A DNA stretch of 64,000 bases. It comes from Echinicola marina (GTDB lineage Bacteria > Bacteroidota > Bacteroidia > Cytophagales > Cyclobacteriaceae). Of this stretch, positions 1-64,000 are shown one piece after another (positions within the stretch are counted from its first letter, which is position 1; the number at the start of each line of letters is the position of its first letter). Position numbers and translations under genes: made by a program. Under the pieces are notes generated by a model. That model worked only from the letters and a program-made list of their open reading frames with translations. It did no database searches and was not told where the DNA came from. Location: positions 5,349,001 to 5,413,000 of the forward strand of contig NZ_CP080025.1 of assembly GCF_020463795.1 (NCBI RefSeq), given 5' to 3'.

Positions 1-99
1 CAAAAATCAATTCAACTAGGGCTTAGGTTTAGATCTGAAATAGATGGATCCTATGCTGCTAGTGGAATTCCTTATTTATACTTGTATAGAAAAAAATAA
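1..99 (+). CDS. 3' end of an unidentified gene (partial)
   Basis: The window opens inside a plus-strand reading frame that runs 32 codons to a TAA at 97-99, ending in Tyr-Leu-Tyr-Arg-Lys-Lys. A strong hairpin with a T run follows about 30 bp later, which supports a real gene end. The fragment is too short for a family to be recognised. It converges on the minus-strand polysaccharide locus, so this gap is the locus's left border. Confidence 0.5.
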   Translation, partial: QKSIQLGLRFRSEIDGSYAASGIPYLYLYRKK

Positions 100-129
100 G
101 CTCAAATAATCCATATTATACTTAAAAAT

Positions 130-166
130 AAAGAAGCCAATTTATTGAGATGGCTTCTTTATTTTT
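130..166. terminator. Bidirectional hairpin terminator
   Basis: A perfect 10-bp inverted repeat (AAAGAAGCCA at 130-139, TGGCTTCTTT at 151-160) is followed by ATTTTT on the plus strand and preceded by an A-rich stretch that gives a T-rich tail on the minus strand. It can end the truncated plus-strand gene and stop readthrough from the minus-strand locus. The rest of the gap up to 330 shows nothing recognisable. Confidence 0.75.
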
Positions 167-330
167 CCCTCGACCTTCAGCATTATGTTTACAACTATTT
201 CTCGTTTACACTTTCCTGAAGCAGCACTCCTTTTCCTGATGTTCATAGATTGGATTGAGGGTACTTATTTGAAGGATTGGTGGAAGTGGCCATGAAGGCT
301 TATTAGGGTTAAGGATTTAAAAGAATATAG

Positions 331-366
331 CAAAAAAAACCACCTCAAATAAATGAGATGGCTTTG
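331..366 (-). terminator. Terminator after the WecA/TagO-type gene
   Basis: Read on the minus strand, CCATCTCA (354-361) pairs with TGAGGTGG (340-347) with one mismatch and is followed directly by eight T (332-339): a classical intrinsic terminator. It lies about 80 bp downstream of the last gene of the polysaccharide locus. Confidence 0.75.
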
Positions 367-383
367 TGATTATTTATATCTTT
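340..383. repeat. 44-bp repeat, copy 1 (second copy at 4103-4146)
   Basis: These 44 bases are identical to 4103-4146 and in each case contain the terminator hairpin of the gene that lies just beyond. After the identical block both copies run into a degenerate tract built of CCTTAGAC / CTTTCGGC-like 7-8-base units (384-436 here). The pair flanks the WecA-like gene plus glmS. Confidence 0.85.
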
Positions 384-446
384 TGGCCTTAGACCTTAGT
401 CTTTCGGCTTTTGGCATTTCACTTTCGTCCTTAGGAATTGCAAAAA

Positions 447-1597
447 CTAATATTCCTTAATCTTCTCTCTCTCCCAATTCTGCTCCTTAACAGGTTCTGG
501 AAATCTATAAGTCGATTTTGAAAGTACCCTAGGTGAACTCAGTACCTTAGCCCTTACCTTTCTTAGGGTAACCACATTGATTACACTTCCCAAACTTATG
601 GCCAAGATGGAAACAACTGGAAACATAATCCAATCATTTAAATCTTTACAAACAATCATCAAGGCCAAAAACAATAATTTAAGTCCCCCTAACATCATAG
701 CCACTTGATCATGACGATTCCCCATCCGCATTAAGAAATGATGGATATGTGATTTGTCGGGGCTAAATGGTGAATGTCCCCTTCGTATCCTGCGTACAAA
801 TACTCTTAAGGTATCATAACAACAAATCACCATCATTACGAGCCCAGTAGTGATAGGAGCATCAAACCTAAATAGTGAATTATTACTATTCATTAATTCT
901 CCATTCGCATAAATAAAATAAAAGGCCATCGTAGCAATAAATAATCCTAATGGCAATGACCCTGTATCCCCCATAAATATTTTAGCAGGATGCCAGTTAT
1001 AAAACAAAAAACCGATGATGGCAGCACTTAAGGATAAACAGAGCAAGGATGGAATATAAAAGCCAGTCAGTCCAAACCAAATAGACATAAACCCTGTCGA
1101 TATAAGTCCCAAAATCCCCGCAAGACCATCTAATCCATCTATTAAGTTATAAGCATTGGTAAGTCCTACCAACATAAAAAGACTCAAACTATAACTTATC
1201 CAAATGGGTAGTTCTTCCACTCCTAAAAAACCATAAAAACTATGAATTCTAAAATCTCCCAATATCACCACTAAGAAAAATGCCATTAACTGGCCAATTA
1301 ATTTTTGCATGGCAGACAAATCTTTCATATCATCCCATAAACCAATGGAAAATAACATCCCCATACTCACCAAAACGTAGGAAAAATTCCCCAACTCACC
1401 AAAAGAAAAAATCACTATCACACCAGAAATAAATCCCAAAATAATGCCTACCCCCCCATTGATGGAACAGATATTTTATGAATTTTCCGTCCTCCAGGTT
1501 GATCTAGCATATTACTTTTTGACATTAACCTGATCACCAAAGGAATACTAATCATGGTTATGATAAACGAAGCTAATATGACAAAAATAATATCCAT
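447..1597 (-). CDS. WecA/TagO-type polyprenyl-phosphate sugar-1-phosphate transferase, frameshifted
   Basis: Integral membrane enzyme of the MraY/WecA superfamily, which starts glycan synthesis by moving a sugar-1-phosphate from a UDP-sugar to undecaprenyl phosphate. Family motifs are clear: NLIDGLDGLAG, FMGDTGSLPLG and SHIHH near the C-terminal third, among many hydrophobic segments. The frame open from 1439 lacks the N-terminus. That N-terminus is encoded upstream from ATG 1597 in another frame and ends with the family's GGRKIH...P..GG motif at a run of seven G (1451-1457), directly followed by TAG (1448-1450). One extra G, or a -1 slip on the G run, joins both parts into a protein of about 380 residues, the usual length. 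It could be a sequencing error, a phase-variable or inactivated gene, or frameshift expression. It is last in the locus, before a terminator. Confidence 0.8.
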
Positions 1598-1652
1598 CTA
1601 AACAATTAAATAAATTCCATGCAAATTATCCTTTAATATAACATAAAGCAAA

Positions 1653-1680
1653 AGCCCCGCCATTTTTTATAGCAGGGCCG
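1653..1680 (-). terminator. Terminator after glmS
   Basis: On the minus strand GCCCTGC (1672-1678) pairs with GCGGGGC (1653-1659) and is followed by TTTTGCTTT. It sits about 30 bp after the glmS stop codon and before the WecA-like gene. Confidence 0.55.
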
Positions 1681-1709
1681 ATATATATACAAATTGCAAT
1701 ACCCTTTTC

Positions 1710-3551
1710 TTACTCCACCGTCACAGATTTTGCCAAATTCCTTGGTTGGTCTACATTACAGCCCCGCATCACTGCAATATGGTAAGAAAGCTGCTGCAAA
1801 GGAATCACAGAAATCAAGGGGACAAAGGCTTCGTGAGCTCTAGGGATTTCAATGACATGATCGGCCATTTTTCTCACAGTTTCATCGCCTTCTGTCACTA
1901 CGGCAATGATCTTCCCTTTCCTCGCTTTAACCTCTTGGATATTGCTGACCACTTTCTCATATGAGCTATCCTGTGTAGCAATGAAAACAACCGGCATTTC
2001 CTCATCGATCAGTGCAATGGGGCCATGCTTCATTTCAGCGGCAGGATAGCCTTCAGCGTGTATATAAGAGATCTCCTTAAGCTTCAATGCACCTTCTAAA
2101 GCAACAGGGAAATTATATCCCCTGCCTAAATAGAGGAAGTTACTGGCGTCCTTATACTGAGCAGATATTTTTTCAATTTGCTCATTAAGTTTCAAGGCCT
2201 TTTCTACTTTTGCTGGAATGGCTTCCAACTCACTTAAAAGCTGCATGTATTTGCTCTCGGGTAATGTACCCCTTTGGTAGCCGAGCATTAGGGCCATCAT
2301 GGAAAGCACAGAGATCTGGGCCGTAAAAGCTTTTGTGGAGGCAACACCGATTTCTGGTCCCGCATGGGTATAAGACCCAGCGTGTGTTGCTCGTGCGATG
2401 GAAGATCCCACCACATTGCATACGCCAAAGATGGTTGCTCCCTTAGATTTGGCTAGCTCAATGGCCGCCAAGGTATCCGCTGTTTCACCAGACTGGGAAA
2501 TGGCAATGACAAAATCCTTGCTGTTGATAACCGGGTTTCTGTACCTGAATTCCGAGGCATATTCTACCTCAACAGGTACCCTGGCGAATTCCTCAAAGAG
2601 GTATTCTGCCACCAAGCCTGCATGCCAGCTGGTCCCGCAAGCAGTGATGATGATCCGGTCGGCATTTTGGAACTTGTTCATATAGTCCCTTAATCCGCCT
2701 AAGACCAATCGGCCACCTTTGGCATCTAACCTTCCGCGCATACAATCCGCAATGGACCTGGGTTGTTCGCTGATCTCTTTAAGCATAAAGTGATCAAATC
2801 CACCTTTTTCGATAGACTCCAATTCCATCTCCAATTGGTTGATATAAGGGTGGGTCTCTACATTCTCAATGGTCTTGATCTGTAGTTTGGCATCCCGGAT
2901 CACAGCGATTTCATAGTCGTCCAAGTAGACCACTTGGTTGGTGTATTCCACTATCGGGGTAGCATCAGAAGCTAAGAAGAATTCATCCTCTCCTACTCCA
3001 ATGACCAATGGAGACCCCTTTCTGGCAGCTATGAGCGTATCAGGTTCATCCTTGTGAATCAAAACAATGGCATAGGCCCCTACGATTTTATGCAGGGCCA
3101 AGCGTACAGCCTCTTCAATGCTGCAGTTGTTGTTTTGATAAATGTCTTCAATAAAGTTGATGAAGACTTCTGAATCCGTTTCACTATGAAAGGTGTACCC
3201 CTTATTGATCAGGTCAGTTTTCAGCACATCATAGTTTTCGATGATTCCGTTATGGATCATGGCGAAATTTTCTGATGAGGAATAGTGAGGGTGAGCATTG
3301 GCATCGTTGGGTTCACCATGCGTTGCCCATCTCGTGTGACCTATCCCAATATGGGAATGGAGGTTGGTATTGTCCAAAAGGGAGTTTTCCAGTTCGGAAA
3401 CTTTTCCCTTTTTTTTGTAGACATTCAGGCCGGCTTCGTTTAGTAAGGCCACACCGGCACTGTCATAGCCTCGATATTCGAGTCTTTTTAGGCCTTTTAT
3501 GATGACAGGCAGGGCTTCCTGCTTGCCAACATAGGCTACAATTCCACACAT
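1710..3551 (-). CDS. glmS: Glutamine--fructose-6-phosphate aminotransferase (isomerizing)
   Basis: Makes glucosamine-6-phosphate from fructose-6-phosphate and glutamine, the entry step to UDP-GlcNAc. The 613-residue length is standard. It starts MCGIVAYVG, so Cys2 is the N-terminal amidotransferase nucleophile; the glutaminase domain covers about residues 2-220. Two SIS sugar-isomerase domains follow (about 290-420 and 460-600), with the typical C-terminus NLAKSVTVE. It lies inside a polysaccharide locus that needs several amino sugars. The PtmE-like gene of the legionaminic-type pathway would use glucosamine-1-phosphate, so this copy may feed the locus; whether the genome has a second glmS cannot be seen here. 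No glmS ribozyme is evident upstream. Confidence 0.97.
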   Translation of the reverse strand: MCGIVAYVGKQEALPVIIKGLKRLEYRGYDSAGVALLNEAGLNVYKKKGKVSELENSLLDNTNLHSHIGIGHTRWATHGEPNDANAHPHYSSSENFAMIHNGIIENYDVLKTDLINKGYTFHSETDSEVFINFIEDIYQNNNCSIEEAVRLALHKIVGAYAIVLIHKDEPDTLIAARKGSPLVIGVGEDEFFLASDATPIVEYTNQVVYLDDYEIAVIRDAKLQIKTIENVETHPYINQLEMELESIEKGGFDHFMLKEISEQPRSIADCMRGRLDAKGGRLVLGGLRDYMNKFQNADRIIITACGTSWHAGLVAEYLFEEFARVPVEVEYASEFRYRNPVINSKDFVIAISQSGETADTLAAIELAKSKGATIFGVCNVVGSSIARATHAGSYTHAGPEIGVASTKAFTAQISVLSMMALMLGYQRGTLPESKYMQLLSELEAIPAKVEKALKLNEQIEKISAQYKDASNFLYLGRGYNFPVALEGALKLKEISYIHAEGYPAAEMKHGPIALIDEEMPVVFIATQDSSYEKVVSNIQEVKARKGKIIAVVTEGDETVRKMADHVIEIPRAHEAFVPLISVIPLQQLSYHIAVMRGCNVDQPRNLAKSVTVE

Positions 3552-4102
3552 AAAAGTTTTTGTTTATTAGGGTCGGAAATTTATTTTATTTATTCATATT
3601 ATTCTTCATATTCCTCAAGTTGAAAATTCATTATCTTGTATAGATAAAGAAGAGCTTAATGACAATCTTTCATTTCCTCACTCTTCGCTCCCCTAGCACA
3701 CTTAAGGAGCAACTCCTTCACTAAGCAATTTCCTGTCATGATCATAACTAATTTAGTTTTACCCACGATTACAAATGTGATGCCACCCACAAGAATTTAT
3801 ATGCAGGATGCCTTCACTTCACAAATGTTGAAAACACTACTCATATTGGGGTAAAGTCTCCTAATCTTAGATCACAAATATTTTCAACTAATAATTGAGC
3901 ATATCTTTGATATGCTCTATCACTCGTTCTAAAATGGCAAATAGCTGCTTAGGTACAAGATGAAGGTTTAAACCTAAAGACCTCCGCTGTGATTGGGAGT
4001 AGTCCAGACTCCCAATCTGCTCTTATGGATAAAAAACCAGGAAATGGATTTATACTAATTATCAAACGATGATTCACTATAATCCTTAAAAAAGCATTAA
4101 AG
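3552..4102. other. Intergenic stretch with two perfect hairpins
   Basis: No gene is seen. Two perfect inverted repeats stand out: GAGCATATC/GATATGCTC (3897-3905 and 3909-3917, 3-nt loop) and GATTGGGAGT/ACTCCCAATC (3991-4000 and 4008-4017, 7-nt loop). The second resembles the GGAGTC...GACTCC hairpin inside the ~230-bp repeats at 31.8-36.5 kb, so this may be a worn relative of that repeat family. Confidence 0.6.
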
Positions 4103-4129
4103 CCACCTCAAATAAATGAGATGGCTTTG
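4092..4129 (-). terminator. Terminator after the nucleotidyltransferase gene
   Basis: Same hairpin as at 340-361 (TGAGATGG / CCACCTCA, around 4103-4124). The tail read on the minus strand is CTTTAATGCTTTTTTAAGG. Confidence 0.6.
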
Positions 4130-4146
4130 TGATTATTTATATCTTT
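4103..4146. repeat. 44-bp repeat, copy 2 (first copy at 340-383)
   Basis: Identical to 340-383 and again followed by a degenerate CCTTAGAC/CTTTCGGC tract (4147-4184) that runs up to the stop codon of the next gene. Confidence 0.85.
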
Positions 4147-4184
4147 CAGCCTTAGACCTTCTACTTTCGGCCTTCAGCCTTCGA

Positions 4185-5114
4185 CTATTTCTCTACCACA
4201 CTTTCCTTCTTCCATAGCTTTTCCGGATAAACTCCCTTTTGATGCAAATCCCTTAAGGACTCCTCAACAAACTCCTTATCCTCAGGATAGGTTACCCCAA
4301 ACCAGGTTTTGCCTCCCTCTAGGATATTGACAGAAGCCTTTCCCTCCTCAATCAATTCATTCACCACGGTAGGAATATAAAATTCCGCCTTGGGATTATT
4401 CTTATTATCTTCCAGAAATTGATACCATCGTATTTCAGTTTCCTCAAAAAATGATGACTGGAATCCCCAGCAATTCATGGATACCGGTGTATTCCCATCG
4501 ATCTCCAAGACATCCTCTCCCATTCTACTGATAACCTTCTCCCCTTCTCTTGCTATCTTTTCCCTTTCCGTCATTCCCGTCAACTCACCGTGTTCATTGG
4601 AAGCACACACCCCACGGTTTACCATCCCATGTTTTGACAATACATTCTTAAGGGCATAGCCCACCATACAATGCTTATTTGGCTCTTGATTACTTCCAAG
4701 AAAATCACCCAACTGATCAATGGCTTCCTTACCATAAAAATCATCTGCATTGATCACGGCAAAAGGTTCTTGTATCACATCCTTGGCACATAAAACCGCA
4801 TGAGCCGTTCCATAAGGCTTGGTCCTTTCTGGATTTTGATAAGCTGCAGGAACTAGACTGCTGAGGGACTGGATGACAAATTCCACCTGGATCTGATCCT
4901 GGATTTTATCCAAAAAGCGCTCAGACACCAAGTCAAGGATTTCTGCCCTTACGATAAAGACCACCTTACCGAATCCGGCCTGGATGGCATCATAAATAGC
5001 ATATTCCAAAATGGTTTCGTTATTAGGGCCAAAGCCATCGATTTGCTTATTCCCCCCATACCGCGAGCCCATCCCCGCAGCTAAAATCAATAATGTTGGT
5101 TTCGTTGAATGCAT
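4185..5114 (-). CDS. Sugar-phosphate nucleotidyltransferase family protein
   Basis: A 309-residue protein of the NTP_transferase family (RmlA/GalU-like GT-A fold), which joins a sugar-1-phosphate to an NTP. The N-terminal nucleotide-binding loop is LILAAGMGSRYGGNKQ. An acceptor-type DD pair follows in VINADDFYGKEA near residue 120, with GTAHAVL just before it. The exact sugar and nucleotide are not readable. It is transcribed in the same direction as wzi upstream and glmS downstream, but flanked by a repeat tract and a terminator, so it may be its own transcript. Confidence 0.8.
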   Translation of the reverse strand: MHSTKPTLLILAAGMGSRYGGNKQIDGFGPNNETILEYAIYDAIQAGFGKVVFIVRAEILDLVSERFLDKIQDQIQVEFVIQSLSSLVPAAYQNPERTKPYGTAHAVLCAKDVIQEPFAVINADDFYGKEAIDQLGDFLGSNQEPNKHCMVGYALKNVLSKHGMVNRGVCASNEHGELTGMTEREKIAREGEKVISRMGEDVLEIDGNTPVSMNCWGFQSSFFEETEIRWYQFLEDNKNNPKAEFYIPTVVNELIEEGKASVNILEGGKTWFGVTYPEDKEFVEESLRDLHQKGVYPEKLWKKESVVEK

Positions 5115-5402
5115 TATATATTATGTTTATTAGGGTCTCTTGTTATTTAAGGTCGAATTGTTGGAGCGTCGAATTGTTTAACTGATTAGGCAGCTTCCTC
5201 ACTTGGGAGCAAGGCTGCTTGTTTAACTGGTTAATTGTTTAGGGATTAGTGATTTGATAATTGTGGTTCGGGATTAGTGATGGGATATTGTTCGTAACGT
5301 CAAATATTGATTATTAAACGGAGCCTCCATCCTTTCGGCCTTTGACCTTCGACTTTTAGCATCTACCCTTTGTCATTCGGCCTTCGGCTTTCAGCTTTCG
5401 GC
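5115..5402. repeat. Degenerate short-unit repeat tract
   Basis: Two kinds of degenerate units fill this gap: GTCGAATTGTT / AACTGATTA-like words (about 5150-5300) and CCTTCGGC / CTTTCAGC-like words (about 5335-5402), the latter up to the wzi stop codon. The same styles recur in other gaps of the locus (384-436, 4147-4184, 30840-30956, 39130-39223). Confidence 0.7.
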
Positions 5403-7112
5403 TCATTTCAACAAATAAATCAAATGCGCCTGCGCAAACACACTAAACTTATCCTTCCCAACAGGAAATTCTTCAGTACTATTATCATCTAACTGCCACT
5501 GATAATTCATCCCATTGATAAATTGCAAACGAGAACTGAGCATAAATCGATCCCACTGATAATCAAACAAGAAACCAAGAGATAAATCCACCCAAGGCTG
5601 ACGTTCTTCTTGATAGCCCAAGCCTTTATAGTAAAAGTCTTGGTGATTGGCCAATCGCTCCAATACAATCCCATACTTGTTGAGTTGATCAATTATAGAA
5701 ACTTCAATGGTTTGTACATTACTTCCCACTCCTGCTCCAGAACCTAAAGCTTGGCCAACATGAGTAAAACCTCTCACTTGATAATGGGTTTGCCAAGAAG
5801 TTCCTCCTCCCAAACCAGGGTACCGCATCCATCGATTAATGGATTCTTGCTGCTGTAGCATTTCAGCTCTAACTTGAACAAATTGCTTAGGATAAGGCAA
5901 TTCAAATAATTTCTGAAATCCCAATAAGTAGGCCCTAGCATGTTCTGGATTCAGAACAAATTCCCGAGCCGTATAGGCATGATCCCTTCTTCCATACTCA
6001 AAATACAATTCTGCATTGGCTTTTGTAAATAGGTACCTTCCAAAGATCGAAACTTGTTGATCCTGTCTCTTTCCATCATAATCCACAGAATTACCATTAT
6101 TAAAAAGACTGCTTTTGGTAAATGTTTCAAAGATAGGGAACCAATCCCCAAAGGAATTGGTCTTGTCCTCACTATATTGTTGATAGGTCCTATTTAACCC
6201 AAGGAACAATCCAGAAACCCACTTAGGTTGATAAGAAATGGAAATGCCATTTAAATAACGCCAGTCTTCTGATAATTCAACAAAATATTTATCATTCAAT
6301 TCATCCCATTGACTTGGTTTATATCCAGAAGGCTGTAATTTCCCCATAATAAGCTGCCCTTCAATAGACCCCAAAAAGGTTTTTACAGGTTTGGTGGCAT
6401 TAAAAGTCAAATGGGGAAAACCTTCTGCATTATTGGAAAAGATCAAGGCATTAAATTGACCAGGCCCCCACCAGATATTCTCTGTAGAAGCCCCTATTTC
6501 AAATGAGCCATAACTTAAAGTAATTTTAGACTGACCCAAACTAAATTTAGAATAAGCAGTATTACCAAACCTTTCGGGATTATCTCCAAAATTCCAAAAA
6601 TAATACCTTGCCCGATTTATCCTATCTGAAAAACCATTATAGTAACCATCATAAGATTTATTCTGAGTCCAAACCCATTCAGGCATCAATTGTATATTAA
6701 CAAAATGAAATTTAGCAGCAATTCCCCCAGTAATCATATTCTGAAAACCTACGTTAGGAATCATAGCACCATTGCCCCATCCATAAGGTCTTCCTGAATT
6801 ATAAGCGATGGTATTTCTTATTGGTAAATAGCTGATGTACTTTTTATCTAGTTTTCCATTTTTTTTTCCTAAAGTACTACCTATTTGAAAACCTGTGTAA
6901 TCATTAAACACCTCATTACTATAAAATAATGATGGTTGAAGCGGACGACTATTAAAACTAATAACCGAATCCAATTCTCCCAACAATTGCTTCCTTCTTA
7001 AAGATTCTTCCAATACAGGAAAACCGGCAGGAATGGTTTGTGCCTCTAAAACATCAACTAATAAGGTACTAAACAGTATTGTAAGAAAATATATATTCTT
7101 TTTATTTAACAT
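5403..7112 (-). CDS. Capsule assembly Wzi-like outer-membrane protein
   Basis: A 569-residue protein with an N-terminal signal peptide (hydrophobic residues 8-22, cleavage probably after the Ala-Gln-rich LEAQ). It is rich in aromatic, alternating beta-strand segments and has no transmembrane helix, as expected for an outer-membrane beta-barrel. The length and overall pattern, including blocks such as IWWGPGQFNALIFSN, fit the capsule assembly Wzi family, whose founder helps anchor capsule at the surface. A strong hairpin (7136-7168) lies between it and the sugar transferase upstream, so it may have separate or reduced expression. Confidence 0.8.
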   Translation of the reverse strand: MLNKKNIYFLTILFSTLLVDVLEAQTIPAGFPVLEESLRRKQLLGELDSVISFNSRPLQPSLFYSNEVFNDYTGFQIGSTLGKKNGKLDKKYISYLPIRNTIAYNSGRPYGWGNGAMIPNVGFQNMITGGIAAKFHFVNIQLMPEWVWTQNKSYDGYYNGFSDRINRARYYFWNFGDNPERFGNTAYSKFSLGQSKITLSYGSFEIGASTENIWWGPGQFNALIFSNNAEGFPHLTFNATKPVKTFLGSIEGQLIMGKLQPSGYKPSQWDELNDKYFVELSEDWRYLNGISISYQPKWVSGLFLGLNRTYQQYSEDKTNSFGDWFPIFETFTKSSLFNNGNSVDYDGKRQDQQVSIFGRYLFTKANAELYFEYGRRDHAYTAREFVLNPEHARAYLLGFQKLFELPYPKQFVQVRAEMLQQQESINRWMRYPGLGGGTSWQTHYQVRGFTHVGQALGSGAGVGSNVQTIEVSIIDQLNKYGIVLERLANHQDFYYKGLGYQEERQPWVDLSLGFLFDYQWDRFMLSSRLQFINGMNYQWQLDDNSTEEFPVGKDKFSVFAQAHLIYLLK

Positions 7113-7135
7113 ACTGATTATCTTATATAAAAACT

Positions 7136-7168
7136 ATGGTCTCTTTCAATTTGGCAGAAAGAGACCAT
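7136..7168. terminator. Strong bidirectional hairpin before wzi
   Basis: A perfect 12-bp inverted repeat, ATGGTCTCTTTC (7136-7147) and GAAAGAGACCAT (7157-7168), with AGTTTTTAT after it on the minus strand and ATCTTTTTT on the plus strand. It sits in the 78-bp gap between the sugar transferase and the wzi-like gene and looks like an intrinsic terminator inside the locus. Confidence 0.8.
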
Positions 7169-7190
7169 ATCTTTTTTAGGTAATTGATTT

Positions 7191-7856
7191 TCAACTAAAA
7201 GACAATATTTCAGATTTAGGAAGATCCTTAAATAAGCTAAGATGCAGCTTAGATTTTGGAAACAAAATGGCCCAAATAGTCAAAAATATCAATAATAAAT
7301 CCAAACCAAAAGAATAGTGTTTTTTATACCAAATCTCCAGCTCCCCCTTATATGGAGCAATATCCTCTTCGTAACATTGTAAATGAGGTTTAGGAGAATT
7401 AGCCAATACTCTCTCTTCATCCCTAAATACTATACTACCAATCCCGGTAAGACCTGGCTTTAAATCTTTTATTTCCTTTTGTATTTCCTCTGAATAATAA
7501 GCAAAGTTACGAGGTGTCATAGGCCTTGGCCCAACCACACTAATATCTCCAAGCAATATATTTAATAATTGAGGAAGCTCATTTATCTTTGTTTTTCTCA
7601 AAAACCCACCCACAGGTAATACTCGAGGATCGTTTCCTGATGTAACATCCCCGCCTGACATATTAGGACTATTTTCCAACATGGTTGCAAACTTAAATAA
7701 TCCAAAAGGTCTTCCGCTCTTTCCAATCCTTTGTTGAACATAGAATATCTTACCTTCCCCGGTGAACTTAAGCAAAATCATTATAGGAATCATCAGAGGA
7801 GAAATCAATATTAGAAAAATCAATGACGATACAATATCAAATGCCCTTTTTAACAT
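7191..7856 (-). CDS. Initiating sugar-phosphate transferase (bacterial sugar transferase family)
   Basis: A 221-residue monotopic phosphoglycosyl transferase of the WcaJ/PglC family, which loads the first sugar-1-phosphate on undecaprenyl phosphate. It shows the N-terminal membrane-anchoring helix (about residues 9-30), then QQRIGKSGRPFGLFKFATML, KTKINELPQLLNILLGD and SVVGPRP. In PglC the catalytic dyad is Asp-Glu in the LDEL-type motif; here the same place reads Asn-Glu, as I recall for a subgroup that also has KFATML instead of KFRSM. A C-terminal hydrophobic stretch follows. The dehydratase and reductase genes just upstream suggest that its substrate is a 6-deoxy-N-acetyl sugar such as UDP-QuiNAc or UDP-FucNAc (inference). 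Confidence 0.9.
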   Translation of the reverse strand: MLKRAFDIVSSLIFLILISPLMIPIMILLKFTGEGKIFYVQQRIGKSGRPFGLFKFATMLENSPNMSGGDVTSGNDPRVLPVGGFLRKTKINELPQLLNILLGDISVVGPRPMTPRNFAYYSEEIQKEIKDLKPGLTGIGSIVFRDEERVLANSPKPHLQCYEEDIAPYKGELEIWYKKHYSFGLDLLLIFLTIWAILFPKSKLHLSLFKDLPKSEILSFS

Positions 7857-7860
7857 AGCT

Positions 7861-9060
7861 TTACATTTTCTTGTCCAAACTTAACCCTGTTTCGATATGC
7901 TCAAATTCAGGAATATATTTTTTTAACCAACCAACAATGTCAGTTTTCTGTGTTTCATTCTTATCAAGCAAATTATAAAGTTCATCGAAAATCTCATCAA
8001 ACTTCTCAATTGGATAGGTAGGCTCCTTACTGATCTTACCTAATGCTTGAAACTTATTCAAATCATACGATTCTTCTTCTGTGTAGAACTCCTCATAAAG
8101 CTTTTCCCCAGAAGTATCTGTTTTAAATACATACACCGGATATTTACCTTGATCTATTAAGTGTACATTTTTTCTAGCTTCCTCATCTGAATCAAAAATT
8201 ACAGGTTCAAAACCTAGTTTTTTTAATAATGGAGGGAAAATATCAGCAAATTTGATTAGATCCTTCTCCATATCTAACTTAGGGAAAAACACTTCTTTAT
8301 TATTGCCTAGAACACAAGCCATCAAACAGATCTCTCCTGATTCTTGAGGAGAAACAAAAAATCTTTTAACATCACTAGGACAGGAAATGGGTTGATTTTT
8401 CTCTATCCTTTTCAAAAACCCTTCCAAAAGAGACCCATTAGAAAAAGCCACATTGGCAAATCTTGCTGTAGATACTTTTAATCTATCCCCATAGGATAAA
8501 ATCAGTTCCTCCATCATTTTCTTGCTAGCCCCCATAATATTTACCGGATTGGCAGCCTTATCTGTCGATACACAAAAGAAATGTTTTGGAGGATGTTCAA
8601 CTAAAAGATCCAATAAACCTTTTGCCTTAACTAAATTATTTTCCAACAGCGCCTCTATTGAGAAAATATCTTTTTCGCTTCTCACATGTTTATGAGCTGC
8701 AAAATTGGCTACTATATCAAAAGGCCCATGAGCTCTGAAAAGTTTTCTAAAAGCGGGGCTATCAAACGATAATGGGTATGAATAAAACTCATCAGGAACA
8801 TATTGCCCTTCCACACTTCTTAGGTCCCTCACCAATTCTGTCAGCCCATTCTCATTAATATCAACTACTACTAGTTTAGCAGGAAGATACTTTAAGGCAG
8901 CTTTTATAAAAGAGGAACCAATTGTACCAGCTCCACCAATAACCATTAAATATTTCCCTTCAATATTCGATGACAGCTCGTCATGATTATTCTTCAAGTC
9001 CTGTTCAAAAAGGCTCTCTTTTCTTTGCAAATAATTTAATATAAATTTGTTAGTATCCAT
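7861..9060 (-). CDS. NDP-sugar 4,6-dehydratase/epimerase (CapD/FlaA1-like, short form)
   Basis: A 399-residue extended SDR protein. The Rossmann motif GGAGTIGSS lies near residue 41, followed by VDINENGL, the NFAAHKHV block and STDKAANPVNIMGASKKMMEE. In this last block the usual Tyr of the YxxxK dyad is replaced by Met, as in FlaA1/CapE/PglF-type UDP-GlcNAc 4,6-dehydratases. It lacks the N-terminal membrane region of the long WbpM/CapD forms. It lies 4 bp before the sugar transferase and 4 bp after the reductase gene, so the trio should be co-expressed. The likely job is a UDP-4-keto-6-deoxy-HexNAc intermediate. Confidence 0.85.
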   Translation of the reverse strand: MDTNKFILNYLQRKESLFEQDLKNNHDELSSNIEGKYLMVIGGAGTIGSSFIKAALKYLPAKLVVVDINENGLTELVRDLRSVEGQYVPDEFYSYPLSFDSPAFRKLFRAHGPFDIVANFAAHKHVRSEKDIFSIEALLENNLVKAKGLLDLLVEHPPKHFFCVSTDKAANPVNIMGASKKMMEELILSYGDRLKVSTARFANVAFSNGSLLEGFLKRIEKNQPISCPSDVKRFFVSPQESGEICLMACVLGNNKEVFFPKLDMEKDLIKFADIFPPLLKKLGFEPVIFDSDEEARKNVHLIDQGKYPVYVFKTDTSGEKLYEEFYTEEESYDLNKFQALGKISKEPTYPIEKFDEIFDELYNLLDKNETQKTDIVGWLKKYIPEFEHIETGLSLDKKM

Positions 9061-9064
9061 ATGT

Positions 9065-9979
9065 TTATGAGTTCAATGTTTCTTTTAGTTTATTTAAGAC
9101 TTTACTAGGTTTCCAGTCTAGGTGCATTCTCGCAAGACTGTCATCAAAAGTCAAATCAGAAGTTATTTTTTTTAATTTAGATGAATTAATTGGTAAAGAA
9201 TTTCCTACAACATCTCCTACTTTAGCCAGTATATTGGCTAACCAAATTGGTATCCTCCTTGGCAAACCCTTATTAAATGCTTTTGAGATGCTCCCTTCTA
9301 GTTCTCCAAAAGATGAATGATATCCGTCTGTCAAATTATAAACGCCGCCCACCTCTGATAATTTTTGAAAAACCGTAGGAATATCTCCCACCCAAACCAT
9401 GCTCTTTTTTGATTTTGCTTTTCCTATACTTAGGTATTTCCCTGTTTTAATCCCCTTTATCATCATTCCAAGATTTCCAGGAGCATCTGAACCAACAATT
9501 AAAGGCAGCCTTAGTATGCCTAAAATTATATTTCTTTCATTTGCCCATTTTTTCAAATACATTTCTGCCTGTATTTTACTTTTTGCATAAGGGGAATCTC
9601 CTAACAAAAAATGGGATTCATCAATTAATTCTCCTGATTCTACACCATATACCGCTACTGTACTTATAAAAATAAAGGATCGGGGTTTTTGTACCAGCTT
9701 ATCAATCGCATGGCATAAATTCTTTGTTCCTTCAAAATTAACTTTATAAAAGTCTTTCTTTTCCCTTTCAGTTTTAGGAACAAAATGAGCTTTTCCTGCA
9801 GCATGAATTATTAAATCAAATTCTAAAGAAGACTTTAAAGCAAATCGTTTTGTCAAATCTATATTATAATCGCAATTACTCCTTCCAATAGTATCTACAT
9901 TATGTCCCTCTTTCAAAAAATAGTTTTTCAACTCTTTACCAAGGAAACCCGAGGCTCCAGTTAATAAGATTCTTGTCAT
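9065..9979 (-). CDS. NAD-dependent epimerase/dehydratase, probable 4-keto reductase (WbpV/FnlB-like)
   Basis: A 304-residue extended SDR protein with N-terminal LLTGASGFLG, the IIHAAGKAHF block, Ser in ISTVAVYG and the YxxxK motif in SPYAKSKIQAE. In polysaccharide loci this type, next to a 4,6-dehydratase and an initiating sugar transferase, usually reduces UDP-4-keto-6-deoxy-HexNAc to UDP-QuiNAc or UDP-FucNAc. That assignment here rests on context. It overlaps the GT4 gene upstream by 4 bp (ATGA), so translation is probably coupled. Confidence 0.8.
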   Translation of the reverse strand: MTRILLTGASGFLGKELKNYFLKEGHNVDTIGRSNCDYNIDLTKRFALKSSLEFDLIIHAAGKAHFVPKTEREKKDFYKVNFEGTKNLCHAIDKLVQKPRSFIFISTVAVYGVESGELIDESHFLLGDSPYAKSKIQAEMYLKKWANERNIILGILRLPLIVGSDAPGNLGMMIKGIKTGKYLSIGKAKSKKSMVWVGDIPTVFQKLSEVGGVYNLTDGYHSSFGELEGSISKAFNKGLPRRIPIWLANILAKVGDVVGNSLPINSSKLKKITSDLTFDDSLARMHLDWKPSKVLNKLKETLNS

Positions 9980-11169
9980 ATTTGAGATAATAAATCCAAA
10001 TACTTTTTTGATAATATATCTCTATTAAAATCTGACATGGCTAAGCTGAACGCATTTTTGCCCATTATACTTGCCTCATCTGAATTATTTGCCAACCATA
10101 GAATTTTTTTTGCTGCATCCCTTGGAGAAGATAATGAAACATTTATCCCACACTTCTCTTTGTCTACAAGATCTCTAATCCAACCTGTTGTGGTTTGAAC
10201 TATTGGAACTCCTGCCGCAAAAGAATCAAATATTTTATTTGGACTGCAAGTACTTTGAACAGGATTATCTAGCGTCGCAAATAGAGTTGCTCTACTATTA
10301 TTGACCCATTTAGGAAGTTGGGATTTTGGCATAAGACCTAAAAAAAATATATTATCAAGCTTATACCTTTCCTTTTGCTCTAATAAAGGAAGTCTATCTT
10401 TACCATCTCCAATAAAAACCAAAGATACTGTATTGTTTTCATCTAATTCTTTCAAATTTCTGGCAACATCAAGCCAAAAAGATATATTATGAATTAGTCC
10501 CAAAGAACCAATATGTGTAAAAATCACTTTACCTGTGGTCCATTCTGGTAAAGGTTCATTTCCTTCTACATTAAAAACTTCTATGTCGGATGCATTTGGT
10601 ATTACCTCTATGGTTAGCTTTTCAAATCTTTTCTGAATATGATCTTTTTGCCCAACCGAAGCAGTAATTATTAAATTGGATGAATAGTAGCAAAGCTTTT
10701 CTATAATTATACTGATTTTTTTTTGTATTTCCCCTTTTATTAATCCAAGTTCTATTCCACCAGCTGGCCAAAGATCCCTAACCTCAAATACTGTTTTTTT
10801 TCGTCTCAACCACTTCGAAACAATTAAAGGAAACCCAATCGTTATGGGGCCTGATGAAGAAATACAAACATCGTAAGTTCGAAAAATGGAATACCAAATT
10901 GAAATAATCGAAAATAAAATGGCTCGAAACGCCCTGGTAACATAATTAAACCTATTGGAATCGCCTAAATCTATAACGATTAAATTAATACCTTCGATCT
11001 TTTGATGGCTAATAAACGAGGATGCCTTAATGTCAGATTTGTCATATGGAGCTGTAACCACTGTCACTTCATGTCCCTCTTTTACCCACCTTTTAGTCAA
11101 CTCATAAATTCTAGTACTCCAGCTACCTTTTGGGGTTCCAAAGTATTGATAGAAAAACAAAATCTTCAT
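9976..11169 (-). CDS. Glycosyltransferase family 4 (WbuB-like)
   Basis: A 397-residue GT-B retaining glycosyltransferase. The N-terminal acceptor domain opens KILFFYQYFGTPKGSWSTR, with the typical EVRDLWPAGGIELG near residue 140. The C-terminal donor domain has HIGSLGLIHN, FIGDGKDR, GLMPKSQLP and FDSFAAGVPIVQT. The pattern is that of the WbuB-type transferases adding the second sugar after the lipid-linked sugar. It is the only transferase in the locus that is clear on sequence alone, so it likely acts right after the initiating enzyme. Confidence 0.9.
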   Translation of the reverse strand: MKILFFYQYFGTPKGSWSTRIYELTKRWVKEGHEVTVVTAPYDKSDIKASSFISHQKIEGINLIVIDLGDSNRFNYVTRAFRAILFSIISIWYSIFRTYDVCISSSGPITIGFPLIVSKWLRRKKTVFEVRDLWPAGGIELGLIKGEIQKKISIIIEKLCYYSSNLIITASVGQKDHIQKRFEKLTIEVIPNASDIEVFNVEGNEPLPEWTTGKVIFTHIGSLGLIHNISFWLDVARNLKELDENNTVSLVFIGDGKDRLPLLEQKERYKLDNIFFLGLMPKSQLPKWVNNSRATLFATLDNPVQSTCSPNKIFDSFAAGVPIVQTTTGWIRDLVDKEKCGINVSLSSPRDAAKKILWLANNSDEASIMGKNAFSLAMSDFNRDILSKKYLDLLSQI

Positions 11170-11318
11170 TTTTATTAGTAATGACCTTTTTAAAATTTGG
11201 AAAATAAATAACTAAACTTCATTCTGGGAACCTAATATTACTTTAAATTCACAAACATGGAAAATTCATTCTAAAACCGTTAGAAATACAGATCGGATAA
11301 ACATTTAGTGCAATAACT

Positions 11319-11882
11319 CTAATTTTCTTTAAGTCGAAATTTTTGATCGAGTTCATCTAACTTTAATTTAGCTTCCTTCGGATGTGATTTATAATATTCT
11401 GTTTTAACTAAAGCTTCGATCATTTCGTTATCAAAACGCTTCCTAATTACTTTTGCTGGAACTCCTGCTACTATTGTATATGGTTCCACATCTTTTAAAA
11501 CAACTGAATTACTTCCTATAACAGCTCCATTCCCTATCCGAATCCCCTCACGTAACGACACCTTTGAACCTATCCATACATCATGTCCAATAATTGTTTT
11601 ATTTTTTATTCCAAAAGAACTTAACCTTGGAGACGTGGACCACCACCAATGAGAATGTTCCATCCCACCAATTTGAACAAAAGCCGCAATAGAACAATAA
11701 TTTCCTATTTCAGCCTTATCAATAACTGAATTATGACCTATGTAGGAGTAATCTCCTATAACGGTATTAGAAAGGAAAACCCTTGGTTCTATATATACTT
11801 TTCTACCTAATCTAACATTTCGAAGAAAATACTCCCAAATCCTAAAAAATCTCCTAAAAGAAAAATACAAATCTCTTAACAT
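11319..11882 (-). CDS. Hexapeptide-repeat O-acetyltransferase (CatB-like)
   Basis: A 187-residue left-handed beta-helix acyltransferase. Hexapeptide repeats run from about residue 35 (NTVIGDYSYIGHNSVID) through IGNGAVIGSNSVVLKDV to the C-terminal VAGVPAKVIRKR. The His-containing HSHWWW loop and IIGHDVWIGSKV are typical of acetyl-CoA dependent xenobiotic/sugar acetyltransferases. It most likely O-acetylates a sugar of the repeat unit. It sits 6 bp after the unknown gene at 11889-13028. The 150 bp before the GT4 gene show nothing. Confidence 0.85.
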   Translation of the reverse strand: MLRDLYFSFRRFFRIWEYFLRNVRLGRKVYIEPRVFLSNTVIGDYSYIGHNSVIDKAEIGNYCSIAAFVQIGGMEHSHWWWSTSPRLSSFGIKNKTIIGHDVWIGSKVSLREGIRIGNGAVIGSNSVVLKDVEPYTIVAGVPAKVIRKRFDNEMIEALVKTEYYKSHPKEAKLKLDELDQKFRLKEN

Positions 11883-11888
11883 CGAAAA

Positions 11889-13028
11889 CTATTTACTTAA
11901 AAACTCTGATAATCTATATATTTTCTCCTTTTTCTTAAAAAAGAAATAGGATCTGTCCTCTAATTCTTTTATTAGGGTTTCATTTGATACATCATCAATT
12001 ACAACTTTACTCCCCATACTCCAACCTTGAATTAGTACTGTGGAATACTGTGCAATTATATACTCATTTTCACATAATATCTCAGAAATGTCTTTACCTT
12101 CACTCTCCAAGATCGAAACTCCTTTCAATTTATTCGAACAAACTTTCTGACGTGGGTGATCTTTTACTTTAACAAAATATCCTTTTCTGGTTATGTTTGA
12201 TAAAACTTCATTAATTATTCTGAGTTCTTCTGGACTTTCAATACCTTTTAAAAAATAACAAACTGAATTCTTACTTTTAAATTTTTTCTTTTTATTTCCG
12301 CATATAGAAAATGGATTATCTATTATTATTTCGCCTTTAAACATTAATTCTTCAAACATACCCTTATAATGTAGATCCCAAACATAGAATTTATCGAAAG
12401 AACAAAACGCATCCCTCAAAGTTAATAATTTCTCACCATGCATAAAGTTATTAAGTTCTATACATTCATGATGGCAAAAATCTCTCACAATGCCGCAAGA
12501 AGCACTATACTCCATGTTTACCCATACACTCTTTACATTATAGGCTTCTATTGCATATCTTATTTGAGCTATTCTGTATACAGATATAGCCAATAGGCCA
12601 AAATTAAACTGAGTCTTTACTAAAACACCCAAAAGATACACTATATCTCTAAACAACAATTCTCCTTTTCTTGGCTCGATGTAAACTAATCTTTTGCCTT
12701 TAACAAGCTCATTACTGAATATGGTTTTTGAGTAAAAATAAGCTATGTCATATGTATTCTTTTCTTTTATTGATTTCTTTGGAAAAAAATTCTTTAAAAG
12801 AAGGATAAAAAATCCAAACATGGAAACGATCCAAAGAATGATCTTATCGGTATTTTTTAAAAAGTAAACCTGTGCCTTGAATTGGAAAATACTATCATAT
12901 ATATAACTATCATCGAAATTTTTACGCTGGAGGGAAAGTTCTTTGAGTATTTTTTCTTCTTCCTCCCATGTCACACCCCAATTAATTGAAATTATTTTTT
13001 GTTTTATTAATTTATAATATTTTAACAT
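11889..13028 (-). CDS. Unidentified polysaccharide-locus protein, possible GT-B glycosyltransferase
   Basis: A 379-residue AT-rich gene; I do not recognise the family. The preceding codon is GTG, but ATG at 13028 is preferred. Near residues 70-90 there is a hydrophobic stretch (IILWIVSMFGFFILLLKNFF), odd for a soluble enzyme. Visible motifs: FMHGEKLLTLRD, VKVKDHPRQK and AQYSTVLIQGWSMGSK. HG, K-x-HP and a downstream Ser/Thr pair recall the HP and S(S/T) motifs of bacterial CMP-sialate transferases and of CDP-glycerol transferases. The locus makes an activated nonulosonic acid and has only one other obvious glycosyltransferase, so a role in transferring that sugar is a reasonable guess, not shown. 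Confidence 0.5.
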   Translation of the reverse strand: MLKYYKLIKQKIISINWGVTWEEEEKILKELSLQRKNFDDSYIYDSIFQFKAQVYFLKNTDKIILWIVSMFGFFILLLKNFFPKKSIKEKNTYDIAYFYSKTIFSNELVKGKRLVYIEPRKGELLFRDIVYLLGVLVKTQFNFGLLAISVYRIAQIRYAIEAYNVKSVWVNMEYSASCGIVRDFCHHECIELNNFMHGEKLLTLRDAFCSFDKFYVWDLHYKGMFEELMFKGEIIIDNPFSICGNKKKKFKSKNSVCYFLKGIESPEELRIINEVLSNITRKGYFVKVKDHPRQKVCSNKLKGVSILESEGKDISEILCENEYIIAQYSTVLIQGWSMGSKVVIDDVSNETLIKELEDRSYFFFKKKEKIYRLSEFLSK

Positions 13029-13119
13029 CACTTCTATTCAAAAGGCTTTATTCACCAAGTCAATAACTTATTGTTTTTCTTAATTTCATTAATAAAAAAT
13101 AATATTGGAATATTATTAA

Positions 13120-14391
13120 TCATTTTAATAAATGAACTTCACAAAGACGATGATAAAAATAATACACAATACAAAATAAAATGAAGAATGCTATTGTTGT
13201 TGATACTGCAGCACCAAGCAATCCATATACCGGAACTAGTATAAAGTTTAATATTAAATTGATCAAACTAGAAACGAGAGTGATTCCAGCTAGTAATTTT
13301 GTCTTTTTAAAATAAAAAAGAAAATTTACAACAAATTTATACATCCCAAAGAATGAATACCCTATTAAAACCCATAGAACTACATAATAATTTACAATAA
13401 AATCATTATTTATAAATAATTCATAAATTAATGGAACAGCTAAATAAATAGCCAATGCTACAATAAAAGTTGTAGCGAAATAAACTAGGTTATATTTCTT
13501 TAATTTTAGAATCCCTTTCCCTTCATCTTTCTTGAGAATTGAAAAGACAAATGGAGTCCAAGCTTGATTAAATGATGTACCTAAAAATGACATTATCATG
13601 CCAATTTGATATGCTACAGCATATAAACCTACCTCGTCAACTCCCAGGTAATGTGCTATAACAAGCCTATCCGAAAAAGCTAATATATATCCTCCTAGGG
13701 TATGTACTATTAGAGGAACACTATAACTCAATGCAATTTTTAAATATGTTTTATGGATTAAAAATTTAAAACCATAAAGTTTTCTAATAAATAAGATAGC
13801 TGCAATACATATTAATCCAGACACAAATAACATTGGATATATACGCCCTTCCCATCCATAATTGAGATAAACAATGAAATAAACGGATAGTAAAATATCC
13901 ATGGTTGTTTTTGTAATTCTCAATAATCCAAATAGAGCAGGTTTTTCTTCAACCCTAAATATATTTAATAATACTTCAATTATTTGGGTAAATAAGGCAT
14001 ACAAAACAGATAACCAAACTATTTGAATAGGAATTCCTCCTTCAAAATAGTCCGGTTTAACTACTAAGAAAACAAAATAGACTATAACAACAATAACACC
14101 TCCTAGTAAACATAAAAAAGTTAAAATAGTTGAAATGAAATTTGAAAATTCATTTTTATCTAATTCATAATAGTATCTAATAATAGAACTCCCAATATTT
14201 AATCCAACAATAGGAATAAAAATAAAAGAAAACGTTGTGAATAGATCAACAATTCCAAAATCGAATTTACTTAGATAATTGGTAAAAACAGGTAGCAATA
14301 AAAATGGAATTGCAGAATTCACAAAATTCAAAAGTGTATATAAACCTATATTCCTAAAGACCTTATTTCTTCTTGCCAATATACTAATCAC
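13120..14391 (-). CDS. Wzx-like oligosaccharide flippase
   Basis: A 423-residue, almost fully hydrophobic protein with about 12 predicted membrane segments and the MATE/PST-type look of Wzx flippases: N-terminal NIGLYTLLNFVNSAIPFLLL, central YSVPLIVHTLGGY and AHYLGVDEVGLYAVAYQIG. It would move undecaprenyl-linked repeat units across the inner membrane. The frame opens with GTG at 14391; TTG at 14379 is an alternative. The gene is visibly AT-rich compared with glmS. It lies next to the polymerase, as in Wzx/Wzy-dependent loci. Confidence 0.88.
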   Translation of the reverse strand: MISILARRNKVFRNIGLYTLLNFVNSAIPFLLLPVFTNYLSKFDFGIVDLFTTFSFIFIPIVGLNIGSSIIRYYYELDKNEFSNFISTILTFLCLLGGVIVVIVYFVFLVVKPDYFEGGIPIQIVWLSVLYALFTQIIEVLLNIFRVEEKPALFGLLRITKTTMDILLSVYFIVYLNYGWEGRIYPMLFVSGLICIAAILFIRKLYGFKFLIHKTYLKIALSYSVPLIVHTLGGYILAFSDRLVIAHYLGVDEVGLYAVAYQIGMIMSFLGTSFNQAWTPFVFSILKKDEGKGILKLKKYNLVYFATTFIVALAIYLAVPLIYELFINNDFIVNYYVVLWVLIGYSFFGMYKFVVNFLFYFKKTKLLAGITLVSSLINLILNFILVPVYGLLGAAVSTTIAFFILFCIVYYFYHRLCEVHLLK

Positions 14392-14501
14392 AATAACAAT
14401 ACTTTTTTTTCACTTATACTATATATAAACCTCTAATTGTAGAAAAGATATTATAGTCTGATGAAAGTTATTCAAAATTTGTTTAGGCTCTAAAACAATC
14501 A

Positions 14502-15614
14502 TTAAGCAGTATTAGGGAGTCTTTTTAATACCCTAATAGACTTTTTAAAACTAATAACCTGAATAAGCAAAAATAGTACAAATATGGAAAAAAAATCCAT
14601 CTGATAATAACAAACAATTAGAGCCAATAACAATAGAATCAAGTAGATTATTGACTTATTTATCCCCCTTTGAAAGGGGATTGAAATTCCAGCAAATAAT
14701 ATATCTATGATAAATACTAATGTGAATGGAAATAAACTAAAGAGAAGATTTATCAAAGATGAATTCGACATGGTTTTTGAAAAATCATAATTAAAATTAA
14801 CTGCGCTTCTAATTAAAAAGAGCATAGACTCAATTCTGTTACTTGGCACAACCAAATCCTTGGTATTATTTGCACTTGGCCCTATAATAACTAAAAAGTA
14901 ATCAATTAATATAGCTCCTGAATATATAACCCCTATTAACCCAAGCATGAGAATAATTTTCCTATACTCTCTGATATAAATTAATAACATAACAATAAGT
15001 ACTATTAGAGTACTTCTTGTTAAATATAACGCACTATAAAAAACACCAGAGCATAACAGAAAAAATCCAATAAAAAAATCTAAAGTTGAAACTTTTCCTC
15101 CAGATCTTTCTTTCAATACTTCGTAAAAAATAACGTATAACATTGAAAATCCATAAAATATTAAAGAAACATAGTTAATACTAGAATTAATAAAGAATTT
15201 TCCCAATAAAGTAAAATTTGTTAACTGATCTTTTACATTGTAAAATAATACCGCTCCTCCAAGAATTAGCAAAACAGAAGCCAACTTTAATGGTGAAAAC
15301 ATCAAATTAACAATTTCATCTTTTGAACTCAAACGGTCAAATAAAATATATGGTAAGGATGCGCAAAGTATATAACCAGATATTGACCCAGAAGCTCCAA
15401 GACTATAGAGAACAAAAGCCAAAAAGACTAGTCCTACCGTTCCCCAGTATTTAATAGGTAGACTAGCATTTTTCATTTTAATTGATAAAAAAAATATAAT
15501 ACTTAGAACCATCGAATAGTTCAAAACAGTAAGTATTTGCCCCAATTCACGCTTTATCAATGGTATAATATGGATAAATAGAAAAACGAAAAAAAACAAT
15601 TTGATTGCCTTCAT
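14502..15614 (-). CDS. Wzy-like O-antigen/capsule polymerase (multispanning membrane protein)
   Basis: A 370-residue protein made almost entirely of hydrophobic segments (about 10-12) with a large periplasmic-type loop in its second half, the usual shape of Wzy polymerases; Wzy sequences are too variable for firm motif support. ATG 15614 is chosen over GTG 15656 because it begins the first membrane helix (MKAIKLFFFVFLF). Position next to Wzx and the absence of another polymerase candidate support the call. Confidence 0.7.
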   Translation of the reverse strand: MKAIKLFFFVFLFIHIIPLIKRELGQILTVLNYSMVLSIIFFLSIKMKNASLPIKYWGTVGLVFLAFVLYSLGASGSISGYILCASLPYILFDRLSSKDEIVNLMFSPLKLASVLLILGGAVLFYNVKDQLTNFTLLGKFFINSSINYVSLIFYGFSMLYVIFYEVLKERSGGKVSTLDFFIGFFLLCSGVFYSALYLTRSTLIVLIVMLLIYIREYRKIILMLGLIGVIYSGAILIDYFLVIIGPSANNTKDLVVPSNRIESMLFLIRSAVNFNYDFSKTMSNSSLINLLFSLFPFTLVFIIDILFAGISIPFQRGINKSIIYLILLLLALIVCYYQMDFFSIFVLFLLIQVISFKKSIRVLKRLPNTA

Positions 15615-15764
15615 TCTATTTATTCTAAATATATTATATTTTCTATATATCAGCACTTAAAATTAATTCTTCAAACCCTAACAAAACTTCTGGTTAAATC
15701 CTCTTTTACCTAATTAATAATACAAAAAAAGAGCTTCTAATTTGAATGAACCAAACCTATATTA

Positions 15765-17033
15765 CTAATTAAAATTGGAGTTACTACTTAACCTTATTGT
15801 AACCCATTCTTGTTCTTTTTGGTTGTAATATAAACGGGGATATACAATAATAATTTCCTTTGTCACCCTGTCTTCTATTATTGTAACATGTCCCAAATCC
15901 AATCTATTCTTTCCTTCATCATATTTTCTATAAGTATCAAGTATTAAAACACTTGATTTAATAATTTTCATGGAGCTTTGGTCAACTTCTCCAATTACTA
16001 GAGGAAATCGTGGATGATTACCTTTAGGGTTCTCCTCAGAAATATTTCCAACCCAATACAATTTTCCATTTGAATGCTTAAATAAAACAGACATTGAAGA
16101 AGGAGAATAAAAAGTTGAACCATCATCATAAGTCCATGGCCTTGGTTTTGTCCAATTTTTACCATTATCTCTCGAAAAAGAATACCATTTATATCCCGGT
16201 AACGTATAATTGGAATCTAATTTCCCTCCATTACTTCCCCTAAACACCCCAAATATATTTCCATTATTTAATTTTATAATGGAAGGTTCAATTAACCCTC
16301 TTGTTGTAGAATTTGGATCACCTATTATTCTTTCTACTAGTTTCCAAACTAATTTTTTGCCTTTCCATTTCCCACGAAGAATAATAACTTCTGTATAAGT
16401 ATATCCCTTGGTCGGATTATATAATCCTTCCCAATTAAGGCTGTCACATTTACTATCAGAAATTACAGTAGCTTGTACAGGCAATAGAATATGCCCTTTA
16501 TTGTTAATTATTGGCTTACTCCCATAATCACCTAAGTAAAATGCATTTCTTCCTAATACTATGTTTGAAAATGGATTTGAGTTTGAGTTCTCATTTTTCT
16601 TAATTCGTATGTCGTAAAGCCAACTTTTACCATTGTCAGAAGAAGTTCTATATCGCAAATAATATCCTTTCAATGCTTCCTTCGGTTCCTTAACATGTTT
16701 AGGTATTTGGGGGTTATCTAATGAATTAAAAAAGGTAACTAATAATTGTTTATTACTATCAAAAATGGATGTAACTGGAGCCCTTCGCCCAGATTTGGGA
16801 GGAGTTTCTATCTCAACACTTGAAGTTGGACTATATTTCCACGTTTTTCCATTATCAACACTTATATAGTTTCCAGAACGCAGGAGGGGATTCTCAACTG
16901 ACGTGTATATTGCATTATAAAATCTTGATGGTTCTTTAGTTAATTTATATTCTAAGATTTCAATAGAACTTTGAGCCATGACCTGAATGGATATTCCCAA
17001 ACAGATGATGATATGTAAAATTCCCTTTCTCAT
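15765..17033 (-). CDS. Secreted Asp-box (BNR-repeat) protein of sialidase fold
   Basis: A 422-residue protein with a signal peptide (hydrophobic residues 5-19, cleavage after VMAQ). Three Asp-boxes are visible: SVDNGKTW (about residue 60), SSDNGKSW (about 130) and SRDNGKNW (about 290), each of the S-x-D-x-G-x-x-W type found in six-bladed sialidase propellers. I do not see the FRIP motif expected near the N-terminus of GH33 sialidases, so classical sialidase activity is doubtful. Lying directly downstream of a nonulosonic-acid module, it may bind, trim or modify the exported polymer (inference). AT-rich gene; separated by about 90 bp from the yhcH-like gene. Confidence 0.75.
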   Translation of the reverse strand: MRKGILHIIICLGISIQVMAQSSIEILEYKLTKEPSRFYNAIYTSVENPLLRSGNYISVDNGKTWKYSPTSSVEIETPPKSGRRAPVTSIFDSNKQLLVTFFNSLDNPQIPKHVKEPKEALKGYYLRYRTSSDNGKSWLYDIRIKKNENSNSNPFSNIVLGRNAFYLGDYGSKPIINNKGHILLPVQATVISDSKCDSLNWEGLYNPTKGYTYTEVIILRGKWKGKKLVWKLVERIIGDPNSTTRGLIEPSIIKLNNGNIFGVFRGSNGGKLDSNYTLPGYKWYSFSRDNGKNWTKPRPWTYDDGSTFYSPSSMSVLFKHSNGKLYWVGNISEENPKGNHPRFPLVIGEVDQSSMKIIKSSVLILDTYRKYDEGKNRLDLGHVTIIEDRVTKEIIIVYPRLYYNQKEQEWVTIRLSSNSNFN

Positions 17034-17124
17034 AAATCAAAGACATCAATTAAAATCACAGAATCCAACATTTAAGCATGGATGGAGACTTAATATTAAA
17101 CACTCTAAAACAAGACTGTTAAAT

Positions 17125-17553
17125 TTAAAGAAGCTTTTTATATACCTTCTTTTTTACTTCTAAACTATTATTAACAGCAATGCTTGTACGATGAACCTCA
17201 TGTGGAAATAAAATCAGAAAATACCCTGGGGACAAACGGATAGTTTGTTGCTCACGGCCTTCAAAAAGCTGGTAATCATCTTGGTACTCATTAGTTGGGA
17301 CCATTGATGCGATATCAGCTAGATGTATTAGCTCCTCACCTTCCAATATAACATGTATATCCAAATATTTTCTATGTGATTCCCAAAGAGCCCTATCGGA
17401 ATTTTGAGTTTGGTACACCAAACCTATACTAAAACAATCAGGTTCATTAATATCTTTCTTACCTTTTTCAAAGGATCCTCCATGTAGATCATCCAAAACA
17501 AATTGAAATCTCTCTCCATAATTTTTAAGGTTTTCGGTTTTGTCAAATATCAT
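17125..17553 (-). CDS. YhcH/NanQ (DUF386/EbgC-like) family protein, possible ulosonic-acid anomerase
   Basis: A 142-residue cupin-like protein of the YhcH/YjgK/YiaL family. The signature ESHRKYLDIHVILEGEE and the downstream FLILFPHEVHRTSIAV with C-terminal KKKVYKK are clear. E. coli YhcH (NanQ), encoded with sialic-acid catabolic genes, is reported to speed sialic-acid anomerisation. Here the gene is coupled by a 4-bp overlap (17550-17553) to the cytidylyltransferase, placing it in a biosynthetic rather than catabolic setting. It may supply the anomer needed for CMP activation or transfer (inference). Confidence 0.85.
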   Translation of the reverse strand: MIFDKTENLKNYGERFQFVLDDLHGGSFEKGKKDINEPDCFSIGLVYQTQNSDRALWESHRKYLDIHVILEGEELIHLADIASMVPTNEYQDDYQLFEGREQQTIRLSPGYFLILFPHEVHRTSIAVNNSLEVKKKVYKKLL

Positions 17554-18350
17554 GATAAATAAATCTCTTTTTTAATATCCAAAATTTTCTTTTTGTTTTC
17601 TTTATAAAACGAATTTACCCTTGAAACCACTTCAGGATCCAATGATGCTTGTTGTTTTTTGCTATTTATTTCTAAAGTACTTGGATTATTATCAAGATAT
17701 TCCAGCACGCTCAATAGTGATGGCAATGATTTATAAGGGAATGCATGGAAAATTTTTGACATCATTCTATAATCTTCAGGAAAATCATTGGTCAGTCTCA
17801 TACTAGGCCTGTACAAGAAGTCCTCTACCTGTATTTTCCCTATGCTAAAAATTTCAGGTTGATTGAATAAAATTCCCCAAATCTCCGTATCTATTTCTGT
17901 TTTTATTTTACATACCAGCTCCAATGCCTTCACTTTTATCCCATATACAGCAGCCCCAACAGGAGCTCCATCCACAGTAGAAAAATCATGATTTTCTCTT
18001 TTCATCATATCAACCATTCGATTAGCTATATCTATTGAAAAAAGAGGGTTTTCGCCGGTAATACTCAATATATAATCTAAACCAAAATAACGAGATGATT
18101 GAAACAACCTTTCCAAAACATCTTGCTCAGACCCTAAAAAGTAATGAATACCATTTTCAATAGCTACATCCGTCAGCGGTTTATCCTGAGGATTATTGGA
18201 CGTACATAGAACAATTTCATCTATTCCCTTAATTTTCTGAGACCTTTTGATCACATGTTCAATTATGGAGAATCCGTTTAAATCTTTTAATAGCTTAAAT
18301 GGAAGTCTTGTTGACTTCATTCTAGCTGTAATAAATAAGCCTATTCTCAT
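17550..18350 (-). CDS. Cytidylyltransferase (SpsF-like)
   Basis: A 266-residue protein of the CMP-sugar synthetase family. N-terminal FITARMKSTRLPFKLLKDL corresponds to the nucleotide-binding loop (usually ARxGSxRLPGK), then CTSNNPQDKPL, GSEQDVLERLF and ITGENPLFSID. These match SpsF-like enzymes rather than NeuA proper. It should activate an ulosonic acid as a CMP-sugar. It overlaps its neighbours on both sides by 4 bp (divergent NeuB upstream, YhcH-like downstream). No other CMP-sugar synthetase is present, so it may serve one or both NeuB-type synthases. The Gly after RLP is replaced by Phe. Confidence 0.82.
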   Translation of the reverse strand: MRIGLFITARMKSTRLPFKLLKDLNGFSIIEHVIKRSQKIKGIDEIVLCTSNNPQDKPLTDVAIENGIHYFLGSEQDVLERLFQSSRYFGLDYILSITGENPLFSIDIANRMVDMMKRENHDFSTVDGAPVGAAVYGIKVKALELVCKIKTEIDTEIWGILFNQPEIFSIGKIQVEDFLYRPSMRLTNDFPEDYRMMSKIFHAFPYKSLPSLLSVLEYLDNNPSTLEINSKKQQASLDPEVVSRVNSFYKENKKKILDIKKEIYLS

Positions 18351-19411
18351 TTTCCGGTATTTTTAAACTGAGAAGTATCCGCTAAATTAAACTCAAAATT
18401 AACCTTTGAATAATCTATGATTTCGTCAGGATCAATATTCTTACTGACAGACAAGTTTAAAAGCTTTATTAGATCCTTTTGAAGGATGTTAGCGCTTTCC
18501 TTAGTCCGCTTAAACGCGATATTATCCCTAGTGATCTTTTCTCCTGATTTTATTGACACCCTTGCTACTGGGGCCTTTTTCATTGGACCGGTATTTCCAT
18601 ATTTCAATTCCGCTAAGGAATAATCTAAAGGCTTATCCCCTCCTAAAACCTGATGAAGCAATCCAGCTAGTTCTTTTACTTTCAGAATCTGTTTTAATGA
18701 AACAGCAGCCTGAGAATCAATCCTTTTTTCCCCAACCTTGGTGGTGAAATGTTTTTCAATTACAAAAGCTCCTTTCGTAAGTCCTAAAACACTTATCCAT
18801 TCGTTATTGACATCAGTGGGGTCAGTATGATCCGCATACCCCATAGGCAAGTCAAATAAATGACCAATCTTTTCAATTCTCTCCAAAAATATATCTGAAT
18901 AGGAAGTGGGATAATTTTGGAAGCCATGCATCAAAAACACATCTTTTTTCCCTCTTTCATTCAAATAATCCACCGCAAATTTTATTTCATCAATTGTTGA
19001 CCCTCCAATGCCTAAAATTACAGTATTATTAAAAGTCGCAGCCTTTTCCAAAAGAAAAATATCATTAAGCCCTGTAGCATGTATTTCTACAGCTTTCAAG
19101 GCTATATTGTTTTCCAACACCCAGTCTAATGATGAAACATCATTGCAGAGCAGAACAACATCGAGATTTTTTGATTTTGCATGGTCAATTGCCACATGCA
19201 TTTGTTCTTTACTAAGAGATATTTTTTCTATAATCGGAACACCCTCATGATCACTTACAAAATAATCATTGACATCAAATAATGCATGAAACTTAATGGC
19301 ATCTAAACCTACACGCCCAGCTTCATCAATTAACTCTAATAAAAAATTGATTTCTCCCTCATGATGAAACGCTGTTTCCCCAATAATATAAGGTCTTTTA
19401 ATCTCTTTCAT
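18347..19411 (-). CDS. Divergent NeuB-family protein (TIM barrel + SAF domain)
   Basis: A 354-residue homologue of N-acetylneuraminate/legionaminate synthases: TIM barrel (about 1-270) then an SAF antifreeze-like domain (about 285-345). Retained features are Glu in IGETAFHHEG, Lys in IKFHALF and the two metal-binding His in ADHTD and IEKHFT. By hand alignment with the normal paralogue at 21602, the motifs thought to bind PEP and the sugar are replaced: KIPSGE by EIHATG, STGMAT by GIGGST, HCNTEYP by HGFQNYP and YSDHT by YADHT. It starts 1 nt inside the stop of the PtmE-like gene and ends in a 4-bp overlap with the cytidylyltransferase. It may use different substrates or catalyse another step. 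Confidence 0.85.
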   Translation of the reverse strand: MKEIKRPYIIGETAFHHEGEINFLLELIDEAGRVGLDAIKFHALFDVNDYFVSDHEGVPIIEKISLSKEQMHVAIDHAKSKNLDVVLLCNDVSSLDWVLENNIALKAVEIHATGLNDIFLLEKAATFNNTVILGIGGSTIDEIKFAVDYLNERGKKDVFLMHGFQNYPTSYSDIFLERIEKIGHLFDLPMGYADHTDPTDVNNEWISVLGLTKGAFVIEKHFTTKVGEKRIDSQAAVSLKQILKVKELAGLLHQVLGGDKPLDYSLAELKYGNTGPMKKAPVARVSIKSGEKITRDNIAFKRTKESANILQKDLIKLLNLSVSKNIDPDEIIDYSKVNFEFNLADTSQFKNTGK

Positions 19412-20454
19412 TACAATTTCAAATGTTTAATATCCTCCTGTGCCTTTTTAAAGTCCTCATGCTTGCCGATATCCAACCAATACCCATTGATTGGAAAAGT
19501 AACCAGTTTACGATCCATGGCAAGAATTTTATCCATCAAATCGGTAATATCATAATAGTCACCTTTTGGGATCAGATCCAAAACACTTTTCTTAAATAAA
19601 TAAATTCCCGCATTTGAAAAATAGGTATAACGTGGCTTTTCCTTGAGAGAGTTGACCCTTTGTTCACCATCGGTTTCCAAAACGGCATAAGGCACATCCA
19701 CACTGTAACTAGTGGCAGCTACCGCCATATCCGCATCTGATGCCTTGAAGGTTTTATAAAAATCCAGAAAATCAATATTAGTAAGTAGATCACTATTCAT
19801 TACCAAAATATCCTCATGCTCTAGCTTGTCAGCCAAGTGTATAGAACCGATTGTCCCCATGGGTTCGGTTTCTTTTATGTATTTGATATTTAGCTTTTTT
19901 TCACATCCGCAACCAAAATATTCCTCTAATTGCTCTCCTAAATAGTTAATACTGAGATGAATATTTTTCACCCCAACTTTTGCCAACCTGTCTATATTAT
20001 GCTCGATTATGGGCTTGTCACCAACTTTCAGTAAAGGTTTAGGGGTTCTTTCGGTCAAAGGTCTTAACCTTTTTCCTTCCCCTCCAGCCATAATTACAGC
20101 ATCTACGGGAATAATGGTACTTCTTGTCCTAAAATTAAATACATCAACTATCCGGCCATCATAGCCTAAAATCGGAACGACCTTAAAGTTCTTTTTACTA
20201 TATTCCTCCAACTTATCCACCGCATTTTCCTCTTCCCTGATAAAGGCTGGATTTGGCTGAACGAATTGCAATATAGAATCTTCAAACCCCAAGCCTTTAA
20301 TAAATCCCCTACGCAAATCTCCATCCGTCAAGGACCCAATTAACCTTTCATTATCATCTGTTACAAAAAGAATAGCATCGGACGCCAGCAAATCCAATTT
20401 CTTCAAGGCTTCTCTTACGGGTAGGTCTTTATTTATTATGTGGCTTTTCATCAT
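19411..20454 (-). CDS. CBS-domain nucleotidyltransferase (PtmE-like)
   Basis: A 347-residue two-part protein. An N-terminal CBS pair (about residues 1-115, with LIGSLTDGDLRRG) precedes a GT-A nucleotidyltransferase domain starting at MAGGEGKRLRPLTERTPKPL, with MNSDLLTNID as the metal site. This architecture is that of Campylobacter PtmE, the glucosamine-1-phosphate guanylyltransferase that starts GDP-linked legionaminic-acid synthesis. Location between NeuC-like and NeuB-like genes supports that role. It is translationally coupled on both sides (4-bp ATGA overlap with the NeuC-like gene, 1-nt TAATG overlap with the next). Confidence 0.85.
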   Translation of the reverse strand: MMKSHIINKDLPVREALKKLDLLASDAILFVTDDNERLIGSLTDGDLRRGFIKGLGFEDSILQFVQPNPAFIREEENAVDKLEEYSKKNFKVVPILGYDGRIVDVFNFRTRSTIIPVDAVIMAGGEGKRLRPLTERTPKPLLKVGDKPIIEHNIDRLAKVGVKNIHLSINYLGEQLEEYFGCGCEKKLNIKYIKETEPMGTIGSIHLADKLEHEDILVMNSDLLTNIDFLDFYKTFKASDADMAVAATSYSVDVPYAVLETDGEQRVNSLKEKPRYTYFSNAGIYLFKKSVLDLIPKGDYYDITDLMDKILAMDRKLVTFPINGYWLDIGKHEDFKKAQEDIKHLKL

Positions 20455-21605
20455 ATAAAATTATAGAACCTTTTGGGTCCAAAGTTTGATAAATCGATTT
20501 CTTTTAACACTTCAACAATTTGAGCACTAGTATTCCCAGTACCATAGGGATTTTCTACCTCTCTGAACCTAACATTAAAATCGGGTTCTTGGGCTTTCTT
20601 TAGCAAGTCGTAGATTTCTTTGGTATCTGAACCGCAATTTAAAACACTGTCAGCTTGGATCCTACCTTTTTGTCTGTCACCAATATTAATGGTTGCTGTA
20701 CCTACTGAGGGTGCTTCTATAATGCCGCTGGAACTGTTCCCCACTACTGCATCAGCAATTTTCATCACTGATAAATACCTCAGTGAACCCAATGAATCAA
20801 ACAATGCTGACTTGTCCCCGTTTTGGCTTACAAAGTTCTCCATCATTTGATTAATAATCCGCCCGTTGGTATCTGCATTGGCTTTTGTAAAAATAAAGAA
20901 GCTATCCTCTAACTTGGTAAGGGCATCAAGTAGGTTTTCAAACTGCCGTTCCACACTTATTTCAGCTAATGTCTCCGGGTGAAAGGAGATCAGAAAGTTA
21001 TGCGGTTTGAATCGGATATTTAAGTTTTTCTCTAATTCTTCTTTGCTCCATAAGTCAAGGCTGACAATATTATCCAAGCCTATGGCCCCAACATTAAAAA
21101 CTCGGTCAGGCTGTTCTCCCATTTGGATGATACGATGCTTATAGCTTTCTGTCGAAGAAAAATGTAAATGGCTCATCTTAGTAATTGCATGTCGAATGGC
21201 ATCATCATAAGCACCCTCAGTAATTTCGCCCCCATGGATATGAGCGATTGGAATTTTAAAAATCAGGGCAGTTGAAGCCATGGCTAACATTTCATAACGA
21301 TCTCCGAGAATGACCAAAAGATCGGGTTCTAAATTCTTAAATGCCTCGGTGAACCCAAGCATCCCAAGGCCCATGGATTTGGTAATTCCCTCGGCTGTAT
21401 CGGAAGAAAGCAGCATTTCCACCTTATAGTCCACTTTGAGCCCCTCTTCTTCTATTTGCCTATAAGTGAGACCAAATTCCGGGGAAAGATGCGCGCCTGT
21501 CACAAGGATTTGAAGATTGAACTGCGGACAGGCTTTTAACCGGTTGATCAAAGGCTTCAGCAAACCGTACTCGGCGCGGGTTCCTGTGGCGACACAGATC
21601 TTCAT
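20451..21605 (-). CDS. NDP-N-acetylhexosamine 2-epimerase, hydrolysing (NeuC/LegG-like)
   Basis: A 384-residue GT-B-fold epimerase that removes NDP and inverts C2 to give ManNAc or a 2,4-diacetamido-6-deoxymannose. N-terminal CVATGTRAEYGLL, the LVILGDRYEMLA and AHIHGGEITEGAYDD blocks and GNSSSGIIEAP near residue 290 are the NeuC family signature. In C. jejuni LegG works on GDP-linked diacetamidobacillosamine, and the adjacent PtmE-like gene points to that branch. Overlaps of 4 bp at both ends show a tightly packed operon. Confidence 0.92.
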   Translation of the reverse strand: MKICVATGTRAEYGLLKPLINRLKACPQFNLQILVTGAHLSPEFGLTYRQIEEEGLKVDYKVEMLLSSDTAEGITKSMGLGMLGFTEAFKNLEPDLLVILGDRYEMLAMASTALIFKIPIAHIHGGEITEGAYDDAIRHAITKMSHLHFSSTESYKHRIIQMGEQPDRVFNVGAIGLDNIVSLDLWSKEELEKNLNIRFKPHNFLISFHPETLAEISVERQFENLLDALTKLEDSFFIFTKANADTNGRIINQMMENFVSQNGDKSALFDSLGSLRYLSVMKIADAVVGNSSSGIIEAPSVGTATINIGDRQKGRIQADSVLNCGSDTKEIYDLLKKAQEPDFNVRFREVENPYGTGNTSAQIVEVLKEIDLSNFGPKRFYNFI

Positions 21606-22618
21606 AGCTCTATCAGTTCGTCCTCTTGAAAATCCTTGGAAGCCTTTCTGCCAATCACTTCATCCCATAACATGGGAGAAAGGCCGGATCCAGGTCGTTT
21701 GGTAGTGATATTTTCTTCGGTCAACACTTCTCCTTTAGCGATATCCTTAGCCGCAACAATACTTTTCCTTGCGATAGATATATTTTTTTTCTCAGAATCA
21801 CTGGGCTCTTTCATGCCTGAGCCAGATAACGCTTCTTCAATATGCCTTATCCCTTGGACCATGGCTTTAAGTTCATCAGGCTCCAACGAAGCCCTATGAT
21901 CAGGCCCTTCCATTTGTTTATCCAAGGTAAAATGCTTTTCAATAACCTTTGCCCCCAATGCCACGGCCGCTATGGGCACTTCTATCCCCAAGGTATGATC
22001 AGAATAACCGATTTTCGTCTGCAATTCATTTTGAATATGCAACATGGCCTTTAAATTCACATCCTTCATGGGTGTAGGGTATTCGGTGTTACAATGAAGA
22101 ATAGTAATACTTTCTTTACTTGCACCATTATCCACAAAGACTTTAACTGCGGACTTAATTTCCTCTAGTGTGGCCATACCCGTTGATAGAATTACCCTAT
22201 CGAATAATTTAGCCGCCAGCCTTAGATATGGAAGATTAGTAAGTTCTCCTGAAGGAATTTTAACTAATTCCAAGCCTATATCTTTTAAGTATTGTAATGA
22301 CTCTAGGTCAAATGCTGTAGAAAAAAAATTGATCCCCTTGTCTTGACAATATTGAATCAAAAGATTATGATGGTCTTCTGAAAGCTCAAGATTACTGAGC
22401 ATCTGAAATTGGCTTTCGCTTTCCTTTTTGGTATTCTCTATTTGATATTTTGCTTTAGTGGCAAACTTTGAAACCATGCTTTTAGGTTTAAAAGTTTGAA
22501 ACTTAACATAATCAACTCCTGCAGCAACAGCTGCATCTACAAGTTTAAAGGCATTTTCAATATTACCATTATGGTTTACACCTGCCTCAGCGATGATAAT
22601 CACACTATTTTCTTTCAT
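21602..22618 (-). CDS. N-acetylneuraminate/legionaminic acid synthase (NeuB/LegI-like)
   Basis: A 338-residue PEP-dependent synthase condensing a 2-epimerised hexosamine with PEP. All family motifs are present: IIAEAGVNHNGN, VKFQTF, VKIPSGE, STGMAT, LHCNTEYPTP, GYSDHTLG, IEKHFTLDK and a C-terminal SAF domain with KRPGSGLSP. The frame extends to a TTG at 22639, but ATG 22618 matches the family N-terminus and is preferred; it then overlaps the acetyltransferase gene by 14 bp. It is the conventional member of the two NeuB-type proteins here and fits legionaminic-type synthesis with its neighbours. Confidence 0.94.
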   Translation of the reverse strand: MKENSVIIIAEAGVNHNGNIENAFKLVDAAVAAGVDYVKFQTFKPKSMVSKFATKAKYQIENTKKESESQFQMLSNLELSEDHHNLLIQYCQDKGINFFSTAFDLESLQYLKDIGLELVKIPSGELTNLPYLRLAAKLFDRVILSTGMATLEEIKSAVKVFVDNGASKESITILHCNTEYPTPMKDVNLKAMLHIQNELQTKIGYSDHTLGIEVPIAAVALGAKVIEKHFTLDKQMEGPDHRASLEPDELKAMVQGIRHIEEALSGSGMKEPSDSEKKNISIARKSIVAAKDIAKGEVLTEENITTKRPGSGLSPMLWDEVIGRKASKDFQEDELIEL

Positions 22619-23237
22619 AAATTTTTCCTGGGTTTCCAATTACAGTTGCATTATCCGGTATATCATTTATTACTACTGTCCCTGCCCCAACAATCACATT
22701 ACTCCCAATTTTCACTCCTTGCTTAACCACGGCATTCGCACCTATAAAACTCAAATCTCCCACATGTACTCCTCCTGTCAGAACAGCTCCAGGACCTATA
22801 TGAACAGCTTCCCCCAATCGAACTTCATGTTCTATAATACAACCAGTATTCAACAAACAATAATCTCCTATTGAAGCCAAGGGGTTTATGGCTACATTTT
22901 TAGATATAAAATTTCCACAACCGATTTCTATATGCTTAGATATTGAACTTTGAGGATGGATGACATTAGGGAGTTGCTTTTTACGCGAAATAACTCGCTC
23001 GGCTATTATCTTCCTTATCTTATTATTACCCACTCCCAATAAAAAAGCATAATCCACTTCCCATCCCTGAAAGTCATCCTTTTGGTCATCTCCAAGATAT
23101 TCTAAACCAAATGGGTTAGAGCTTTTTATTTCACTTTCACAATAATGTGTGATTTTCATTCCTGCCTCCATAGCCGCATCAACGACGACCAGACCATGAC
23201 CAGAGTAGCCTATTATTGCTATTTTATCTAACACCAC
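22605..23237 (-). CDS. NeuD/PglD-family sugar acetyltransferase (LegH-like role)
   Basis: A 210-residue protein with an N-terminal Rossmann-like sugar-binding part (IAIIGYSGHGLVVVDAA) and a C-terminal left-handed beta-helix (about residues 95-205) ending VIGNPGKIYERK, the PglD/NeuD layout. The catalytic His is probably in CIIEHEV. PglD/LegH acetylate the 4-amino group made by the preceding aminotransferase; here the LegC-like gene is directly upstream with a 14-bp overlap. Start is GTG (23237, or 23234). Confidence 0.88.
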   Translation of the reverse strand: MVLDKIAIIGYSGHGLVVVDAAMEAGMKITHYCESEIKSSNPFGLEYLGDDQKDDFQGWEVDYAFLLGVGNNKIRKIIAERVISRKKQLPNVIHPQSSISKHIEIGCGNFISKNVAINPLASIGDYCLLNTGCIIEHEVRLGEAVHIGPGAVLTGGVHVGDLSFIGANAVVKQGVKIGSNVIVGAGTVVINDIPDNATVIGNPGKIYERK

Positions 23238-24366
23238 TTGGTAAATTTACAATTCTTTCCTCCAAAAATTCAGCATTTATTTGTTCATCCCGCTGGCAAT
23301 GGGAATACATTGGTAATCGATACATTAACTGCCAAATAGGCCGTGTTAATATTTTCTTAGAATTTGTTTCTTTTAAAAATATCTCTTTATCCTTCATATT
23401 TTCCAGCTCCACACACATTAACCAATAGTTTGCTTTTGTATTTGGAAGTTCTTGTCTGAATTTTACGCCTTGAGTCCTAAAAAACTCGGTATAGAGTAAA
23501 GCTAACTCACGTTTGTTTTTCATTATGGATGGCAATTGCTCTAATTGAGCACAAGCTAATGCAGCATTTAGGTTTGGCATCCTAAAATTATAGCCGAGTT
23601 CATCATGCATAAATTCAAACGAATGGGGAACTTTAGCAGTGGTAGTCAAATGTTTAGCCTTCTTTCCAATCTCCAAATCATTGGTGACAATTGCTCCCCC
23701 ACCTCCACTAGTAACGATTTTATTGCCATTAAATGAAAAAGCACCAATTTGACCAAGACTTCCGGTCTTCTGTCCCTTATATTCACTTCCCAAGGATTCA
23801 GCGGCATCCTCCACAATTGGGATATTCCACTTTTCACATATCTCAATTAATTTATCCATATGAACAGGAAAGCCGAATGTGTGCATGGGTAAACAGGCTG
23901 AAATTTTCTTCCCTGTTTGTTTATTATAGCACCCATCTTCTCTCATCTCTCCATATTCATTCAAAAAAATTTCCACAGCGAACGGCGAAAGGCCCATAGT
24001 GTCCAAATCTACATCGATGAAAATTGGAGAGGCGTCATTATACGCGATTGCATTTACGGTGGCCACAAAGGTAAGCGCCTGGGTGATCACCTCATCTCCA
24101 GGTTTTACACCCACCAAGCGTAGGGCCACCTGTAGGGATGCCGTACCATTCACCACCGCCACAGCTTTCTTGGTGTTGGTCTGGGCCTGGACCATTTCCT
24201 CAAACCTATCCACATATTTGCCCACAGAAGATACAAAGGTAGAATCTATGGTATCCAAAAGGTATTTTTTCTCATTCCCCCTAAAAACAGGCTCATGCAA
24301 AGCAATTATCTCTTTTTCAGGATATTGTGTTTTCACTAAACTAATTAGCTCGCCAATATTTTTCAT
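23224..24366 (-). CDS. legC: LegC-family PLP aminotransferase (DegT/DnrJ/EryC1/StrS)
   Basis: A 380-residue sugar aminotransferase. The PLP-binding Lys is in GAFSFNGNKIVTSGGGGAIV (about residue 215) and the Asp-containing IVEDAAESLGS precedes it. The opening ALHEPVFRGNEKKYLLDTID and FVSSVGKYVDRFE match the LegC subgroup that aminates C4 of a 4-keto-6-deoxy-HexNAc. It opens the nonulosonic-acid block, followed without gaps by the acetyltransferase, synthase and epimerase. The 4,6-dehydratase LegB that should supply its substrate is not in this block. Confidence 0.9.
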   Translation of the reverse strand: MKNIGELISLVKTQYPEKEIIALHEPVFRGNEKKYLLDTIDSTFVSSVGKYVDRFEEMVQAQTNTKKAVAVVNGTASLQVALRLVGVKPGDEVITQALTFVATVNAIAYNDASPIFIDVDLDTMGLSPFAVEIFLNEYGEMREDGCYNKQTGKKISACLPMHTFGFPVHMDKLIEICEKWNIPIVEDAAESLGSEYKGQKTGSLGQIGAFSFNGNKIVTSGGGGAIVTNDLEIGKKAKHLTTTAKVPHSFEFMHDELGYNFRMPNLNAALACAQLEQLPSIMKNKRELALLYTEFFRTQGVKFRQELPNTKANYWLMCVELENMKDKEIFLKETNSKKILTRPIWQLMYRLPMYSHCQRDEQINAEFLEERIVNLPSGVR

Positions 24367-24413
24367 TTTCCAATAGCTTTTTGTAATTCAAAAAATTCCA
24401 TCTAGATAAAAAA

Positions 24414-25733
24414 TCAAAGCCTTCCATCTACTAACTCTTTTGCATAAAACGCCTTGGTATCATATAGTACCGTACGGCCGTTTGATTTGATGGCTTCTAA
24501 GTCCATATCGCAGAATTCCTTATGTCCTACCGCCAAGATAATAGAATCGTATTTACCTAAATTTCCCTTAGAGGTTAATGATAAACCATATTCTTCCTGT
24601 ACCTCTTCGGTTGAAGCCCAAGGATCGTATACATCTACTTCCAATCCAAACTGGTTTAATTCTTTGTAGATATCGATTACCCTTGTATTACGGATATCAG
24701 GACAATTCTCTTTAAAGGTAAAACCTAAGATCAAAGCCTTACTTCCCTTAATAGTCTTGCCTTTCTGGATCATTAATTTGATCACCTTATTGGCCACAAA
24801 CATCCCCATATTATCATTCACCCTTCTTCCAGAAAGAATGACTGCTGGATGATATCCAGTTTGTTCTGCTTTATGTGCCAAATAATAAGGATCCACGCCA
24901 ATACAGTGTCCTCCTACTAAGCCTGGCTTATACTTTAAGAAATTCCACTTAGTTCCAGCTGCTTCCAATACCTCATTCGTATCAATTCCTAAACGGTCAA
25001 ATATCAAGGCCAATTCATTGACAAAGGATATATTCACATCCCTTTGGGCATTTTCTATCGCTTTAGAAGCTTCGGCAACCTTAATACATGAAGCCTTATA
25101 AGTGCCTGCTTCAATAATAGAAGCATACAGATCATTCACAAAATCTGCTACCTCGGGAGTAGAACCTGAGGTTACTTTTTTGATTTTGGTCAAGGTATTC
25201 ACCTTGTCTCCAGGATTAATTCGCTCAGGAGAATATCCACAATAGAAATCCTCGTTAAATATCAATCCAGATTCCTTTTCCAACACCGGCACACAATCCT
25301 CTTCTGTACATCCCGGATAGGTGGTGGATTCATAAATCACCACATCCCCCTTTTTTAAAACTTTCCCCAACATGGTACTAGCTGCAATCAATGGCTGAAG
25401 ATCCGGGGTCTTATGTTCATTGATAGGAGTGGGAACCGTTACAATAAAAATATTACAGGAAGATATAGCTGTAATCGCATTAGAAGGTAAAAATCCTTTA
25501 CCTTTTTGATCCAAATCAATCGAGGATTTCACTAAAGAAACTTGTAACTTTTCATCCTCCACTTCCAAGGTAAAATCATGTCCTTCTTCCAATCCCTTGA
25601 TCCTTTTGGGAGAAATATCATAGCCCACGGTAGGGTAATGCTTTGCCAGCTCTACGGCCAAAGGCAAACCTACATAGCCCAAACCAATCACGGCTATTTT
25701 GGATTGATTTAAGGGTAAAAGCGGTGTATTCAT
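24414..25733 (-). CDS. Nucleotide-sugar dehydrogenase (TviB/WbpA-like), copy 1
   Basis: A 439-residue UDP-GlcNAc/GalNAc-type 6-dehydrogenase giving a uronic acid. N-terminal [19 protein letters not shown] is the NAD site, with [11 protein letters not shown] in the middle and the catalytic Cys in [15 protein letters not shown]-terminal [16 protein letters not shown] marks the VipA/TviB/WbpA branch rather than UDP-glucose dehydrogenases. ATG 25733 is preferred to TTG 25745. A clearly related paralogue lies at 34329-35645. With the TviC/WbpP-like epimerase at 37717 it could make UDP-GalNAcA. Confidence 0.9.
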
Positions 25734-25827
25734 ATATTCTATCAATTATCGATGTTTTTTTAATCTTAATTCCAACAAAGTTAATAACAAACTTATCAGA
25801 CAGTTTTACAGAGGATTCGTTAATCTA

Positions 25828-26946
25828 TTAGACGTTTTTCCACTCCTCTTTAATACTGGACAAATATTCCGAACCGAACACTATCCCTAAGCCCAATACA
25901 GCACCTACAAAGGTAAAGACCACTAAAATCAAAGGTCTTCTCGGAGCAGACTTCTCAGCAGGTATGCTAATAGGCTGGATAACCGAAAAGATCGGTGTAT
26001 CCTTACTTACCTGAAGCTTGGCCTGTTCCAGCTGCTTGGCCAGCTCTGAATAAACGGTGAATGCCAGGTTATATTCCCCCTCCAGTTTTTTCAGTTGGTT
26101 TAAGGCTACCGAGCTGGATATATTTTGATTCCTGTCCCTAAATCTTGCAAGTCGGCTTTGAATAAGCTCATATTCCTTTTGTTTTTCGTCAAAACGCTCT
26201 TTTGTAAACTTTAACTGCTCCTGTGCATTTTTTATTTTAAAAGTGATCACTTCTTTCTGAAGTAACTTCTCTGCATAACTGGCTAACTGGGCGGCTGCTT
26301 TTGCTTCCGGCATTCTAACTGATAACTCCACAAACCCTTCTTGATCATTAAATGATACGCTAAGCTGTTCACCCAATCTTTTAAAATGCTCTAATTCTCC
26401 CTGCGAGACTTCAATAATTTGTTCCCTATCTTCTTCTCCAGCCATTTTACTTTCACCTCCCCCCTTAATGATTCTGATAATTAGCCCAGGCAATCCAATG
26501 GTGTATTGCTTGATATAACCTAAAAGCCCCAGAGAGTAATACACTTCATAATATTCCTGATAAGTCACTTCTTGATCCATTCCCTCAAACTGTAAAGGTG
26601 CCTTTAACATGGCCTTTTTAAAAGGAATACTGCTTACAATTTTAGGATATAAAGTAGGCGGGATCTCTGATCCACCTCCAACACCTCCTAAATTTATCCC
26701 TGCCAAAGAAGCCAAGCCACCTAAGCTACCTCCCGGTTTACCTCCCTCAGAAGTCTGAGGCAAATAGGTTCCGCTAGCAGTAAATTCCTTAGGCGAAAGA
26801 ATCGCCACCAACAATCCCAAGATGACAAAAAGTCCCACGATACGGAAAACAAGCTTCCTTTGATTCCAAACGGTTTTGGCTAAGGCGAGGAGATCGATTT
26901 CGTCGTCGGAATTCGGAGCTGTATTGTTGTTTGAATCGTTGTTCAT
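25828..26946 (-). CDS. Wzz-like chain-length determinant/polysaccharide co-polymerase
   Basis: A 372-residue protein with an N-terminal membrane helix (about residues 35-55), a long periplasmic region containing a coiled-coil (about 220-300, rich in K/E/Q) and a C-terminal helix preceded by the proline-rich APRRPLILVVF. This is the Wzz/PCP topology; there is no C-terminal kinase domain. A Gly-rich loop (GGKPGGSLGGLASLAGINLG) near residue 70 is characteristic of the bacteroidotal forms. It controls length of the exported polymer together with the Wza-like protein encoded upstream. Confidence 0.9.
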   Translation of the reverse strand: MNNDSNNNTAPNSDDEIDLLALAKTVWNQRKLVFRIVGLFVILGLLVAILSPKEFTASGTYLPQTSEGGKPGGSLGGLASLAGINLGGVGGGSEIPPTLYPKIVSSIPFKKAMLKAPLQFEGMDQEVTYQEYYEVYYSLGLLGYIKQYTIGLPGLIIRIIKGGGESKMAGEEDREQIIEVSQGELEHFKRLGEQLSVSFNDQEGFVELSVRMPEAKAAAQLASYAEKLLQKEVITFKIKNAQEQLKFTKERFDEKQKEYELIQSRLARFRDRNQNISSSVALNQLKKLEGEYNLAFTVYSELAKQLEQAKLQVSKDTPIFSVIQPISIPAEKSAPRRPLILVVFTFVGAVLGLGIVFGSEYLSSIKEEWKNV

Positions 26947-27071
26947 ATTTTATGATAAATATTCTTATGACAAGGTTATTGTTAATGTTATTCGGGATTT
27001 GTTATTCGGGATTCGGCGTTCAATCCCCGATTACTCCAATCCCCAATATCAATTACTCCAATCCCAATGAT
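26947..27071. repeat. Degenerate ATTACTCCAATCCC-type tract
   Basis: Between the Wzz gene and the small four-helix-bundle gene the DNA is a run of near-repeats such as CCCGATTACTCCAATCCCC, AATTACTCCAATCCC and TTATTCGGGATTCGG (about 26990-27070). The same words fill 27480-27660 on the other side of the small gene. Confidence 0.7.
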
Positions 27072-27452
27072 TCACTGTCTTTCATTTTGATTTCTCAAAT
27101 ATCGAATATATCCATTGATTAATTGAAGGCACTTTTCACAGTCTTTTCTAATTTGGGTTAAAATTGCATCATCGATATAATCCCAAGATTTGGCTTCCAA
27201 AGCATGATCTAAAATTTCAGCTACAGATCCCCGGGCATTCAATAAAAATTTAATATTTTCTTTAAAATGATACCTACCCCAGCCTTCTGCAATATTTGCC
27301 GTAGCTGATCTACTAGCCCTTAATAATTGACTGAACAATTCATATCGTTCATGCTTGGGCAATTTTGTCAATACTTCCTCTCTTATATACCACTTGAGTC
27401 CATCACATGCCTGCCAGCATTTCAATTCTTCAAATGATGTATAAGATCCCAT
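27072..27452 (-). CDS. Four-helix-bundle protein (S23/IVS family), copy 1
   Basis: A 126-residue protein of the small S23-type family first known from 23S rRNA intervening sequences and also seen as Avd in diversity-generating retroelements. Signature pieces are ELKCWQACDGLKWYIREEV, SQLLRASRSATANIAEGWGR and the ARGSVAEILDHALEA block. Function is unknown outside retroelements; no reverse transcriptase is nearby. It is inserted between the Wza-like and Wzz-like genes and bordered on both sides by degenerate repeat tracts. A second family member lies at 30425-30787. Confidence 0.85.
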   Translation of the reverse strand: MGSYTSFEELKCWQACDGLKWYIREEVLTKLPKHERYELFSQLLRASRSATANIAEGWGRYHFKENIKFLLNARGSVAEILDHALEAKSWDYIDDAILTQIRKDCEKCLQLINGYIRYLRNQNERQ

Positions 27453-27708
27453 ATCTATTCATTGATAATTAATAATAGGAAAACTAAATTCTTCTATTCA
27501 AATCCCAAATACACCAATCCCAGATTACCAGCCTCCAATGCTCCAATCACAAATCCGGATTGCTCAAATACCAGATTCCTAATTTTCTAATCTCTATTAC
27601 TCGAATCCCTAATCACGATTATCGATTACTCGAATCACTATCCCAAATGCGGAACTCCCACGACTTGCTCTCCTCGCTACTACCCAAAAGCCTCGGAATG
27701 ACGTATTA
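27453..27708. repeat. Degenerate AATCCC/ATTACTCGAATC tract
   Basis: About 27480-27660 is a chain of imperfect 12-16-base units (AAATCCCAAATACACC, AATCCCAGATTACC, ATTACTCGAATCCC, ATCGATTACTCGAATC). The end (about 27655-27710) holds CCTCGGAATGACG, a word related to the dispersed element seen at 31755 and 50214. Confidence 0.65.
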
Positions 27709-30300
27709 CTACTGCGCTATCCGGTCAATCAATATCGCCAAAGTCGCCAAACTTGAAGCTACACCAATCCAGTTAGTAGCGGACATGCCCTCTCTTACCG
27801 GCTTTTGTGGAACAATGATCTCTGCACCTGGTTCAATATTCGGATAGTTCTTAAAGAACAAAAATCCTTTGGTTCGCTGTACATCCCCATTGGCATAGAC
27901 CACATAGGCCTTGCCTTTTCGGGCATTATCCGTAAATCCTCCAGCCTTGGATACATAATTTTTAAAGCTATCCCCTTTTTCATATCTGGCTGAGGTAGGG
28001 AATAAAACTTCTCCGCGCATACGCACGGTTTGCAATTCCTTCGGGATACTTAATACATCCCCTTCCTGTAAGATCAGATCCTGATCGGAACCAGGATGTT
28101 CCATAATATAGTCCAGGTCTATACCGATCAGTTCTTGGGTTCTAAATTCAACTTCTGCTACCCTGGAACTATCAGATGTTGCGACTTCTTTCACACGATT
28201 GATTTTAAATTCACCAGATGCCAAACCTTTTTGATTGGCCAAATCGCCACCCTTTTCTCCAATTTTTTGATCTATCCTAGAAAGAATATTATTCTCGGCC
28301 TCTGTATTCTTTCCATCCTCCTTCAGCAAATTATTCTTCACCTCTCTTAATTCAGCTGACTTGATCTCATTATCACTTTGAGGACTGTAAAACTCTGTAC
28401 GCCGAATCAAAGTAGCCCCTTTGGTATAGGCAAAAGGATTAATCCCTCCTGCCCTTTTTAATAGATCAGAAATTCGCTCTGTGGCAGTAGCGATGGTATA
28501 TTGACCAGGATAATTCACCTCTCCCTCTACGCGTACCAATTGCTCCCTTTGAAAACCAGGGCTTCTTCGAATAATCACATGATCAAAAGGATGTAAAACT
28601 ACCTCTTTATCTGCCCCATTAATTTCTAAATTCTGATCAATATCAATGGTAAAGATTTCTGCGATCTGCCCATCCGTTCTATCTTTAACTCTTCTGGCCA
28701 CCTCTATATAGGCATCAGAAGCCGACTCCTTAAATCCTCCTGCCTTTAACACCAAATCCTCTACCGTCATATTCTCCGCAAAGGCAAAGGCCCCCGGTCG
28801 ATTGATCTCACCGGAAATCTTTACATAATACTCTTCGCTCAAATCATACTTACTCGGGATATGCAATACATCTTCCCTTTGTAATTGAATATCCTGAGCC
28901 GTACCGTTGACGACTGCTTTGACATCCACAGGAACAATCTCCAAAGTCATATCTTCTTGTGTTCTATAAAGCGTGGCACGGTTAAGAAATGCCTCTCCTC
29001 TTAAACCCTCTGCTTTATCAATCAGGTCTTTCACCGTCATCCCATCAAATAAAGCAAACTCTCCAGGATGGTAAACCGCTCCGGAAATCTGTACCCGATT
29101 TTCAAAACGGTTCAGTTTTTCTCCGACCAAATAAATATCCCCATCCTGCACCTTAAAGCTTTCAAACTGCTCTTGCGATATATCAGCCACCTTCCTTGCA
29201 TCCTCAGAAACCCTTCTCACCCCGATACGTTGTGTATAGGCCTGGCTTTTAAAGCCTCCCGCATAGTGGATCAAATCCCTAATATCCTCATCCGCCTGAA
29301 TTTCAAATAAACCTGGCCTTCTAACCGGACCTTGTACCTCAACCCGGGTCTGCACAGCGGGTACGATAATCACATCATTGTCCTGTAAACGGATATTTTG
29401 TGCTTGATTACCATTGGTCAAAAACTCATAGACATCCACTTCCGCTACCTGACGGGAATTCCTATATACTTTGATATTCCGAAAAGAACCTTCCTCATTA
29501 GGACCTCCAGCCGCGTATAAGGCATTAAATACCGAAGCGAAGGAGGGTAAAGTATAAGTCCCAGGATGGGCCAGTTCACCCGTCATAGACACCTGAATGG
29601 AACGGATATTCCCCAATCGAATCTGTAAAAAAGTACGGGGATTGGAACTGTTCAAATCTGAATAAATACTGCTCAATTCCTGCTTGATCCTTGCCGTAGC
29701 TGCGGATATACTAGCCCCTCCTACTGCAATGGGCCCCACATTGGGAATATACAGCCTGCCCTCTGGATTCACCGTCAAACTATATGACTGCTGAGAATCC
29801 CCATACACATCAATCAATAACTGATCCCCAGTGCCCACCACATAGCTTTCTGGGGTAGGGATATTCAGATTGGGAGAAAAATTCAGTTCCTTATGATGAA
29901 AAAGACCAAAACCATAGATCTTTTGCTGTTTCTCAGTTAATTTACTATTATCTCCATTAAAACTTCCTGCTACAGGAGTGGACACCATGCGCTGTGCTCC
30001 TGTATCCGCGGGGCTATTGGCTGACTGATCTACACCTCCACCAGCAGTCCCCAACTGACTGATCCGAGTGGCCAGCTTATTGGCTTCCATGGCCGAAAGC
30101 CCCCTTTCCTGTGCTAGAGTCGGAATTTGGGATTTTGAAATCCCTTGCTCCTCTGCCCTTTGTACAATAGCAGCAATCTGCGCATCCGACAGCTCATCCA
30201 CCTTCACATTTTGGATATTGGATAAGGACTGGGCATGGAGCACAATCGCTGATAGCAGTAGTATTATTGTAAAATAAAAAGATTTGATATTAATGGACAT
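27709..30300 (-). CDS. Wza-like SLBB-domain polysaccharide export protein
   Basis: An 863-residue outer-membrane export protein. Signal peptide at residues 1-23 (ends VLHAQ), then a polysaccharide-export domain beginning near residue 145 (YVVGTGDQLLIDVYGD). A series of SLBB domains follows, recognisable by repeated V-x-G-x-V-x-x-PG-x-Y/F-x motifs (MTGELAHPGTY, VQGPVRRPGLF, ISGAVYHPGEF, ISGEINRPGAF, VEGEVNYPGQY, MRGEVLFPTSA). A C-terminal hydrophobic helix (WIGVASSLATLAILID) may be the pore segment. It is much longer than E. coli Wza (about 380 residues), as usual in Bacteroidota. Confidence 0.93.
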   Translation of the reverse strand: MSINIKSFYFTIILLLSAIVLHAQSLSNIQNVKVDELSDAQIAAIVQRAEEQGISKSQIPTLAQERGLSAMEANKLATRISQLGTAGGGVDQSANSPADTGAQRMVSTPVAGSFNGDNSKLTEKQQKIYGFGLFHHKELNFSPNLNIPTPESYVVGTGDQLLIDVYGDSQQSYSLTVNPEGRLYIPNVGPIAVGGASISAATARIKQELSSIYSDLNSSNPRTFLQIRLGNIRSIQVSMTGELAHPGTYTLPSFASVFNALYAAGGPNEEGSFRNIKVYRNSRQVAEVDVYEFLTNGNQAQNIRLQDNDVIIVPAVQTRVEVQGPVRRPGLFEIQADEDIRDLIHYAGGFKSQAYTQRIGVRRVSEDARKVADISQEQFESFKVQDGDIYLVGEKLNRFENRVQISGAVYHPGEFALFDGMTVKDLIDKAEGLRGEAFLNRATLYRTQEDMTLEIVPVDVKAVVNGTAQDIQLQREDVLHIPSKYDLSEEYYVKISGEINRPGAFAFAENMTVEDLVLKAGGFKESASDAYIEVARRVKDRTDGQIAEIFTIDIDQNLEINGADKEVVLHPFDHVIIRRSPGFQREQLVRVEGEVNYPGQYTIATATERISDLLKRAGGINPFAYTKGATLIRRTEFYSPQSDNEIKSAELREVKNNLLKEDGKNTEAENNILSRIDQKIGEKGGDLANQKGLASGEFKINRVKEVATSDSSRVAEVEFRTQELIGIDLDYIMEHPGSDQDLILQEGDVLSIPKELQTVRMRGEVLFPTSARYEKGDSFKNYVSKAGGFTDNARKGKAYVVYANGDVQRTKGFLFFKNYPNIEPGAEIIVPQKPVREGMSATNWIGVASSLATLAILIDRIAQ

Positions 30301-30424
30301 ACCTTATTGATTAGGAATGATGAATGTTAATATATAATTAGGAATGGTGTTATTGTCAAACTGTCGAACTGGAGGACTGTTAGATTAACAGTCGAATGGC
30401 GAAGGTCTAAGGCCGAAAGCTCGT

Positions 30425-30787
30425 TTATATGGCATTTATAAGCGCCTTTAACATTGAGGCTATCTCCAATCCCTCTGATTCTATTCTATTGAGTTGTGCT
30501 GTTGTAATCCAATTTCGTCTGTGGAAAAGATTAGCGAGTGTCACCATCTCATATAATGATCCACGACTATAATAGAGGAATTGCTTAAATTCCTTGTCTG
30601 TATTTCTACCTTTCCCCTCTGCAATATTTTGTGGAACAGAAGCAGAACAAGATTCGAACTGTTCAATTAATCTAAAATGCTTTCCTGGAGTATTCAATTC
30701 TTCAACAAGCTCTATACAATATTCAGCCAAATCCATCGATTTCTGCCACACCCTAAGCTCCTTAAAATTAAAATGTCGCTCACTCAT
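30425..30787 (-). CDS. Four-helix-bundle protein (S23/IVS family), copy 2
   Basis: A 120-residue relative of the gene at 27072-27452. It shows ELRVWQKSMDLAEYCIELVE, SCSASVPQNIAEGKGR and YSRGSLYEMVTLANL. ATG 30787 is preferred to the TTG one codon earlier. It lies between the regulator and the Wza-like gene, so the small family alternates with the export genes. The two proteins are clearly different in sequence, which argues against recent duplication. Role unknown. Confidence 0.83.
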   Translation of the reverse strand: MSERHFNFKELRVWQKSMDLAEYCIELVEELNTPGKHFRLIEQFESCSASVPQNIAEGKGRNTDKEFKQFLYYSRGSLYEMVTLANLFHRRNWITTAQLNRIESEGLEIASMLKALINAI

Positions 30788-30799
30788 CAATCCAGTACA

Positions 30800-30960
30800 G
30801 CTTACTACTATATTTAGACTTAAAAGCTTTTGTCCCCTAGCTTTTATCTTTCGGCTTTAGGCTTTCAACATTCAGCCTTCTCTATTAGCCTTCGCCCTTC
30901 AGCTTTAGACTCCTTTCTTTAGGCATTTGGCTTTTAGCCTTGCGCTTTCCGCTCCGTCCA
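30800..30960. repeat. Degenerate CTTTCGGC/CCTTCAGC tract
   Basis: From about 30840 to 30956 the sequence is a chain of 7-9-base units (TTTCGGCTTTAGGC, TTCAGCCTTC, CTTCGCCCTTCAGC, TTTAGGCATTTGGC, TTTTAGCCTTGCGC). It is the longest example of the tract type seen at 384-436, 4147-4184 and 5335-5402. Confidence 0.7.
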
Positions 30961-31007
30961 CAGCTTCGCCCGGTCAGTCACATTCTGTGCTTAGCGAGCA
31001 ATTCATT

Positions 31008-31043
31008 TAATAAAAAAGAGTAGGGAAATCGCTTTCCTTACTC
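31008..31043 (-). terminator. Terminator overlapping the regulator stop codon
   Basis: On the minus strand GAGTAAGGAAA, a GCGA loop and TTTCCCTACTC form an 11-bp stem with one mismatch, followed by six T. The stem begins at the last codons of the regulator gene. Confidence 0.7.
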
Positions 31044-31550
31044 CGCAGCTTTATTATATAAAACTATGCCAGTTTGAATATCTTCTGCCAAAACCGTAAA
31101 ACTCACTTTACGGTTGATCAAATCGGCTATGCGATTACCCAAACTGTCGAGGTATTCCTCATTCAATTCATTACCTTGGATCACTATATCAATAGTACCG
31201 GTGTCCAATCCATTGGCATAATCCCCCATCAAGACAACCTTGTGCACATCCCCCATCCTATCGAGTACCTCTTCCACCAAGGTGTCCAAGCCCAAATACT
31301 TGCGGACAATATCCTGCAAGGACCCAAATAAGGGATGCTGGGTATTCGCACTATAGCTGATTCGGTTCTTTTCAGACTCCTTCTGCAAGTAACCTGCTTC
31401 GGATAAATTATTGAGTTCTTTTCTTATGGCATTGGTAGATTCTCCAAACTCCTCGGCCAAACCGCGGAGATGGCTATGGTTGTCTGCGTTGATAAAAAAC
31501 TTTACCAAAAGTCGCAATCTGGTCTTGGAAGTAATTAAAGAATCTAGCAT
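31038..31550 (-). CDS. Winged-helix transcriptional regulator
   Basis: A 170-residue DNA-binding protein. The N-terminal winged helix covers about residues 1-75: TKTRLRLLVKFFI, LRGLAEEFGESTNAIRKELNNLSEAGYL. The C-terminal part (VVLMGDYANGLDTGTIDIVI) resembles a nucleotidyltransferase-like fold without obvious catalytic residues. The frame opens at TTG 31580, but ATG 31550 matches the usual MLDSLITSK-type start. Such regulators often stand at the head of polysaccharide loci in this group. A strong promoter with overlapping dyads lies upstream (31638-31704), suggesting autoregulation. Confidence 0.85.
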   Translation of the reverse strand: MLDSLITSKTRLRLLVKFFINADNHSHLRGLAEEFGESTNAIRKELNNLSEAGYLQKESEKNRISYSANTQHPLFGSLQDIVRKYLGLDTLVEEVLDRMGDVHKVVLMGDYANGLDTGTIDIVIQGNELNEEYLDSLGNRIADLINRKVSFTVLAEDIQTGIVLYNKAAE

Positions 31551-31637
31551 AAAAAGAAGTCCTTCCCTAATGAGCACCAAAAGTACTCAGTCCTTTCAAA
31601 AGCGCCAAGCTTTTTCTGATTTTTTATTAAAAACCGT

Positions 31638-31668
31638 CAAAAATACACAAATGACAATATTGACCAAA
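31638..31668 (-). promoter_or_regulatory. Bacteroidota-type promoter of the regulator gene
   Basis: Read on the minus strand, TTTG (31665-31668), a 19-nt spacer and TATTTTTG (31638-31645) match the Bacteroidota consensus TTTG-N19-TAnnTTTG exactly. Transcription would start near 31630, about 80 nt before ATG 31550 and downstream of the alternative TTG 31580 only if that start is used. Confidence 0.75.
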
Positions 31669-31704
31669 CAAGATTATCATATTGACAAAAACCAATCTTG
31701 TCAA
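31655..31704. promoter_or_regulatory. Overlapping inverted repeats at the regulator promoter (possible operator)
   Basis: Three dyads overlap or abut the -33 box: CAATATTG (31655-31662), ACAAGATT/AATCTTGT (31668-31675 and 31694-31701), and TTGACAA/TTGTCAA (31682-31688 and 31698-31704). ATATTGAC occurs twice, about 20 bp apart. Such symmetry next to a winged-helix gene suggests an operator, probably for the gene's own product. Confidence 0.5.
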
Positions 31705-31740
31705 AGACAGGAAAAAAGATGTATATAAAAAAGTGTTTTT

Positions 31741-31843
31741 GGGATAATTCCCCTTGTCATACCGACAAAGGAAGGATCTCCTTAGCGCAGCGCTGACTTG
31801 AACCTAACAAATCACAGGAACCTCCTGCCCCCACTCAAGAAAT
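31741..31843. other. Intergenic spacer with dispersed-element words
   Basis: No gene is seen. GTCATACCGACAAAGGAAGGATCTCC resembles the dispersed element at 50214 (TCATTCTGACGAAAGGAAGAATCTC), and the TAGCGCAGCGCTGACTTGAACCTA block recurs near 35941, just before the other repeat array. Confidence 0.5.
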
Positions 31844-32075
31844 CTTCGTTGTCCCGTCAGCTGAGCTGCGGGCCCCAAGCAGGTCCGATTTTGCTCTACG
31901 AGCCTTAAATTTAGGAGTCTCCAGACTCCTCTTCGAATATTTCTAATGCTTTTCCAGATTTAAAATATGGAAATAATAACAAAGAGGATTTTAAATCCCC
32001 TCCTACTATTCTTCGACTTTTGCAAAAATCGAACAGCCTTTAGGCCTTAGACATTCAGCATTCGGCATTACTAAA
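31844..32075. repeat. ~230-bp multi-hairpin repeat R1
   Basis: First of five direct copies. Each unit begins CTTCGTTGTCCCG and contains a string of short palindromes: GTCCCG..AGCTGAGCT..CGGGAC, GGAGTCtcc.GACTCC, TCCAGATTT..AATATGGA, GAGGATTTTAAATCCCCTC and TTCGACTTTTGCAAAAATCGAA. It ends in the CCTTTAGGCCTTAGACATTC tract. R1 and R2 are adjacent. Confidence 0.9.
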
Positions 32076-32308
32076 CTTCGTTGTCCCGCCAGCTGAGCTG
32101 TGGGACCCAAGCTGGTTCGATTTTGCTCTACGAGCCTTTAAATACAGGAGTCTCCTGACTCCTCTTCGAATATTTCTAATGCTTTTCCAGATTTAAAATA
32201 TGGAAATAATAACAAAGAGGATTTTAAATCCCCTCCTACTATTCTTCGACTTTTGCAAAAATCGAACAGCCTTTAGGCCTTAGACATTCAGCATTCGGCA
32301 TTACTAAA
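32076..32308. repeat. ~230-bp multi-hairpin repeat R2
   Basis: Second direct copy, nearly identical to R1 and directly abutting it, with the same order of hairpins. Offset from R1 is 232 bp and to R3 233 bp. Confidence 0.9.
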
Positions 32309-32450
32309 CTTCGTTGTCCCGTCAGCTGAGCTGCGGGACCCAAGCTGGTTCGATTTTGCTCTACGAGCCTTTAAATACAGGAGTCTCCAGACTCCTCTTC
32401 GAATATTTCCAATGCTTTTCCAGATTTATAATCTGGAAATATTAATAAAA
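32309..32450. repeat. ~230-bp multi-hairpin repeat R3, left part
   Basis: Third copy, interrupted by the IS1182-family element after ATTAATAAAA. Its dyad TTCCAGATTTATAATCTGGAAA is a perfect palindrome here. The right part resumes at 34260. Confidence 0.88.
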
Positions 32451-34259
32451 GAGGCTGTCTCAAAAGTAGATAGTTTAAAAGGCTAGTCGATTTCTCGGCT
32501 AGCCTTTCTTGTTTAACTCAAAAATGTTATTTTGAGGTGTGCAAAAACAAGACTTAAATGTAGCTTTTAAAGACTACAATCCCAACCAACTGATGTTTCT
32601 TCCTCCTAGTTTGGAAGAGCTTATTCCCGTCCATCATCCAGGCCGTATTGTTTACCAGATCATTGAGCGGATAGATCTGAGCGAGGTGTATAGCCGCTAC
32701 TCAGAGAACGGATCTAGCAGTTATCATCCCAAGCTGTTGTTAAAGGTGCTGGTTTATGGATATTTAGAGAACTGTTATTCTTCCCGCAAGCTTGAAAAAG
32801 CGGTCCGGGAGAATATTGTGTTCATGTGGCTTGCCGGAATGCAGCGTCCCGATCACCATACAATCAATCGGTTCCGTTCAGAACGTCTCCGAGATGTGAT
32901 TGGTGATATTTTTGCCCAGGTGGTACTGTTGTTGCATGAGGAAGGTCTTTTGGACATCAAAGAAGTGTACACCGATGGGACCAAGATAGAAGCCAATGCC
33001 AACCGCTACACCTTTGTCTGGGGCAAGGCGATCAAGAAGAGCAAGGAACGGATCAGTTCCCAGCTTCAGGAACTTTGGAACTATGCCGGTTCGGTAGCCT
33101 CTGCTGAGTTGGGGACAGAAGAACCCGACTTTGTAAATCCGAATGCAGAGAACGTTTCCCGGACCATCGAAAAGATCAATCAGGCGCTGGAAGGGAAAGC
33201 CGTTGACAAGAAGGTGAAACAGAAGTTGGGTTATGCCCAAAAGAACTGGCCAGCCAAACTGGAAGAATATGCCCAGAAAGAGGAAGTACTGGCTGGACGG
33301 AACAGTTATTCCAAAACAGATCCGGATGCCACGTTCATGAGGATGAAAGAAGACCATATGAGAAATGGCCAACTTAAACCAGCCTACAACCTTCAACTCA
33401 GCACCCATGGACGGTTCGTGGTCAACTATTCCCTGCATCCCAATCCCAATGACACCTTAACCCTGAAGCCCCATCTACATCAGTATTACGGATTCTACCC
33501 TTCCTGTTGTACAGCAGATGCTGGATACGGAAGTGAAGAGAACTATTGCTTTCTGGAGCAGAACCGGATCGAAGCTTACGTCAAGTACAACACCTTCCAC
33601 AAAGAACTCCGTCAGGAATCCAAATCAAAGAAAGTCCATGGCTTGCTGGAAAACCTGTATTACGATCCACAGAAAGATCACTACATCTGTCCGATGGGAC
33701 AGGCGATGAAACCCAGTGGGGAAAGTACCGGAAAAACCTCGACCGGTTTTGTCCAGCACTACCGGCACTATGCAGCCAAAAATTGCCAGGGGTGCCCACT
33801 GGCTGCTAGTTGTAGACCAGGGGCCGGTAACAAAACCCTCAGGGTAAACACCAGGTTACAGCAACAGAAGACAAGGGCAAAACAACGACTCACCTCTGAG
33901 CAGGGAGTCCAGAAACGAAGGCAACGGGCCACCGATGTGGAACCGGTATTTGCAGACTTCAAACACAACAAAGGGAGGGCAAGGTTTATGTTAAGAGGAG
34001 CCGAAAAAGTAGCAATTGAAACCGGATTGATTGCCATCGCCCACAACCTGGCAAAAATGGCCGGGTAAGAAGGAGCTGACGCCGTTTTTAAGTTCAAAAA
34101 CCCTCTGATCCCCCAAGTTTAAACTGTCGCTTCAGAACAAAGAACCTAGAGCTGAATTGACCGTAAGTCAAAAAAAATAGAGGCCGATTAATGAAAATCG
34201 GCCTCTATTGGCTAAAATCGACTGTCCCACTTTTTTAACTCTTGTTTTGAGACAGCCTC
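32451..34259 (+). mobile_element. IS1182-family insertion sequence
   Basis: The element is 1809 bp with perfect 15-bp terminal inverted repeats, GAGGCTGTCTCAAAA (32451-32465) and TTTTGAGACAGCCTC (34245-34259). It carries one full-length transposase. Inside both ends are strong hairpins, AAAGGCTAG/CTAGCCTTT (32478-32507) and ATAGAGGCCGAT/ATCGGCCTCTAT (34178-34208), likely blocking transcription from outside. It sits in the GAGGATTTTAAATCCCCTC palindrome of repeat R3. I see no clean target-site duplication. It looks intact and so recently active. Confidence 0.93.
32539..34068 (+). CDS. IS1182-family transposase
   Basis: A 509-residue DDE transposase, start GTG after a good GAGGT ribosome-binding site. 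The N-terminal domain (HHPGRIVYQIIERID..., DHHTINRFRSER) is the DUF772-type region. Acidic catalytic candidates are in IKEVYTDGTKIEANANR, CCTADAGYGSEENY and the C-terminal DVEPVFADFKHNKGRARF. A Cys cluster (YICPMGQAM, NCQGCPLAASCRPG) precedes the C-terminus. It is the only plus-strand gene within the polysaccharide locus and its codons are more GC-rich than those of the surrounding genes. Confidence 0.95.
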   Translation: MQKQDLNVAFKDYNPNQLMFLPPSLEELIPVHHPGRIVYQIIERIDLSEVYSRYSENGSSSYHPKLLLKVLVYGYLENCYSSRKLEKAVRENIVFMWLAGMQRPDHHTINRFRSERLRDVIGDIFAQVVLLLHEEGLLDIKEVYTDGTKIEANANRYTFVWGKAIKKSKERISSQLQELWNYAGSVASAELGTEEPDFVNPNAENVSRTIEKINQALEGKAVDKKVKQKLGYAQKNWPAKLEEYAQKEEVLAGRNSYSKTDPDATFMRMKEDHMRNGQLKPAYNLQLSTHGRFVVNYSLHPNPNDTLTLKPHLHQYYGFYPSCCTADAGYGSEENYCFLEQNRIEAYVKYNTFHKELRQESKSKKVHGLLENLYYDPQKDHYICPMGQAMKPSGESTGKTSTGFVQHYRHYAAKNCQGCPLAASCRPGAGNKTLRVNTRLQQQKTRAKQRLTSEQGVQKRRQRATDVEPVFADFKHNKGRARFMLRGAEKVAIETGLIAIAHNLAKMAG

Positions 34260-34328
34260 CCCTACTATTCTTCGACTTTGCAAAAGTCGAACAGCCTTTA
34301 GGCCTTAGACATTCGCCCTTCGGCATTA
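34260..34328. repeat. ~230-bp multi-hairpin repeat R3, right part
   Basis: After the insertion sequence the repeat resumes with CTACTATTCTTCGACTTTGCAAAAGTCGAA and the CCTTTAGGCCTTAGACATTC tract, running up to the stop codon of the dehydrogenase. Confidence 0.85.
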
Positions 34329-35645
34329 CTAAAGCCTCGCATCCACCTTATCCTTATCCAATACGCCCTTCACATCATACACGACCAAGCGATCAGATTT
34401 CTTAATATCCCAAGTTTTAAAAGATTGATGGGCAACGGCTAATATAATGGCCGAATATTTATCGGGATCAGGCCGCTCATCTCCCTCTAGCATCTTGATA
34501 TTATACTCCCTTTGAACTTCTTCGGCATCAGCACAAGGATCATATACATCCACAGCAATATCAAAATTCCTCAGCTCTTCATAGATATCAATAACCCTGG
34601 TATTCCTTACATCCGGACAATCTTCCTTAAAGGTAAAGCCCAAAATCAACACCTTGGAATCGATCACTTTCAGGTCTTTGCGCATCATATGCTTGATCAC
34701 CTCTGTGGCTACATATTTGCCCATGGAATCATTCAATCTCCTCCCAGCTAAAATAATTTCTGGATGATAACCAACTTCTTGGGCTTTTTGGGCCAAATAA
34801 AAAGGATCTACACCTATGCAATGCCCTCCTACTAGTCCAGGCTTGAAGGGTAAAAAGTTCCACTTCGTGCCTGCGGCCTGCAAAACTTCCTGCGTGTCTA
34901 TATTGAGCAGATTGAAAATCTTGGACAGTTCATTGACAAAGGCAATATTGATATCCCTTTGGGAATTCTCTATCACTTTGGCCGCTTCAGCCACCTTAAT
35001 GGAGGAAGCTTTATAAGTACCCGCAGTAATGATTGATTGATAAAGTTGATCTACAAATTCGGCAGCAGCTGCTGTACTTCCAGAGGTCACTTTCAAAATT
35101 TTGGAGATGGTATGCTCCTTATCCCCTGGATTGATCCTTTCGGGGGAATAGCCTACATAAAAATCTTGATTAAACTTCAGTCCAGAGCCATTTTCCAAAA
35201 CAGGCACACATTCATCTTCGGTTACACCTGGATATACCGTAGATTCATAAATCACGACATCTCCCTGCTTTAAAAACTTGGCTACAGTCTTTGAGGCGGC
35301 TAACATAGGGCTTAAAACAGGCCTATTATGCTTATCCGTAGGAGTCGGCACGGTAATAATAAACACATTACAATCACTTAATGCTTCCGCATCATCGCTG
35401 GGAAAAAATCCAGGAGTATTGGAAGCTGCTGATTTATCCTTGATTAATACGGACTGAAGTAAATCATTTTCGACTTCCAGGGTATGGTCTATTCCCAAAC
35501 CCAATTCATCAATACGTTTTTTAGAAATATCAAATCCAACAGTGGAGTACCTTTTGGCAAATTCAACTGCCAATGGTAACCCTACATAGCCCAAGCCAAT
35601 AACCGCTATCCTGCTTTGATTTAACAAAAAAATAGGTGATGTCAT
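34329..35645 (-). CDS. Nucleotide-sugar dehydrogenase (TviB/WbpA-like), copy 2
   Basis: A 438-residue paralogue of 24414-25733 with all the same motifs: [32 protein letters not shown], catalytic Cys in [15 protein letters not shown] and [19 protein letters not shown] 35645 is preferred to TTG 35657. By eye the two proteins share well over half of their residues throughout, so they are old paralogues rather than a fresh duplication. The gene stands alone between repeat copies R3 and R4, a setting that would allow its loss or gain by recombination. Two such enzymes could make two different uronic acids or back each other up. Confidence 0.9.
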
Positions 35646-36086
35646 ACTTTTCTTCAATGGTGATTTTTAAACTTTGAATAAACAAAAGGCCAATGATCAT
35701 CTCTCAAAACATTACCCTTCTGATATCGCAAAGGCTAGAATCCCTGACCAGGAAAACGCTCCTAAATCACTTAGCCTAATTCAATCGGCTAAATTATCAA
35801 TATTATACATTGAAATTTAATTAAAGCCAATAAATTATTAATTACCTCAAGGAATTAAGCCTACGAGCTGGTCCGTATTTGCAATGCGGACCTTTAAATA
35901 ATGGGAATTTGTAATGCCCTAACTCCGTTACTCCAAGTCTCTAGCGCAGCGTTAACTTGGACCTACTAAACCACTATGCACTAGAAGTGCATAGGTTTGT
36001 TCAAGAATGAAATTCTGATACTTACTCTAGGATAAAATTATCCTGATCGTCAGTATTCGAGATGTCACGATAGTGTTCTAAATACT
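35646..36086. other. Intergenic spacer before repeat R4
   Basis: No gene is seen. The TCTAGCGCAGCGTTAACTTGGACCTAC block near 35940 matches the spacer before R1 (31780), so the two repeat arrays share part of their left flank. The block AAGCCTACGAGCTGGTCCGTATTTGC near 35870 echoes a piece of the repeat itself. The remainder is AT-rich. Confidence 0.5.
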
Positions 36087-36313
36087 CTTCGTTGTCCCGT
36101 CAGCTGAGCTGCGGGACCCAAGCAGATATGCTTTTGCTCTGCGAGCCTTAAATACAGGAGTCTCCGACTCCTCTAAGAATATTTCTAATGCTTTTACAGA
36201 TTTAAAATATGGAAATAACAAAGAGGATTTTAAATCCTCTCCTACTATTCTTCGACTTTGCAAAAGTCGAACAGCCTTTAGGCCTTAGACATTCAGCATT
36301 CGGCATTACTAAA
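36087..36313. repeat. ~230-bp multi-hairpin repeat R4
   Basis: Fourth copy in the same direction as R1-R3, 227 bp before R5, containing the same hairpins. A 61-codon open frame inside it is a by-product of the repeat, not a gene. Confidence 0.9.
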
Positions 36314-36540
36314 CTTCGTTGTCCCGCCAGCTGAGCTGCGGGACCCAAGCAGGTCCGCTTTTGTTCTACGAGCCTTTAAATACAGGAGTCCCCTGACTCC
36401 TCTACGAATATTTCAAATGCTTTTCCAAATTTACAATCTGGAAATAATAATAAAAGAGGATTTAAAATCCTCTTCTACTATTATTCGACTTTGCAAAAGT
36501 CGAACAGCTTTTGGCCTTAGGCTTTCCGCATTCGGCTTCC
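36314..36540. repeat. ~230-bp multi-hairpin repeat R5
   Basis: Fifth copy, more diverged at its end (CTTTTGGCCTTAGGCTTTCCGC). It runs to within 10 bp of the guanylyltransferase stop codon. Hairpins TTCCAAATTTACAATCTGGAAA and TTCGACTTTGCAAAAGTCGAA are present. Confidence 0.88.
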
Positions 36541-36548
36541 CTTCACAT

Positions 36549-37547
36549 TCAATCTACCAAATCCGGCTTTTCCTTTTCCAATTTCTCAAATACCTTCTTC
36601 ACATCCTGCGCCTTTTCTTTTTGTAATATCAGAATGGCATCTTTTGTCTGTATAAACATCGTATTCTTAAGCCCTACAAACTCTGTATGTAAATCTGTGC
36701 CAATTACCATATTTCCGTCCTCATCCGACTGATAACCATGGTTTTCCAAATACTCAAAAACTGACTCAAATGAGCCCATATCAGACCAAGAAAATGCTGA
36801 AGGAACTACTTTTATTTTTGAAGACCGTTCCATCACAGCAAAATCAACTGAGGTAGAAGGTATTTTTAAAGATTTTTCGTAGTCCAAAAACACATCTTCA
36901 GCACTGTCTATCACTACCTTGGAATACTTCAGCACTTGAGGTTCAAAACGCCCCAATTCTTCCAAGAATACACCAGCTTTAAAACAAAACATTCCGGAGT
37001 TCCACAGAAAATTTCCTTTTTTCAAAAATCTCTCTGCAGTATCCAAGTTGGGCTTTTCCCTAAAGCTTTTCACTTCCTCTCCCTCTGATTCAATATATCC
37101 ATAGCCTGTTTCAGGATGATCTGGCTTTAATCCAAAAGTGACAATATGATCCTTTTTTGCTAATTCAATAGCCCGATGGACACTAGCGGTATAATTTTCT
37201 CCCGCATCAATCAAATGATCCGATGGTGTAACAAAAAGGACATCCTCTGGCTTAGCGGATAGAGCGGCAAAAGCAATAGCCGCAGCCGTATTTCTTCTAC
37301 AGGCTTCTACAATTTCTATATAATTAATTATACCTAGTCCCTCCAAATCTTTCCTAGATAACATAAAGTTGTTTTTATTACCAACTATCATCAACTCCTC
37401 ACAAAAAGCTTGGTTTCTTTGTACCGTTTTTTGAAAAAGCGTATTACCCTCAAAGATTGGCAAATATTGCTTAGGACAACTCTTTCTTGAAAGGGGCCAT
37501 AATCTACTTCCTACACCTCCCGATAATACTACATTAATAATTTTCAT
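36549..37547 (-). CDS. manC: Mannose-1-phosphate guanylyltransferase
   Basis: Forms GDP-mannose (or a close relative) from mannose-1-phosphate and GTP. The nucleotide-binding start VVLSGGVGSRLWPLSRKSCP, PKQYLP, VTPSDHLI, FREKPNLDTA and FAVMERSSKIKVVPSAFSWSD are the ManC signature. The frame continues upstream to 37688, but ATG 37547, preceded by AGAGA, begins the conserved domain and gives 332 residues. It lacks the C-terminal phosphomannose-isomerase domain of bifunctional enzymes. No GDP-mannose-using enzyme is obvious in the locus. Confidence 0.9.
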   Translation of the reverse strand: MKIINVVLSGGVGSRLWPLSRKSCPKQYLPIFEGNTLFQKTVQRNQAFCEELMIVGNKNNFMLSRKDLEGLGIINYIEIVEACRRNTAAAIAFAALSAKPEDVLFVTPSDHLIDAGENYTASVHRAIELAKKDHIVTFGLKPDHPETGYGYIESEGEEVKSFREKPNLDTAERFLKKGNFLWNSGMFCFKAGVFLEELGRFEPQVLKYSKVVIDSAEDVFLDYEKSLKIPSTSVDFAVMERSSKIKVVPSAFSWSDMGSFESVFEYLENHGYQSDEDGNMVIGTDLHTEFVGLKNTMFIQTKDAILILQKEKAQDVKKVFEKLEKEKPDLVD

Positions 37548-37716
37548 TTCTCTAAAAAGTTGTTTTACAAAAACTTTAAATTTCTTTAAATGTATATCCG
37601 AAATTGTACCAGTAAAGTTTGGCTGCATATCCAAATGATCGTTTTGATCGTTGGTAGCAGTTGCTTCGGTCTTCAGCCTTCTGACCACTTGAACAAAGGA
37701 TTTAAGGCTACTGGCG

Positions 37717-38802
37717 TCATTGCGGATAATCAGTTTCTTTAATAGCTTTTAAATTATTCCAATACCATTCACAGGCCTTGGACAATCCTTGCTCTAAGTT
37801 ATATAAAGGCGCATAGTCTAAAACTTCACTTGCTTTTTTTATAGAAGCCAAGGAATGGGGAATATCTCCTTTTCTTTTAGGTCCATAAATAATTTTAACA
37901 TTTGTTATTTCTGGATCAAAGAAGGACAAATTAGATTTCAAGTTTCTGACCAAGTTATTTAGATTTTCTCTTTCCCCAAAGGCTACATTAAACACTTCTG
38001 AAACTCCCTTCTCCCTGTCAAAATGATCATCAATAGAACTATAATAAGCAGCAAGCTTTTCTACTAATTCCTCTTTTGGTACTTCAGCAGCCAATAAATT
38101 AGCTTGGATAACATTATCGATATAGGTAAAATCCCTGGAATTAGTACCATCACCATTGATCTTTGGAGATTCATGTTTGATCAATGAACATAGAAATTTT
38201 GGAATTGCGGCAGCATATCCTCCATCTGGATCCTGCCTTCTCCCAAAGACATTAAAATACCTTAAGCCAATAGTTTCTATTCCATATATTTCAGTGAAAT
38301 TCTTAGCAAACAATTCATCCACATATTTGGTAATCGCATAGGGAGACAAGGCTTTTCCTATCTTATGTTCTTCCTTAGGCAAATCTGGATGATCCCCATA
38401 GGTGGAAGAACTTGCGGCATACACTAGCCTTTTTACCCCTGCTTGATGTGCAGCAAACAATACTTTCACAAAACCGCCTATATTCACATCCGTGCTGGTC
38501 ATAGGGTCTGCTATAGAACGCGGTATAGACCCCAAAGCCGCCTGATGAAATACCAAATCGCAGCCTTCAACCGCCTTTTGGCAATCTTCATAATTTCTGA
38601 TATCCCCCTCTATCAAAATAAAATCCTTGAATTGCTTGGCTTCTTCTAGGTTCTCCCGCTTCCCTGTAGAAAAATTATCCAAACAGACCACTTTATTCCC
38701 ATGATGTAATAATTCATCCACCAGATTGGACCCAATAAATCCAGCCCCACCAGTCACCAATATCTTTTTCCCTGAAATGCTCCCTTGAGAACGAATATTC
38801 AT
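37717..38802 (-). CDS. UDP-N-acetylglucosamine 4-epimerase (TviC/WbpP-like)
   Basis: A 361-residue extended SDR protein. NAD motif ILVTGGAGFIGSNLV, the HQAALGSIPRSI block typical of TviC/WbpP/WbgU, Ser in YAASSSTYGD, catalytic Tyr-Lys in SPYAITKYVDE and RYFNVFGRRQDP. It interconverts UDP-GlcNAc/UDP-GalNAc or their uronic acids. With a TviB-like dehydrogenase it would make UDP-GalNAcA, as in Vi antigen synthesis. It is near copy 2 of the dehydrogenase (manC between). Confidence 0.9.
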   Translation of the reverse strand: MNIRSQGSISGKKILVTGGAGFIGSNLVDELLHHGNKVVCLDNFSTGKRENLEEAKQFKDFILIEGDIRNYEDCQKAVEGCDLVFHQAALGSIPRSIADPMTSTDVNIGGFVKVLFAAHQAGVKRLVYAASSSTYGDHPDLPKEEHKIGKALSPYAITKYVDELFAKNFTEIYGIETIGLRYFNVFGRRQDPDGGYAAAIPKFLCSLIKHESPKINGDGTNSRDFTYIDNVIQANLLAAEVPKEELVEKLAAYYSSIDDHFDREKGVSEVFNVAFGERENLNNLVRNLKSNLSFFDPEITNVKIIYGPKRKGDIPHSLASIKKASEVLDYAPLYNLEQGLSKACEWYWNNLKAIKETDYPQ

Positions 38803-39223
38803 TTACTTATATATTATTTAATAGTTTATCCGCAATTTTACCAGTAAAGATTAAAAGTGAATTAAAACGATAGCTTTGATAAAGTATCAGTTACTTCGGT
38901 CTTCAGACTTCTGTCTTTCACCCACTTAAGCAATGGCTTTTGCATCATTACGGATAATCAGAGTATTTAATCTGCATATCCGTGTCTTTTCACCTGTCCC
39001 CTGAGAAACGAAATATTCACCCATTCCTCATTAATAATTCATCATTCTTCATTGAGTTCTCTTCTTTCCTTTACTGCCCTACTTCAAGCTTCTCTAATGA
39101 ATAGGAATCAAATTTCATAAAACTAGCTTTTAGAAACAACAGTCAAACAATTCGACGCTTCAACAGTTCCACAATCCAACAACCCCACAATTCGACAATT
39201 CACCAGTCCCACTATTCGACTTC
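38803..39223. repeat. Intergenic gap with degenerate CAATTCGAC tract
   Basis: No gene is seen. About 39130-39223 consists of imperfect units such as CAGTCAAACAATTCGAC, CAACAGTTCCACAATCC and CCACAATTCGACAATTC, ending at the UDP-glucose dehydrogenase stop. It is the complement-like partner of the GTCGAATTGTT tract at 5150. Confidence 0.65.
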
Positions 39224-40540
39224 TTAAACCCCTATCCCATAATGGGTAAAACCTAACTCCTTAAGGTATTTCCGATCATATATATTCCTGCCATCAAAGA
39301 CCACTTTATGATTCAGCAACTTGCCCAAAGCACTCCAACTCGGTATCCTAAACTGTGACCATTCTGTCACCAACAATAAAGCATCCGCATCCACACAAGC
39401 CTCATAAGCATCTTTGCAATAAGTGACCTTATCGCCAATATAAACCTCCCTGGCTTCTTCCATAGCGATCGGATCAAAGGCCTTCACCTTCGCCCCGGCG
39501 GCCCTCAATTCATCGATAATGACCAGTGCAGGAGCTTCGCGAAGATCATCTGTATTGGGCTTAAAGCTCAATCCCCACATGGCAAAGGTCTTTCCGCTCA
39601 AATCATCCCCAAAATGCTGCTTGACTTTCTTCACCAAAACGTGCTTCTGGGCCTCATTGACTTCTTCTACAGCCTGCAGTACCCTAAGGTCATAGCCATA
39701 CTGCTTGGCAGTCTTCACAATAGCCTTGACATCTTTGGGAAAACAACTTCCTCCATAGCCCACCCCGGGATAAATAAACTTATTGCCGATCCTGGGGTCT
39801 GACCCTATCCCGGCCCTGACCATATTGGCATCTGCCCCTACCAACTCGCAAAGATTGGCGATATCGTTCATAAAACTGATCTTGGTAGCCAACATCGCAT
39901 TGGCGGTATATTTGGTCATCTCAGCGGATGGGATATCCATATAAATAATCCTGTCGCCGCTTAGCTGAAAAGGCTTATACAATCTTTTCATGATCTCCTC
40001 GGCCCTTTCATCCTCCACGCCAATAACGATCCGATCCGGTTTCAAAAAATCCTCAACGGCCGCTCCCTCTTTTAAAAACTCGGGATTGGAAGCTACGGCA
40101 AATGGCAAGTCGCTTCCCCTCTGGTCCAAAGCATCCTGAATGGCCTTTTGCACCTTACTTCCTGTAGTAACAGGGACGGTACTTTTGGTGGCCACTACTA
40201 TATAATCAGACATGGTCCTGCCGATTTCATCAGCCACGGCCAACACATATTTCAAATCAGCTGATCCATCCTCGCCCTGTGGTGTCCCAACAGCAATAAA
40301 AGCGACATCCGAACCTTGGATGGCCTCTCCAAGATTAGTGGAAAACTTCAAACGACCACTTTCATAATTCCTGACCACGATTTCTTCCAGCCCAGGCTCG
40401 TAAATGGGCATGATCCCATTTTTCAGTTTATCAATTTTCTTCTCATCAATATCCACACATACCACCTCAATCCCCACATCAGCAAAACAAGCCCCGGAAA
40501 CGAGGCCTACATATCCAGTTCCTACTACAGTAATTTTCAT
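39224..40540 (-). CDS. ugd: UDP-glucose 6-dehydrogenase
   Basis: Oxidises UDP-glucose to UDP-glucuronate. The 438-residue length fits the Ugd/TuaD family. N-terminal ITVVGTGYVGLVSGACFADV, middle VASNPEFLKEGAAVEDFLKP, catalytic Cys in GYGGSCFPKDVKA (about residue 260) and C-terminal MWGLSFKPNTDDLREAP are diagnostic and separate it from the two TviB-like enzymes. It is the first gene of the minus-strand locus, behind a 1.3-kb non-coding region. Confidence 0.95.
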   Translation of the reverse strand: MKITVVGTGYVGLVSGACFADVGIEVVCVDIDEKKIDKLKNGIMPIYEPGLEEIVVRNYESGRLKFSTNLGEAIQGSDVAFIAVGTPQGEDGSADLKYVLAVADEIGRTMSDYIVVATKSTVPVTTGSKVQKAIQDALDQRGSDLPFAVASNPEFLKEGAAVEDFLKPDRIVIGVEDERAEEIMKRLYKPFQLSGDRIIYMDIPSAEMTKYTANAMLATKISFMNDIANLCELVGADANMVRAGIGSDPRIGNKFIYPGVGYGGSCFPKDVKAIVKTAKQYGYDLRVLQAVEEVNEAQKHVLVKKVKQHFGDDLSGKTFAMWGLSFKPNTDDLREAPALVIIDELRAAGAKVKAFDPIAMEEAREVYIGDKVTYCKDAYEACVDADALLLVTEWSQFRIPSWSALGKLLNHKVVFDGRNIYDRKYLKELGFTHYGIGV

Positions 40541-40785
40541 AGTTAACAGTTCAAATTAAGAAATTAAAAATAACATTTATAAATGGCATAACCGCTGAAT
40601 TCAAAAGCCAAAGACAAAATTAAAAGCTATGCAAACTTTAAAATAAAGATTATCAGGTAATTTAACGAGAACAAAATTTCAATAAAGTACCAACTCATGA
40701 ATTATGTTAATGGAGTGGTTCTTTTCGGGTATCAAATAAAGCCATAAAGCTTCCGGCCTAAACTTTTACCGCATTAAACAATCAC

Positions 40786-40914
40786 AACAGCCCTGAAGGG
40801 GCTAAATATTATTAACTCCGGGTTCATCCCGGGGCCAGGAACAACTTAGTTGAGCGCTTTAGCCGCAAAGCCTGCCAATTGTGCAAATTAATTCCCGCTA
40901 AAGCACAAGCCTCC
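40786..40914. repeat. 129-bp direct repeat, copy A
   Basis: AACAGCCCTGAAGGGGCTAA to CACAAGCCTCC. It differs from copy B by about one base (ACTCCGGG versus ACCCCGGG). It carries palindromic pieces (CCCTGAAGGGG, CCGGGttcatCCCGG, a GCGCTTTAGC/GCTAAAGC pair), like dispersed REP/MITE-type elements. Confidence 0.9.
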
Positions 40915-41100
40915 TTGAATAGTCCCTATCTTAAGCCCTTATAAAATCAGAAAGCTTTACCCTCAATTGAGGCATAAAACCCTTTTATAGCATATATTAA
41001 ATTGAAGTTTCATTCACTCCATGTGTACAATGACCTCTTTAAAATAATTCACTTTAAAACCATCAATTCCATCCTTGCGACTTCCCTATTAAACCTTTAA

Positions 41101-41229
41101 AACAGCCCTGAAGGGGCTAAATATTATTAACCCCGGGTTCATCCCGGGGCCAGGAACAACTTAGTTGAGCGCTTTAGCCGCAAAGCCTGCCAATTGTGCA
41201 AATTAATTCCCGCTAAAGCACAAGCCTCC
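41101..41229. repeat. 129-bp direct repeat, copy B
   Basis: Second copy in the same direction, 315 bp after copy A and nearly identical to it. The spacer between them is unique. Confidence 0.9.
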
Positions 41230-41727
41230 CTAGACAGCTATTCCCCTAGAACTTTAAGAAATTGAATACCAAAGATAAGTCAATAAAGGACCTAAAAAAT
41301 CTTTCCAAAACAACCTAATATTTTCTGACCATCCATAACTTTATGCATAGACTAATAAAATAAAGGCATAATATTCTTCGAAATTCTTTTAGTAGGCTTT
41401 TGGAGCATTCGGTTTTGGGACAGTTGTTGGTGGCGTTAAGAAAATGAGTTAGCTCGCGAAGTGGAGGGACAAGCGTAAAGAAAACAGTCAGTGACTGTTT
41501 TTAGCGAGTAGCCAGCTTGCAGGGCAGGCCGTCTCTTTTACGAGGTCGGTTCCTCTTCCTAAAGAGCAGGTCCCGATCACCATCGATCCCTATATCCACT
41601 CATTTTTAGTCAGCAGCGACTGGTACAAAATCAAATTGAGAAACTTTAACCGTATTCCAATCTTAATTTGCTCAATTTGAAGAATGCTACACAGCCTAGA
41701 TTTCCTGCCTTCCGCAGGCAAGGTTTG

Positions 41728-41756
41728 CCTACTTTTTCATCAATGGAAAAAGTAGG
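41728..41756. repeat. Perfect hairpin upstream of the nusG-like gene
   Basis: CCTACTTTTTC (41728-41738) and GAAAAAGTAGG (41746-41756) with a 7-nt loop. It lies about 70 bp upstream of the nusG-like promoter box and may be a dispersed palindrome or insulate the promoter from upstream transcription. Confidence 0.65.
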
Positions 41757-41827
41757 TAATATTATTTAAGAAAAACATTATTGAATTTGTCTATTCATAA
41801 CATTGCGGATACACAAATAATATTATG

Positions 41828-41835
41828 TACTTTTG
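41828..41835 (+). promoter_or_regulatory. -7 box of the nusG-like gene
   Basis: TACTTTTG matches TAnnTTTG; a TTG lies about 22 nt upstream (41803-41805). The box lies inside the longer possible reading frame (from 41781), which supports the downstream ATG 41856 as the true start. Confidence 0.6.
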
Positions 41836-41855
41836 CCTTTTCAAAATACGGAGAT

Positions 41856-42359
41856 ATGAATTCAGAAAGGAACTGGTTTGTGATGTACACTGCCCCACGG
41901 GCGGAGAAGAAAGTAGCAAAGAGGCTAGAAGAAAACAATATTGAAGTATACCTACCCATCATAGAGGAAATCAGGCAATGGAGCGACCGAAAGAAAAAGG
42001 TACAGCGCCCACTTTTCAATGGCTATATCTTTGTAAGAATTGAACACAACAGACTCTGGGAAGCCTTGCAGGTACAGGGAGCCGTAAAATTCGTCAACTT
42101 TTCAGGGACCCATGCCCGAGTGCGGGAAGAGGAAATTGAGGCCATCAAAAGAATTGTCAATACTGGCGTAGCGGTAGAAGTGGATAGCTCAGAAATCCAA
42201 GAAGGTGAAAAAGTCAAAATCCTAGGTGGGCCACTACAGGGTTTTGAAGGAGAATGCATCCAAAAAGGCAACCAAGATTACTTTATTATCCGTGTACCAA
42301 GTATCCATCAAACGGTCATGGTCAATGTCCCTAGAAAATTCTTGGAAGTAATTTCATAG
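41856..42359 (+). CDS. NusG-like transcription antiterminator (UpxY/RfaH family)
   Basis: A 167-residue specialised NusG paralogue. The NGN domain (about 1-100) shows NWFVMYTAPRAEKKVAKRL and LFNGYIFVRI; a short KOW-type domain follows (VKILGGPLQGFEGECIQ). UpxY/RfaH-type proteins let RNA polymerase read through long polysaccharide operons, so it probably serves the locus. Unusually it is transcribed away from the locus, from its own promoter, instead of being its first gene. ATG 41856 (after CGGAGAT) is chosen over 41781. Confidence 0.9.
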   Translation: MNSERNWFVMYTAPRAEKKVAKRLEENNIEVYLPIIEEIRQWSDRKKKVQRPLFNGYIFVRIEHNRLWEALQVQGAVKFVNFSGTHARVREEEIEAIKRIVNTGVAVEVDSSEIQEGEKVKILGGPLQGFEGECIQKGNQDYFIIRVPSIHQTVMVNVPRKFLEVIS

Positions 42360-42427
42360 CCTTTTTCAAAATCCAAAACAGAAACCATCTTAGATAAATA
42401 AAACTCAATAGCCTTATCGGTTTTCCC

Positions 42428-42907
42428 GATCAAAAACTTAATGTCCTTAACCCCTTAATACCTTAATGGTGCACTTTTTTACAATCAAACACCCAATACT
42501 CTTATCCTCTTCATCCCCCAATGGTTCTAATTTTAAGATCAAAAACTTAATGTTCTTAACCCCTTAATGCCTTAATGGTGCACTTTTTTTTACAATCAAA
42601 CACCCAATACCCTTATCCTCTTCATCCCCCAATGGTTCTAATTTTAAGATCAAAAACTTAACGACCTTAACTCCTTAATGCCTTAATGGTTCATTTTTTT
42701 ACAATCAAACACCCAATACCCTTATCCTCTTCATCCCCCAATGGTTCTAATTTTAAGATCAAAAACTTAATGTCCTTAACCCCTTAATGCCTTAATGGTG
42801 CACTTTTTTTACAATCAAACACCCAATACCCTTATCCCTTTCATGCCACAATGGTTCTAATTTTAAGATCAAAAACTTAATGTCCTTAACTCCTTAATGC
42901 CTTAATG
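42428..42907. repeat. ~110-bp tandem repeat, about 4.4 copies
   Basis: Units start GATCAAAAACTTAATGTCC at 42428, 42537, 42648, 42757 and 42867 (last partial), with periods of 109-111 bp. Each contains CCTTAACCCCTTAATGCCTTAATGG, CACTTTTTTTACAATC and CTTATCCTCTTCATCCCCC. Copies differ only by a few bases and by length of the T run. No open frame spans the array. The rest of 42360-42989 is AT-rich without a visible feature. Confidence 0.93.
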
Positions 42908-42989
42908 TTGATTCCTTCAACCACCTACCACACATACACAACTAACAATCAGAGGATTACCAAACAACCCCACCAATTATAAGCGCCCA

Positions 42990-43358
42990 TTATCGGAAAT
43001 AATAGGGCTTCTTTTTCTCAAACAACTTCCTAAACCTGTTTCCCGTCAAAGCACTGAACCCGCCTATTAGAAAACCAATTAGCCCAGTAAGCGTCATCAC
43101 CACGCCCCTTCCTCCTAACTGCATGATTTCTCCCATCATTTCAGGCAAGGGAGAACCTGTGCCAAGGCTGATCCAAATACTTTGTCCAAACCATGCTAGG
43201 CCCACCCCTATCGCTGCTGAAAAAAATGCAAGGGAACCCTCTCCCCCTAGTGTTGCTCCCAATATGCCCCATACCACCATCATTAACCAATAGCCTAGAA
43301 AATGCCCCAAAACCATGGTTATCAAAGCATATACAATAATATATATTACAAATTTCAT
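42990..43358 (-). CDS. Small integral membrane protein, unknown function
   Basis: A 122-residue hydrophobic protein with about four membrane segments (FVIYIIVYALITMVLGHFLG, a Gly-rich LMMVVWGILGATLGG, IGVGLAWFGQSIWISL, VVMTLTGLIGFLIGGF) and a basic C-terminus. I do not recognise the family. ATG 43358 is chosen over the longer frame because it avoids overlapping the upstream gene; the gap to the acylase stop is then 7 bp, so both are probably one transcript. Confidence 0.65.
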   Translation of the reverse strand: MKFVIYIIVYALITMVLGHFLGYWLMMVVWGILGATLGGEGSLAFFSAAIGVGLAWFGQSIWISLGTGSPLPEMMGEIMQLGGRGVVMTLTGLIGFLIGGFSALTGNRFRKLFEKKKPYYFR

Positions 43359-43365
43359 AAGTCTT

Positions 43366-45795
43366 TTAATTAGGAACCATTGTAGTGGAATATAATAAAT
43401 GCTCAGTCTGATCACTGCTCCTTAATCCAAAATCAAGATACTTTCCTTCTGCCCAAAGCGGGATCATATTATCATAAAACTTACTGCCCGGATTTCCCGA
43501 TTGTCCTCCGGGATAAATACCAAATGCATTCACTTTATCCCCCAACTCTACCACCATTCTCCAACTCGCCCCATGTCTACTGCTAGTGGCGTTGATAATG
43601 CTTTTCCCTCCTCCCGTTTTAATATTTTGATGACTAAAAGCAGCAAAATTCGGAACCAAATGCAAAATGCTGGTTCCCTTATAACGGTACCAATTTAAAT
43701 TCTCATCCTTTTCTACTAAAGTACTCCATTCCTCAACAGCCTCAAAAAAAGTACTTTCTATATGATCACTGGCCGTTTCAACCTTTGCATTTGTTGCCGC
43801 CTGATCAAAAATGCTATCATTGGGCGTTTCTATCAAAAATTTGGCTGTTCTATAATTATCCGGAAGTACTATGGCCCCGGGGATTTCTGACAACTTCCTC
43901 CATACACTGCTGCGCAGTTTTTCCCACCAAATATCAAATATCACCGGTGCCGTTTTCTCTGGATCCGCATAAAAATCCCATCGGGACAAAGTATCTATCA
44001 ACGCTGTTGCAGGGCTTTCAAATACCTGACTACTATCAGCGGTCAAATAATTCAGCATTACCGGAAGTACTTCCGCAGCATGCAAATTATAATCATCAAA
44101 TTGCAATGACTTGATATCCTCCACAGAAATATCCTGCATTTCCGTTAACCTGGAATTGATCCTTCTGTTTCTATACTCCTCAAAACTATCATCAAATATA
44201 TAGTAAGGATAATCAGACCCTACCGAATATTGGTTTGCGGAACTCACAAATCCCCTATCAGGATTTAAGGTCGCCGGATTTTGTTCATTAGGAATATAGC
44301 CAGTCCACTCATACCTGGCATCATTGCCATCCATAAGGTATTTTCCCTGCTCAGGCCATTTCAGGGGGAATTTACCCTGTACCTTCAGGGCGATATCCCC
44401 CTCCTTGCTGGCAAAGGCAAAATTCTGTGCCGGGGCGGTAAAATGATCCAAGGCAGCAATAAAATCATCATGGTCTTTTGCCCTATTTAGATCCAAAAAA
44501 GTTCTCTGTTCATTGGACCCGTCCAATGCAGTCCACTTTAGTGCAAAATTGACCTTCTGCTTATTAGGCATAAAACTATGGTCATACATGACCGGTCCAT
44601 AATGGGTATAAATCACCGTATCCAAAAAGGCCGAGTCTCCCTGTACCGCAATCTCCTCTATTCGATGGGTACTTTGGATCCACTGGTCATTATAGCGGTA
44701 TTCCAACCTGTTTTCATCCTTGAATTCAATCGAATACCAGTCCCTTACATCCCGGGTTGCATTGGTCACTCCCCAAGCAATGTCCTCATTGAAGCCACTA
44801 ATGACCCCCAAGGCCCCTGGCAAAGATGCGCCCTTGACCGTGTAGGCCGGGGTACTTAATTGAAGTGTAAACCAAAGACTGGGCAGGTTCAATCCCAAAT
44901 GTGGATCATTGGCTAAGATAGGGTTTCCACTCTGTGTTTTGGCTCCTGATACTGCCCAATTATTGGAACCCACACCCGGCTCCGGATCAGGCAGTGCTTC
45001 CTGTAAAATAGAAAAATCAGGATAATCCAATCCCTCCGGCCGCTGCACTTCTAGGGGAATGAAATCCCACTTTTTGTCCATTTCAATTACGGGATCATTT
45101 ACACCAGGATAATCCGGAAAAAACTTGTTCATCCCTGCTTCTCCCAGCACTTTTCTGAGATGGGTATACTCTACATCCTTATCTCCCACCAACATATCTG
45201 CCATATACTTCAATAAAAGCACCGTCTTATAGGGCGTCCAAGGCTCCGGACGATAATCAAGGAGTTTATATTCTACCGGCAATTCCCCCATATCCATCTG
45301 ATCGATATACTGGTTCACTCCAGAGGCATAAGCTTCAATTAGTGATAATGTCTCTGGATCATTGTTTTTTATATATTCCAAGCCTGCTTCAGCTCCATAG
45401 CCCAGCCCCTTTCTCCTTTGCATACGATCAAATTCTAAAGCCACTGGCCCCACAATTTCTGCAATGCGTCCTGCCGCTGCCCGGGTCTGAAATTCCATTT
45501 GCCACAGCCTGTGTCTAGCAGTAACATAGCCTTGGGCCATCATAAGGTCATGCTCATTTTGTGCGAAAATATGTGGAATTAGATTTTCGTCGTAATTGAT
45601 CTTCACTTCCGCTTCGAGTCCGGTGATTTTTACCGACTTTTTGACCGTTTCATCTTCGCTGTAGGAATTTTGCCAGAACCCATGAAAGGGGTCCATGAGG
45701 TAGCCCAAAGGAGGCACTGGTCCAAGCTTTACAGAAAGCCCTACAGCCAAAATCAAAGTAAAAATAAACACGATTAAAAAACCGAAGTATTTCAT
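43366..45795 (-). CDS. Penicillin acylase family (Ntn-hydrolase) protein
   Basis: An 809-residue precursor of the S45 peptidase family, which cleaves amide bonds of penicillins, acyl-homoserine lactones or similar small amides. An N-terminal hydrophobic anchor or signal (residues 3-22) leads to the alpha chain. The autoprocessing site is GVGSNNWAVSG, where Ser becomes the N-terminal nucleophile, followed by NPILANDPHLGL and PGALGVISGFNEDIAWG. The natural substrate is not predictable. It is followed by the small membrane-protein gene. Confidence 0.93.
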   Translation of the reverse strand: MKYFGFLIVFIFTLILAVGLSVKLGPVPPLGYLMDPFHGFWQNSYSEDETVKKSVKITGLEAEVKINYDENLIPHIFAQNEHDLMMAQGYVTARHRLWQMEFQTRAAAGRIAEIVGPVALEFDRMQRRKGLGYGAEAGLEYIKNNDPETLSLIEAYASGVNQYIDQMDMGELPVEYKLLDYRPEPWTPYKTVLLLKYMADMLVGDKDVEYTHLRKVLGEAGMNKFFPDYPGVNDPVIEMDKKWDFIPLEVQRPEGLDYPDFSILQEALPDPEPGVGSNNWAVSGAKTQSGNPILANDPHLGLNLPSLWFTLQLSTPAYTVKGASLPGALGVISGFNEDIAWGVTNATRDVRDWYSIEFKDENRLEYRYNDQWIQSTHRIEEIAVQGDSAFLDTVIYTHYGPVMYDHSFMPNKQKVNFALKWTALDGSNEQRTFLDLNRAKDHDDFIAALDHFTAPAQNFAFASKEGDIALKVQGKFPLKWPEQGKYLMDGNDARYEWTGYIPNEQNPATLNPDRGFVSSANQYSVGSDYPYYIFDDSFEEYRNRRINSRLTEMQDISVEDIKSLQFDDYNLHAAEVLPVMLNYLTADSSQVFESPATALIDTLSRWDFYADPEKTAPVIFDIWWEKLRSSVWRKLSEIPGAIVLPDNYRTAKFLIETPNDSIFDQAATNAKVETASDHIESTFFEAVEEWSTLVEKDENLNWYRYKGTSILHLVPNFAAFSHQNIKTGGGKSIINATSSRHGASWRMVVELGDKVNAFGIYPGGQSGNPGSKFYDNMIPLWAEGKYLDFGLRSSDQTEHLLYSTTMVPN

Positions 45796-46257
45796 AGTTT
45801 ATAGCACTAATTGAGGTTCGAATTGATCCTTACTCAATGATTGAATTTTATGAATGACACATTTCCCTATGTATATCCACAAACAATTCTAATATAAACT
45901 TCTTTTTTACAGTTTTCCATCAAATCAGCTTATAAAATTGAAACTCGTTGGAGTAGGCAGTCAAATAGTATTATCTCGAAAGATGTTTTATTGCGGGGAG
46001 GTTGATCCGCCTTGGCGGAGGCCGGCCTGGGCCTAGAGGGAAGAAGCTTTAGCTGTGTCTTGATTTTTCTCCCGAAATTTTCGGGACAGGTTTGCTTCGT
46101 TTCTTTTCATCTAAGATAAATGCCTGGCATTCATGAAGGCCATAAAAAAACAATAGTCCCTGAATAAATGAAATGAAGAGTCAAACTTAGTAAACAGTTC
46201 TAATGGCTACTGAAATACTTTCAATTGTTAGCTTTTGAAATATAATTTCAAATATTA
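45796..46257. other. Intergenic region with dispersed palindromes
   Basis: No gene is seen. TCCGCCTTGGCGGA (46006-46019) and CCCGAAATTTTCGGG (46071-46085) are near-perfect palindromes typical of dispersed GC-rich elements standing in AT-rich DNA. Confidence 0.5.
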
Positions 46258-46290
46258 AAAAAGCCCTAAGTCCATGACTTAAGGCTTTCT
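46256..46290 (-). terminator. Terminator after the DUF2911 gene
   Basis: On the minus strand AAAGCCTTAAGTC, a short loop and GACTTAGGGCTTT pair almost fully and are followed by TTTTAATATT. Confidence 0.75.
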
Positions 46291-46307
46291 GTTGATGATT
46301 TAAATTT

Positions 46308-46883
46308 TCATTTAATCGCTATTGGCAGCAACAATTTCTCCCATCTTATGACCAATCCAGGTTCTTCAACTGTGATTTTCAATTGCTCTTGGTTTTCTTC
46401 GAGCCATTGTGGACTCACTTGAACACGCAATACATCTTTCTCCTCCTTATACTGATAATGGCCATGTTCCAAATTCCACTCTGAATTAAAAATCACTGTC
46501 CAATCTCCTTCTTTTTGTGGGATGGTGAATATGGAGTATTTACCAGCAGCCAAAGCCTCTCCCTCTACTTCTACATCCTGTGGAAGATCAATATAGGTCG
46601 CTTCATTGGCTCCAGTCCTCCATACTTCTCCATATGCCTCCAAATCTCCCCAAATCACTCGTCCCTTGACAGATGGAGCTCCATATTGTATACTTACCTT
46701 TTTATCTCCTATCATCCCTTCATCTTTTTTCAAAGGACTTGCTCTTTCTTCCTCTTCCATTGCCATCTCCTCCATATCCCCCATACCATTCGACGCTTTA
46801 CTCTCCTCCTTTGCTCCACAACTGACCAAAAAGACACTTATCAATACGAATAGCATTAAAAATAAAGTAGTTGACTTTTTCAT
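46308..46883 (-). CDS. DUF2911 domain lipoprotein
   Basis: A 191-residue lipoprotein with a signal sequence and lipobox VFLVSC at about residue 21, a short acidic Met/Glu-rich linker, then the DUF2911 domain (VSIQYGAPSVKGRVIWG, EVWRTGANEATYI, AGKYSIFTIP, WTVIFNSEWN). DUF2911 proteins are common in Bacteroidota; their function is unknown. ATG 46883 is chosen over the earlier start because it places the signal peptide at the N-terminus. Confidence 0.9.
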   Translation of the reverse strand: MKKSTTLFLMLFVLISVFLVSCGAKEESKASNGMGDMEEMAMEEEERASPLKKDEGMIGDKKVSIQYGAPSVKGRVIWGDLEAYGEVWRTGANEATYIDLPQDVEVEGEALAAGKYSIFTIPQKEGDWTVIFNSEWNLEHGHYQYKEEKDVLRVQVSPQWLEENQEQLKITVEEPGLVIRWEKLLLPIAIK

Positions 46884-47142
46884 AAATTTATTACCGTTGA
46901 TTTTAAACGAATTTAAACATTTTTTCAAACTCTTGTCCTAATCCCTAAAAGATTTCATCTTCCGTTCGTTTTTAACCTGCTCTTTACCATCTGTAAAACT
47001 TCATTATGGGCATCTTCAAATCGGCCATCACTTTTGGTGTAATTGAAAAAACTTGCATTAAAATTGCTCATACATGCGCTCGAATGTTTGTTATTCACTT
47101 AATCATCTCCTATTTTCGCTAACATTTAAGTGTCTTTAGACT

Positions 47143-48216
47143 ATGCGGTACCTGGTGTTTCTGTTTTTTTCAGTATCAATCATCCTCTTTTTCGGCGTCA
47201 ATATTTCACCGGAAGTATTGCCTTATGCCGGCCTCGTACCTGTTTTGATTCCTCTGGTATTACTGCTGAATATTATCCTTTTGATCATTTTGGTCATTGC
47301 CAGGAAAAAAACCTTCATTTTCCCTCTTATTGCCATCTTACTGGGCTGGAAGTTTTTTGGTATTACTTTCCAAATGAACGATAAAGTTGAAGACGCCAAA
47401 GGCCTTACCGTCATGAGCTATAATGCACACATGTTTAGTTACGAAAGGTACAAGGCCAATGACCCCAAAGCCCCATCAAATATTTATAATTGGATCAGAG
47501 AACAAGATGTAGATATCATGGGCTTTCAGGAATTTTTCCAGGATCACACCACCCCTGCTCGAAATGCCATCAAAATGATCAGCAATGAGGGAAAATACCA
47601 TCACTCCACCCAATCTGCCGGAGGAAAACCGGGCAAAAGATTCTATGGGTTGGCCATATTCTCAAAGTACCCCATCATTAACGAAGGCAAAATATTCGAT
47701 AATAAAAGAAATAACGGGGCCATGTTCGTTGACCTCAAAGTCGACAAGGACACCATTCGGGTTTATAATGTGCACTTAGAATCCATGAGCATACCCGCTG
47801 ACCAGCTGGATAATATTGATGGAATAAAGGAAAATTATAAGGAAACCTGGAGAAGGCTCAATAAAGGCATGGTAAGCAGAGCCAGCCAAGTAGATGTATT
47901 GAGAGAACATATAGGCCTTAGCCCATACCCGGTAATATTGATGGGGGATTTTAACGATGTACCTTACAGTTACACCTATTTCACCCTCAGGTCTATTTTG
48001 GAAAATGCTTTCGAGTCAGTAGGCAGAGGTTTTGGTTTCACCTTTAACAGGGTCTTGTTTTTTCTCAGAATTGATAATATTTTCTTTTCCAATTCACTTA
48101 CGCCTATACAGTTCAACACACTTGAGGAAGTAGATTATTCCGACCATTACCCCATCAAAGCAACCTTTAGTAAAGTCCCCTTGATTAGTCCAAATATTAA
48201 GGAAGCAATTGAATAA
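47143..48216 (+). CDS. Membrane-anchored endonuclease/exonuclease/phosphatase family protein
   Basis: A 357-residue protein. The first ~80 residues form two to three membrane helices; the rest is an EEP domain with metal-binding and catalytic motifs MSYNAHMF, DIMGFQEFF, NVHLESMS, LMGDFNDVPYS and YSDHYPIKATF. Whether it cuts DNA, a phosphodiester or a phospholipid cannot be told. The catalytic domain would face the periplasm if the helices insert in the usual way. It is read divergently from the DUF2911 gene, with 259 bp between them. Confidence 0.9.
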   Translation: MRYLVFLFFSVSIILFFGVNISPEVLPYAGLVPVLIPLVLLLNIILLIILVIARKKTFIFPLIAILLGWKFFGITFQMNDKVEDAKGLTVMSYNAHMFSYERYKANDPKAPSNIYNWIREQDVDIMGFQEFFQDHTTPARNAIKMISNEGKYHHSTQSAGGKPGKRFYGLAIFSKYPIINEGKIFDNKRNNGAMFVDLKVDKDTIRVYNVHLESMSIPADQLDNIDGIKENYKETWRRLNKGMVSRASQVDVLREHIGLSPYPVILMGDFNDVPYSYTYFTLRSILENAFESVGRGFGFTFNRVLFFLRIDNIFFSNSLTPIQFNTLEEVDYSDHYPIKATFSKVPLISPNIKEAIE

Positions 48217-48288
48217 TTCAGCTTTTAGGACAAACCTCTCCATCCAAAACCTTTGATAAGCGGTTTAGGTGTTTTTTAGTTTTTATTT

Positions 48289-48296
48289 TACTTTTG
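48289..48296 (+). promoter_or_regulatory. -7 box of the M1 peptidase gene
   Basis: TACTTTTG matches TAnnTTTG exactly; TTTA 21 nt upstream (48264-48267) may act as a weak -33 box. The possible TTG start at 48294 lies inside this box, so translation should begin at ATG 48312, leaving a very short leader. Confidence 0.6.
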
Positions 48297-48311
48297 AAAA
48301 AATTTATAACT

Positions 48312-50177
48312 ATGAGATTATTTTTGTTAACAGCTTTGGTGGGAAGCTGCTGCCTTTCCCTCTTGGAGGCAAATGCCCAGACCACCCGATGGCAACAAGC
48401 CGTAAAATATGAAATGGACGTGCAAATGGACGTCGAAAAAAACCAGTACGAAGGCCAGCAAGACCTTGCCTACACCAACAATTCCCCCGACACACTTTAT
48501 AAGGTTTTCTATCACCTCTATTATAACGCATTCCAGCCCAACTCCATGATGGACATCAGGTCCAGGACCATTGAGGATCCTGATGGCAGGGTAAATGACA
48601 GAATTTCAAAACTGACTCCTGATGAAATCGGCTACCTCAAAGTTCATTCCTTAAAAATGAATGGGAAAAAACTGGATTTCGAACATGTAGGCACCATCCT
48701 AGAAGTCGAACTTAAGGAACCTATCCTTCCTAATACAACGGTAAATTTTGAAATGGATTTTGAAGGACAAGTGCCTTTGCAAATCAGAAGAGCAGGCAGG
48801 GACAATAAAGAAGGTGTTCGTTATTCTATGTCACAATGGTATCCCAAAATGGCCAATTACGATGATCAAGGCTGGCATGCCAATCCCTACATAGGCAGGG
48901 AATTTTATGGAATCTGGGGTGATTTCGATGTAAAAATCACCATTGACAAATCCTATATCCTAGGAGGAACAGGCTACCTTCAAAATACTGAAGAAATAGG
49001 ACATGGCTATGAAAGTGAAGGTCAAAAGGTCAAGCAGCCTAGAGGTAAAAACTTAACCTGGCATTTCAAGGCTCCGATGGTTCACGACTTTATGTGGGCT
49101 GCAGACCCCAAATTCACCCACGATAAGATTGAAATGGACAATGGAATCACCATCCACCATCTCTATATCAAAAACAGCAAAACAGCCAATAACTGGGAAA
49201 AGCTAAAAGAATACACACCAAAGTCCATGGAATACCTCAGCGAGCATTTTGGTCAGTATCCTTATAAGCAATACTCAGTAATCCAAGGTGGTGATGGCGG
49301 TATGGAATACCCTATGTCTACTTTGATCACTGGTGAAAGAACCTTGCCTAGTTTGGTGGGGGTAATGGTCCATGAAATGGCCCACAGTTGGTTCCAAGGA
49401 GTCCTAGGATCAAATGAAGCTCTTTACCCATGGATGGATGAAGGTTTTACCACTTTCGCTACCAATAAAACCATGGCCAATATTTTTTCTGAAACTCCTT
49501 CCGAATTCCCTCAAAGAGGATCTTATGCGGGCTATGAAAGATTGGCCAAATCTGGTAAAGAAGAACCAATGACCACCCATTCGGATCATTACCACAGCAA
49601 TTACGCCTACGGATCTGCTGCTTATTCCAAAGGGGCTGTATTCCTGGCACAATTGGGCTATATTATCGGTGAGGAAAACCGTGACAAGGGCATGTTGAAC
49701 TATTTCAATGCCTGGAAATTCAAACATCCAAAAACCAACGATGTCATTCGGATGATGGAAAAACAAAGTGGCTTGGAATTGGACTGGTATAAGGAATATT
49801 GGGTAAACAGTACCAAAACCATTGATTATGCCGTCAAAACTGTTGAAGAAGGGGATAAAAACACCCACATCACACTGCAAAGAAATGGTTTAATGCCGAT
49901 GCCTGTTGATTTGGTGATCACCTATCAGGATGGATCTAAGGAAATGGTTTATCTTCCATTGGTTATCCAAAGAGGCAACAAACCAGAGGAAAATGGAATG
50001 CCAAAAAGGATTAAAACCCAGCGGTGGCCTTGGACCAATATCACTACCGAAGTGATCCTTGAAAAAGATATGAGCGATATCAAAAGTATAGAAATTGACC
50101 CGAGCCAAAGGATGGCAGACATCAACAGGGAAAACAACACTTTCATGATCGAAAATTCGACTGAAGAAATACAATAA
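48312..50177 (+). CDS. M1-family zinc metallopeptidase (aminopeptidase-like)
   Basis: A 621-residue protein with a signal peptide ending ANAQ. The zinc site is HEMAHSWFQG with the third ligand Glu in WMDEGFTTFA; GGMEYPMSTLI replaces the GAMEN substrate loop. The fold order (N-terminal beta-domain, thermolysin-like domain, helical region) fits M1 peptidases. It is likely periplasmic or surface-exposed and degrades peptides. ATG 48312 is chosen over TTG 48294. Confidence 0.93.
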   Translation: MRLFLLTALVGSCCLSLLEANAQTTRWQQAVKYEMDVQMDVEKNQYEGQQDLAYTNNSPDTLYKVFYHLYYNAFQPNSMMDIRSRTIEDPDGRVNDRISKLTPDEIGYLKVHSLKMNGKKLDFEHVGTILEVELKEPILPNTTVNFEMDFEGQVPLQIRRAGRDNKEGVRYSMSQWYPKMANYDDQGWHANPYIGREFYGIWGDFDVKITIDKSYILGGTGYLQNTEEIGHGYESEGQKVKQPRGKNLTWHFKAPMVHDFMWAADPKFTHDKIEMDNGITIHHLYIKNSKTANNWEKLKEYTPKSMEYLSEHFGQYPYKQYSVIQGGDGGMEYPMSTLITGERTLPSLVGVMVHEMAHSWFQGVLGSNEALYPWMDEGFTTFATNKTMANIFSETPSEFPQRGSYAGYERLAKSGKEEPMTTHSDHYHSNYAYGSAAYSKGAVFLAQLGYIIGEENRDKGMLNYFNAWKFKHPKTNDVIRMMEKQSGLELDWYKEYWVNSTKTIDYAVKTVEEGDKNTHITLQRNGLMPMPVDLVITYQDGSKEMVYLPLVIQRGNKPEENGMPKRIKTQRWPWTNITTEVILEKDMSDIKSIEIDPSQRMADINRENNTFMIENSTEEIQ

Positions 50178-50182
50178 AAATA

Positions 50183-50313
50183 AGGGGCTGTCTCATTTGT
50201 CTGTTTATTGTGTCATTCTGACGAAAGGAAGAATCTCAAAAATTGATTTAAAGCAAAAGTAAATCTAGAGATTTCTCCTAAAGTCGAATTGACAAAATTT
50301 GAAGCAGCCTCTT
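50183..50313. repeat. MITE-like dispersed element, about 130 bp
   Basis: Ends AGGGGCTGTCTCA and, inverted, CAGCCTCT form imperfect terminal repeats resembling the GAGGCTGTCTCAAAA ends of the IS1182-family element. The interior has TCATTCTGACGAAAGGAAGAATCTC facing AGAGATTTCTCC. Its right end plus TTTTT can act as terminator for the M1 peptidase gene. The remaining bases to 50526 show nothing else. Confidence 0.55.
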
Positions 50314-50526
50314 TTTCAACTCTTTCCTTCAAACATTTTTATACCCATTCGGGAAAGAAATCATCTTTTGCTCCTACAAATTAGATAGCTAAACATTGAG
50401 ATATTTTTACATCTTATCTGGTTTTTAGCTTTTTATCTATCTCGACTCAATGACACCAATGTCTCATTATAAGCTATCTTCTCGTCTAGGGAAAAACTTA
50501 TTACAAACTTTTTAACTAAAACAATC

Positions 50527-50943
50527 ATGAAACTTATATACTTTATTCTGCTAACACTCATTTTCTCCAGATGTAATATTATTGGGGGAGAAAGTTCATA
50601 TCAGAAAAATCCTCAAGGACTGCCCGGAACTTGGGAAGCAGTTGAACGAACTTACAGCTATGGCGGACCGCCAATTACTGAAGAAATAGAAAATGGACAT
50701 AGGATATCCTTTAAAAACGATGGTGGCTTTTCTGCAACAGAGGCTTTCACCTGCAATTCTGGCTCCTATACTTTAGCTGCCGATGAACTTACCTTCACCT
50801 ATGCCTGTGAAGATCTTGGTGAAAATCAAATTAATCCTTTCACCTATACCGTGATTTTTGAAAAGGATTATATGATCTTAAACCCCAAGACCAGTGTATG
50901 TATTGAAGGTTGTTCGGTGAAGTACAAAAAACTCGAAGATTAA
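50527..50943 (+). CDS. Small secreted lipoprotein-like protein, unknown function
   Basis: A 138-residue protein with a hydrophobic N-terminus and a possible lipobox at LIFSRC (Cys near residue 16, with an unusual Arg before it). The remainder has the short beta-strand pattern of lipocalin-like domains: LPGTWEAVERTY, ISFKNDGGF, GSYTLAADELTFTY, YTVIFEKDYMILNP. I do not recognise an exact family. It has no operon partner. Confidence 0.6.
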   Translation: MKLIYFILLTLIFSRCNIIGGESSYQKNPQGLPGTWEAVERTYSYGGPPITEEIENGHRISFKNDGGFSATEAFTCNSGSYTLAADELTFTYACEDLGENQINPFTYTVIFEKDYMILNPKTSVCIEGCSVKYKKLED

Positions 50944-51301
50944 TTATTTTCTTTATCGAGGATTTAATTATGGATCAAGCAATATTTCTGGGGAATAGTT
51001 ATTTGTTTTTATTCAAGGAGTGTTAAGAGTGACACAAAGGAAGGCTTATATTAATTTGCAATTTCTTCTTCATCTTCCTATTGTAAACCCAATACCACTT
51101 GAGGCTCAGCCCCAAGTTTTCGGTGTACCTGGGCACAGCCCTTGGCACAACATTCCGTACCTTTGCTTTGTCAAGCCTTTGTCTTGATTCTTGGCTCTTT
51201 TCTCTAATCTAACACCAAACTTTTTGATAAAAGATGCCTTTTTCCAGCCCCCAACTATTACGCTTCATCCGACATGACTCAAAGTCATGCCATCGGTAAA
51301 A
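50944..51301. other. Intergenic region, nothing recognisable
   Basis: No open frame, repeat or RNA-like structure stands out between the small lipoprotein gene and the terminator of the efflux operon. Confidence 0.5.
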
Positions 51302-51336
51302 AATAAAAACCTCTGGGACAATGCCCCAGAGGTTTT
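51302..51336. terminator. Terminator after the RND efflux operon
   Basis: Perfect 12-bp arms AAAACCTCTGGG (51306-51317) and CCCAGAGGTTTT (51325-51336), followed on the minus strand by TTATTTTTT. It lies about 40 bp past the permease stop. Confidence 0.85.
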
Positions 51337-51378
51337 AACACTTAAAAAACCACCAACCTTTAAATAAATCTACATAAA

Positions 51379-54300
51379 CTATTTTTTGCGAATAGCTATA
51401 TTGATCTTATCTGCCAATAAATACATGACAGGTACTATTACTAACGTTAAAAAGGTAGCAAAGGTTAACCCAAATATTACAGTCCATGCCATCGGCCCCC
51501 AGAAATCTGCATTATCCCCTCCTACATAGAATTGCGGATCGAAAGATGACAATAATGTGAAGAAATTTATATTCATCCCTATCGCCATTGGAATCAAGCC
51601 CAGAATAGTGGTAATGGCCGTTAACAACACCGGTCTCAAACGAATCTTACCACCTTCTACGATACTTCCTACCACTTCTGAATAAGGTAAATGTTCGTCC
51701 TCCCCTAACTGTAATTCTGCCCTTTTTCTTTTCCTAACCAAATTGGTATAATCAATCAATACAATAGCATTATTTACAACTACCCCTGCCAAGGAAATAA
51801 TCCCGATACCGGTCATGATCACTACAAAATCCATATTGAAAATGGACAGCCCCAAGAACACCCCAATGGTACTCAATAGCACAGAACACATGATAATAAA
51901 TGGTGTCATTAGGGAGTTAAACTGCGCCACAATGATCAGGAATATGGCTGCAACAGCAATGATCATGGCATTCATCAAAAAAGCCATTGACTTTGCCTGC
52001 TCTTCCTGCTCGCCGGTAAATTTGATATCAATATCATCTGGCAGCTCATAATCAGCCAACAAAGTCCTGATACTTTCATTGATTTCATTGGCATTATAGC
52101 CTTCTTCCACATTGGAATAGATGGTAATTACCTTGTCCAAATCCTTACGTTTCACGGAACCATAAGTGGAACTGTATTCCAAATTGGCCACTGAGGTGAT
52201 AGGAATCTGTTTTTTATTTCCGAATTTATCCATGAAGTAAATCTTCTTGTTGATCAAAGCATTCACATCATAGCGGAATTCATCAGCCAACCTCAACTCT
52301 ATCGGATAATCGTCCTCTCCTTCTTTGTATTTGGAAACCTCCAAGCCAAACAATGCTGTACGCAATTCATTGGCAATGGTATAGGTAGACAAACCAAACC
52401 TTCTTGCCTTCTCTCTATCTATATTGACGATCAACTCAGGCTTGCCGGTCTCCAAGTCCATCTTAAGTTCTTCTATGCCTCTAATTCCTGAAGCATTGAT
52501 AAAAGCGCGGATCTTTTCTACTTCACTTACCAAACTTTCATAGTGCTCACCACTGACCTCGATATTAATTGGCTTACCCACAGGAGGTCCATTTTGTTCT
52601 TTGTCCACCGTGATCTGAACTCCCGGGTACTTGGCCATGGCCTCACGCAAGTCCTGCATAATATCAGAAGTGTTTTTGCCATTTCTGTATTGGTACTCCA
52701 CGAAACTAACCGTCAACATGGCTTTGTGAGGGGTTACTCCCATACTTGGCCCTTCGGATGGATCGCTAGTGCCTTCTCCCACTTGGGCAATAAAAGCCTC
52801 TACAATATCCTTATGCGGTTCAATCAATTCCAAGACCTCATTTTCCACTTTTTTACTGAATGAATTGGTAGCTTCTATATCTGTACCAATGGGATATTCA
52901 ATAAAGATATTGACATAATTGGGATCACTGCTGGGAAAAAACTCTACCTGTGGAGCCCTTACCATCAGCAAGACCATAGAAAAAATCAAAACCCCAAACA
53001 TCCCAAAGAAGAACAAATAGGGTCGCTTACCATCCAATGCATATTTAAGGGTCCCCTCATACAATTCCTCCAATTTCACCAAGAAATCAACCTGGAACCA
53101 CCTGATGGCCCTTTTCATAAACAATGCATTCATCAGCGTGATGATGGTAGCTATAAGCAGGATATTGGCCACTACATATATTCCTGTCAAATAACAAAGC
53201 ACAGCAATGGTCAAGAAAATCCCCGCAATGGCAAAAGACCTTCTTTTGGGTTTAATATTATCCAAGTTCTGGATCTTCATAAACATGGAAGTCACCACAG
53301 GATTGATCACCAAGCCCACAAATAATGAGGATGACAATACAATGATCAAGGTAATCGGCAGGTACTTCATGAACTCACCCATAATACCCTGCCAAAATGC
53401 CAAAGGAATAAAAGCGGCTACTGTAGTAGCTGTGGAAGTAATAATTGGCCAGGCTACCTCGCCCACACCTTCTTTTGCAGCTACAATCGGAGACTTTCCT
53501 TCCTGCATTAATCGATAGATATTTTCAACTACCACAATACCATTATCCACCAACATCCCCAATGCCAGGATCATGGAGAACAATACCATCATGTTTAAGG
53601 TCACCCCAAAAGCATTCAATATCATAAATGAAATGAACATGGAAAGTGGAATGGCAATCCCCACAAATAACGCATTCCTAAAACCTAGGAAAAACATCAA
53701 AACTGTAATCACCAAGATCACCCCCGAAATGATACTGTTTTCCAAATTGGAAACCATACTTCGGGTAAACTTGGATTGGTCATTGGTAATGCTGACTTTC
53801 AAATCCGAAGGAAAACGATTGGCCTTGGCCTCTTCTATTATCTCCTTGATCTTATCACTGGCATCCAAAAGGTTTTCCCCGCCTCTTTTCACCACATTGA
53901 TGGTTACTACCGGAAGTTTTGATGCCCTGGCATAGCTCTCCCTCTCTTTATAGGTATCACGGATCGTTGCCACATCCTTGAGGTACACGATATCACCACC
54001 TTCACTTTTGACGATGATATTATTCAATTCCATAGGATCCTCAAACTCACCGGTGATCCTTAATGCCCTTCTAAAGTCTCCACTTAGGATATTCCCCCCA
54101 GAAATGGTTACATTTTCGGATGAAATCGCATCCGAAATATCACTAAAACTCACCTTCATGGCCTCCATTTTATAGAGGTCAGCATCTACCCTGATTTCTC
54201 GCTCAATGGTACCTGTCAAATCCGCCTTGGAAATTTCTGGTAAACCCTCGATTTCATCTTCAAGATATTCTCCATATTTTTTGAGCTCTTCCTGGGAATA

Positions 54301-54783
54301 ATTCCCGGAAAGGTTCACAAACATGATCGGCATCTCAGAAAAATCCATCTCAAAAATATTAGGATCTTGGTCCAGGTCGGATGGCAATTCACTCTTAGAC
54401 TTGTCTACCGCATCCTTCACATCCTGAAGGGCCCTGGAAATATCCACATTGGGATTAAACTCAATGATAATGGTCGAATAATCCTGAATAGAGGTGGAAT
54501 TGATCTTCTTAACATCCTTCAGGGACTTTAACTCCTTTTCTATAGGCCTCGTGATCAAGTTCTCCATATCCACCGGGGAGTTCCCTGGATAACTGGTCCC
54601 CACATATACAGTAGGGATAACTATCTCAGGATAACTTTCCTTAGGCATGGTCGTATAGGCATTTAAGCCCATAAACGTAATGATCAGGGCAAGTATGATC
54701 ACACTGGTCTTATTGTCCACCGAGAGGGAAGACAGACCAAATTCCCTGGTTACCTTCTTTTTACTTCCTTGTTGATCTGACAT
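51379..54783 (-). CDS. RND-family efflux permease (AcrB/MexB type)
   Basis: A 1134-residue inner-membrane proton antiporter. N-terminal helix then a large periplasmic domain, the TM4 proton-relay motif LALGMLVDNGIVVVENIYRL, a second periplasmic loop and TM10-12 with GIISLAGVVVNNAIVLIDY. An extra hydrophobic insertion sits near residues 510-560 (two to three helices). Substrate is unknown; the family is the multidrug (HAE1) branch or close to it. It is the last gene of the operon, 2 bp after the adaptor gene. Confidence 0.95.
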   Translation of the reverse strand: MSDQQGSKKKVTREFGLSSLSVDNKTSVIILALIITFMGLNAYTTMPKESYPEIVIPTVYVGTSYPGNSPVDMENLITRPIEKELKSLKDVKKINSTSIQDYSTIIIEFNPNVDISRALQDVKDAVDKSKSELPSDLDQDPNIFEMDFSEMPIMFVNLSGNYSQEELKKYGEYLEDEIEGLPEISKADLTGTIEREIRVDADLYKMEAMKVSFSDISDAISSENVTISGGNILSGDFRRALRITGEFEDPMELNNIIVKSEGGDIVYLKDVATIRDTYKERESYARASKLPVVTINVVKRGGENLLDASDKIKEIIEEAKANRFPSDLKVSITNDQSKFTRSMVSNLENSIISGVILVITVLMFFLGFRNALFVGIAIPLSMFISFMILNAFGVTLNMMVLFSMILALGMLVDNGIVVVENIYRLMQEGKSPIVAAKEGVGEVAWPIITSTATTVAAFIPLAFWQGIMGEFMKYLPITLIIVLSSSLFVGLVINPVVTSMFMKIQNLDNIKPKRRSFAIAGIFLTIAVLCYLTGIYVVANILLIATIITLMNALFMKRAIRWFQVDFLVKLEELYEGTLKYALDGKRPYLFFFGMFGVLIFSMVLLMVRAPQVEFFPSSDPNYVNIFIEYPIGTDIEATNSFSKKVENEVLELIEPHKDIVEAFIAQVGEGTSDPSEGPSMGVTPHKAMLTVSFVEYQYRNGKNTSDIMQDLREAMAKYPGVQITVDKEQNGPPVGKPINIEVSGEHYESLVSEVEKIRAFINASGIRGIEELKMDLETGKPELIVNIDREKARRFGLSTYTIANELRTALFGLEVSKYKEGEDDYPIELRLADEFRYDVNALINKKIYFMDKFGNKKQIPITSVANLEYSSTYGSVKRKDLDKVITIYSNVEEGYNANEINESIRTLLADYELPDDIDIKFTGEQEEQAKSMAFLMNAMIIAVAAIFLIIVAQFNSLMTPFIIMCSVLLSTIGVFLGLSIFNMDFVVIMTGIGIISLAGVVVNNAIVLIDYTNLVRKRKRAELQLGEDEHLPYSEVVGSIVEGGKIRLRPVLLTAITTILGLIPMAIGMNINFFTLLSSFDPQFYVGGDNADFWGPMAWTVIFGLTFATFLTLVIVPVMYLLADKINIAIRKK

Positions 54784-54785
54784 AA

Positions 54786-55919
54786 TTATTCTTCAACAAT
54801 TTCCAATTTAGAACCTACTGACACTTCTCTGAAGCCTTTGTCTACCAAAGCTTCTCCACCTGAAAGTCCTTCTTTTACCTCTGTCTTCTTCCCAAAGGAC
54901 TTACCTTTATCAATGTACTTTTTGTCCGCCTCTCCTTGGTTGACCACATAAACAAATTCTCCTCTATTGTCCCGTTGAATGAGATTGGTAGGGATGGTCA
55001 CTGCGGATTTACTTTCATAATCCTTGATTTTAAGTACAGCTACCATATTTGGCTTTACATGATCCGCCTTTGGAAGACTGACTTCTACTTTAAAAGTCCT
55101 GTTGTTAGGATTAATAATGGCACCTATTGCTGTCACCCTACTCTTGAATTCTTTGTCTAAGGATGGAAAATAAACATTTACTGAATCTCCCTTATCCATC
55201 ACGCCAACGTAAGCTTCCGAAATTTCACCTTCTATATATAGGTCACTTTCCCCCACAAAGTTGATCAACGGCATCCCCGGCTGAACCAATTCTCCCAAAC
55301 GAACCATCAAAGACTCTACCGTCCCAGAATAAGGCGCTGTAATGGTTGCTTTGCCCTTTTGGGTCTTAAGGGAATTCAGGTTTTTCTCCAATGTCTCCTT
55401 CCTGTTTTTACTCTCCAGAAACTGTACTTCAGTGCCTATTTCTTTATCCCAAAGACGTTTTTGCTTTTCATATAGAATAGTGGCCAGCTCGAGCTGCTTT
55501 TCAAGTTCTGCAATGCTGTTCTCTATGGACTCATCGTCCACCGTCATCAACACCTCTCCCTTACCAACTCTCATCCCCTCGGTAACGGGAATTTCCTGAA
55601 TTCTTCCGGACACCTCTGCACTGATATTGACATTTTTCTTGGAAAGAACTGATCCAGTTACCTCAACAAAGTGTTCAAAATCTTCATTTTGAGAGCTGGT
55701 AGTCGTTACCAAAATGGATTTTCTATTACTTTTTGCAAATGCGGTATCCTCCTCAGCTATTTCTTGCTCAAGGTTTTTAATCCTTCCCTTGATGTCCTGG
55801 TATTCCGTCTTAAGTTCGGCAAGATGTGCTTTCTTCTCAGCAAGGTCCATCTCCTGTTCGCCACAGGAAAAAGCTAGTATAGTCAGTGCTGACAGTAATA
55901 ATTTGGAAAAGGTCTTCAT
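54786..55919 (-). CDS. RND periplasmic adaptor (membrane fusion protein)
   Basis: A 377-residue lipoprotein (lipobox LAFSC at about residue 19) with a coiled-coil near residues 23-65, a biotinyl-lipoyl-like domain (VSAEVSGRIQEIPVTEGMRVGKGEVL), a helical hairpin and a beta-barrel (ITAPYSGTVESLMVRLGELV). It bridges the RND permease and the TolC-like channel. It lies 26 bp after the TolC-like gene and 2 bp before the permease. Confidence 0.95.
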   Translation of the reverse strand: MKTFSKLLLSALTILAFSCGEQEMDLAEKKAHLAELKTEYQDIKGRIKNLEQEIAEEDTAFAKSNRKSILVTTTSSQNEDFEHFVEVTGSVLSKKNVNISAEVSGRIQEIPVTEGMRVGKGEVLMTVDDESIENSIAELEKQLELATILYEKQKRLWDKEIGTEVQFLESKNRKETLEKNLNSLKTQKGKATITAPYSGTVESLMVRLGELVQPGMPLINFVGESDLYIEGEISEAYVGVMDKGDSVNVYFPSLDKEFKSRVTAIGAIINPNNRTFKVEVSLPKADHVKPNMVAVLKIKDYESKSAVTIPTNLIQRDNRGEFVYVVNQGEADKKYIDKGKSFGKKTEVKEGLSGGEALVDKGFREVSVGSKLEIVEE

Positions 55920-55945
55920 ATCTTTATTTAGGTAATAGTATTTTT

Positions 55946-57301
55946 TTATCTTAAAATTCCCAGTGCTTTTTCAAGGTCAACCTTAGAGATCAAAGCGTCG
56001 TACAAAGCACTGTAATAATTGATTTCTGCCTCTACAAGGTCTGAATCAGCTTCCACGACTTCAAGGTTAGACCCCACTCCTTCGGCATACTTGATCCGGC
56101 TGATGTTATACACTTCACTGGCTAGCTCCATGTTTTCTCTTTGAACATCCAGTGTTTTCAGGTTGTTCTTCAGATTGGTCCTTGCTTGGAAGCGCTCCAC
56201 ATCGATATTGTCATCAAGCATATCGATCTGGTTTTCGATCTGCTGCAACTGGATACGGTTCTGTTGTATCCGCTTGGCCTTGGCCAAACCATCAAAAATC
56301 GGCACATTCAGGGTAAGTCCCACAAATGCCCCTGTAAACCAGTTTTCATTATCCCAAAGGGTATTGAACTGCTGCCCTGCACCGTTTCTCTGGTAGGTAA
56401 AGTTGGCATTGAGGCTCGGCAAATACTGCACAGTATTGTTCTTAAGGTCCAGTTTCACCAATTCCCAATTGGTCTTCAGCTGGTCCATTTCCACTCTTCT
56501 GTACCCTGGATTGTCCAATAAATCCTGAATTTGTTGGGGCTGGTTCAAATCCCTCAGACTTTCCGTTATCTCGATTTCATGCTCGATGGGCAGTCCCATC
56601 TGCACCTTCAGCAACTGCTTGCTGATCTCAGTGGCCGCATTGATCTTATCCAGCTCCGCACTGATATTGTTATACTGGACTTTTACACGGGAAACTTCAA
56701 TCTTTTCAGCAAAGCCTTCTTCATACAAAGCCGTAGTTTCCTGCAATAAGGTGTCGATTCTTGCCAAGTTAGCTTCAGCAAGATGCTGACGCTCCTTATT
56801 GACCAATACGGTAAAAAAGGCCTTTTTCACATGCTCGATCACATCATTTTCTGTTTTTTCCTTATCAAATTCACTGAGCTGCCTATAAGTACGGGCGGCC
56901 TTGAGCCCCACAAAATAAGAACCGTCAAAGATCATTTGATTGACCGCTACAGATAGCCCACTTTGATAGTTAACACCCAAGGTAATCGGCAATACATCTG
57001 AGGGGTTGTCAGGATCAGCAAAAGGGCCTTCGTTCGGAACAAACATGGTTGGAACCGCAATGTTCTTGGTAAAATCAAAACTACCATTGACCTGTGGCAA
57101 TCCCTGAGCCACCTGCTCTCCTACCGAAGCTTTTGAAGCAAAAGTCTCCAGTAAAGCATTCTTGGCATCGGGGTTGTTTTCCAAAGCGTAATGAACGCTT
57201 TCTTCTAAAGTAAACTCCAATACTTCCTGGGCGGATACCCTACCTGCCAAAAGACAGAAGAGCAAGACACCAAAAAGGGAGATTCTGGTTGTTAAACGCA
57301 T
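55946..57301 (-). CDS. TolC-family outer-membrane efflux protein
   Basis: A 451-residue protein with a signal peptide ending VSAQ. Two repeats of long alpha-helices with beta-strand parts, as in TolC: residues about 30-220 (ESVHYALENNPDAKNALLE..., TYRQLSEFDKEKTENDVIE) and 250-450 (KAKRIQQNRIQLQQIENQID..., YAEGVGSNLEVVEADSDLVE). It forms the exit duct for the pump. It starts 3 bp after the regulator stop. Confidence 0.95.
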   Translation of the reverse strand: MRLTTRISLFGVLLFCLLAGRVSAQEVLEFTLEESVHYALENNPDAKNALLETFASKASVGEQVAQGLPQVNGSFDFTKNIAVPTMFVPNEGPFADPDNPSDVLPITLGVNYQSGLSVAVNQMIFDGSYFVGLKAARTYRQLSEFDKEKTENDVIEHVKKAFFTVLVNKERQHLAEANLARIDTLLQETTALYEEGFAEKIEVSRVKVQYNNISAELDKINAATEISKQLLKVQMGLPIEHEIEITESLRDLNQPQQIQDLLDNPGYRRVEMDQLKTNWELVKLDLKNNTVQYLPSLNANFTYQRNGAGQQFNTLWDNENWFTGAFVGLTLNVPIFDGLAKAKRIQQNRIQLQQIENQIDMLDDNIDVERFQARTNLKNNLKTLDVQRENMELASEVYNISRIKYAEGVGSNLEVVEADSDLVEAEINYYSALYDALISKVDLEKALGILR

Positions 57302-57304
57302 GAA

Positions 57305-57967
57305 TTAATCCTGATTATTGATTTTATAAAATAGTTCTCGTCCTTTATCGGTAAGTAGGCCATGAATAAAATGGTCCATTACCGTCATTTGTATGTCTAA
57401 AATATTATATTCCGAAGAAGAAAATCTGCCGGGATCAAAAATGCCGGAAATTTGATCCATCCTGATCATCGCCAGTATATCGGCATTGATCTCACTTCTA
57501 AAATATCCCTTTGCCTTTCCACTATTGATCACCTCTGTGATGGTTTTTACTGCGCAGTTGTTCCTAAAATCCTGCAGCAACTTCCAAGACTCAGGGTAAT
57601 ACCGCTGTATTTCACTAAAAACCAAAGGATTGATCTTGGCAAATCTTGACCTAATATACTTGGAAATAAGTACGAAATGCTCTATCGGACAACTTACCTC
57701 TTTATGCAGGGTCTCAAAAAAAACCTGATCCTTGTCCAAACTACTTTTAAAGGATTCATATACCAAGCGGCCTTTATCATCAAATTCCTGGTAAATGGTC
57801 TTTTTGGATACGCCTGCTGCTCTGGCTATATCGTCCATGGTAACATACCTTACCCCCAATTGGATAAACTGTTCGTTCGCTACATCAATTATTTTCTCCC
57901 TAGTCCCCAAATCTAACTGGCTTTTATCATTCTCATGCAAAACTCCGGAAACTTTAAGGATTTTCAA
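57305..57967 (-). CDS. TetR/AcrR-family repressor of the efflux operon
   Basis: A 220-residue regulator. The N-terminal helix-turn-helix is at about residues 23-70 (GTREKIIDVANEQFIQLGVR, TMDDIARAAGVSKKTIYQEF), with a variable ligand domain behind. It is the first gene of the regulator-tolC-adaptor-RND operon, so it probably represses it. The start is uncertain: no ATG is in frame. The frame opens with TTG 57967, remains open further upstream, and other TTG codons follow at residues 10 and 20. A dyad overlaps the 5' end (57947-57974). Confidence 0.9.
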   Translation of the reverse strand: MKILKVSGVLHENDKSQLDLGTREKIIDVANEQFIQLGVRYVTMDDIARAAGVSKKTIYQEFDDKGRLVYESFKSSLDKDQVFFETLHKEVSCPIEHFVLISKYIRSRFAKINPLVFSEIQRYYPESWKLLQDFRNNCAVKTITEVINSGKAKGYFRSEINADILAMIRMDQISGIFDPGRFSSSEYNILDIQMTVMDHFIHGLLTDKGRELFYKINNQD

Positions 57968-57974
57968 AGTTTCC
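57947..57974. promoter_or_regulatory. Inverted repeat at the tetR 5' end (possible operator)
   Basis: GGAAACTTT (57947-57955) and AAAGTTTCC (57966-57974), 10-nt spacer, extended by CTC/GAG outside a single mismatch. The length and symmetry suit a TetR-family site, although it overlaps the assumed start codon. If the true start is downstream the dyad would be in the leader. Confidence 0.45.
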
Positions 57975-58482
57975 AGAGTTTTATTTTCATGAACATGATT
58001 CTCTTTAGCAAAAACCCTACTTCAATTGCTGTTCACTGATTTACAAAGAGATAAGGCATAAACTAAATTTAAACTGTATTGCCACCGAACAGCACCTGTC
58101 CAAAAACGATCAAGTAATTACTAAGAAAATTCATTCTCCTAGACCAAAAGCTCCTATTCCTTAAATAGTATGGCAAAATTATAAAACCAAGAGACCAAAA
58201 TATAATTATTGAATGTTATTTTTTGATATTATATAACTAAACACATATTAATTGATTTATTTAAACATAAAAAAAAACGAGGTATAGGGATAATAAAATT
58301 AGCAGTTATTAGCTGCCTAAAAGCAGCATGCTTCACTTTGCATCCTTTCTGCAAGTTAAATTGATGAATCAACCTAGACATTACTTGTTCCTATTTTAAT
58401 CCCTAACAGCTCATTATTTCACAAGGCATAAAAAAACCATTCCCAAATAAAATTTAATTTATTCTTTTCATGCATTTGTGTA
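57975..58482. other. Divergent intergenic region tetR/purL
   Basis: AT-rich spacer without a gene. A CAAAATTA (58174-58181) could be a minus-strand -7 box for the efflux operon, but no well-spaced -33 box is seen. Nothing else stands out. Confidence 0.5.
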
Positions 58483-58490
58483 CCTTTGCT
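58483..58490 (+). promoter_or_regulatory. -7 box of purL
   Basis: TACCTTTG matches TAnnTTTG; the -33 region is AT-rich without an exact TTTG at 19 nt. The box is downstream of the longest possible start (58478), so ATG 58523 is the better start codon. Confidence 0.55.
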
Positions 58491-58522
58491 CCTTAATTTA
58501 TGGTCATCCAATAAACACGGAC

Positions 58523-61500
58523 ATGATTCTCTTTTTCCAATCCCCACAAAAGAATACCATCTACGCTTTAGAAGCCAACCAACCTGTTGCACCTGCTGAT
58601 CTTGAAAAGCTCTCCTGGCTATTTGGAGAAGCCCATCAGCTACATCAGGAAAAAGTGGAAGGCAAATACGCAGGCCCCAGAAAAGAAATGATAACCCCTT
58701 GGTCTACCAATGCGGTGGAAATCACAGCCAATATGGGCATTCAGGGTATCATAAGAATTGAAGAATTCACACTTCAAGGGGAAAATAGCAGCATAGACCC
58801 TATGCTACAGGCAAGCTATAATGGCCTCGACCAACATATTTTCACCATTGACCTTCAACCTCAGAAAGTGATCTCCATCACTGATATCAAAGCCTATAAT
58901 GAGAAAGAAGGGTTGGCATTAAGTGATGAAGAAATTGAGTATTTGGAAGGGGTAAGCAATAGCTTGAACAGACCTTTAACAGACAGTGAGGTATTTGGTT
59001 TCAGCCAGGTAAACTCAGAACACTGTAGACATAAAATCTTCAACGGTACCTTTATTATAGATGGAGAGGAAAAAGAAAACACCCTTTTCCAATTGATCAA
59101 AAAGACCTCCGTTAAGCATCCCAATAAAATTGTTTCGGCCTATAAGGACAATGTGGCTTTTGTCAAAGGACCAAAAGCCCAGCAGTTTGCGCCTAAATCA
59201 CAGGACAAGGCTGATTTCTTTCAGCCTGAAACCATAGATACGGTGCTTTCCCTAAAAGCAGAAACGCACAATTTCCCAACTACTGTGGAGCCTTTCAATG
59301 GCGCAGCCACTGGTTCTGGTGGAGAAATCAGGGATAGACTGGCAGGTGGTACTGCCTCCATCCCATTGGCAGGAACTGCCGTATATATGACTTCTTATTC
59401 CAGAAGTGAAGCTGGAAGAAGCTGGGAAAAAGACCTTAAAGAAAGAAATTGGTTATACCAAACACCAATGGATATCCTGATCAAAGCTTCCAATGGAGCC
59501 AGTGATTTTGGAAACAAATTTGGACAACCTTTGATCTCTGGTAGTGTCCTTACCTTCGAACATGAGGAATCGGGTAAACAATATGGCTTTGACAAGGTGA
59601 TCATGTTGGCGGGTGGCATTGGATTTACCAGAGAGAATTACAGCCTTAAAAACACCCCGGTAAAAGGCAATAAAGTAGTCATCATGGGTGGTGACAACTA
59701 CCGCATCGGAATGGGGGGTAGTGCCGTTTCTTCAGTTAATACCGGAGAATTCAGCAATTCCATCGAATTGAATGCCATCCAGCGTTCTAACCCAGAAATG
59801 CAAAAAAGGGTAGCCAATGTCATCCGTGCCATGGCAGAAAATGACCATAACCCTATTATCTCCATACATGACCATGGAGCTGGTGGTCACCTTAACTGTC
59901 TTTCTGAATTGGTAGAAGAAACTGGGGGAACCATTGATATAGACAAATTACCAGTCGGTGATCCTACCCTATCTGCCAAGGAAATCATTGGAAATGAATC
60001 CCAGGAAAGAATGGGCTTGGTGATTGGCGAAAAGGATGTAGATACCTTACAAAAAATCTCAGAACGTGAACGCGCTCCATTCTATGTGGTTGGTGAGACT
60101 ACAGGAGACATGCACTTCAAGTTCGAAAATATGAAAACTGGTGAGAAGCCTGTGGACTGGAACCTTTCCCATATGTTTGGCAGCTCACCAAAGACCATTC
60201 TTACTGATAAGAAAAGCCAAAGCAATTTCTCTGAGCCGGTTTATCAAAATACCGATCTTGGAAAATACATCAAAGAAGTACTCCAATTGGAAGCGGTTGC
60301 TTGTAAAGATTGGTTAACCAATAAAGTAGACCGATCTGTAACAGGCCGAGTGGCTACCCAGCAAACTACGGGTGAAATCCAGGTTCCATTGAACAACGTG
60401 GCTGTCATGGCCATGGATTATACAGGTACCAAAGGTATCGCCACTTCCATAGGTCATGCACCCGTAGCAGCTTTGGCCAACCCTGAAGCCGGTTCCAAAT
60501 TGGCCATTGCTGAGGCATTGACCAATTTGATCTGGGCGCCAATCGAGGATGGATTGAGTGGCGTTTCCTTAAGTGCCAACTGGATGTGGCCAGCCAAAAA
60601 TGAAGGAGAAAACGATCGTCTTTATAGAGCAGTAGAAGCAGTAAGTGATTTTGCCATCGACTTGGGCATTAACATCCCAACTGGTAAAGATTCACTTTCC
60701 ATGACCCAGAAATATCCTGATGGAAAGACGGTATATTCTCCAGGTACTGTAATCATTTCCAGTGTTGGAGAATGTTCTGATATCCGTAAAACGGTTACCC
60801 CAGATTTAAAACCAGTAGAGGGCAGTAAATTGATCTATATTGACTTCTCCAAAGACAACGCTCAACTAGGCGGTAGTAGCTTTGCTCAGGTAGTTAATAA
60901 AGTGGGCAATACTCCTCCTACTGTAAAAGACAGCGCCTATTTTGCCAAAGCCTTTGCTGCTGTTCAGCAATTGATCGAAAATGGCGATATCCTGGCAGGA
61001 CATGACATCTCTTCAGGTGGTTTGATTACTGTGCTATTGGAAATGACTTTCCCTACTACAAAGTGTGGATTGAAAGTTCAACCCAACCAATTGGATGAAA
61101 AAGACTTGGTAAAAGCATTGTTCAGTGAAAACCCTGGTGTAGTCCTTCAAGTTAAAGATCATGCTAAAGTAGCGGAACAACTTGAGGCTGCAAGAATCAG
61201 TTATAAGGATATTGCCACTGTTAGTCTTGACGGAAAAGTTGAGCTGGAAGGCATTGACCTTAGCTTGGATGTAGCTGAACACAGAGATACTTGGTTCAAA
61301 TCTTCCTTCTTATTAGACCAAAAACAAAGTGGGGCCAAACTGGCCAAAGACCGCTTTGATAATTATAAAAACCAAGCCTTATCCTTCTCTTTTGCTAAAG
61401 ATTGGGAAGGCTCATTTGACGCCTTTAAACTTAATCCTTACAGAAAAGGATCTACAGGTATCAAGGCTGCCATTATCCGTGAAAAAGGAGTAAATGGAGA

Positions 61501-62209
61501 CCGTGAAATGGCTTACTCTTTATGGTTGGCCGGGTTTGATGTCAAAGATATCCATATGACGGATTTGATTTCCGGCAGGGAAAACCTAGAAGATGTCAAT
61601 ATGATCGTCTTTGTAGGTGGATTCTCTAACTCTGATGTTCTTGGTTCAGCTAAAGGCTGGGCTGGTGCTTTCCTTTATAATGAAAAGGCCAAGACGGCAT
61701 TGGATAACTTCTATGCACGTCCTGACACCCTAAGCTTAGGCGTTTGCAATGGCTGTCAGCTAATGGTGGAACTGGGACTGATCAACCGCCAGCATGATGT
61801 GAAGCCTAAGATGCTGCACAATGAAAGCCATAAATTTGAATCTTCCTTTGTGAACGTGGATATCCCAGAAAACAACACCGTCATGTTTGGTTCTCTTGCT
61901 GGACAAAGACTGGGCGTATGGGTAGCTCACGGAGAAGGCAAGTTCTCCCTACCTAAGGAAAAAGAAGCCTATAATATTGGCATGACCTATAGTTATGAAG
62001 CCTATCCAGGCAATCCAAATGGCTCTGACTATGCAGTAGCAGGTTTGGCTTCTCAGGACGGTAGACATTTGGCTATTATGCCGCACATCGAGCGTGCCCT
62101 ATTCCCATGGAATTGGCCGAGCTATCCAGCTGGAAGAAAAGAGGAAGAAATCAGCCCATGGGTTGAGGCATTTGTCAATGCCAAAAACTGGGTTGCCTCT
62201 CATCAGTAA
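58523..62209 (+). CDS. purL: Phosphoribosylformylglycinamidine synthase, long form
   Basis: A 1228-residue single-chain FGAM synthase of de novo purine synthesis (FGAR + Gln + ATP). Order of domains: N-terminal PurS-like part, first AIRS-type half with SEHCRHKIFNG and LKAETHNFPTTVEPFNGAAT, second AIRS-type half with GVSLSANWMWP and PTGKDSLSMTQ. A C-terminal glutamine amidotransferase follows, with Cys nucleophile in LGVCNGCQLMVELG and the His/Glu region MPHIERALFPWNW. Length is close to, slightly below, the proteobacterial enzyme. ATG 58523 is chosen because the promoter box lies just upstream. No operon partners. Confidence 0.97.
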   Translation: MILFFQSPQKNTIYALEANQPVAPADLEKLSWLFGEAHQLHQEKVEGKYAGPRKEMITPWSTNAVEITANMGIQGIIRIEEFTLQGENSSIDPMLQASYNGLDQHIFTIDLQPQKVISITDIKAYNEKEGLALSDEEIEYLEGVSNSLNRPLTDSEVFGFSQVNSEHCRHKIFNGTFIIDGEEKENTLFQLIKKTSVKHPNKIVSAYKDNVAFVKGPKAQQFAPKSQDKADFFQPETIDTVLSLKAETHNFPTTVEPFNGAATGSGGEIRDRLAGGTASIPLAGTAVYMTSYSRSEAGRSWEKDLKERNWLYQTPMDILIKASNGASDFGNKFGQPLISGSVLTFEHEESGKQYGFDKVIMLAGGIGFTRENYSLKNTPVKGNKVVIMGGDNYRIGMGGSAVSSVNTGEFSNSIELNAIQRSNPEMQKRVANVIRAMAENDHNPIISIHDHGAGGHLNCLSELVEETGGTIDIDKLPVGDPTLSAKEIIGNESQERMGLVIGEKDVDTLQKISERERAPFYVVGETTGDMHFKFENMKTGEKPVDWNLSHMFGSSPKTILTDKKSQSNFSEPVYQNTDLGKYIKEVLQLEAVACKDWLTNKVDRSVTGRVATQQTTGEIQVPLNNVAVMAMDYTGTKGIATSIGHAPVAALANPEAGSKLAIAEALTNLIWAPIEDGLSGVSLSANWMWPAKNEGENDRLYRAVEAVSDFAIDLGINIPTGKDSLSMTQKYPDGKTVYSPGTVIISSVGECSDIRKTVTPDLKPVEGSKLIYIDFSKDNAQLGGSSFAQVVNKVGNTPPTVKDSAYFAKAFAAVQQLIENGDILAGHDISSGGLITVLLEMTFPTTKCGLKVQPNQLDEKDLVKALFSENPGVVLQVKDHAKVAEQLEAARISYKDIATVSLDGKVELEGIDLSLDVAEHRDTWFKSSFLLDQKQSGAKLAKDRFDNYKNQALSFSFAKDWEGSFDAFKLNPYRKGSTGIKAAIIREKGVNGDREMAYSLWLAGFDVKDIHMTDLISGRENLEDVNMIVFVGGFSNSDVLGSAKGWAGAFLYNEKAKTALDNFYARPDTLSLGVCNGCQLMVELGLINRQHDVKPKMLHNESHKFESSFVNVDIPENNTVMFGSLAGQRLGVWVAHGEGKFSLPKEKEAYNIGMTYSYEAYPGNPNGSDYAVAGLASQDGRHLAIMPHIERALFPWNWPSYPAGRKEEEISPWVEAFVNAKNWVASHQ

Positions 62210-62222
62210 GCATAAAGACCAT

Positions 62223-62265
62223 GTAAGTCCCTTGAAAGTTTTTATACTGAAATCAAGGGACTTAC
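62223..62265. terminator. Hairpin after purL
   Basis: Perfect 13-bp inverted repeat GTAAGTCCCTTGA (62223-62235) and TCAAGGGACTTAC (62253-62265), 17-nt loop, 13 bp past the purL stop. There is no T run on the plus strand, so it is a stabilising or factor-assisted end rather than a textbook terminator. Confidence 0.6.
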
Positions 62266-62296
62266 AAAAAAGTCTTCAAAAAAGTTTTAAAGGGGG

Positions 62297-62327
62297 TTTG
62301 CATTAAAGAAAAAAGCCCCTACATTTG
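62297..62327 (+). promoter_or_regulatory. Promoter of tRNA-Gln
   Basis: TTTG (62297-62300), a 19-nt spacer and TACATTTG (62320-62327) match the Bacteroidota consensus exactly, with the tRNA starting about 42 bp downstream. Confidence 0.85.
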
Positions 62328-62369
62328 TACCACAATTAAGGCAAACGAGGCTTTAAACACACAAATTAC

Positions 62370-62442
62370 TGACCCATGGTGTAACTGGCAACACGTCTGA
62401 TTTTGGTTCAGAAGAGTCTAGGTTCGAGCCCTAGTGGGTCAA
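62370..62442 (+). tRNA. tRNA-Gln (anticodon TTG)
   Basis: Seven-bp acceptor stem TGACCCA/TGGGTCA (62370-62376 and 62435-62441). Anticodon stem TCTGA/TCAGA (62396-62400 and 62408-62412) around loop TTTTGGT with anticodon TTG (62403-62405). T-arm CTAGG-TTCGAGC-CCTAG is complete; CCA is not encoded. A large serine recombinase gene ends antisense inside it, so the tRNA marks an element border. Confidence 0.97.
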
Positions 62443-63961
62443 CAACTCGGTCCAAAGTTGAATTTTTCGACTTTGGACTTATTTTTTTACAGGCTATCAT
62501 ACTGTTAATCTGATAGATAGCCCGAAAGAATTCATTCACCCGAGCGGTTCGATGTTGCTTACCGTCAAAGACGATATTTTCGGGGAAGATCGAACCAATT
62601 ATCTTTCTTTTAATTCCCAAATCAGCAGTATCAAAAAATAAATCAAGCCTCTCTGCCATTTCAAGGGCCTTTTTGACTTTCTCTGGAATATCTTGGGTAA
62701 TGATTGATTCGATTTTTGTCCCTTTGGCTTCCAATCGTTCTATTTCCTCTTCACACCTTCTTTTTACCACTCGATAATCCTCAATATCCAGTTTTTCATC
62801 AATGTACAAATCCCTGGTTTTGGAAATCTTTTGTTCCAGTTTTTCTATGGCTGATTTCAGCTTCCTTTTTTCGCTCAGGTCAATTTTATTTTCGCTTAAA
62901 AAAGCTTGATTAAAGACCATTTCGAATAAGTCTATCATACCCTTTTTGGGCTTGTATTTCGATAGGAATTTTCTGAAAGAGGTATTTACATCCTTGGCCT
63001 TAAACCTCACACCACATTTTGATGTACAGTGGTAATAATGATAATATTGATTCCTACCTTTTGAAGCACTTGCAGTAAGGTTCCTGCTGCATTTAGGACA
63101 TTTTAAGAAACCTCTTAAAGGAATCTCTTCTGGACTTACAATTTCAGTCCTTCGTTTTCTCTTTTTCAACTGTAACGCATCCTGCACCCTATAAAACAGA
63201 TCCTCTGAAATCAAGGCTTGATGTTGAGCTTTTACAAAATGTCCCTTTTCACCATTAAATTCAGGGACATAAAGCTTCCCACAATAGAACGGATTTCTAA
63301 CAATCCTCCAAAACTTATTTTTTGGCAGTTTAGCCCCTCTTCTTCTGGCATGCAAAAGCACCTGTTCTGAGGAGTAATTAGCAGCTGCAAGGTTTTCGAA
63401 AATCCATTTTACATGAGCTGCCTCTTCCTCCTCAATCTCTATAATAGGACGTTTAAAACTATCCCTAGCATTTCTATATCCAAAGGGTGCCATCCAAAGC
63501 CATCTACCTTCCTTTAATCCTCTCCGCATACCATGAAATATATTCAATGCCCTACGATCATTCTCTACTTCGGGTGCTGCCAGATAAAAGGCCAACATCA
63601 TTTTATTTTCAGGGATTGACAAGTCCAAGGGTTGTTCGATGGCTTGTGGCTCTACCCCCAGCTTTCGGAGGGTATTGATCATCATATAGGCATCTCCGGC
63701 ATTTCGACTAAAGCGATCCCATTTGGTAAATAGCACGAGGTTACTCTTATTCCCTTTCTCTTTAAGTTGCCCAAGAAGTCTAGACCATTCTGGACGATAA
63801 AATGTTTTAGCAGAAAAATCTTCATATATCACCCGGTTGACGGTAATTCCATGATTATTACAATACCGAACCAACACCTCTTCCTGGTTCCGCTGTGAGT
63901 AACCTTTGTCTGCTTGTTCGTCTGTACTCACCCTTACATACAAATCAGCCGTTTCCATCAT
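62408..63961 (-). CDS. Large serine recombinase (site-specific integrase type)
   Basis: A 517-residue recombinase. N-terminal resolvase domain (about 1-145) with catalytic Ser in YVRVSTDEQ and Arg-rich TKWDRFSRNAGDA; Recombinase domain (about 160-260, KEGRWLWMAPFGYRN, RIVRNPFYCGKLYVPE); zinc ribbon (CPKCSRNLTA...YHCTSKCG) and a coiled-coil (about 365-420). The last ~25 residues are encoded by the tRNA terminator and the antisense of tRNA-Gln (VDPLGLEPRLF, stop in the anticodon stem). This suggests the original end was replaced or extended at the junction. Such enzymes integrate phages and conjugative elements; the element would extend to the right of the window. Confidence 0.92.
   Translation of the reverse strand: MMETADLYVRVSTDEQADKGYSQRNQEEVLVRYCNNHGITVNRVIYEDFSAKTFYRPEWSRLLGQLKEKGNKSNLVLFTKWDRFSRNAGDAYMMINTLRKLGVEPQAIEQPLDLSIPENKMMLAFYLAAPEVENDRRALNIFHGMRRGLKEGRWLWMAPFGYRNARDSFKRPIIEIEEEEAAHVKWIFENLAAANYSSEQVLLHARRRGAKLPKNKFWRIVRNPFYCGKLYVPEFNGEKGHFVKAQHQALISEDLFYRVQDALQLKKRKRRTEIVSPEEIPLRGFLKCPKCSRNLTASASKGRNQYYHYYHCTSKCGVRFKAKDVNTSFRKFLSKYKPKKGMIDLFEMVFNQAFLSENKIDLSEKRKLKSAIEKLEQKISKTRDLYIDEKLDIEDYRVVKRRCEEEIERLEAKGTKIESIITQDIPEKVKKALEMAERLDLFFDTADLGIKRKIIGSIFPENIVFDGKQHRTARVNEFFRAIYQINSMIACKKISPKSKNSTLDRVVDPLGLEPRLF
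62450..62488 (+). terminator. Terminator after tRNA-Gln
   Basis: GTCCAAAGTTGAA (62450-62462) and TTCGACTTTGGAC (62466-62478) form a 13-bp stem with one G-T wobble, followed by TTATTTTTTT. It lies within the antisense recombinase reading frame. Confidence 0.8.
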
Positions 63962-64000
63962 ATTATTTTATTTATTCCATTTCCTTCCGCAATACTGCCT
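63962..64000. other. Window end upstream of the recombinase
   Basis: Only 39 bp are available; no promoter or gene can be judged. Confidence 0.4.

Follow-up and report, generated by a model that had tools for sequence, protein, structure and literature searches.

A divergent NeuB subfamily with an apparently rebuilt PEP region, paired with an SpsF-like cytidylyltransferase and often with a YhcH-like protein

The window, a 64-kb stretch of the Echinicola marina genome, carries the minus-strand genes listed in Table 1. A divergent NeuB paralogue (NeuB2), an SpsF-like cytidylyltransferase and a DUF386/YhcH-like protein stand after the genes for a canonical synthase (NeuB1), NeuC and a PtmE-like protein. 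The PtmE-like/NeuB2, NeuB2/SpsF-like and SpsF-like/YhcH-like overlaps are 1, 4 and 4 bp. A preliminary description of this DNA had recognized the trio of overlapping genes, and both the coordinates and the Pfam scores agree with it. It had also called the order “fused”; the overlaps hold, but an overlap is not a fusion. Its claim that the preceding NeuB/NeuC/PtmE set is “complete” does not stand: the E. marina genome yielded no cytidylyltransferase of the NeuA/LegF type, and the NeuA profile matches there only weakly, at the place of a KdsB-like gene. NeuB1 is listed from a TTG, and its real start may be slightly further in. Homologues of the FlaA1/CapD-like protein precede LegC in many other loci; in the window, the two lie ~15 kb apart. 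Relatives of the BNR_2-matching protein occur at loci L052 and L058.

Table 1. Features of the Echinicola marina window, in the order of their window coordinates.
Feature	Position	Strand	Size, family or score
FlaA1/CapD-like protein, candidate 4,6-dehydratase	7861-9060	-	homology label only
Candidate nonulosonate transferase	11889-13031	-	polysialyltransferase PF07388, below cut-off (17.7 vs 23.3 bits)
BNR_2-matching protein, signal-like N-terminus	15765-17033	-	adjoins YhcH-like gene
DUF386/YhcH-like protein	17125-17553	-	142 aa; PF04074
SpsF-like cytidylyltransferase	17550-18350	-	266 aa; PF02348
NeuB2, divergent NeuB paralogue	18347-19411	-	354 aa; PF03102
PtmE-like protein, CBS + nucleotidyltransferase	19411-20454	-	
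NeuC/LegG	20451-21605	-	TIGR03568, 495.6 bits (cut-off 235.9)
NeuB1/LegI, canonical synthase	21602-22639	-	TIGR03569, 493.6 bits (cut-off 399.65)
NeuD/LegH-like acetyltransferase	22605-23237	-	TIGR03570, 195.9 bits (cut-off 160.8)
LegC aminotransferase	23224-24366	-	TIGR04181, 533.3 bits (cut-off 420)

NeuB2 scores well above the gathering cut-off of PF03102 (113.8 vs 22.1 bits) and below the curated cut-offs of two equivalogs, N-acetylneuraminate synthase (TIGR03569, 141.8 vs 399.65 bits) and pseudaminic acid synthase (TIGR03586, 98 vs 340.25 bits). The top Foldseek match of its predicted structure (pLDDT 94.7) is the NeuB structure 1xuu, with the same fold across nearly the full length. In a tree of NeuB homologues (78 rows, quick search), a check that the preliminary description had proposed, NeuB2 forms a separate clade (SH-aLRT 99), and five solved NeuB, PseI and SpsE enzymes fall on the NeuB1 side (support 95). 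NeuB2 sits apart from these five solved enzymes and is not placed among synthases of known function.

The catalytic Glu and Lys and both metal-binding His residues are retained in NeuB2, as had been described earlier: E12, K40, H195 and H221 correspond to Nme E25, K53, H215 and H236, and D232 is retained too. Among 71 aligned NeuB2 proteins, with members from bacteria and archaea, K53, H215, H236 and D247 are each kept in all 71, and Glu25 is kept in 70, the other having a gap. What differs is the PEP region. The window NeuB1 motifs KIPSGE, STGM, CNTEYP and GYSDH read EIHATG, GIGG, GFQNYP and GYADH in NeuB2, where the apparently rebuilt residues are E109, H111, G134, G137, G163, F164, Q165, A193, R230 and Y271. 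According to the cited part of one published source, NeuB positions 110, 129, 131, 132, 182 and 184 surround PEP, with 132, 182 and 184 described as less conserved (PMC7371886). At five of these six positions, all 71 NeuB2 proteins differ from every residue present in 68 NeuB1 proteins (MAFFT). Lys129 is replaced by Glu or Asp in all 71; at position 132, Ser is kept in 47, and the window NeuB2 has Ala. S213, found in 68/68 NeuB1 proteins, is Ala in 68 and Thr in 3 of the NeuB2 proteins. The acid/base-type residues E/D109 and H111 are new in NeuB2 and present in all 71, and the R230 position holds Arg in 69 and Lys in 2. These exchanges occupy the same columns in a HMMER profile alignment against 1xuu and in the MAFFT alignment. 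Because two differently made alignments agree, a hand-alignment error is ruled out as their source, and neither alignment points to the same PEP site with displaced motifs. The PEP region appears to be rebuilt, not decayed; a decaying copy is ruled out by the conservation of the replacement residues themselves among the 71 aligned members. The NeuB motifs that had been called lost have indeed changed, but to other conserved residues.

The 71 NeuB2 rows come from 81 loci (80 plus the window), after leaving out L057 (a duplicate of L056), the fragments L062, L097 and L100, and six intermediate (MID) loci separated by score and motif (L105, L112, L114, L118, L120 and L121). The 68 NeuB1 rows are what remained once sequences shorter than 310 aa and the rows of loci L036, L038, L039 and L057 had been removed. 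From 127 relatives the best 80 loci were taken, each required to match an ETA[FW]HH or GFQ-type peptide pattern. The invariance of these two motifs is therefore partly chosen; the other exchanged positions are not part of the selection patterns. At NeuB2 position 314, Arg occurs in 46 loci, and Met, Leu or Val in 25 of 25 loci ordered SpsF-NeuB2 without NeuC (L061 set aside), a pattern tracking cassette type that may be plain co-inheritance.

The SpsF-like protein matches CTP_transf_3 (PF02348, 70.3 bits; cut-off 22.6), and its best Foldseek match is 6oew, followed by CMP-Kdo, CMP-Kdn and CMP-sialate synthetases. It is distinct from KdsB (38.3 bits against the kdsB equivalog cut-off of 155.2); the E. 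marina genome has two PF02348 proteins, this one and a 246-aa protein that is KdsB-like by score and motif. The SpsF-like protein is probably a CMP-nonulosonate synthetase. NeuA is absent from 18 of 20 NeuB2 genomes, E. marina included, and a NeuA-type synthetase above 200 bits is found in 2 of the 20, the NeuA profile, like that for YhcH, having been built from loci of the present analysis. Where NeuA is absent, SpsF is the only candidate activator. NeuA is likewise absent from two of four further NeuB2 genomes. In G211 and G221, NeuA shares a contig with NeuB2 at a distance of ~12 kb; the NeuA-type genes of G127 and G170 are on contigs other than that of NeuB2; G170 has an additional weak NeuA-type gene (60 bits) ~8.6 kb from NeuB2. 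At the level of loci, NeuA above 80 bits is found in 6 of 81. Both NeuA and SpsF are present in three of the six MID loci and in L205, as if two activations ran in parallel.

The YhcH-like protein exceeds the cut-offs of PF04074 (100.8 vs 26.5 bits) and of the broader TIGR00022 (84.5 vs 45.5 bits), and scores below that of the sialate anomerase equivalog NF040884 (74.7 vs 160 bits). E58, H60, D65, D93, H121 and K135 are invariant in 39/39 aligned relatives, the first five being candidate metal ligands. The protein is probably a ring-opening anomerase. E. coli YhcH, in the cited part of its description, delivers the open form of sialate to an aldolase (PMC8141875).

The NeuB2 cassette is rare yet found across several phyla; cultured environmental species that carry NeuB2 include Glaciecola amylolytica, Kriegella aquimaris and Pontibacter amylolyticus. 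In the co-occurrence survey that the preliminary description had suggested, SpsF is present in 78 and YhcH in 37 of 81 NeuB2 loci, counts that include the duplicate L057, the three fragments and the six MID loci; the three loci without SpsF end right at NeuB2. When L057 and the MID loci are excluded (n = 74), the counts are 71 for SpsF, 36 for YhcH and 4 for NeuA, one NeuA at 22 bits only. SpsF overlaps NeuB2 or lies ≤10 bp away in 62 of 70 loci, and L205 has a natural fusion of a GFQ-type NeuB with SpsF. In 26 control NeuB clusters, no YhcH was found, even at E 10 (37/81 vs 0/26, Fisher p 2.6e-6); every control comes from the family to which the window belongs, and some lie on short contigs; the NeuB2 loci are from many phyla. 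NeuA alone is used in 20 of the 26. The controls represent 23 of 24 surveyed genomes having NeuB without NeuB2, G167 being left out for its short contig. One control, L171, is itself GFQ-like; its NeuB retains Lys129 and stands with SpsF, and the contig ends close by. A reading of NeuB2 as a chance pairing was rejected on gene spacing and on co-occurrence relative to controls. Of 71 NeuB2 loci, 59 have a PtmE-like gene, and of 34 NeuB2 genomes searched, 30 have a canonical NeuB. The other four are metagenome or single-cell genomes with the cassette at a contig end, so no isolate genome among the 34 is without canonical NeuB. The cassette was not found on phages in two viral scans (with few degenerate patterns) or on plasmids in one plasmid search. 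An order-level search gave 2 matches in 197, one of which (G774) is a canonical NeuB.

What might NeuB2 do? We tentatively favor a post-synthase module, a reading that is possible but short of probable. First, NeuB1 would condense PEP with the NeuC product to give a nonulosonic acid of the legionaminic type, as expected of its family. Second, the YhcH-like protein would open the sugar ring, as its E. coli relative suggests. Third, NeuB2, with its metal-dependent NeuB fold, would work on the open-chain sugar without PEP, reversibly cleaving and re-forming the C3-C4 bond to give the C4 epimer. Fourth, the SpsF-like protein would convert the product to a CMP-sugar, replacing NeuA. NeuB chemistry takes place at C3-C4, and an aldol reaction there would fit the fold best, since this is the bond that NeuB itself makes. 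Against the module, YhcH is not seen in over half of NeuB2 loci, NeuA is not always gone, as in G211, G221, G127 and G170, and three MID loci and L205 have NeuA as well as SpsF. Of the readings offered earlier, the one in best agreement with these data is a modified reaction on the legionaminic-type product. A dedicated path to an unusual ulosonic acid, if taken to run in parallel, agrees less well given the frequency of canonical NeuB and the rarity of NeuA: where NeuA is missing, the NeuB1-derived sugar has no candidate activator other than the SpsF next to NeuB2.

PEP use by NeuB2 is conceivable, since R230 could hold phosphate in a new way. NeuB2 could be a second synthase that uses PEP through an altered phosphate site and, together with SpsF, yields a distinct CMP-nonulosonic acid, starting either from a different aldose or from the same aldose attacked on its other face. 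The nearly full-length NeuB fold, the retained Glu25, Lys53 and metal ligands, and the potential of R230 and the invariant H111 to bind phosphate are consistent with this, as are the three MID loci, where NeuB1 and NeuA beside the MID protein and SpsF resemble two parallel pairs. We nevertheless consider it unlikely, given the exchanged PEP-surrounding positions with an acidic residue for Lys129, the lack of any isolate without canonical NeuB among the 34 genomes searched, a NeuB1 product left without its own activator in 18 of 20 genomes, and a YhcH left without an evident task. Quite unlikely, too, is that NeuB2 reworks the NeuB1 product or precursor in another way, by isomerization or epimerization at another carbon, dehydration, or removal of off-path sugar. 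The co-occurrence evidence for the post-synthase module applies equally here, and E/D109 and H111 would suit such chemistry, but no particular carbon is indicated and NeuB-family chemistry lies at C3-C4. A non-catalytic NeuB2, acting as a scaffold or regulator of SpsF, might explain the gene overlap, the one natural fusion and the changed active site, but is improbable because the metal ligands, Glu25, Lys53 and Asp247 are kept in essentially all 71 bacterial and archaeal members and because the Bacillus subtilis CMP-Leg path, in the part of the source cited, has SpsF with SpsE as its sole NeuB-type enzyme (PMC7439481). The idea that NeuB2 stands in for PtmF was dropped: in Plesiomonas, where PtmF is situated between PtmE and LegF, it is listed as an oxidoreductase.

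Among the sugars compared, C4 is on the other side only in 4-epilegionaminic and fusaminic acid, as their prefix patterns indicate. A producer of 4-epilegionaminic acid is Shewanella japonica KMM 3601. Fusaminic acid is made by Fusobacterium nucleatum 25586, its configuration being tentative, and we take the FN gene tags to denote this strain. A review, in the part cited, has fusaminic acid differing from Pse in the same way, with C4 inverted (PMC9912281). F. nucleatum ssp. nucleatum has one NeuB gene and one NeuB/CTP_transf_3 gene, with no obvious neuC in the passage cited (PMC4045943). A NeuB-cytidylyltransferase fusion in a producer of a C4-inverted sugar supports the C4 idea, but as a correlation from one strain it is suggestive only. 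No enzyme for C4 inversion of nonulosonic acids was found in the literature searched, and NeuB2 would be a concrete candidate for this step. The full claim that NeuB2 is the missing C4-epimerase, a PEP-free reversible aldolase with a YhcH ring-opener and an SpsF activator making 4-epilegionaminic- or fusaminic-type sugars, is rather doubtful.

What are the practical implications? By best match, NeuB2 resembles a sialic acid synthase, and NeuB sequences have been used to assign a genome's sugar, as the cited parts of two papers indicate (PMC7371886, PMC7591256). These assignments would go wrong for a conserved subfamily whose PEP region is exchanged and which is bound to SpsF and, in many loci, to YhcH. 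A NeuB2-SpsF cassette would predict a modified sugar, activated without NeuA.

NeuB2 shares with the NeuB/LegI/PseI/SpsE synthases (PF03102) the fold, Glu25, Lys53, both metal His residues and Asp247. Unlike them, it has exchanged PEP-surrounding positions, forms a separate clade, misses the equivalog cut-offs and accompanies a canonical NeuB. The F. nucleatum neu operon (FN1682-FN1686), with the gene content given above, is likened to NeuB2-SpsF by description only, its NeuB/CTP_transf_3 protein being two domains in one polypeptide (PMC4045943, in part). The YhcH-like protein belongs to the same DUF386 family as E. coli YhcH/NanQ, with E58, H60 and H121 among its invariant residues, but stands in a biosynthetic rather than a catabolic operon and below the anomerase equivalog cut-off. 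B. subtilis SpsF is, in the cited part of the study, a putative cytidylyltransferase replacing NeuA after a legionaminate synthase, although spsF complementation failed there; the path as described has one NeuB-type gene, SpsE, and no NeuB2 or YhcH (PMC7439481). The Campylobacter legionaminic path (LegB, LegC, LegH, LegG, LegI and LegF, plus PtmE) shares LegC and the NeuD/LegH-like, NeuC/LegG, NeuB/LegI and PtmE-like proteins with the window; its NeuA-type LegF was not found in E. marina, where NeuB2-SpsF is present in its place.

The three overlapping genes reported in the preliminary description are real. The genes for NeuB2 (a divergent NeuB paralogue), an SpsF-like protein and YhcH are joined by 4-bp overlaps, and a gene for a PtmE-like protein, named from domains and position only, precedes them with a 1-bp overlap. 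Upstream of the cassette, a profile search places LegC, NeuD, NeuB1 (the canonical synthase) and NeuC above their own family cut-offs. These genes sit in a region of low GC: GC content is 27–34% at 8–20 kb of the window and about 38–43% in the rest, and the window sits within a single 5.69-Mb contig. The Echinicola marina genome has three PF03102 matches: NeuB1, NeuB2 and an apparent DAHP synthase gene next to tryptophan genes. Its two CTP_transf_3 matches are a KdsB-like protein and the SpsF-like protein, and the NeuA profile gave a weak match at the KdsB-like place only. The BNR-repeat protein at this locus is unusual for polysaccharide-making loci. Two ORFs in this genome resemble four-helix-bundle proteins by eye; capsule export genes flank the first, and the second lies within the tryptophan gene cluster.

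Coordinates of features in the window and in loci (L-numbers) from relatives
Feature	Location	Strand	Context
BNR-repeat protein, signal-like start	window 15765-17033		adjoins YhcH; same in L052 and L058
Four-helix-bundle-like ORF	window 27072-27452		
Second four-helix-bundle-like ORF	L041:3263-3658		same genome as window
GT2-like protein	L095:6283-7119		before NeuB1, type B locus without NeuC on fetched stretch
GFQ-type NeuB-SpsF natural fusion, 585 aa	L205:724-2481	-	beside NeuA
SpsF with long C-terminal part, capsule-type (glycosyl)transferase-like by eye	L067:1038-3371	+	Pelagibacteraceae single cell
GFQ-type NeuB	L121:9001-10032		
GFQ-type NeuB	L120:9001-10032		
NeuC in two frames	L037:11155-12266	-	G120

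How does NeuB2 differ from a canonical synthase? The NeuB2 of the window scores above the Pfam NeuB cut-off, but far below both synthase equivalog cut-offs. A search of 84,980 species genomes gave 127 relatives, of which the best 80 were retained, and 71 NeuB2 proteins were compared with 68 NeuB1 proteins (N. meningitidis NeuB numbering). Because loci were chosen with an ETA[FW]HH or GFQ-type pattern (GFQ at 182–184), the invariance of those motifs is partly selected: position 182 changes from C/A in NeuB1 to G (71/71), 183 is F (69) or Y (2), and 184 changes from T/S/L to Q (71/71). Elsewhere, NeuB1 residues T/S/A at 110 are replaced by L/M, K129 by E (59) or D (12), P/A/G/S at 131 by H (71/71), S154 by G (67/71), M/L/Q/I at 157 by G (71/71), S213 by A (68) or T (3), and G245, present in 65 of 68 NeuB1 proteins, by R (69) or K (2); position 285 is likewise exchanged, to Y in all 71. 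E25 is retained in 70 of 71 (the remaining one has a gap), and K53, D214, H215, E234, H236 and D247 in every one; Lys53, His236 and Asp247 are functional residues in NeuB. In the N. meningitidis enzyme, positions 110, 129, 131, 132, 182 and 184 surround PEP (excerpt of PMC7371886), and the catalytic-site list includes Glu25, Thr110, Lys129, Asn184, Ser213, His215 and Arg314 (excerpt of PMC6795526). The NeuB fold is retained, as judged from a high-confidence AlphaFold model of NeuB2 (pLDDT 94.7) whose best Foldseek match is NeuB 1xuu.

In a tree of 78 rows, the 43 NeuB2 rows form one side of a branch (SH-aLRT 99); another grouping (SH-aLRT 95) holds all 22 NeuB1 rows with N. meningitidis NeuB, C. 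jejuni PseI, B. subtilis SpsE, 6ncs, 3g8r and L172. Six intermediate proteins have GFQ and Y285 as in NeuB2, but keep G245; four also keep Lys129, and SpsF is present at all six loci. The GFQ-type NeuBs of L121 and L120 (Legionella moravica, uncultured gammaproteobacterium), in which Lys53 and Lys129 are also exchanged, appear to be a further remodelled branch. NeuB2 is rare. With reference genomes counted, the window's phylum has 5 carriers among 395 genomes, its family 6 among 196 (matches classed by reading) and its genus 1 among 11, three others there matching at canonical level only; further counts are 2/391 (class of L115), 4/297 (phylum of L073, one an intermediate fusion) and 3/152 (family of L107, Ferrimonas). 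The scatter over phyla suggests horizontal spread. No description of the subfamily was found in the literature searched, which included little subscription literature.

The cassettes are of two types. Type A has the order NeuB2-SpsF, a NeuB1 with a KxxSGE-like motif and mostly a NeuC. Type B (25 loci) has the order SpsF-NeuB2, no NeuC on the fetched stretch and, in the 22 readable cases, a NeuB1 with KxASMD (20) or KxASF[DE] (2). A GT2-like protein precedes NeuB1 in 10 of 11 listed type B loci, Pfam-confirmed in L095 and by eye in nine. Position 314 of NeuB2 is M/L/V in all 25 type B loci and R in the other 46. Such a pattern agrees with a shared sugar for NeuB1 and NeuB2, but linked genes that are inherited together would show it too. 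Fusions also occur. The genome of L205 belongs to the same phylum as L073, and the long part after SpsF in L067 has no Pfam match. F. nucleatum ssp. nucleatum encodes NeuB as FN1684 and “NeuB and CTP transferase 3” as FN1686, and no neuC is obvious there (excerpt of PMC4045943).

Which genes accompany NeuB2? First, an SpsF-like gene is on the fetched stretch in 70 of 71 NeuB2 loci, overlapping or ≤10 bp from NeuB2 in 62 of the 70, in either order; across all 81 loci it is found in 78, and the other three end at NeuB2. YhcH is found in 37 of the 81, and in none of 26 control clusters (from the window's family, with a NeuB but no NeuB2), even at E 10. Second, NeuA is present in 7 of the 81 loci, one a 22-bit match (L096) and three intermediate loci. 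In the controls, NeuA is the sole type in 20 of 26, with one more (62 bits) beside SpsF; SpsF occurs in four, at 108–185 bits versus at least 278 bits for most NeuB2 partners, and two have neither. Third, canonical NeuB is present in 30 of 34 NeuB2 or intermediate genomes searched whole; the four without a match are metagenome or single-cell assemblies with the cassette at a contig end. Of 20 such genomes, two have a NeuA scoring above 200 bits; it lies ~12 kb from NeuB2, and the contig they share carries another NeuB as well. Four additional genomes with NeuB2 come from the family: a NeuA-type gene sits on another contig in G127 (165 bits) and in G170 (185 bits), next to another NeuB in G170, which also has a 60-bit match 8.6 kb from NeuB2; G120 and G188 have no NeuA, the extra G188 match being another SpsF type. 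Most NeuB2 genomes thus offer no candidate other than SpsF for activating the NeuB1-derived sugar. SpsF in NeuA's place has been noted earlier (excerpts of PMC7371886 and PMC7439481). The NeuC of G120 lies in two separate frames (broken or a sequencing error), the cassette being otherwise whole.

What reaction might NeuB2 catalyze? The bond formed by the NeuB fold is C3–C4. By the prefix rules, Neu, Leg, 8eLeg, Pse, Aci and 8eAci share one C4 side, and C4 is on the opposite side in 4eLeg (D-talo) and fusaminic acid (L-gluco). NeuB2 may be an enzyme of the open-chain sugar that acts after the synthase: the metal ligands and Glu25 are kept, the PEP region is not, and a putative ring opener is adjacent. 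E. coli YhcH ring-opens cyclic sialate for an aldolase (excerpt of PMC8141875). We infer, rather than observe, a role at C4. According to a review, C4 and the C7 group set fusaminic acid, whose configuration is tentative, apart from Pse (excerpt of PMC9912281); 4eLeg is known from Shewanella japonica KMM 3601 (excerpt of PMC3210612). For Acinetobacter sugars, epimerization after CMP-Leg by other genes has been proposed (excerpt of PMC5595891), a route different from the one that NeuB2 would provide at C4.
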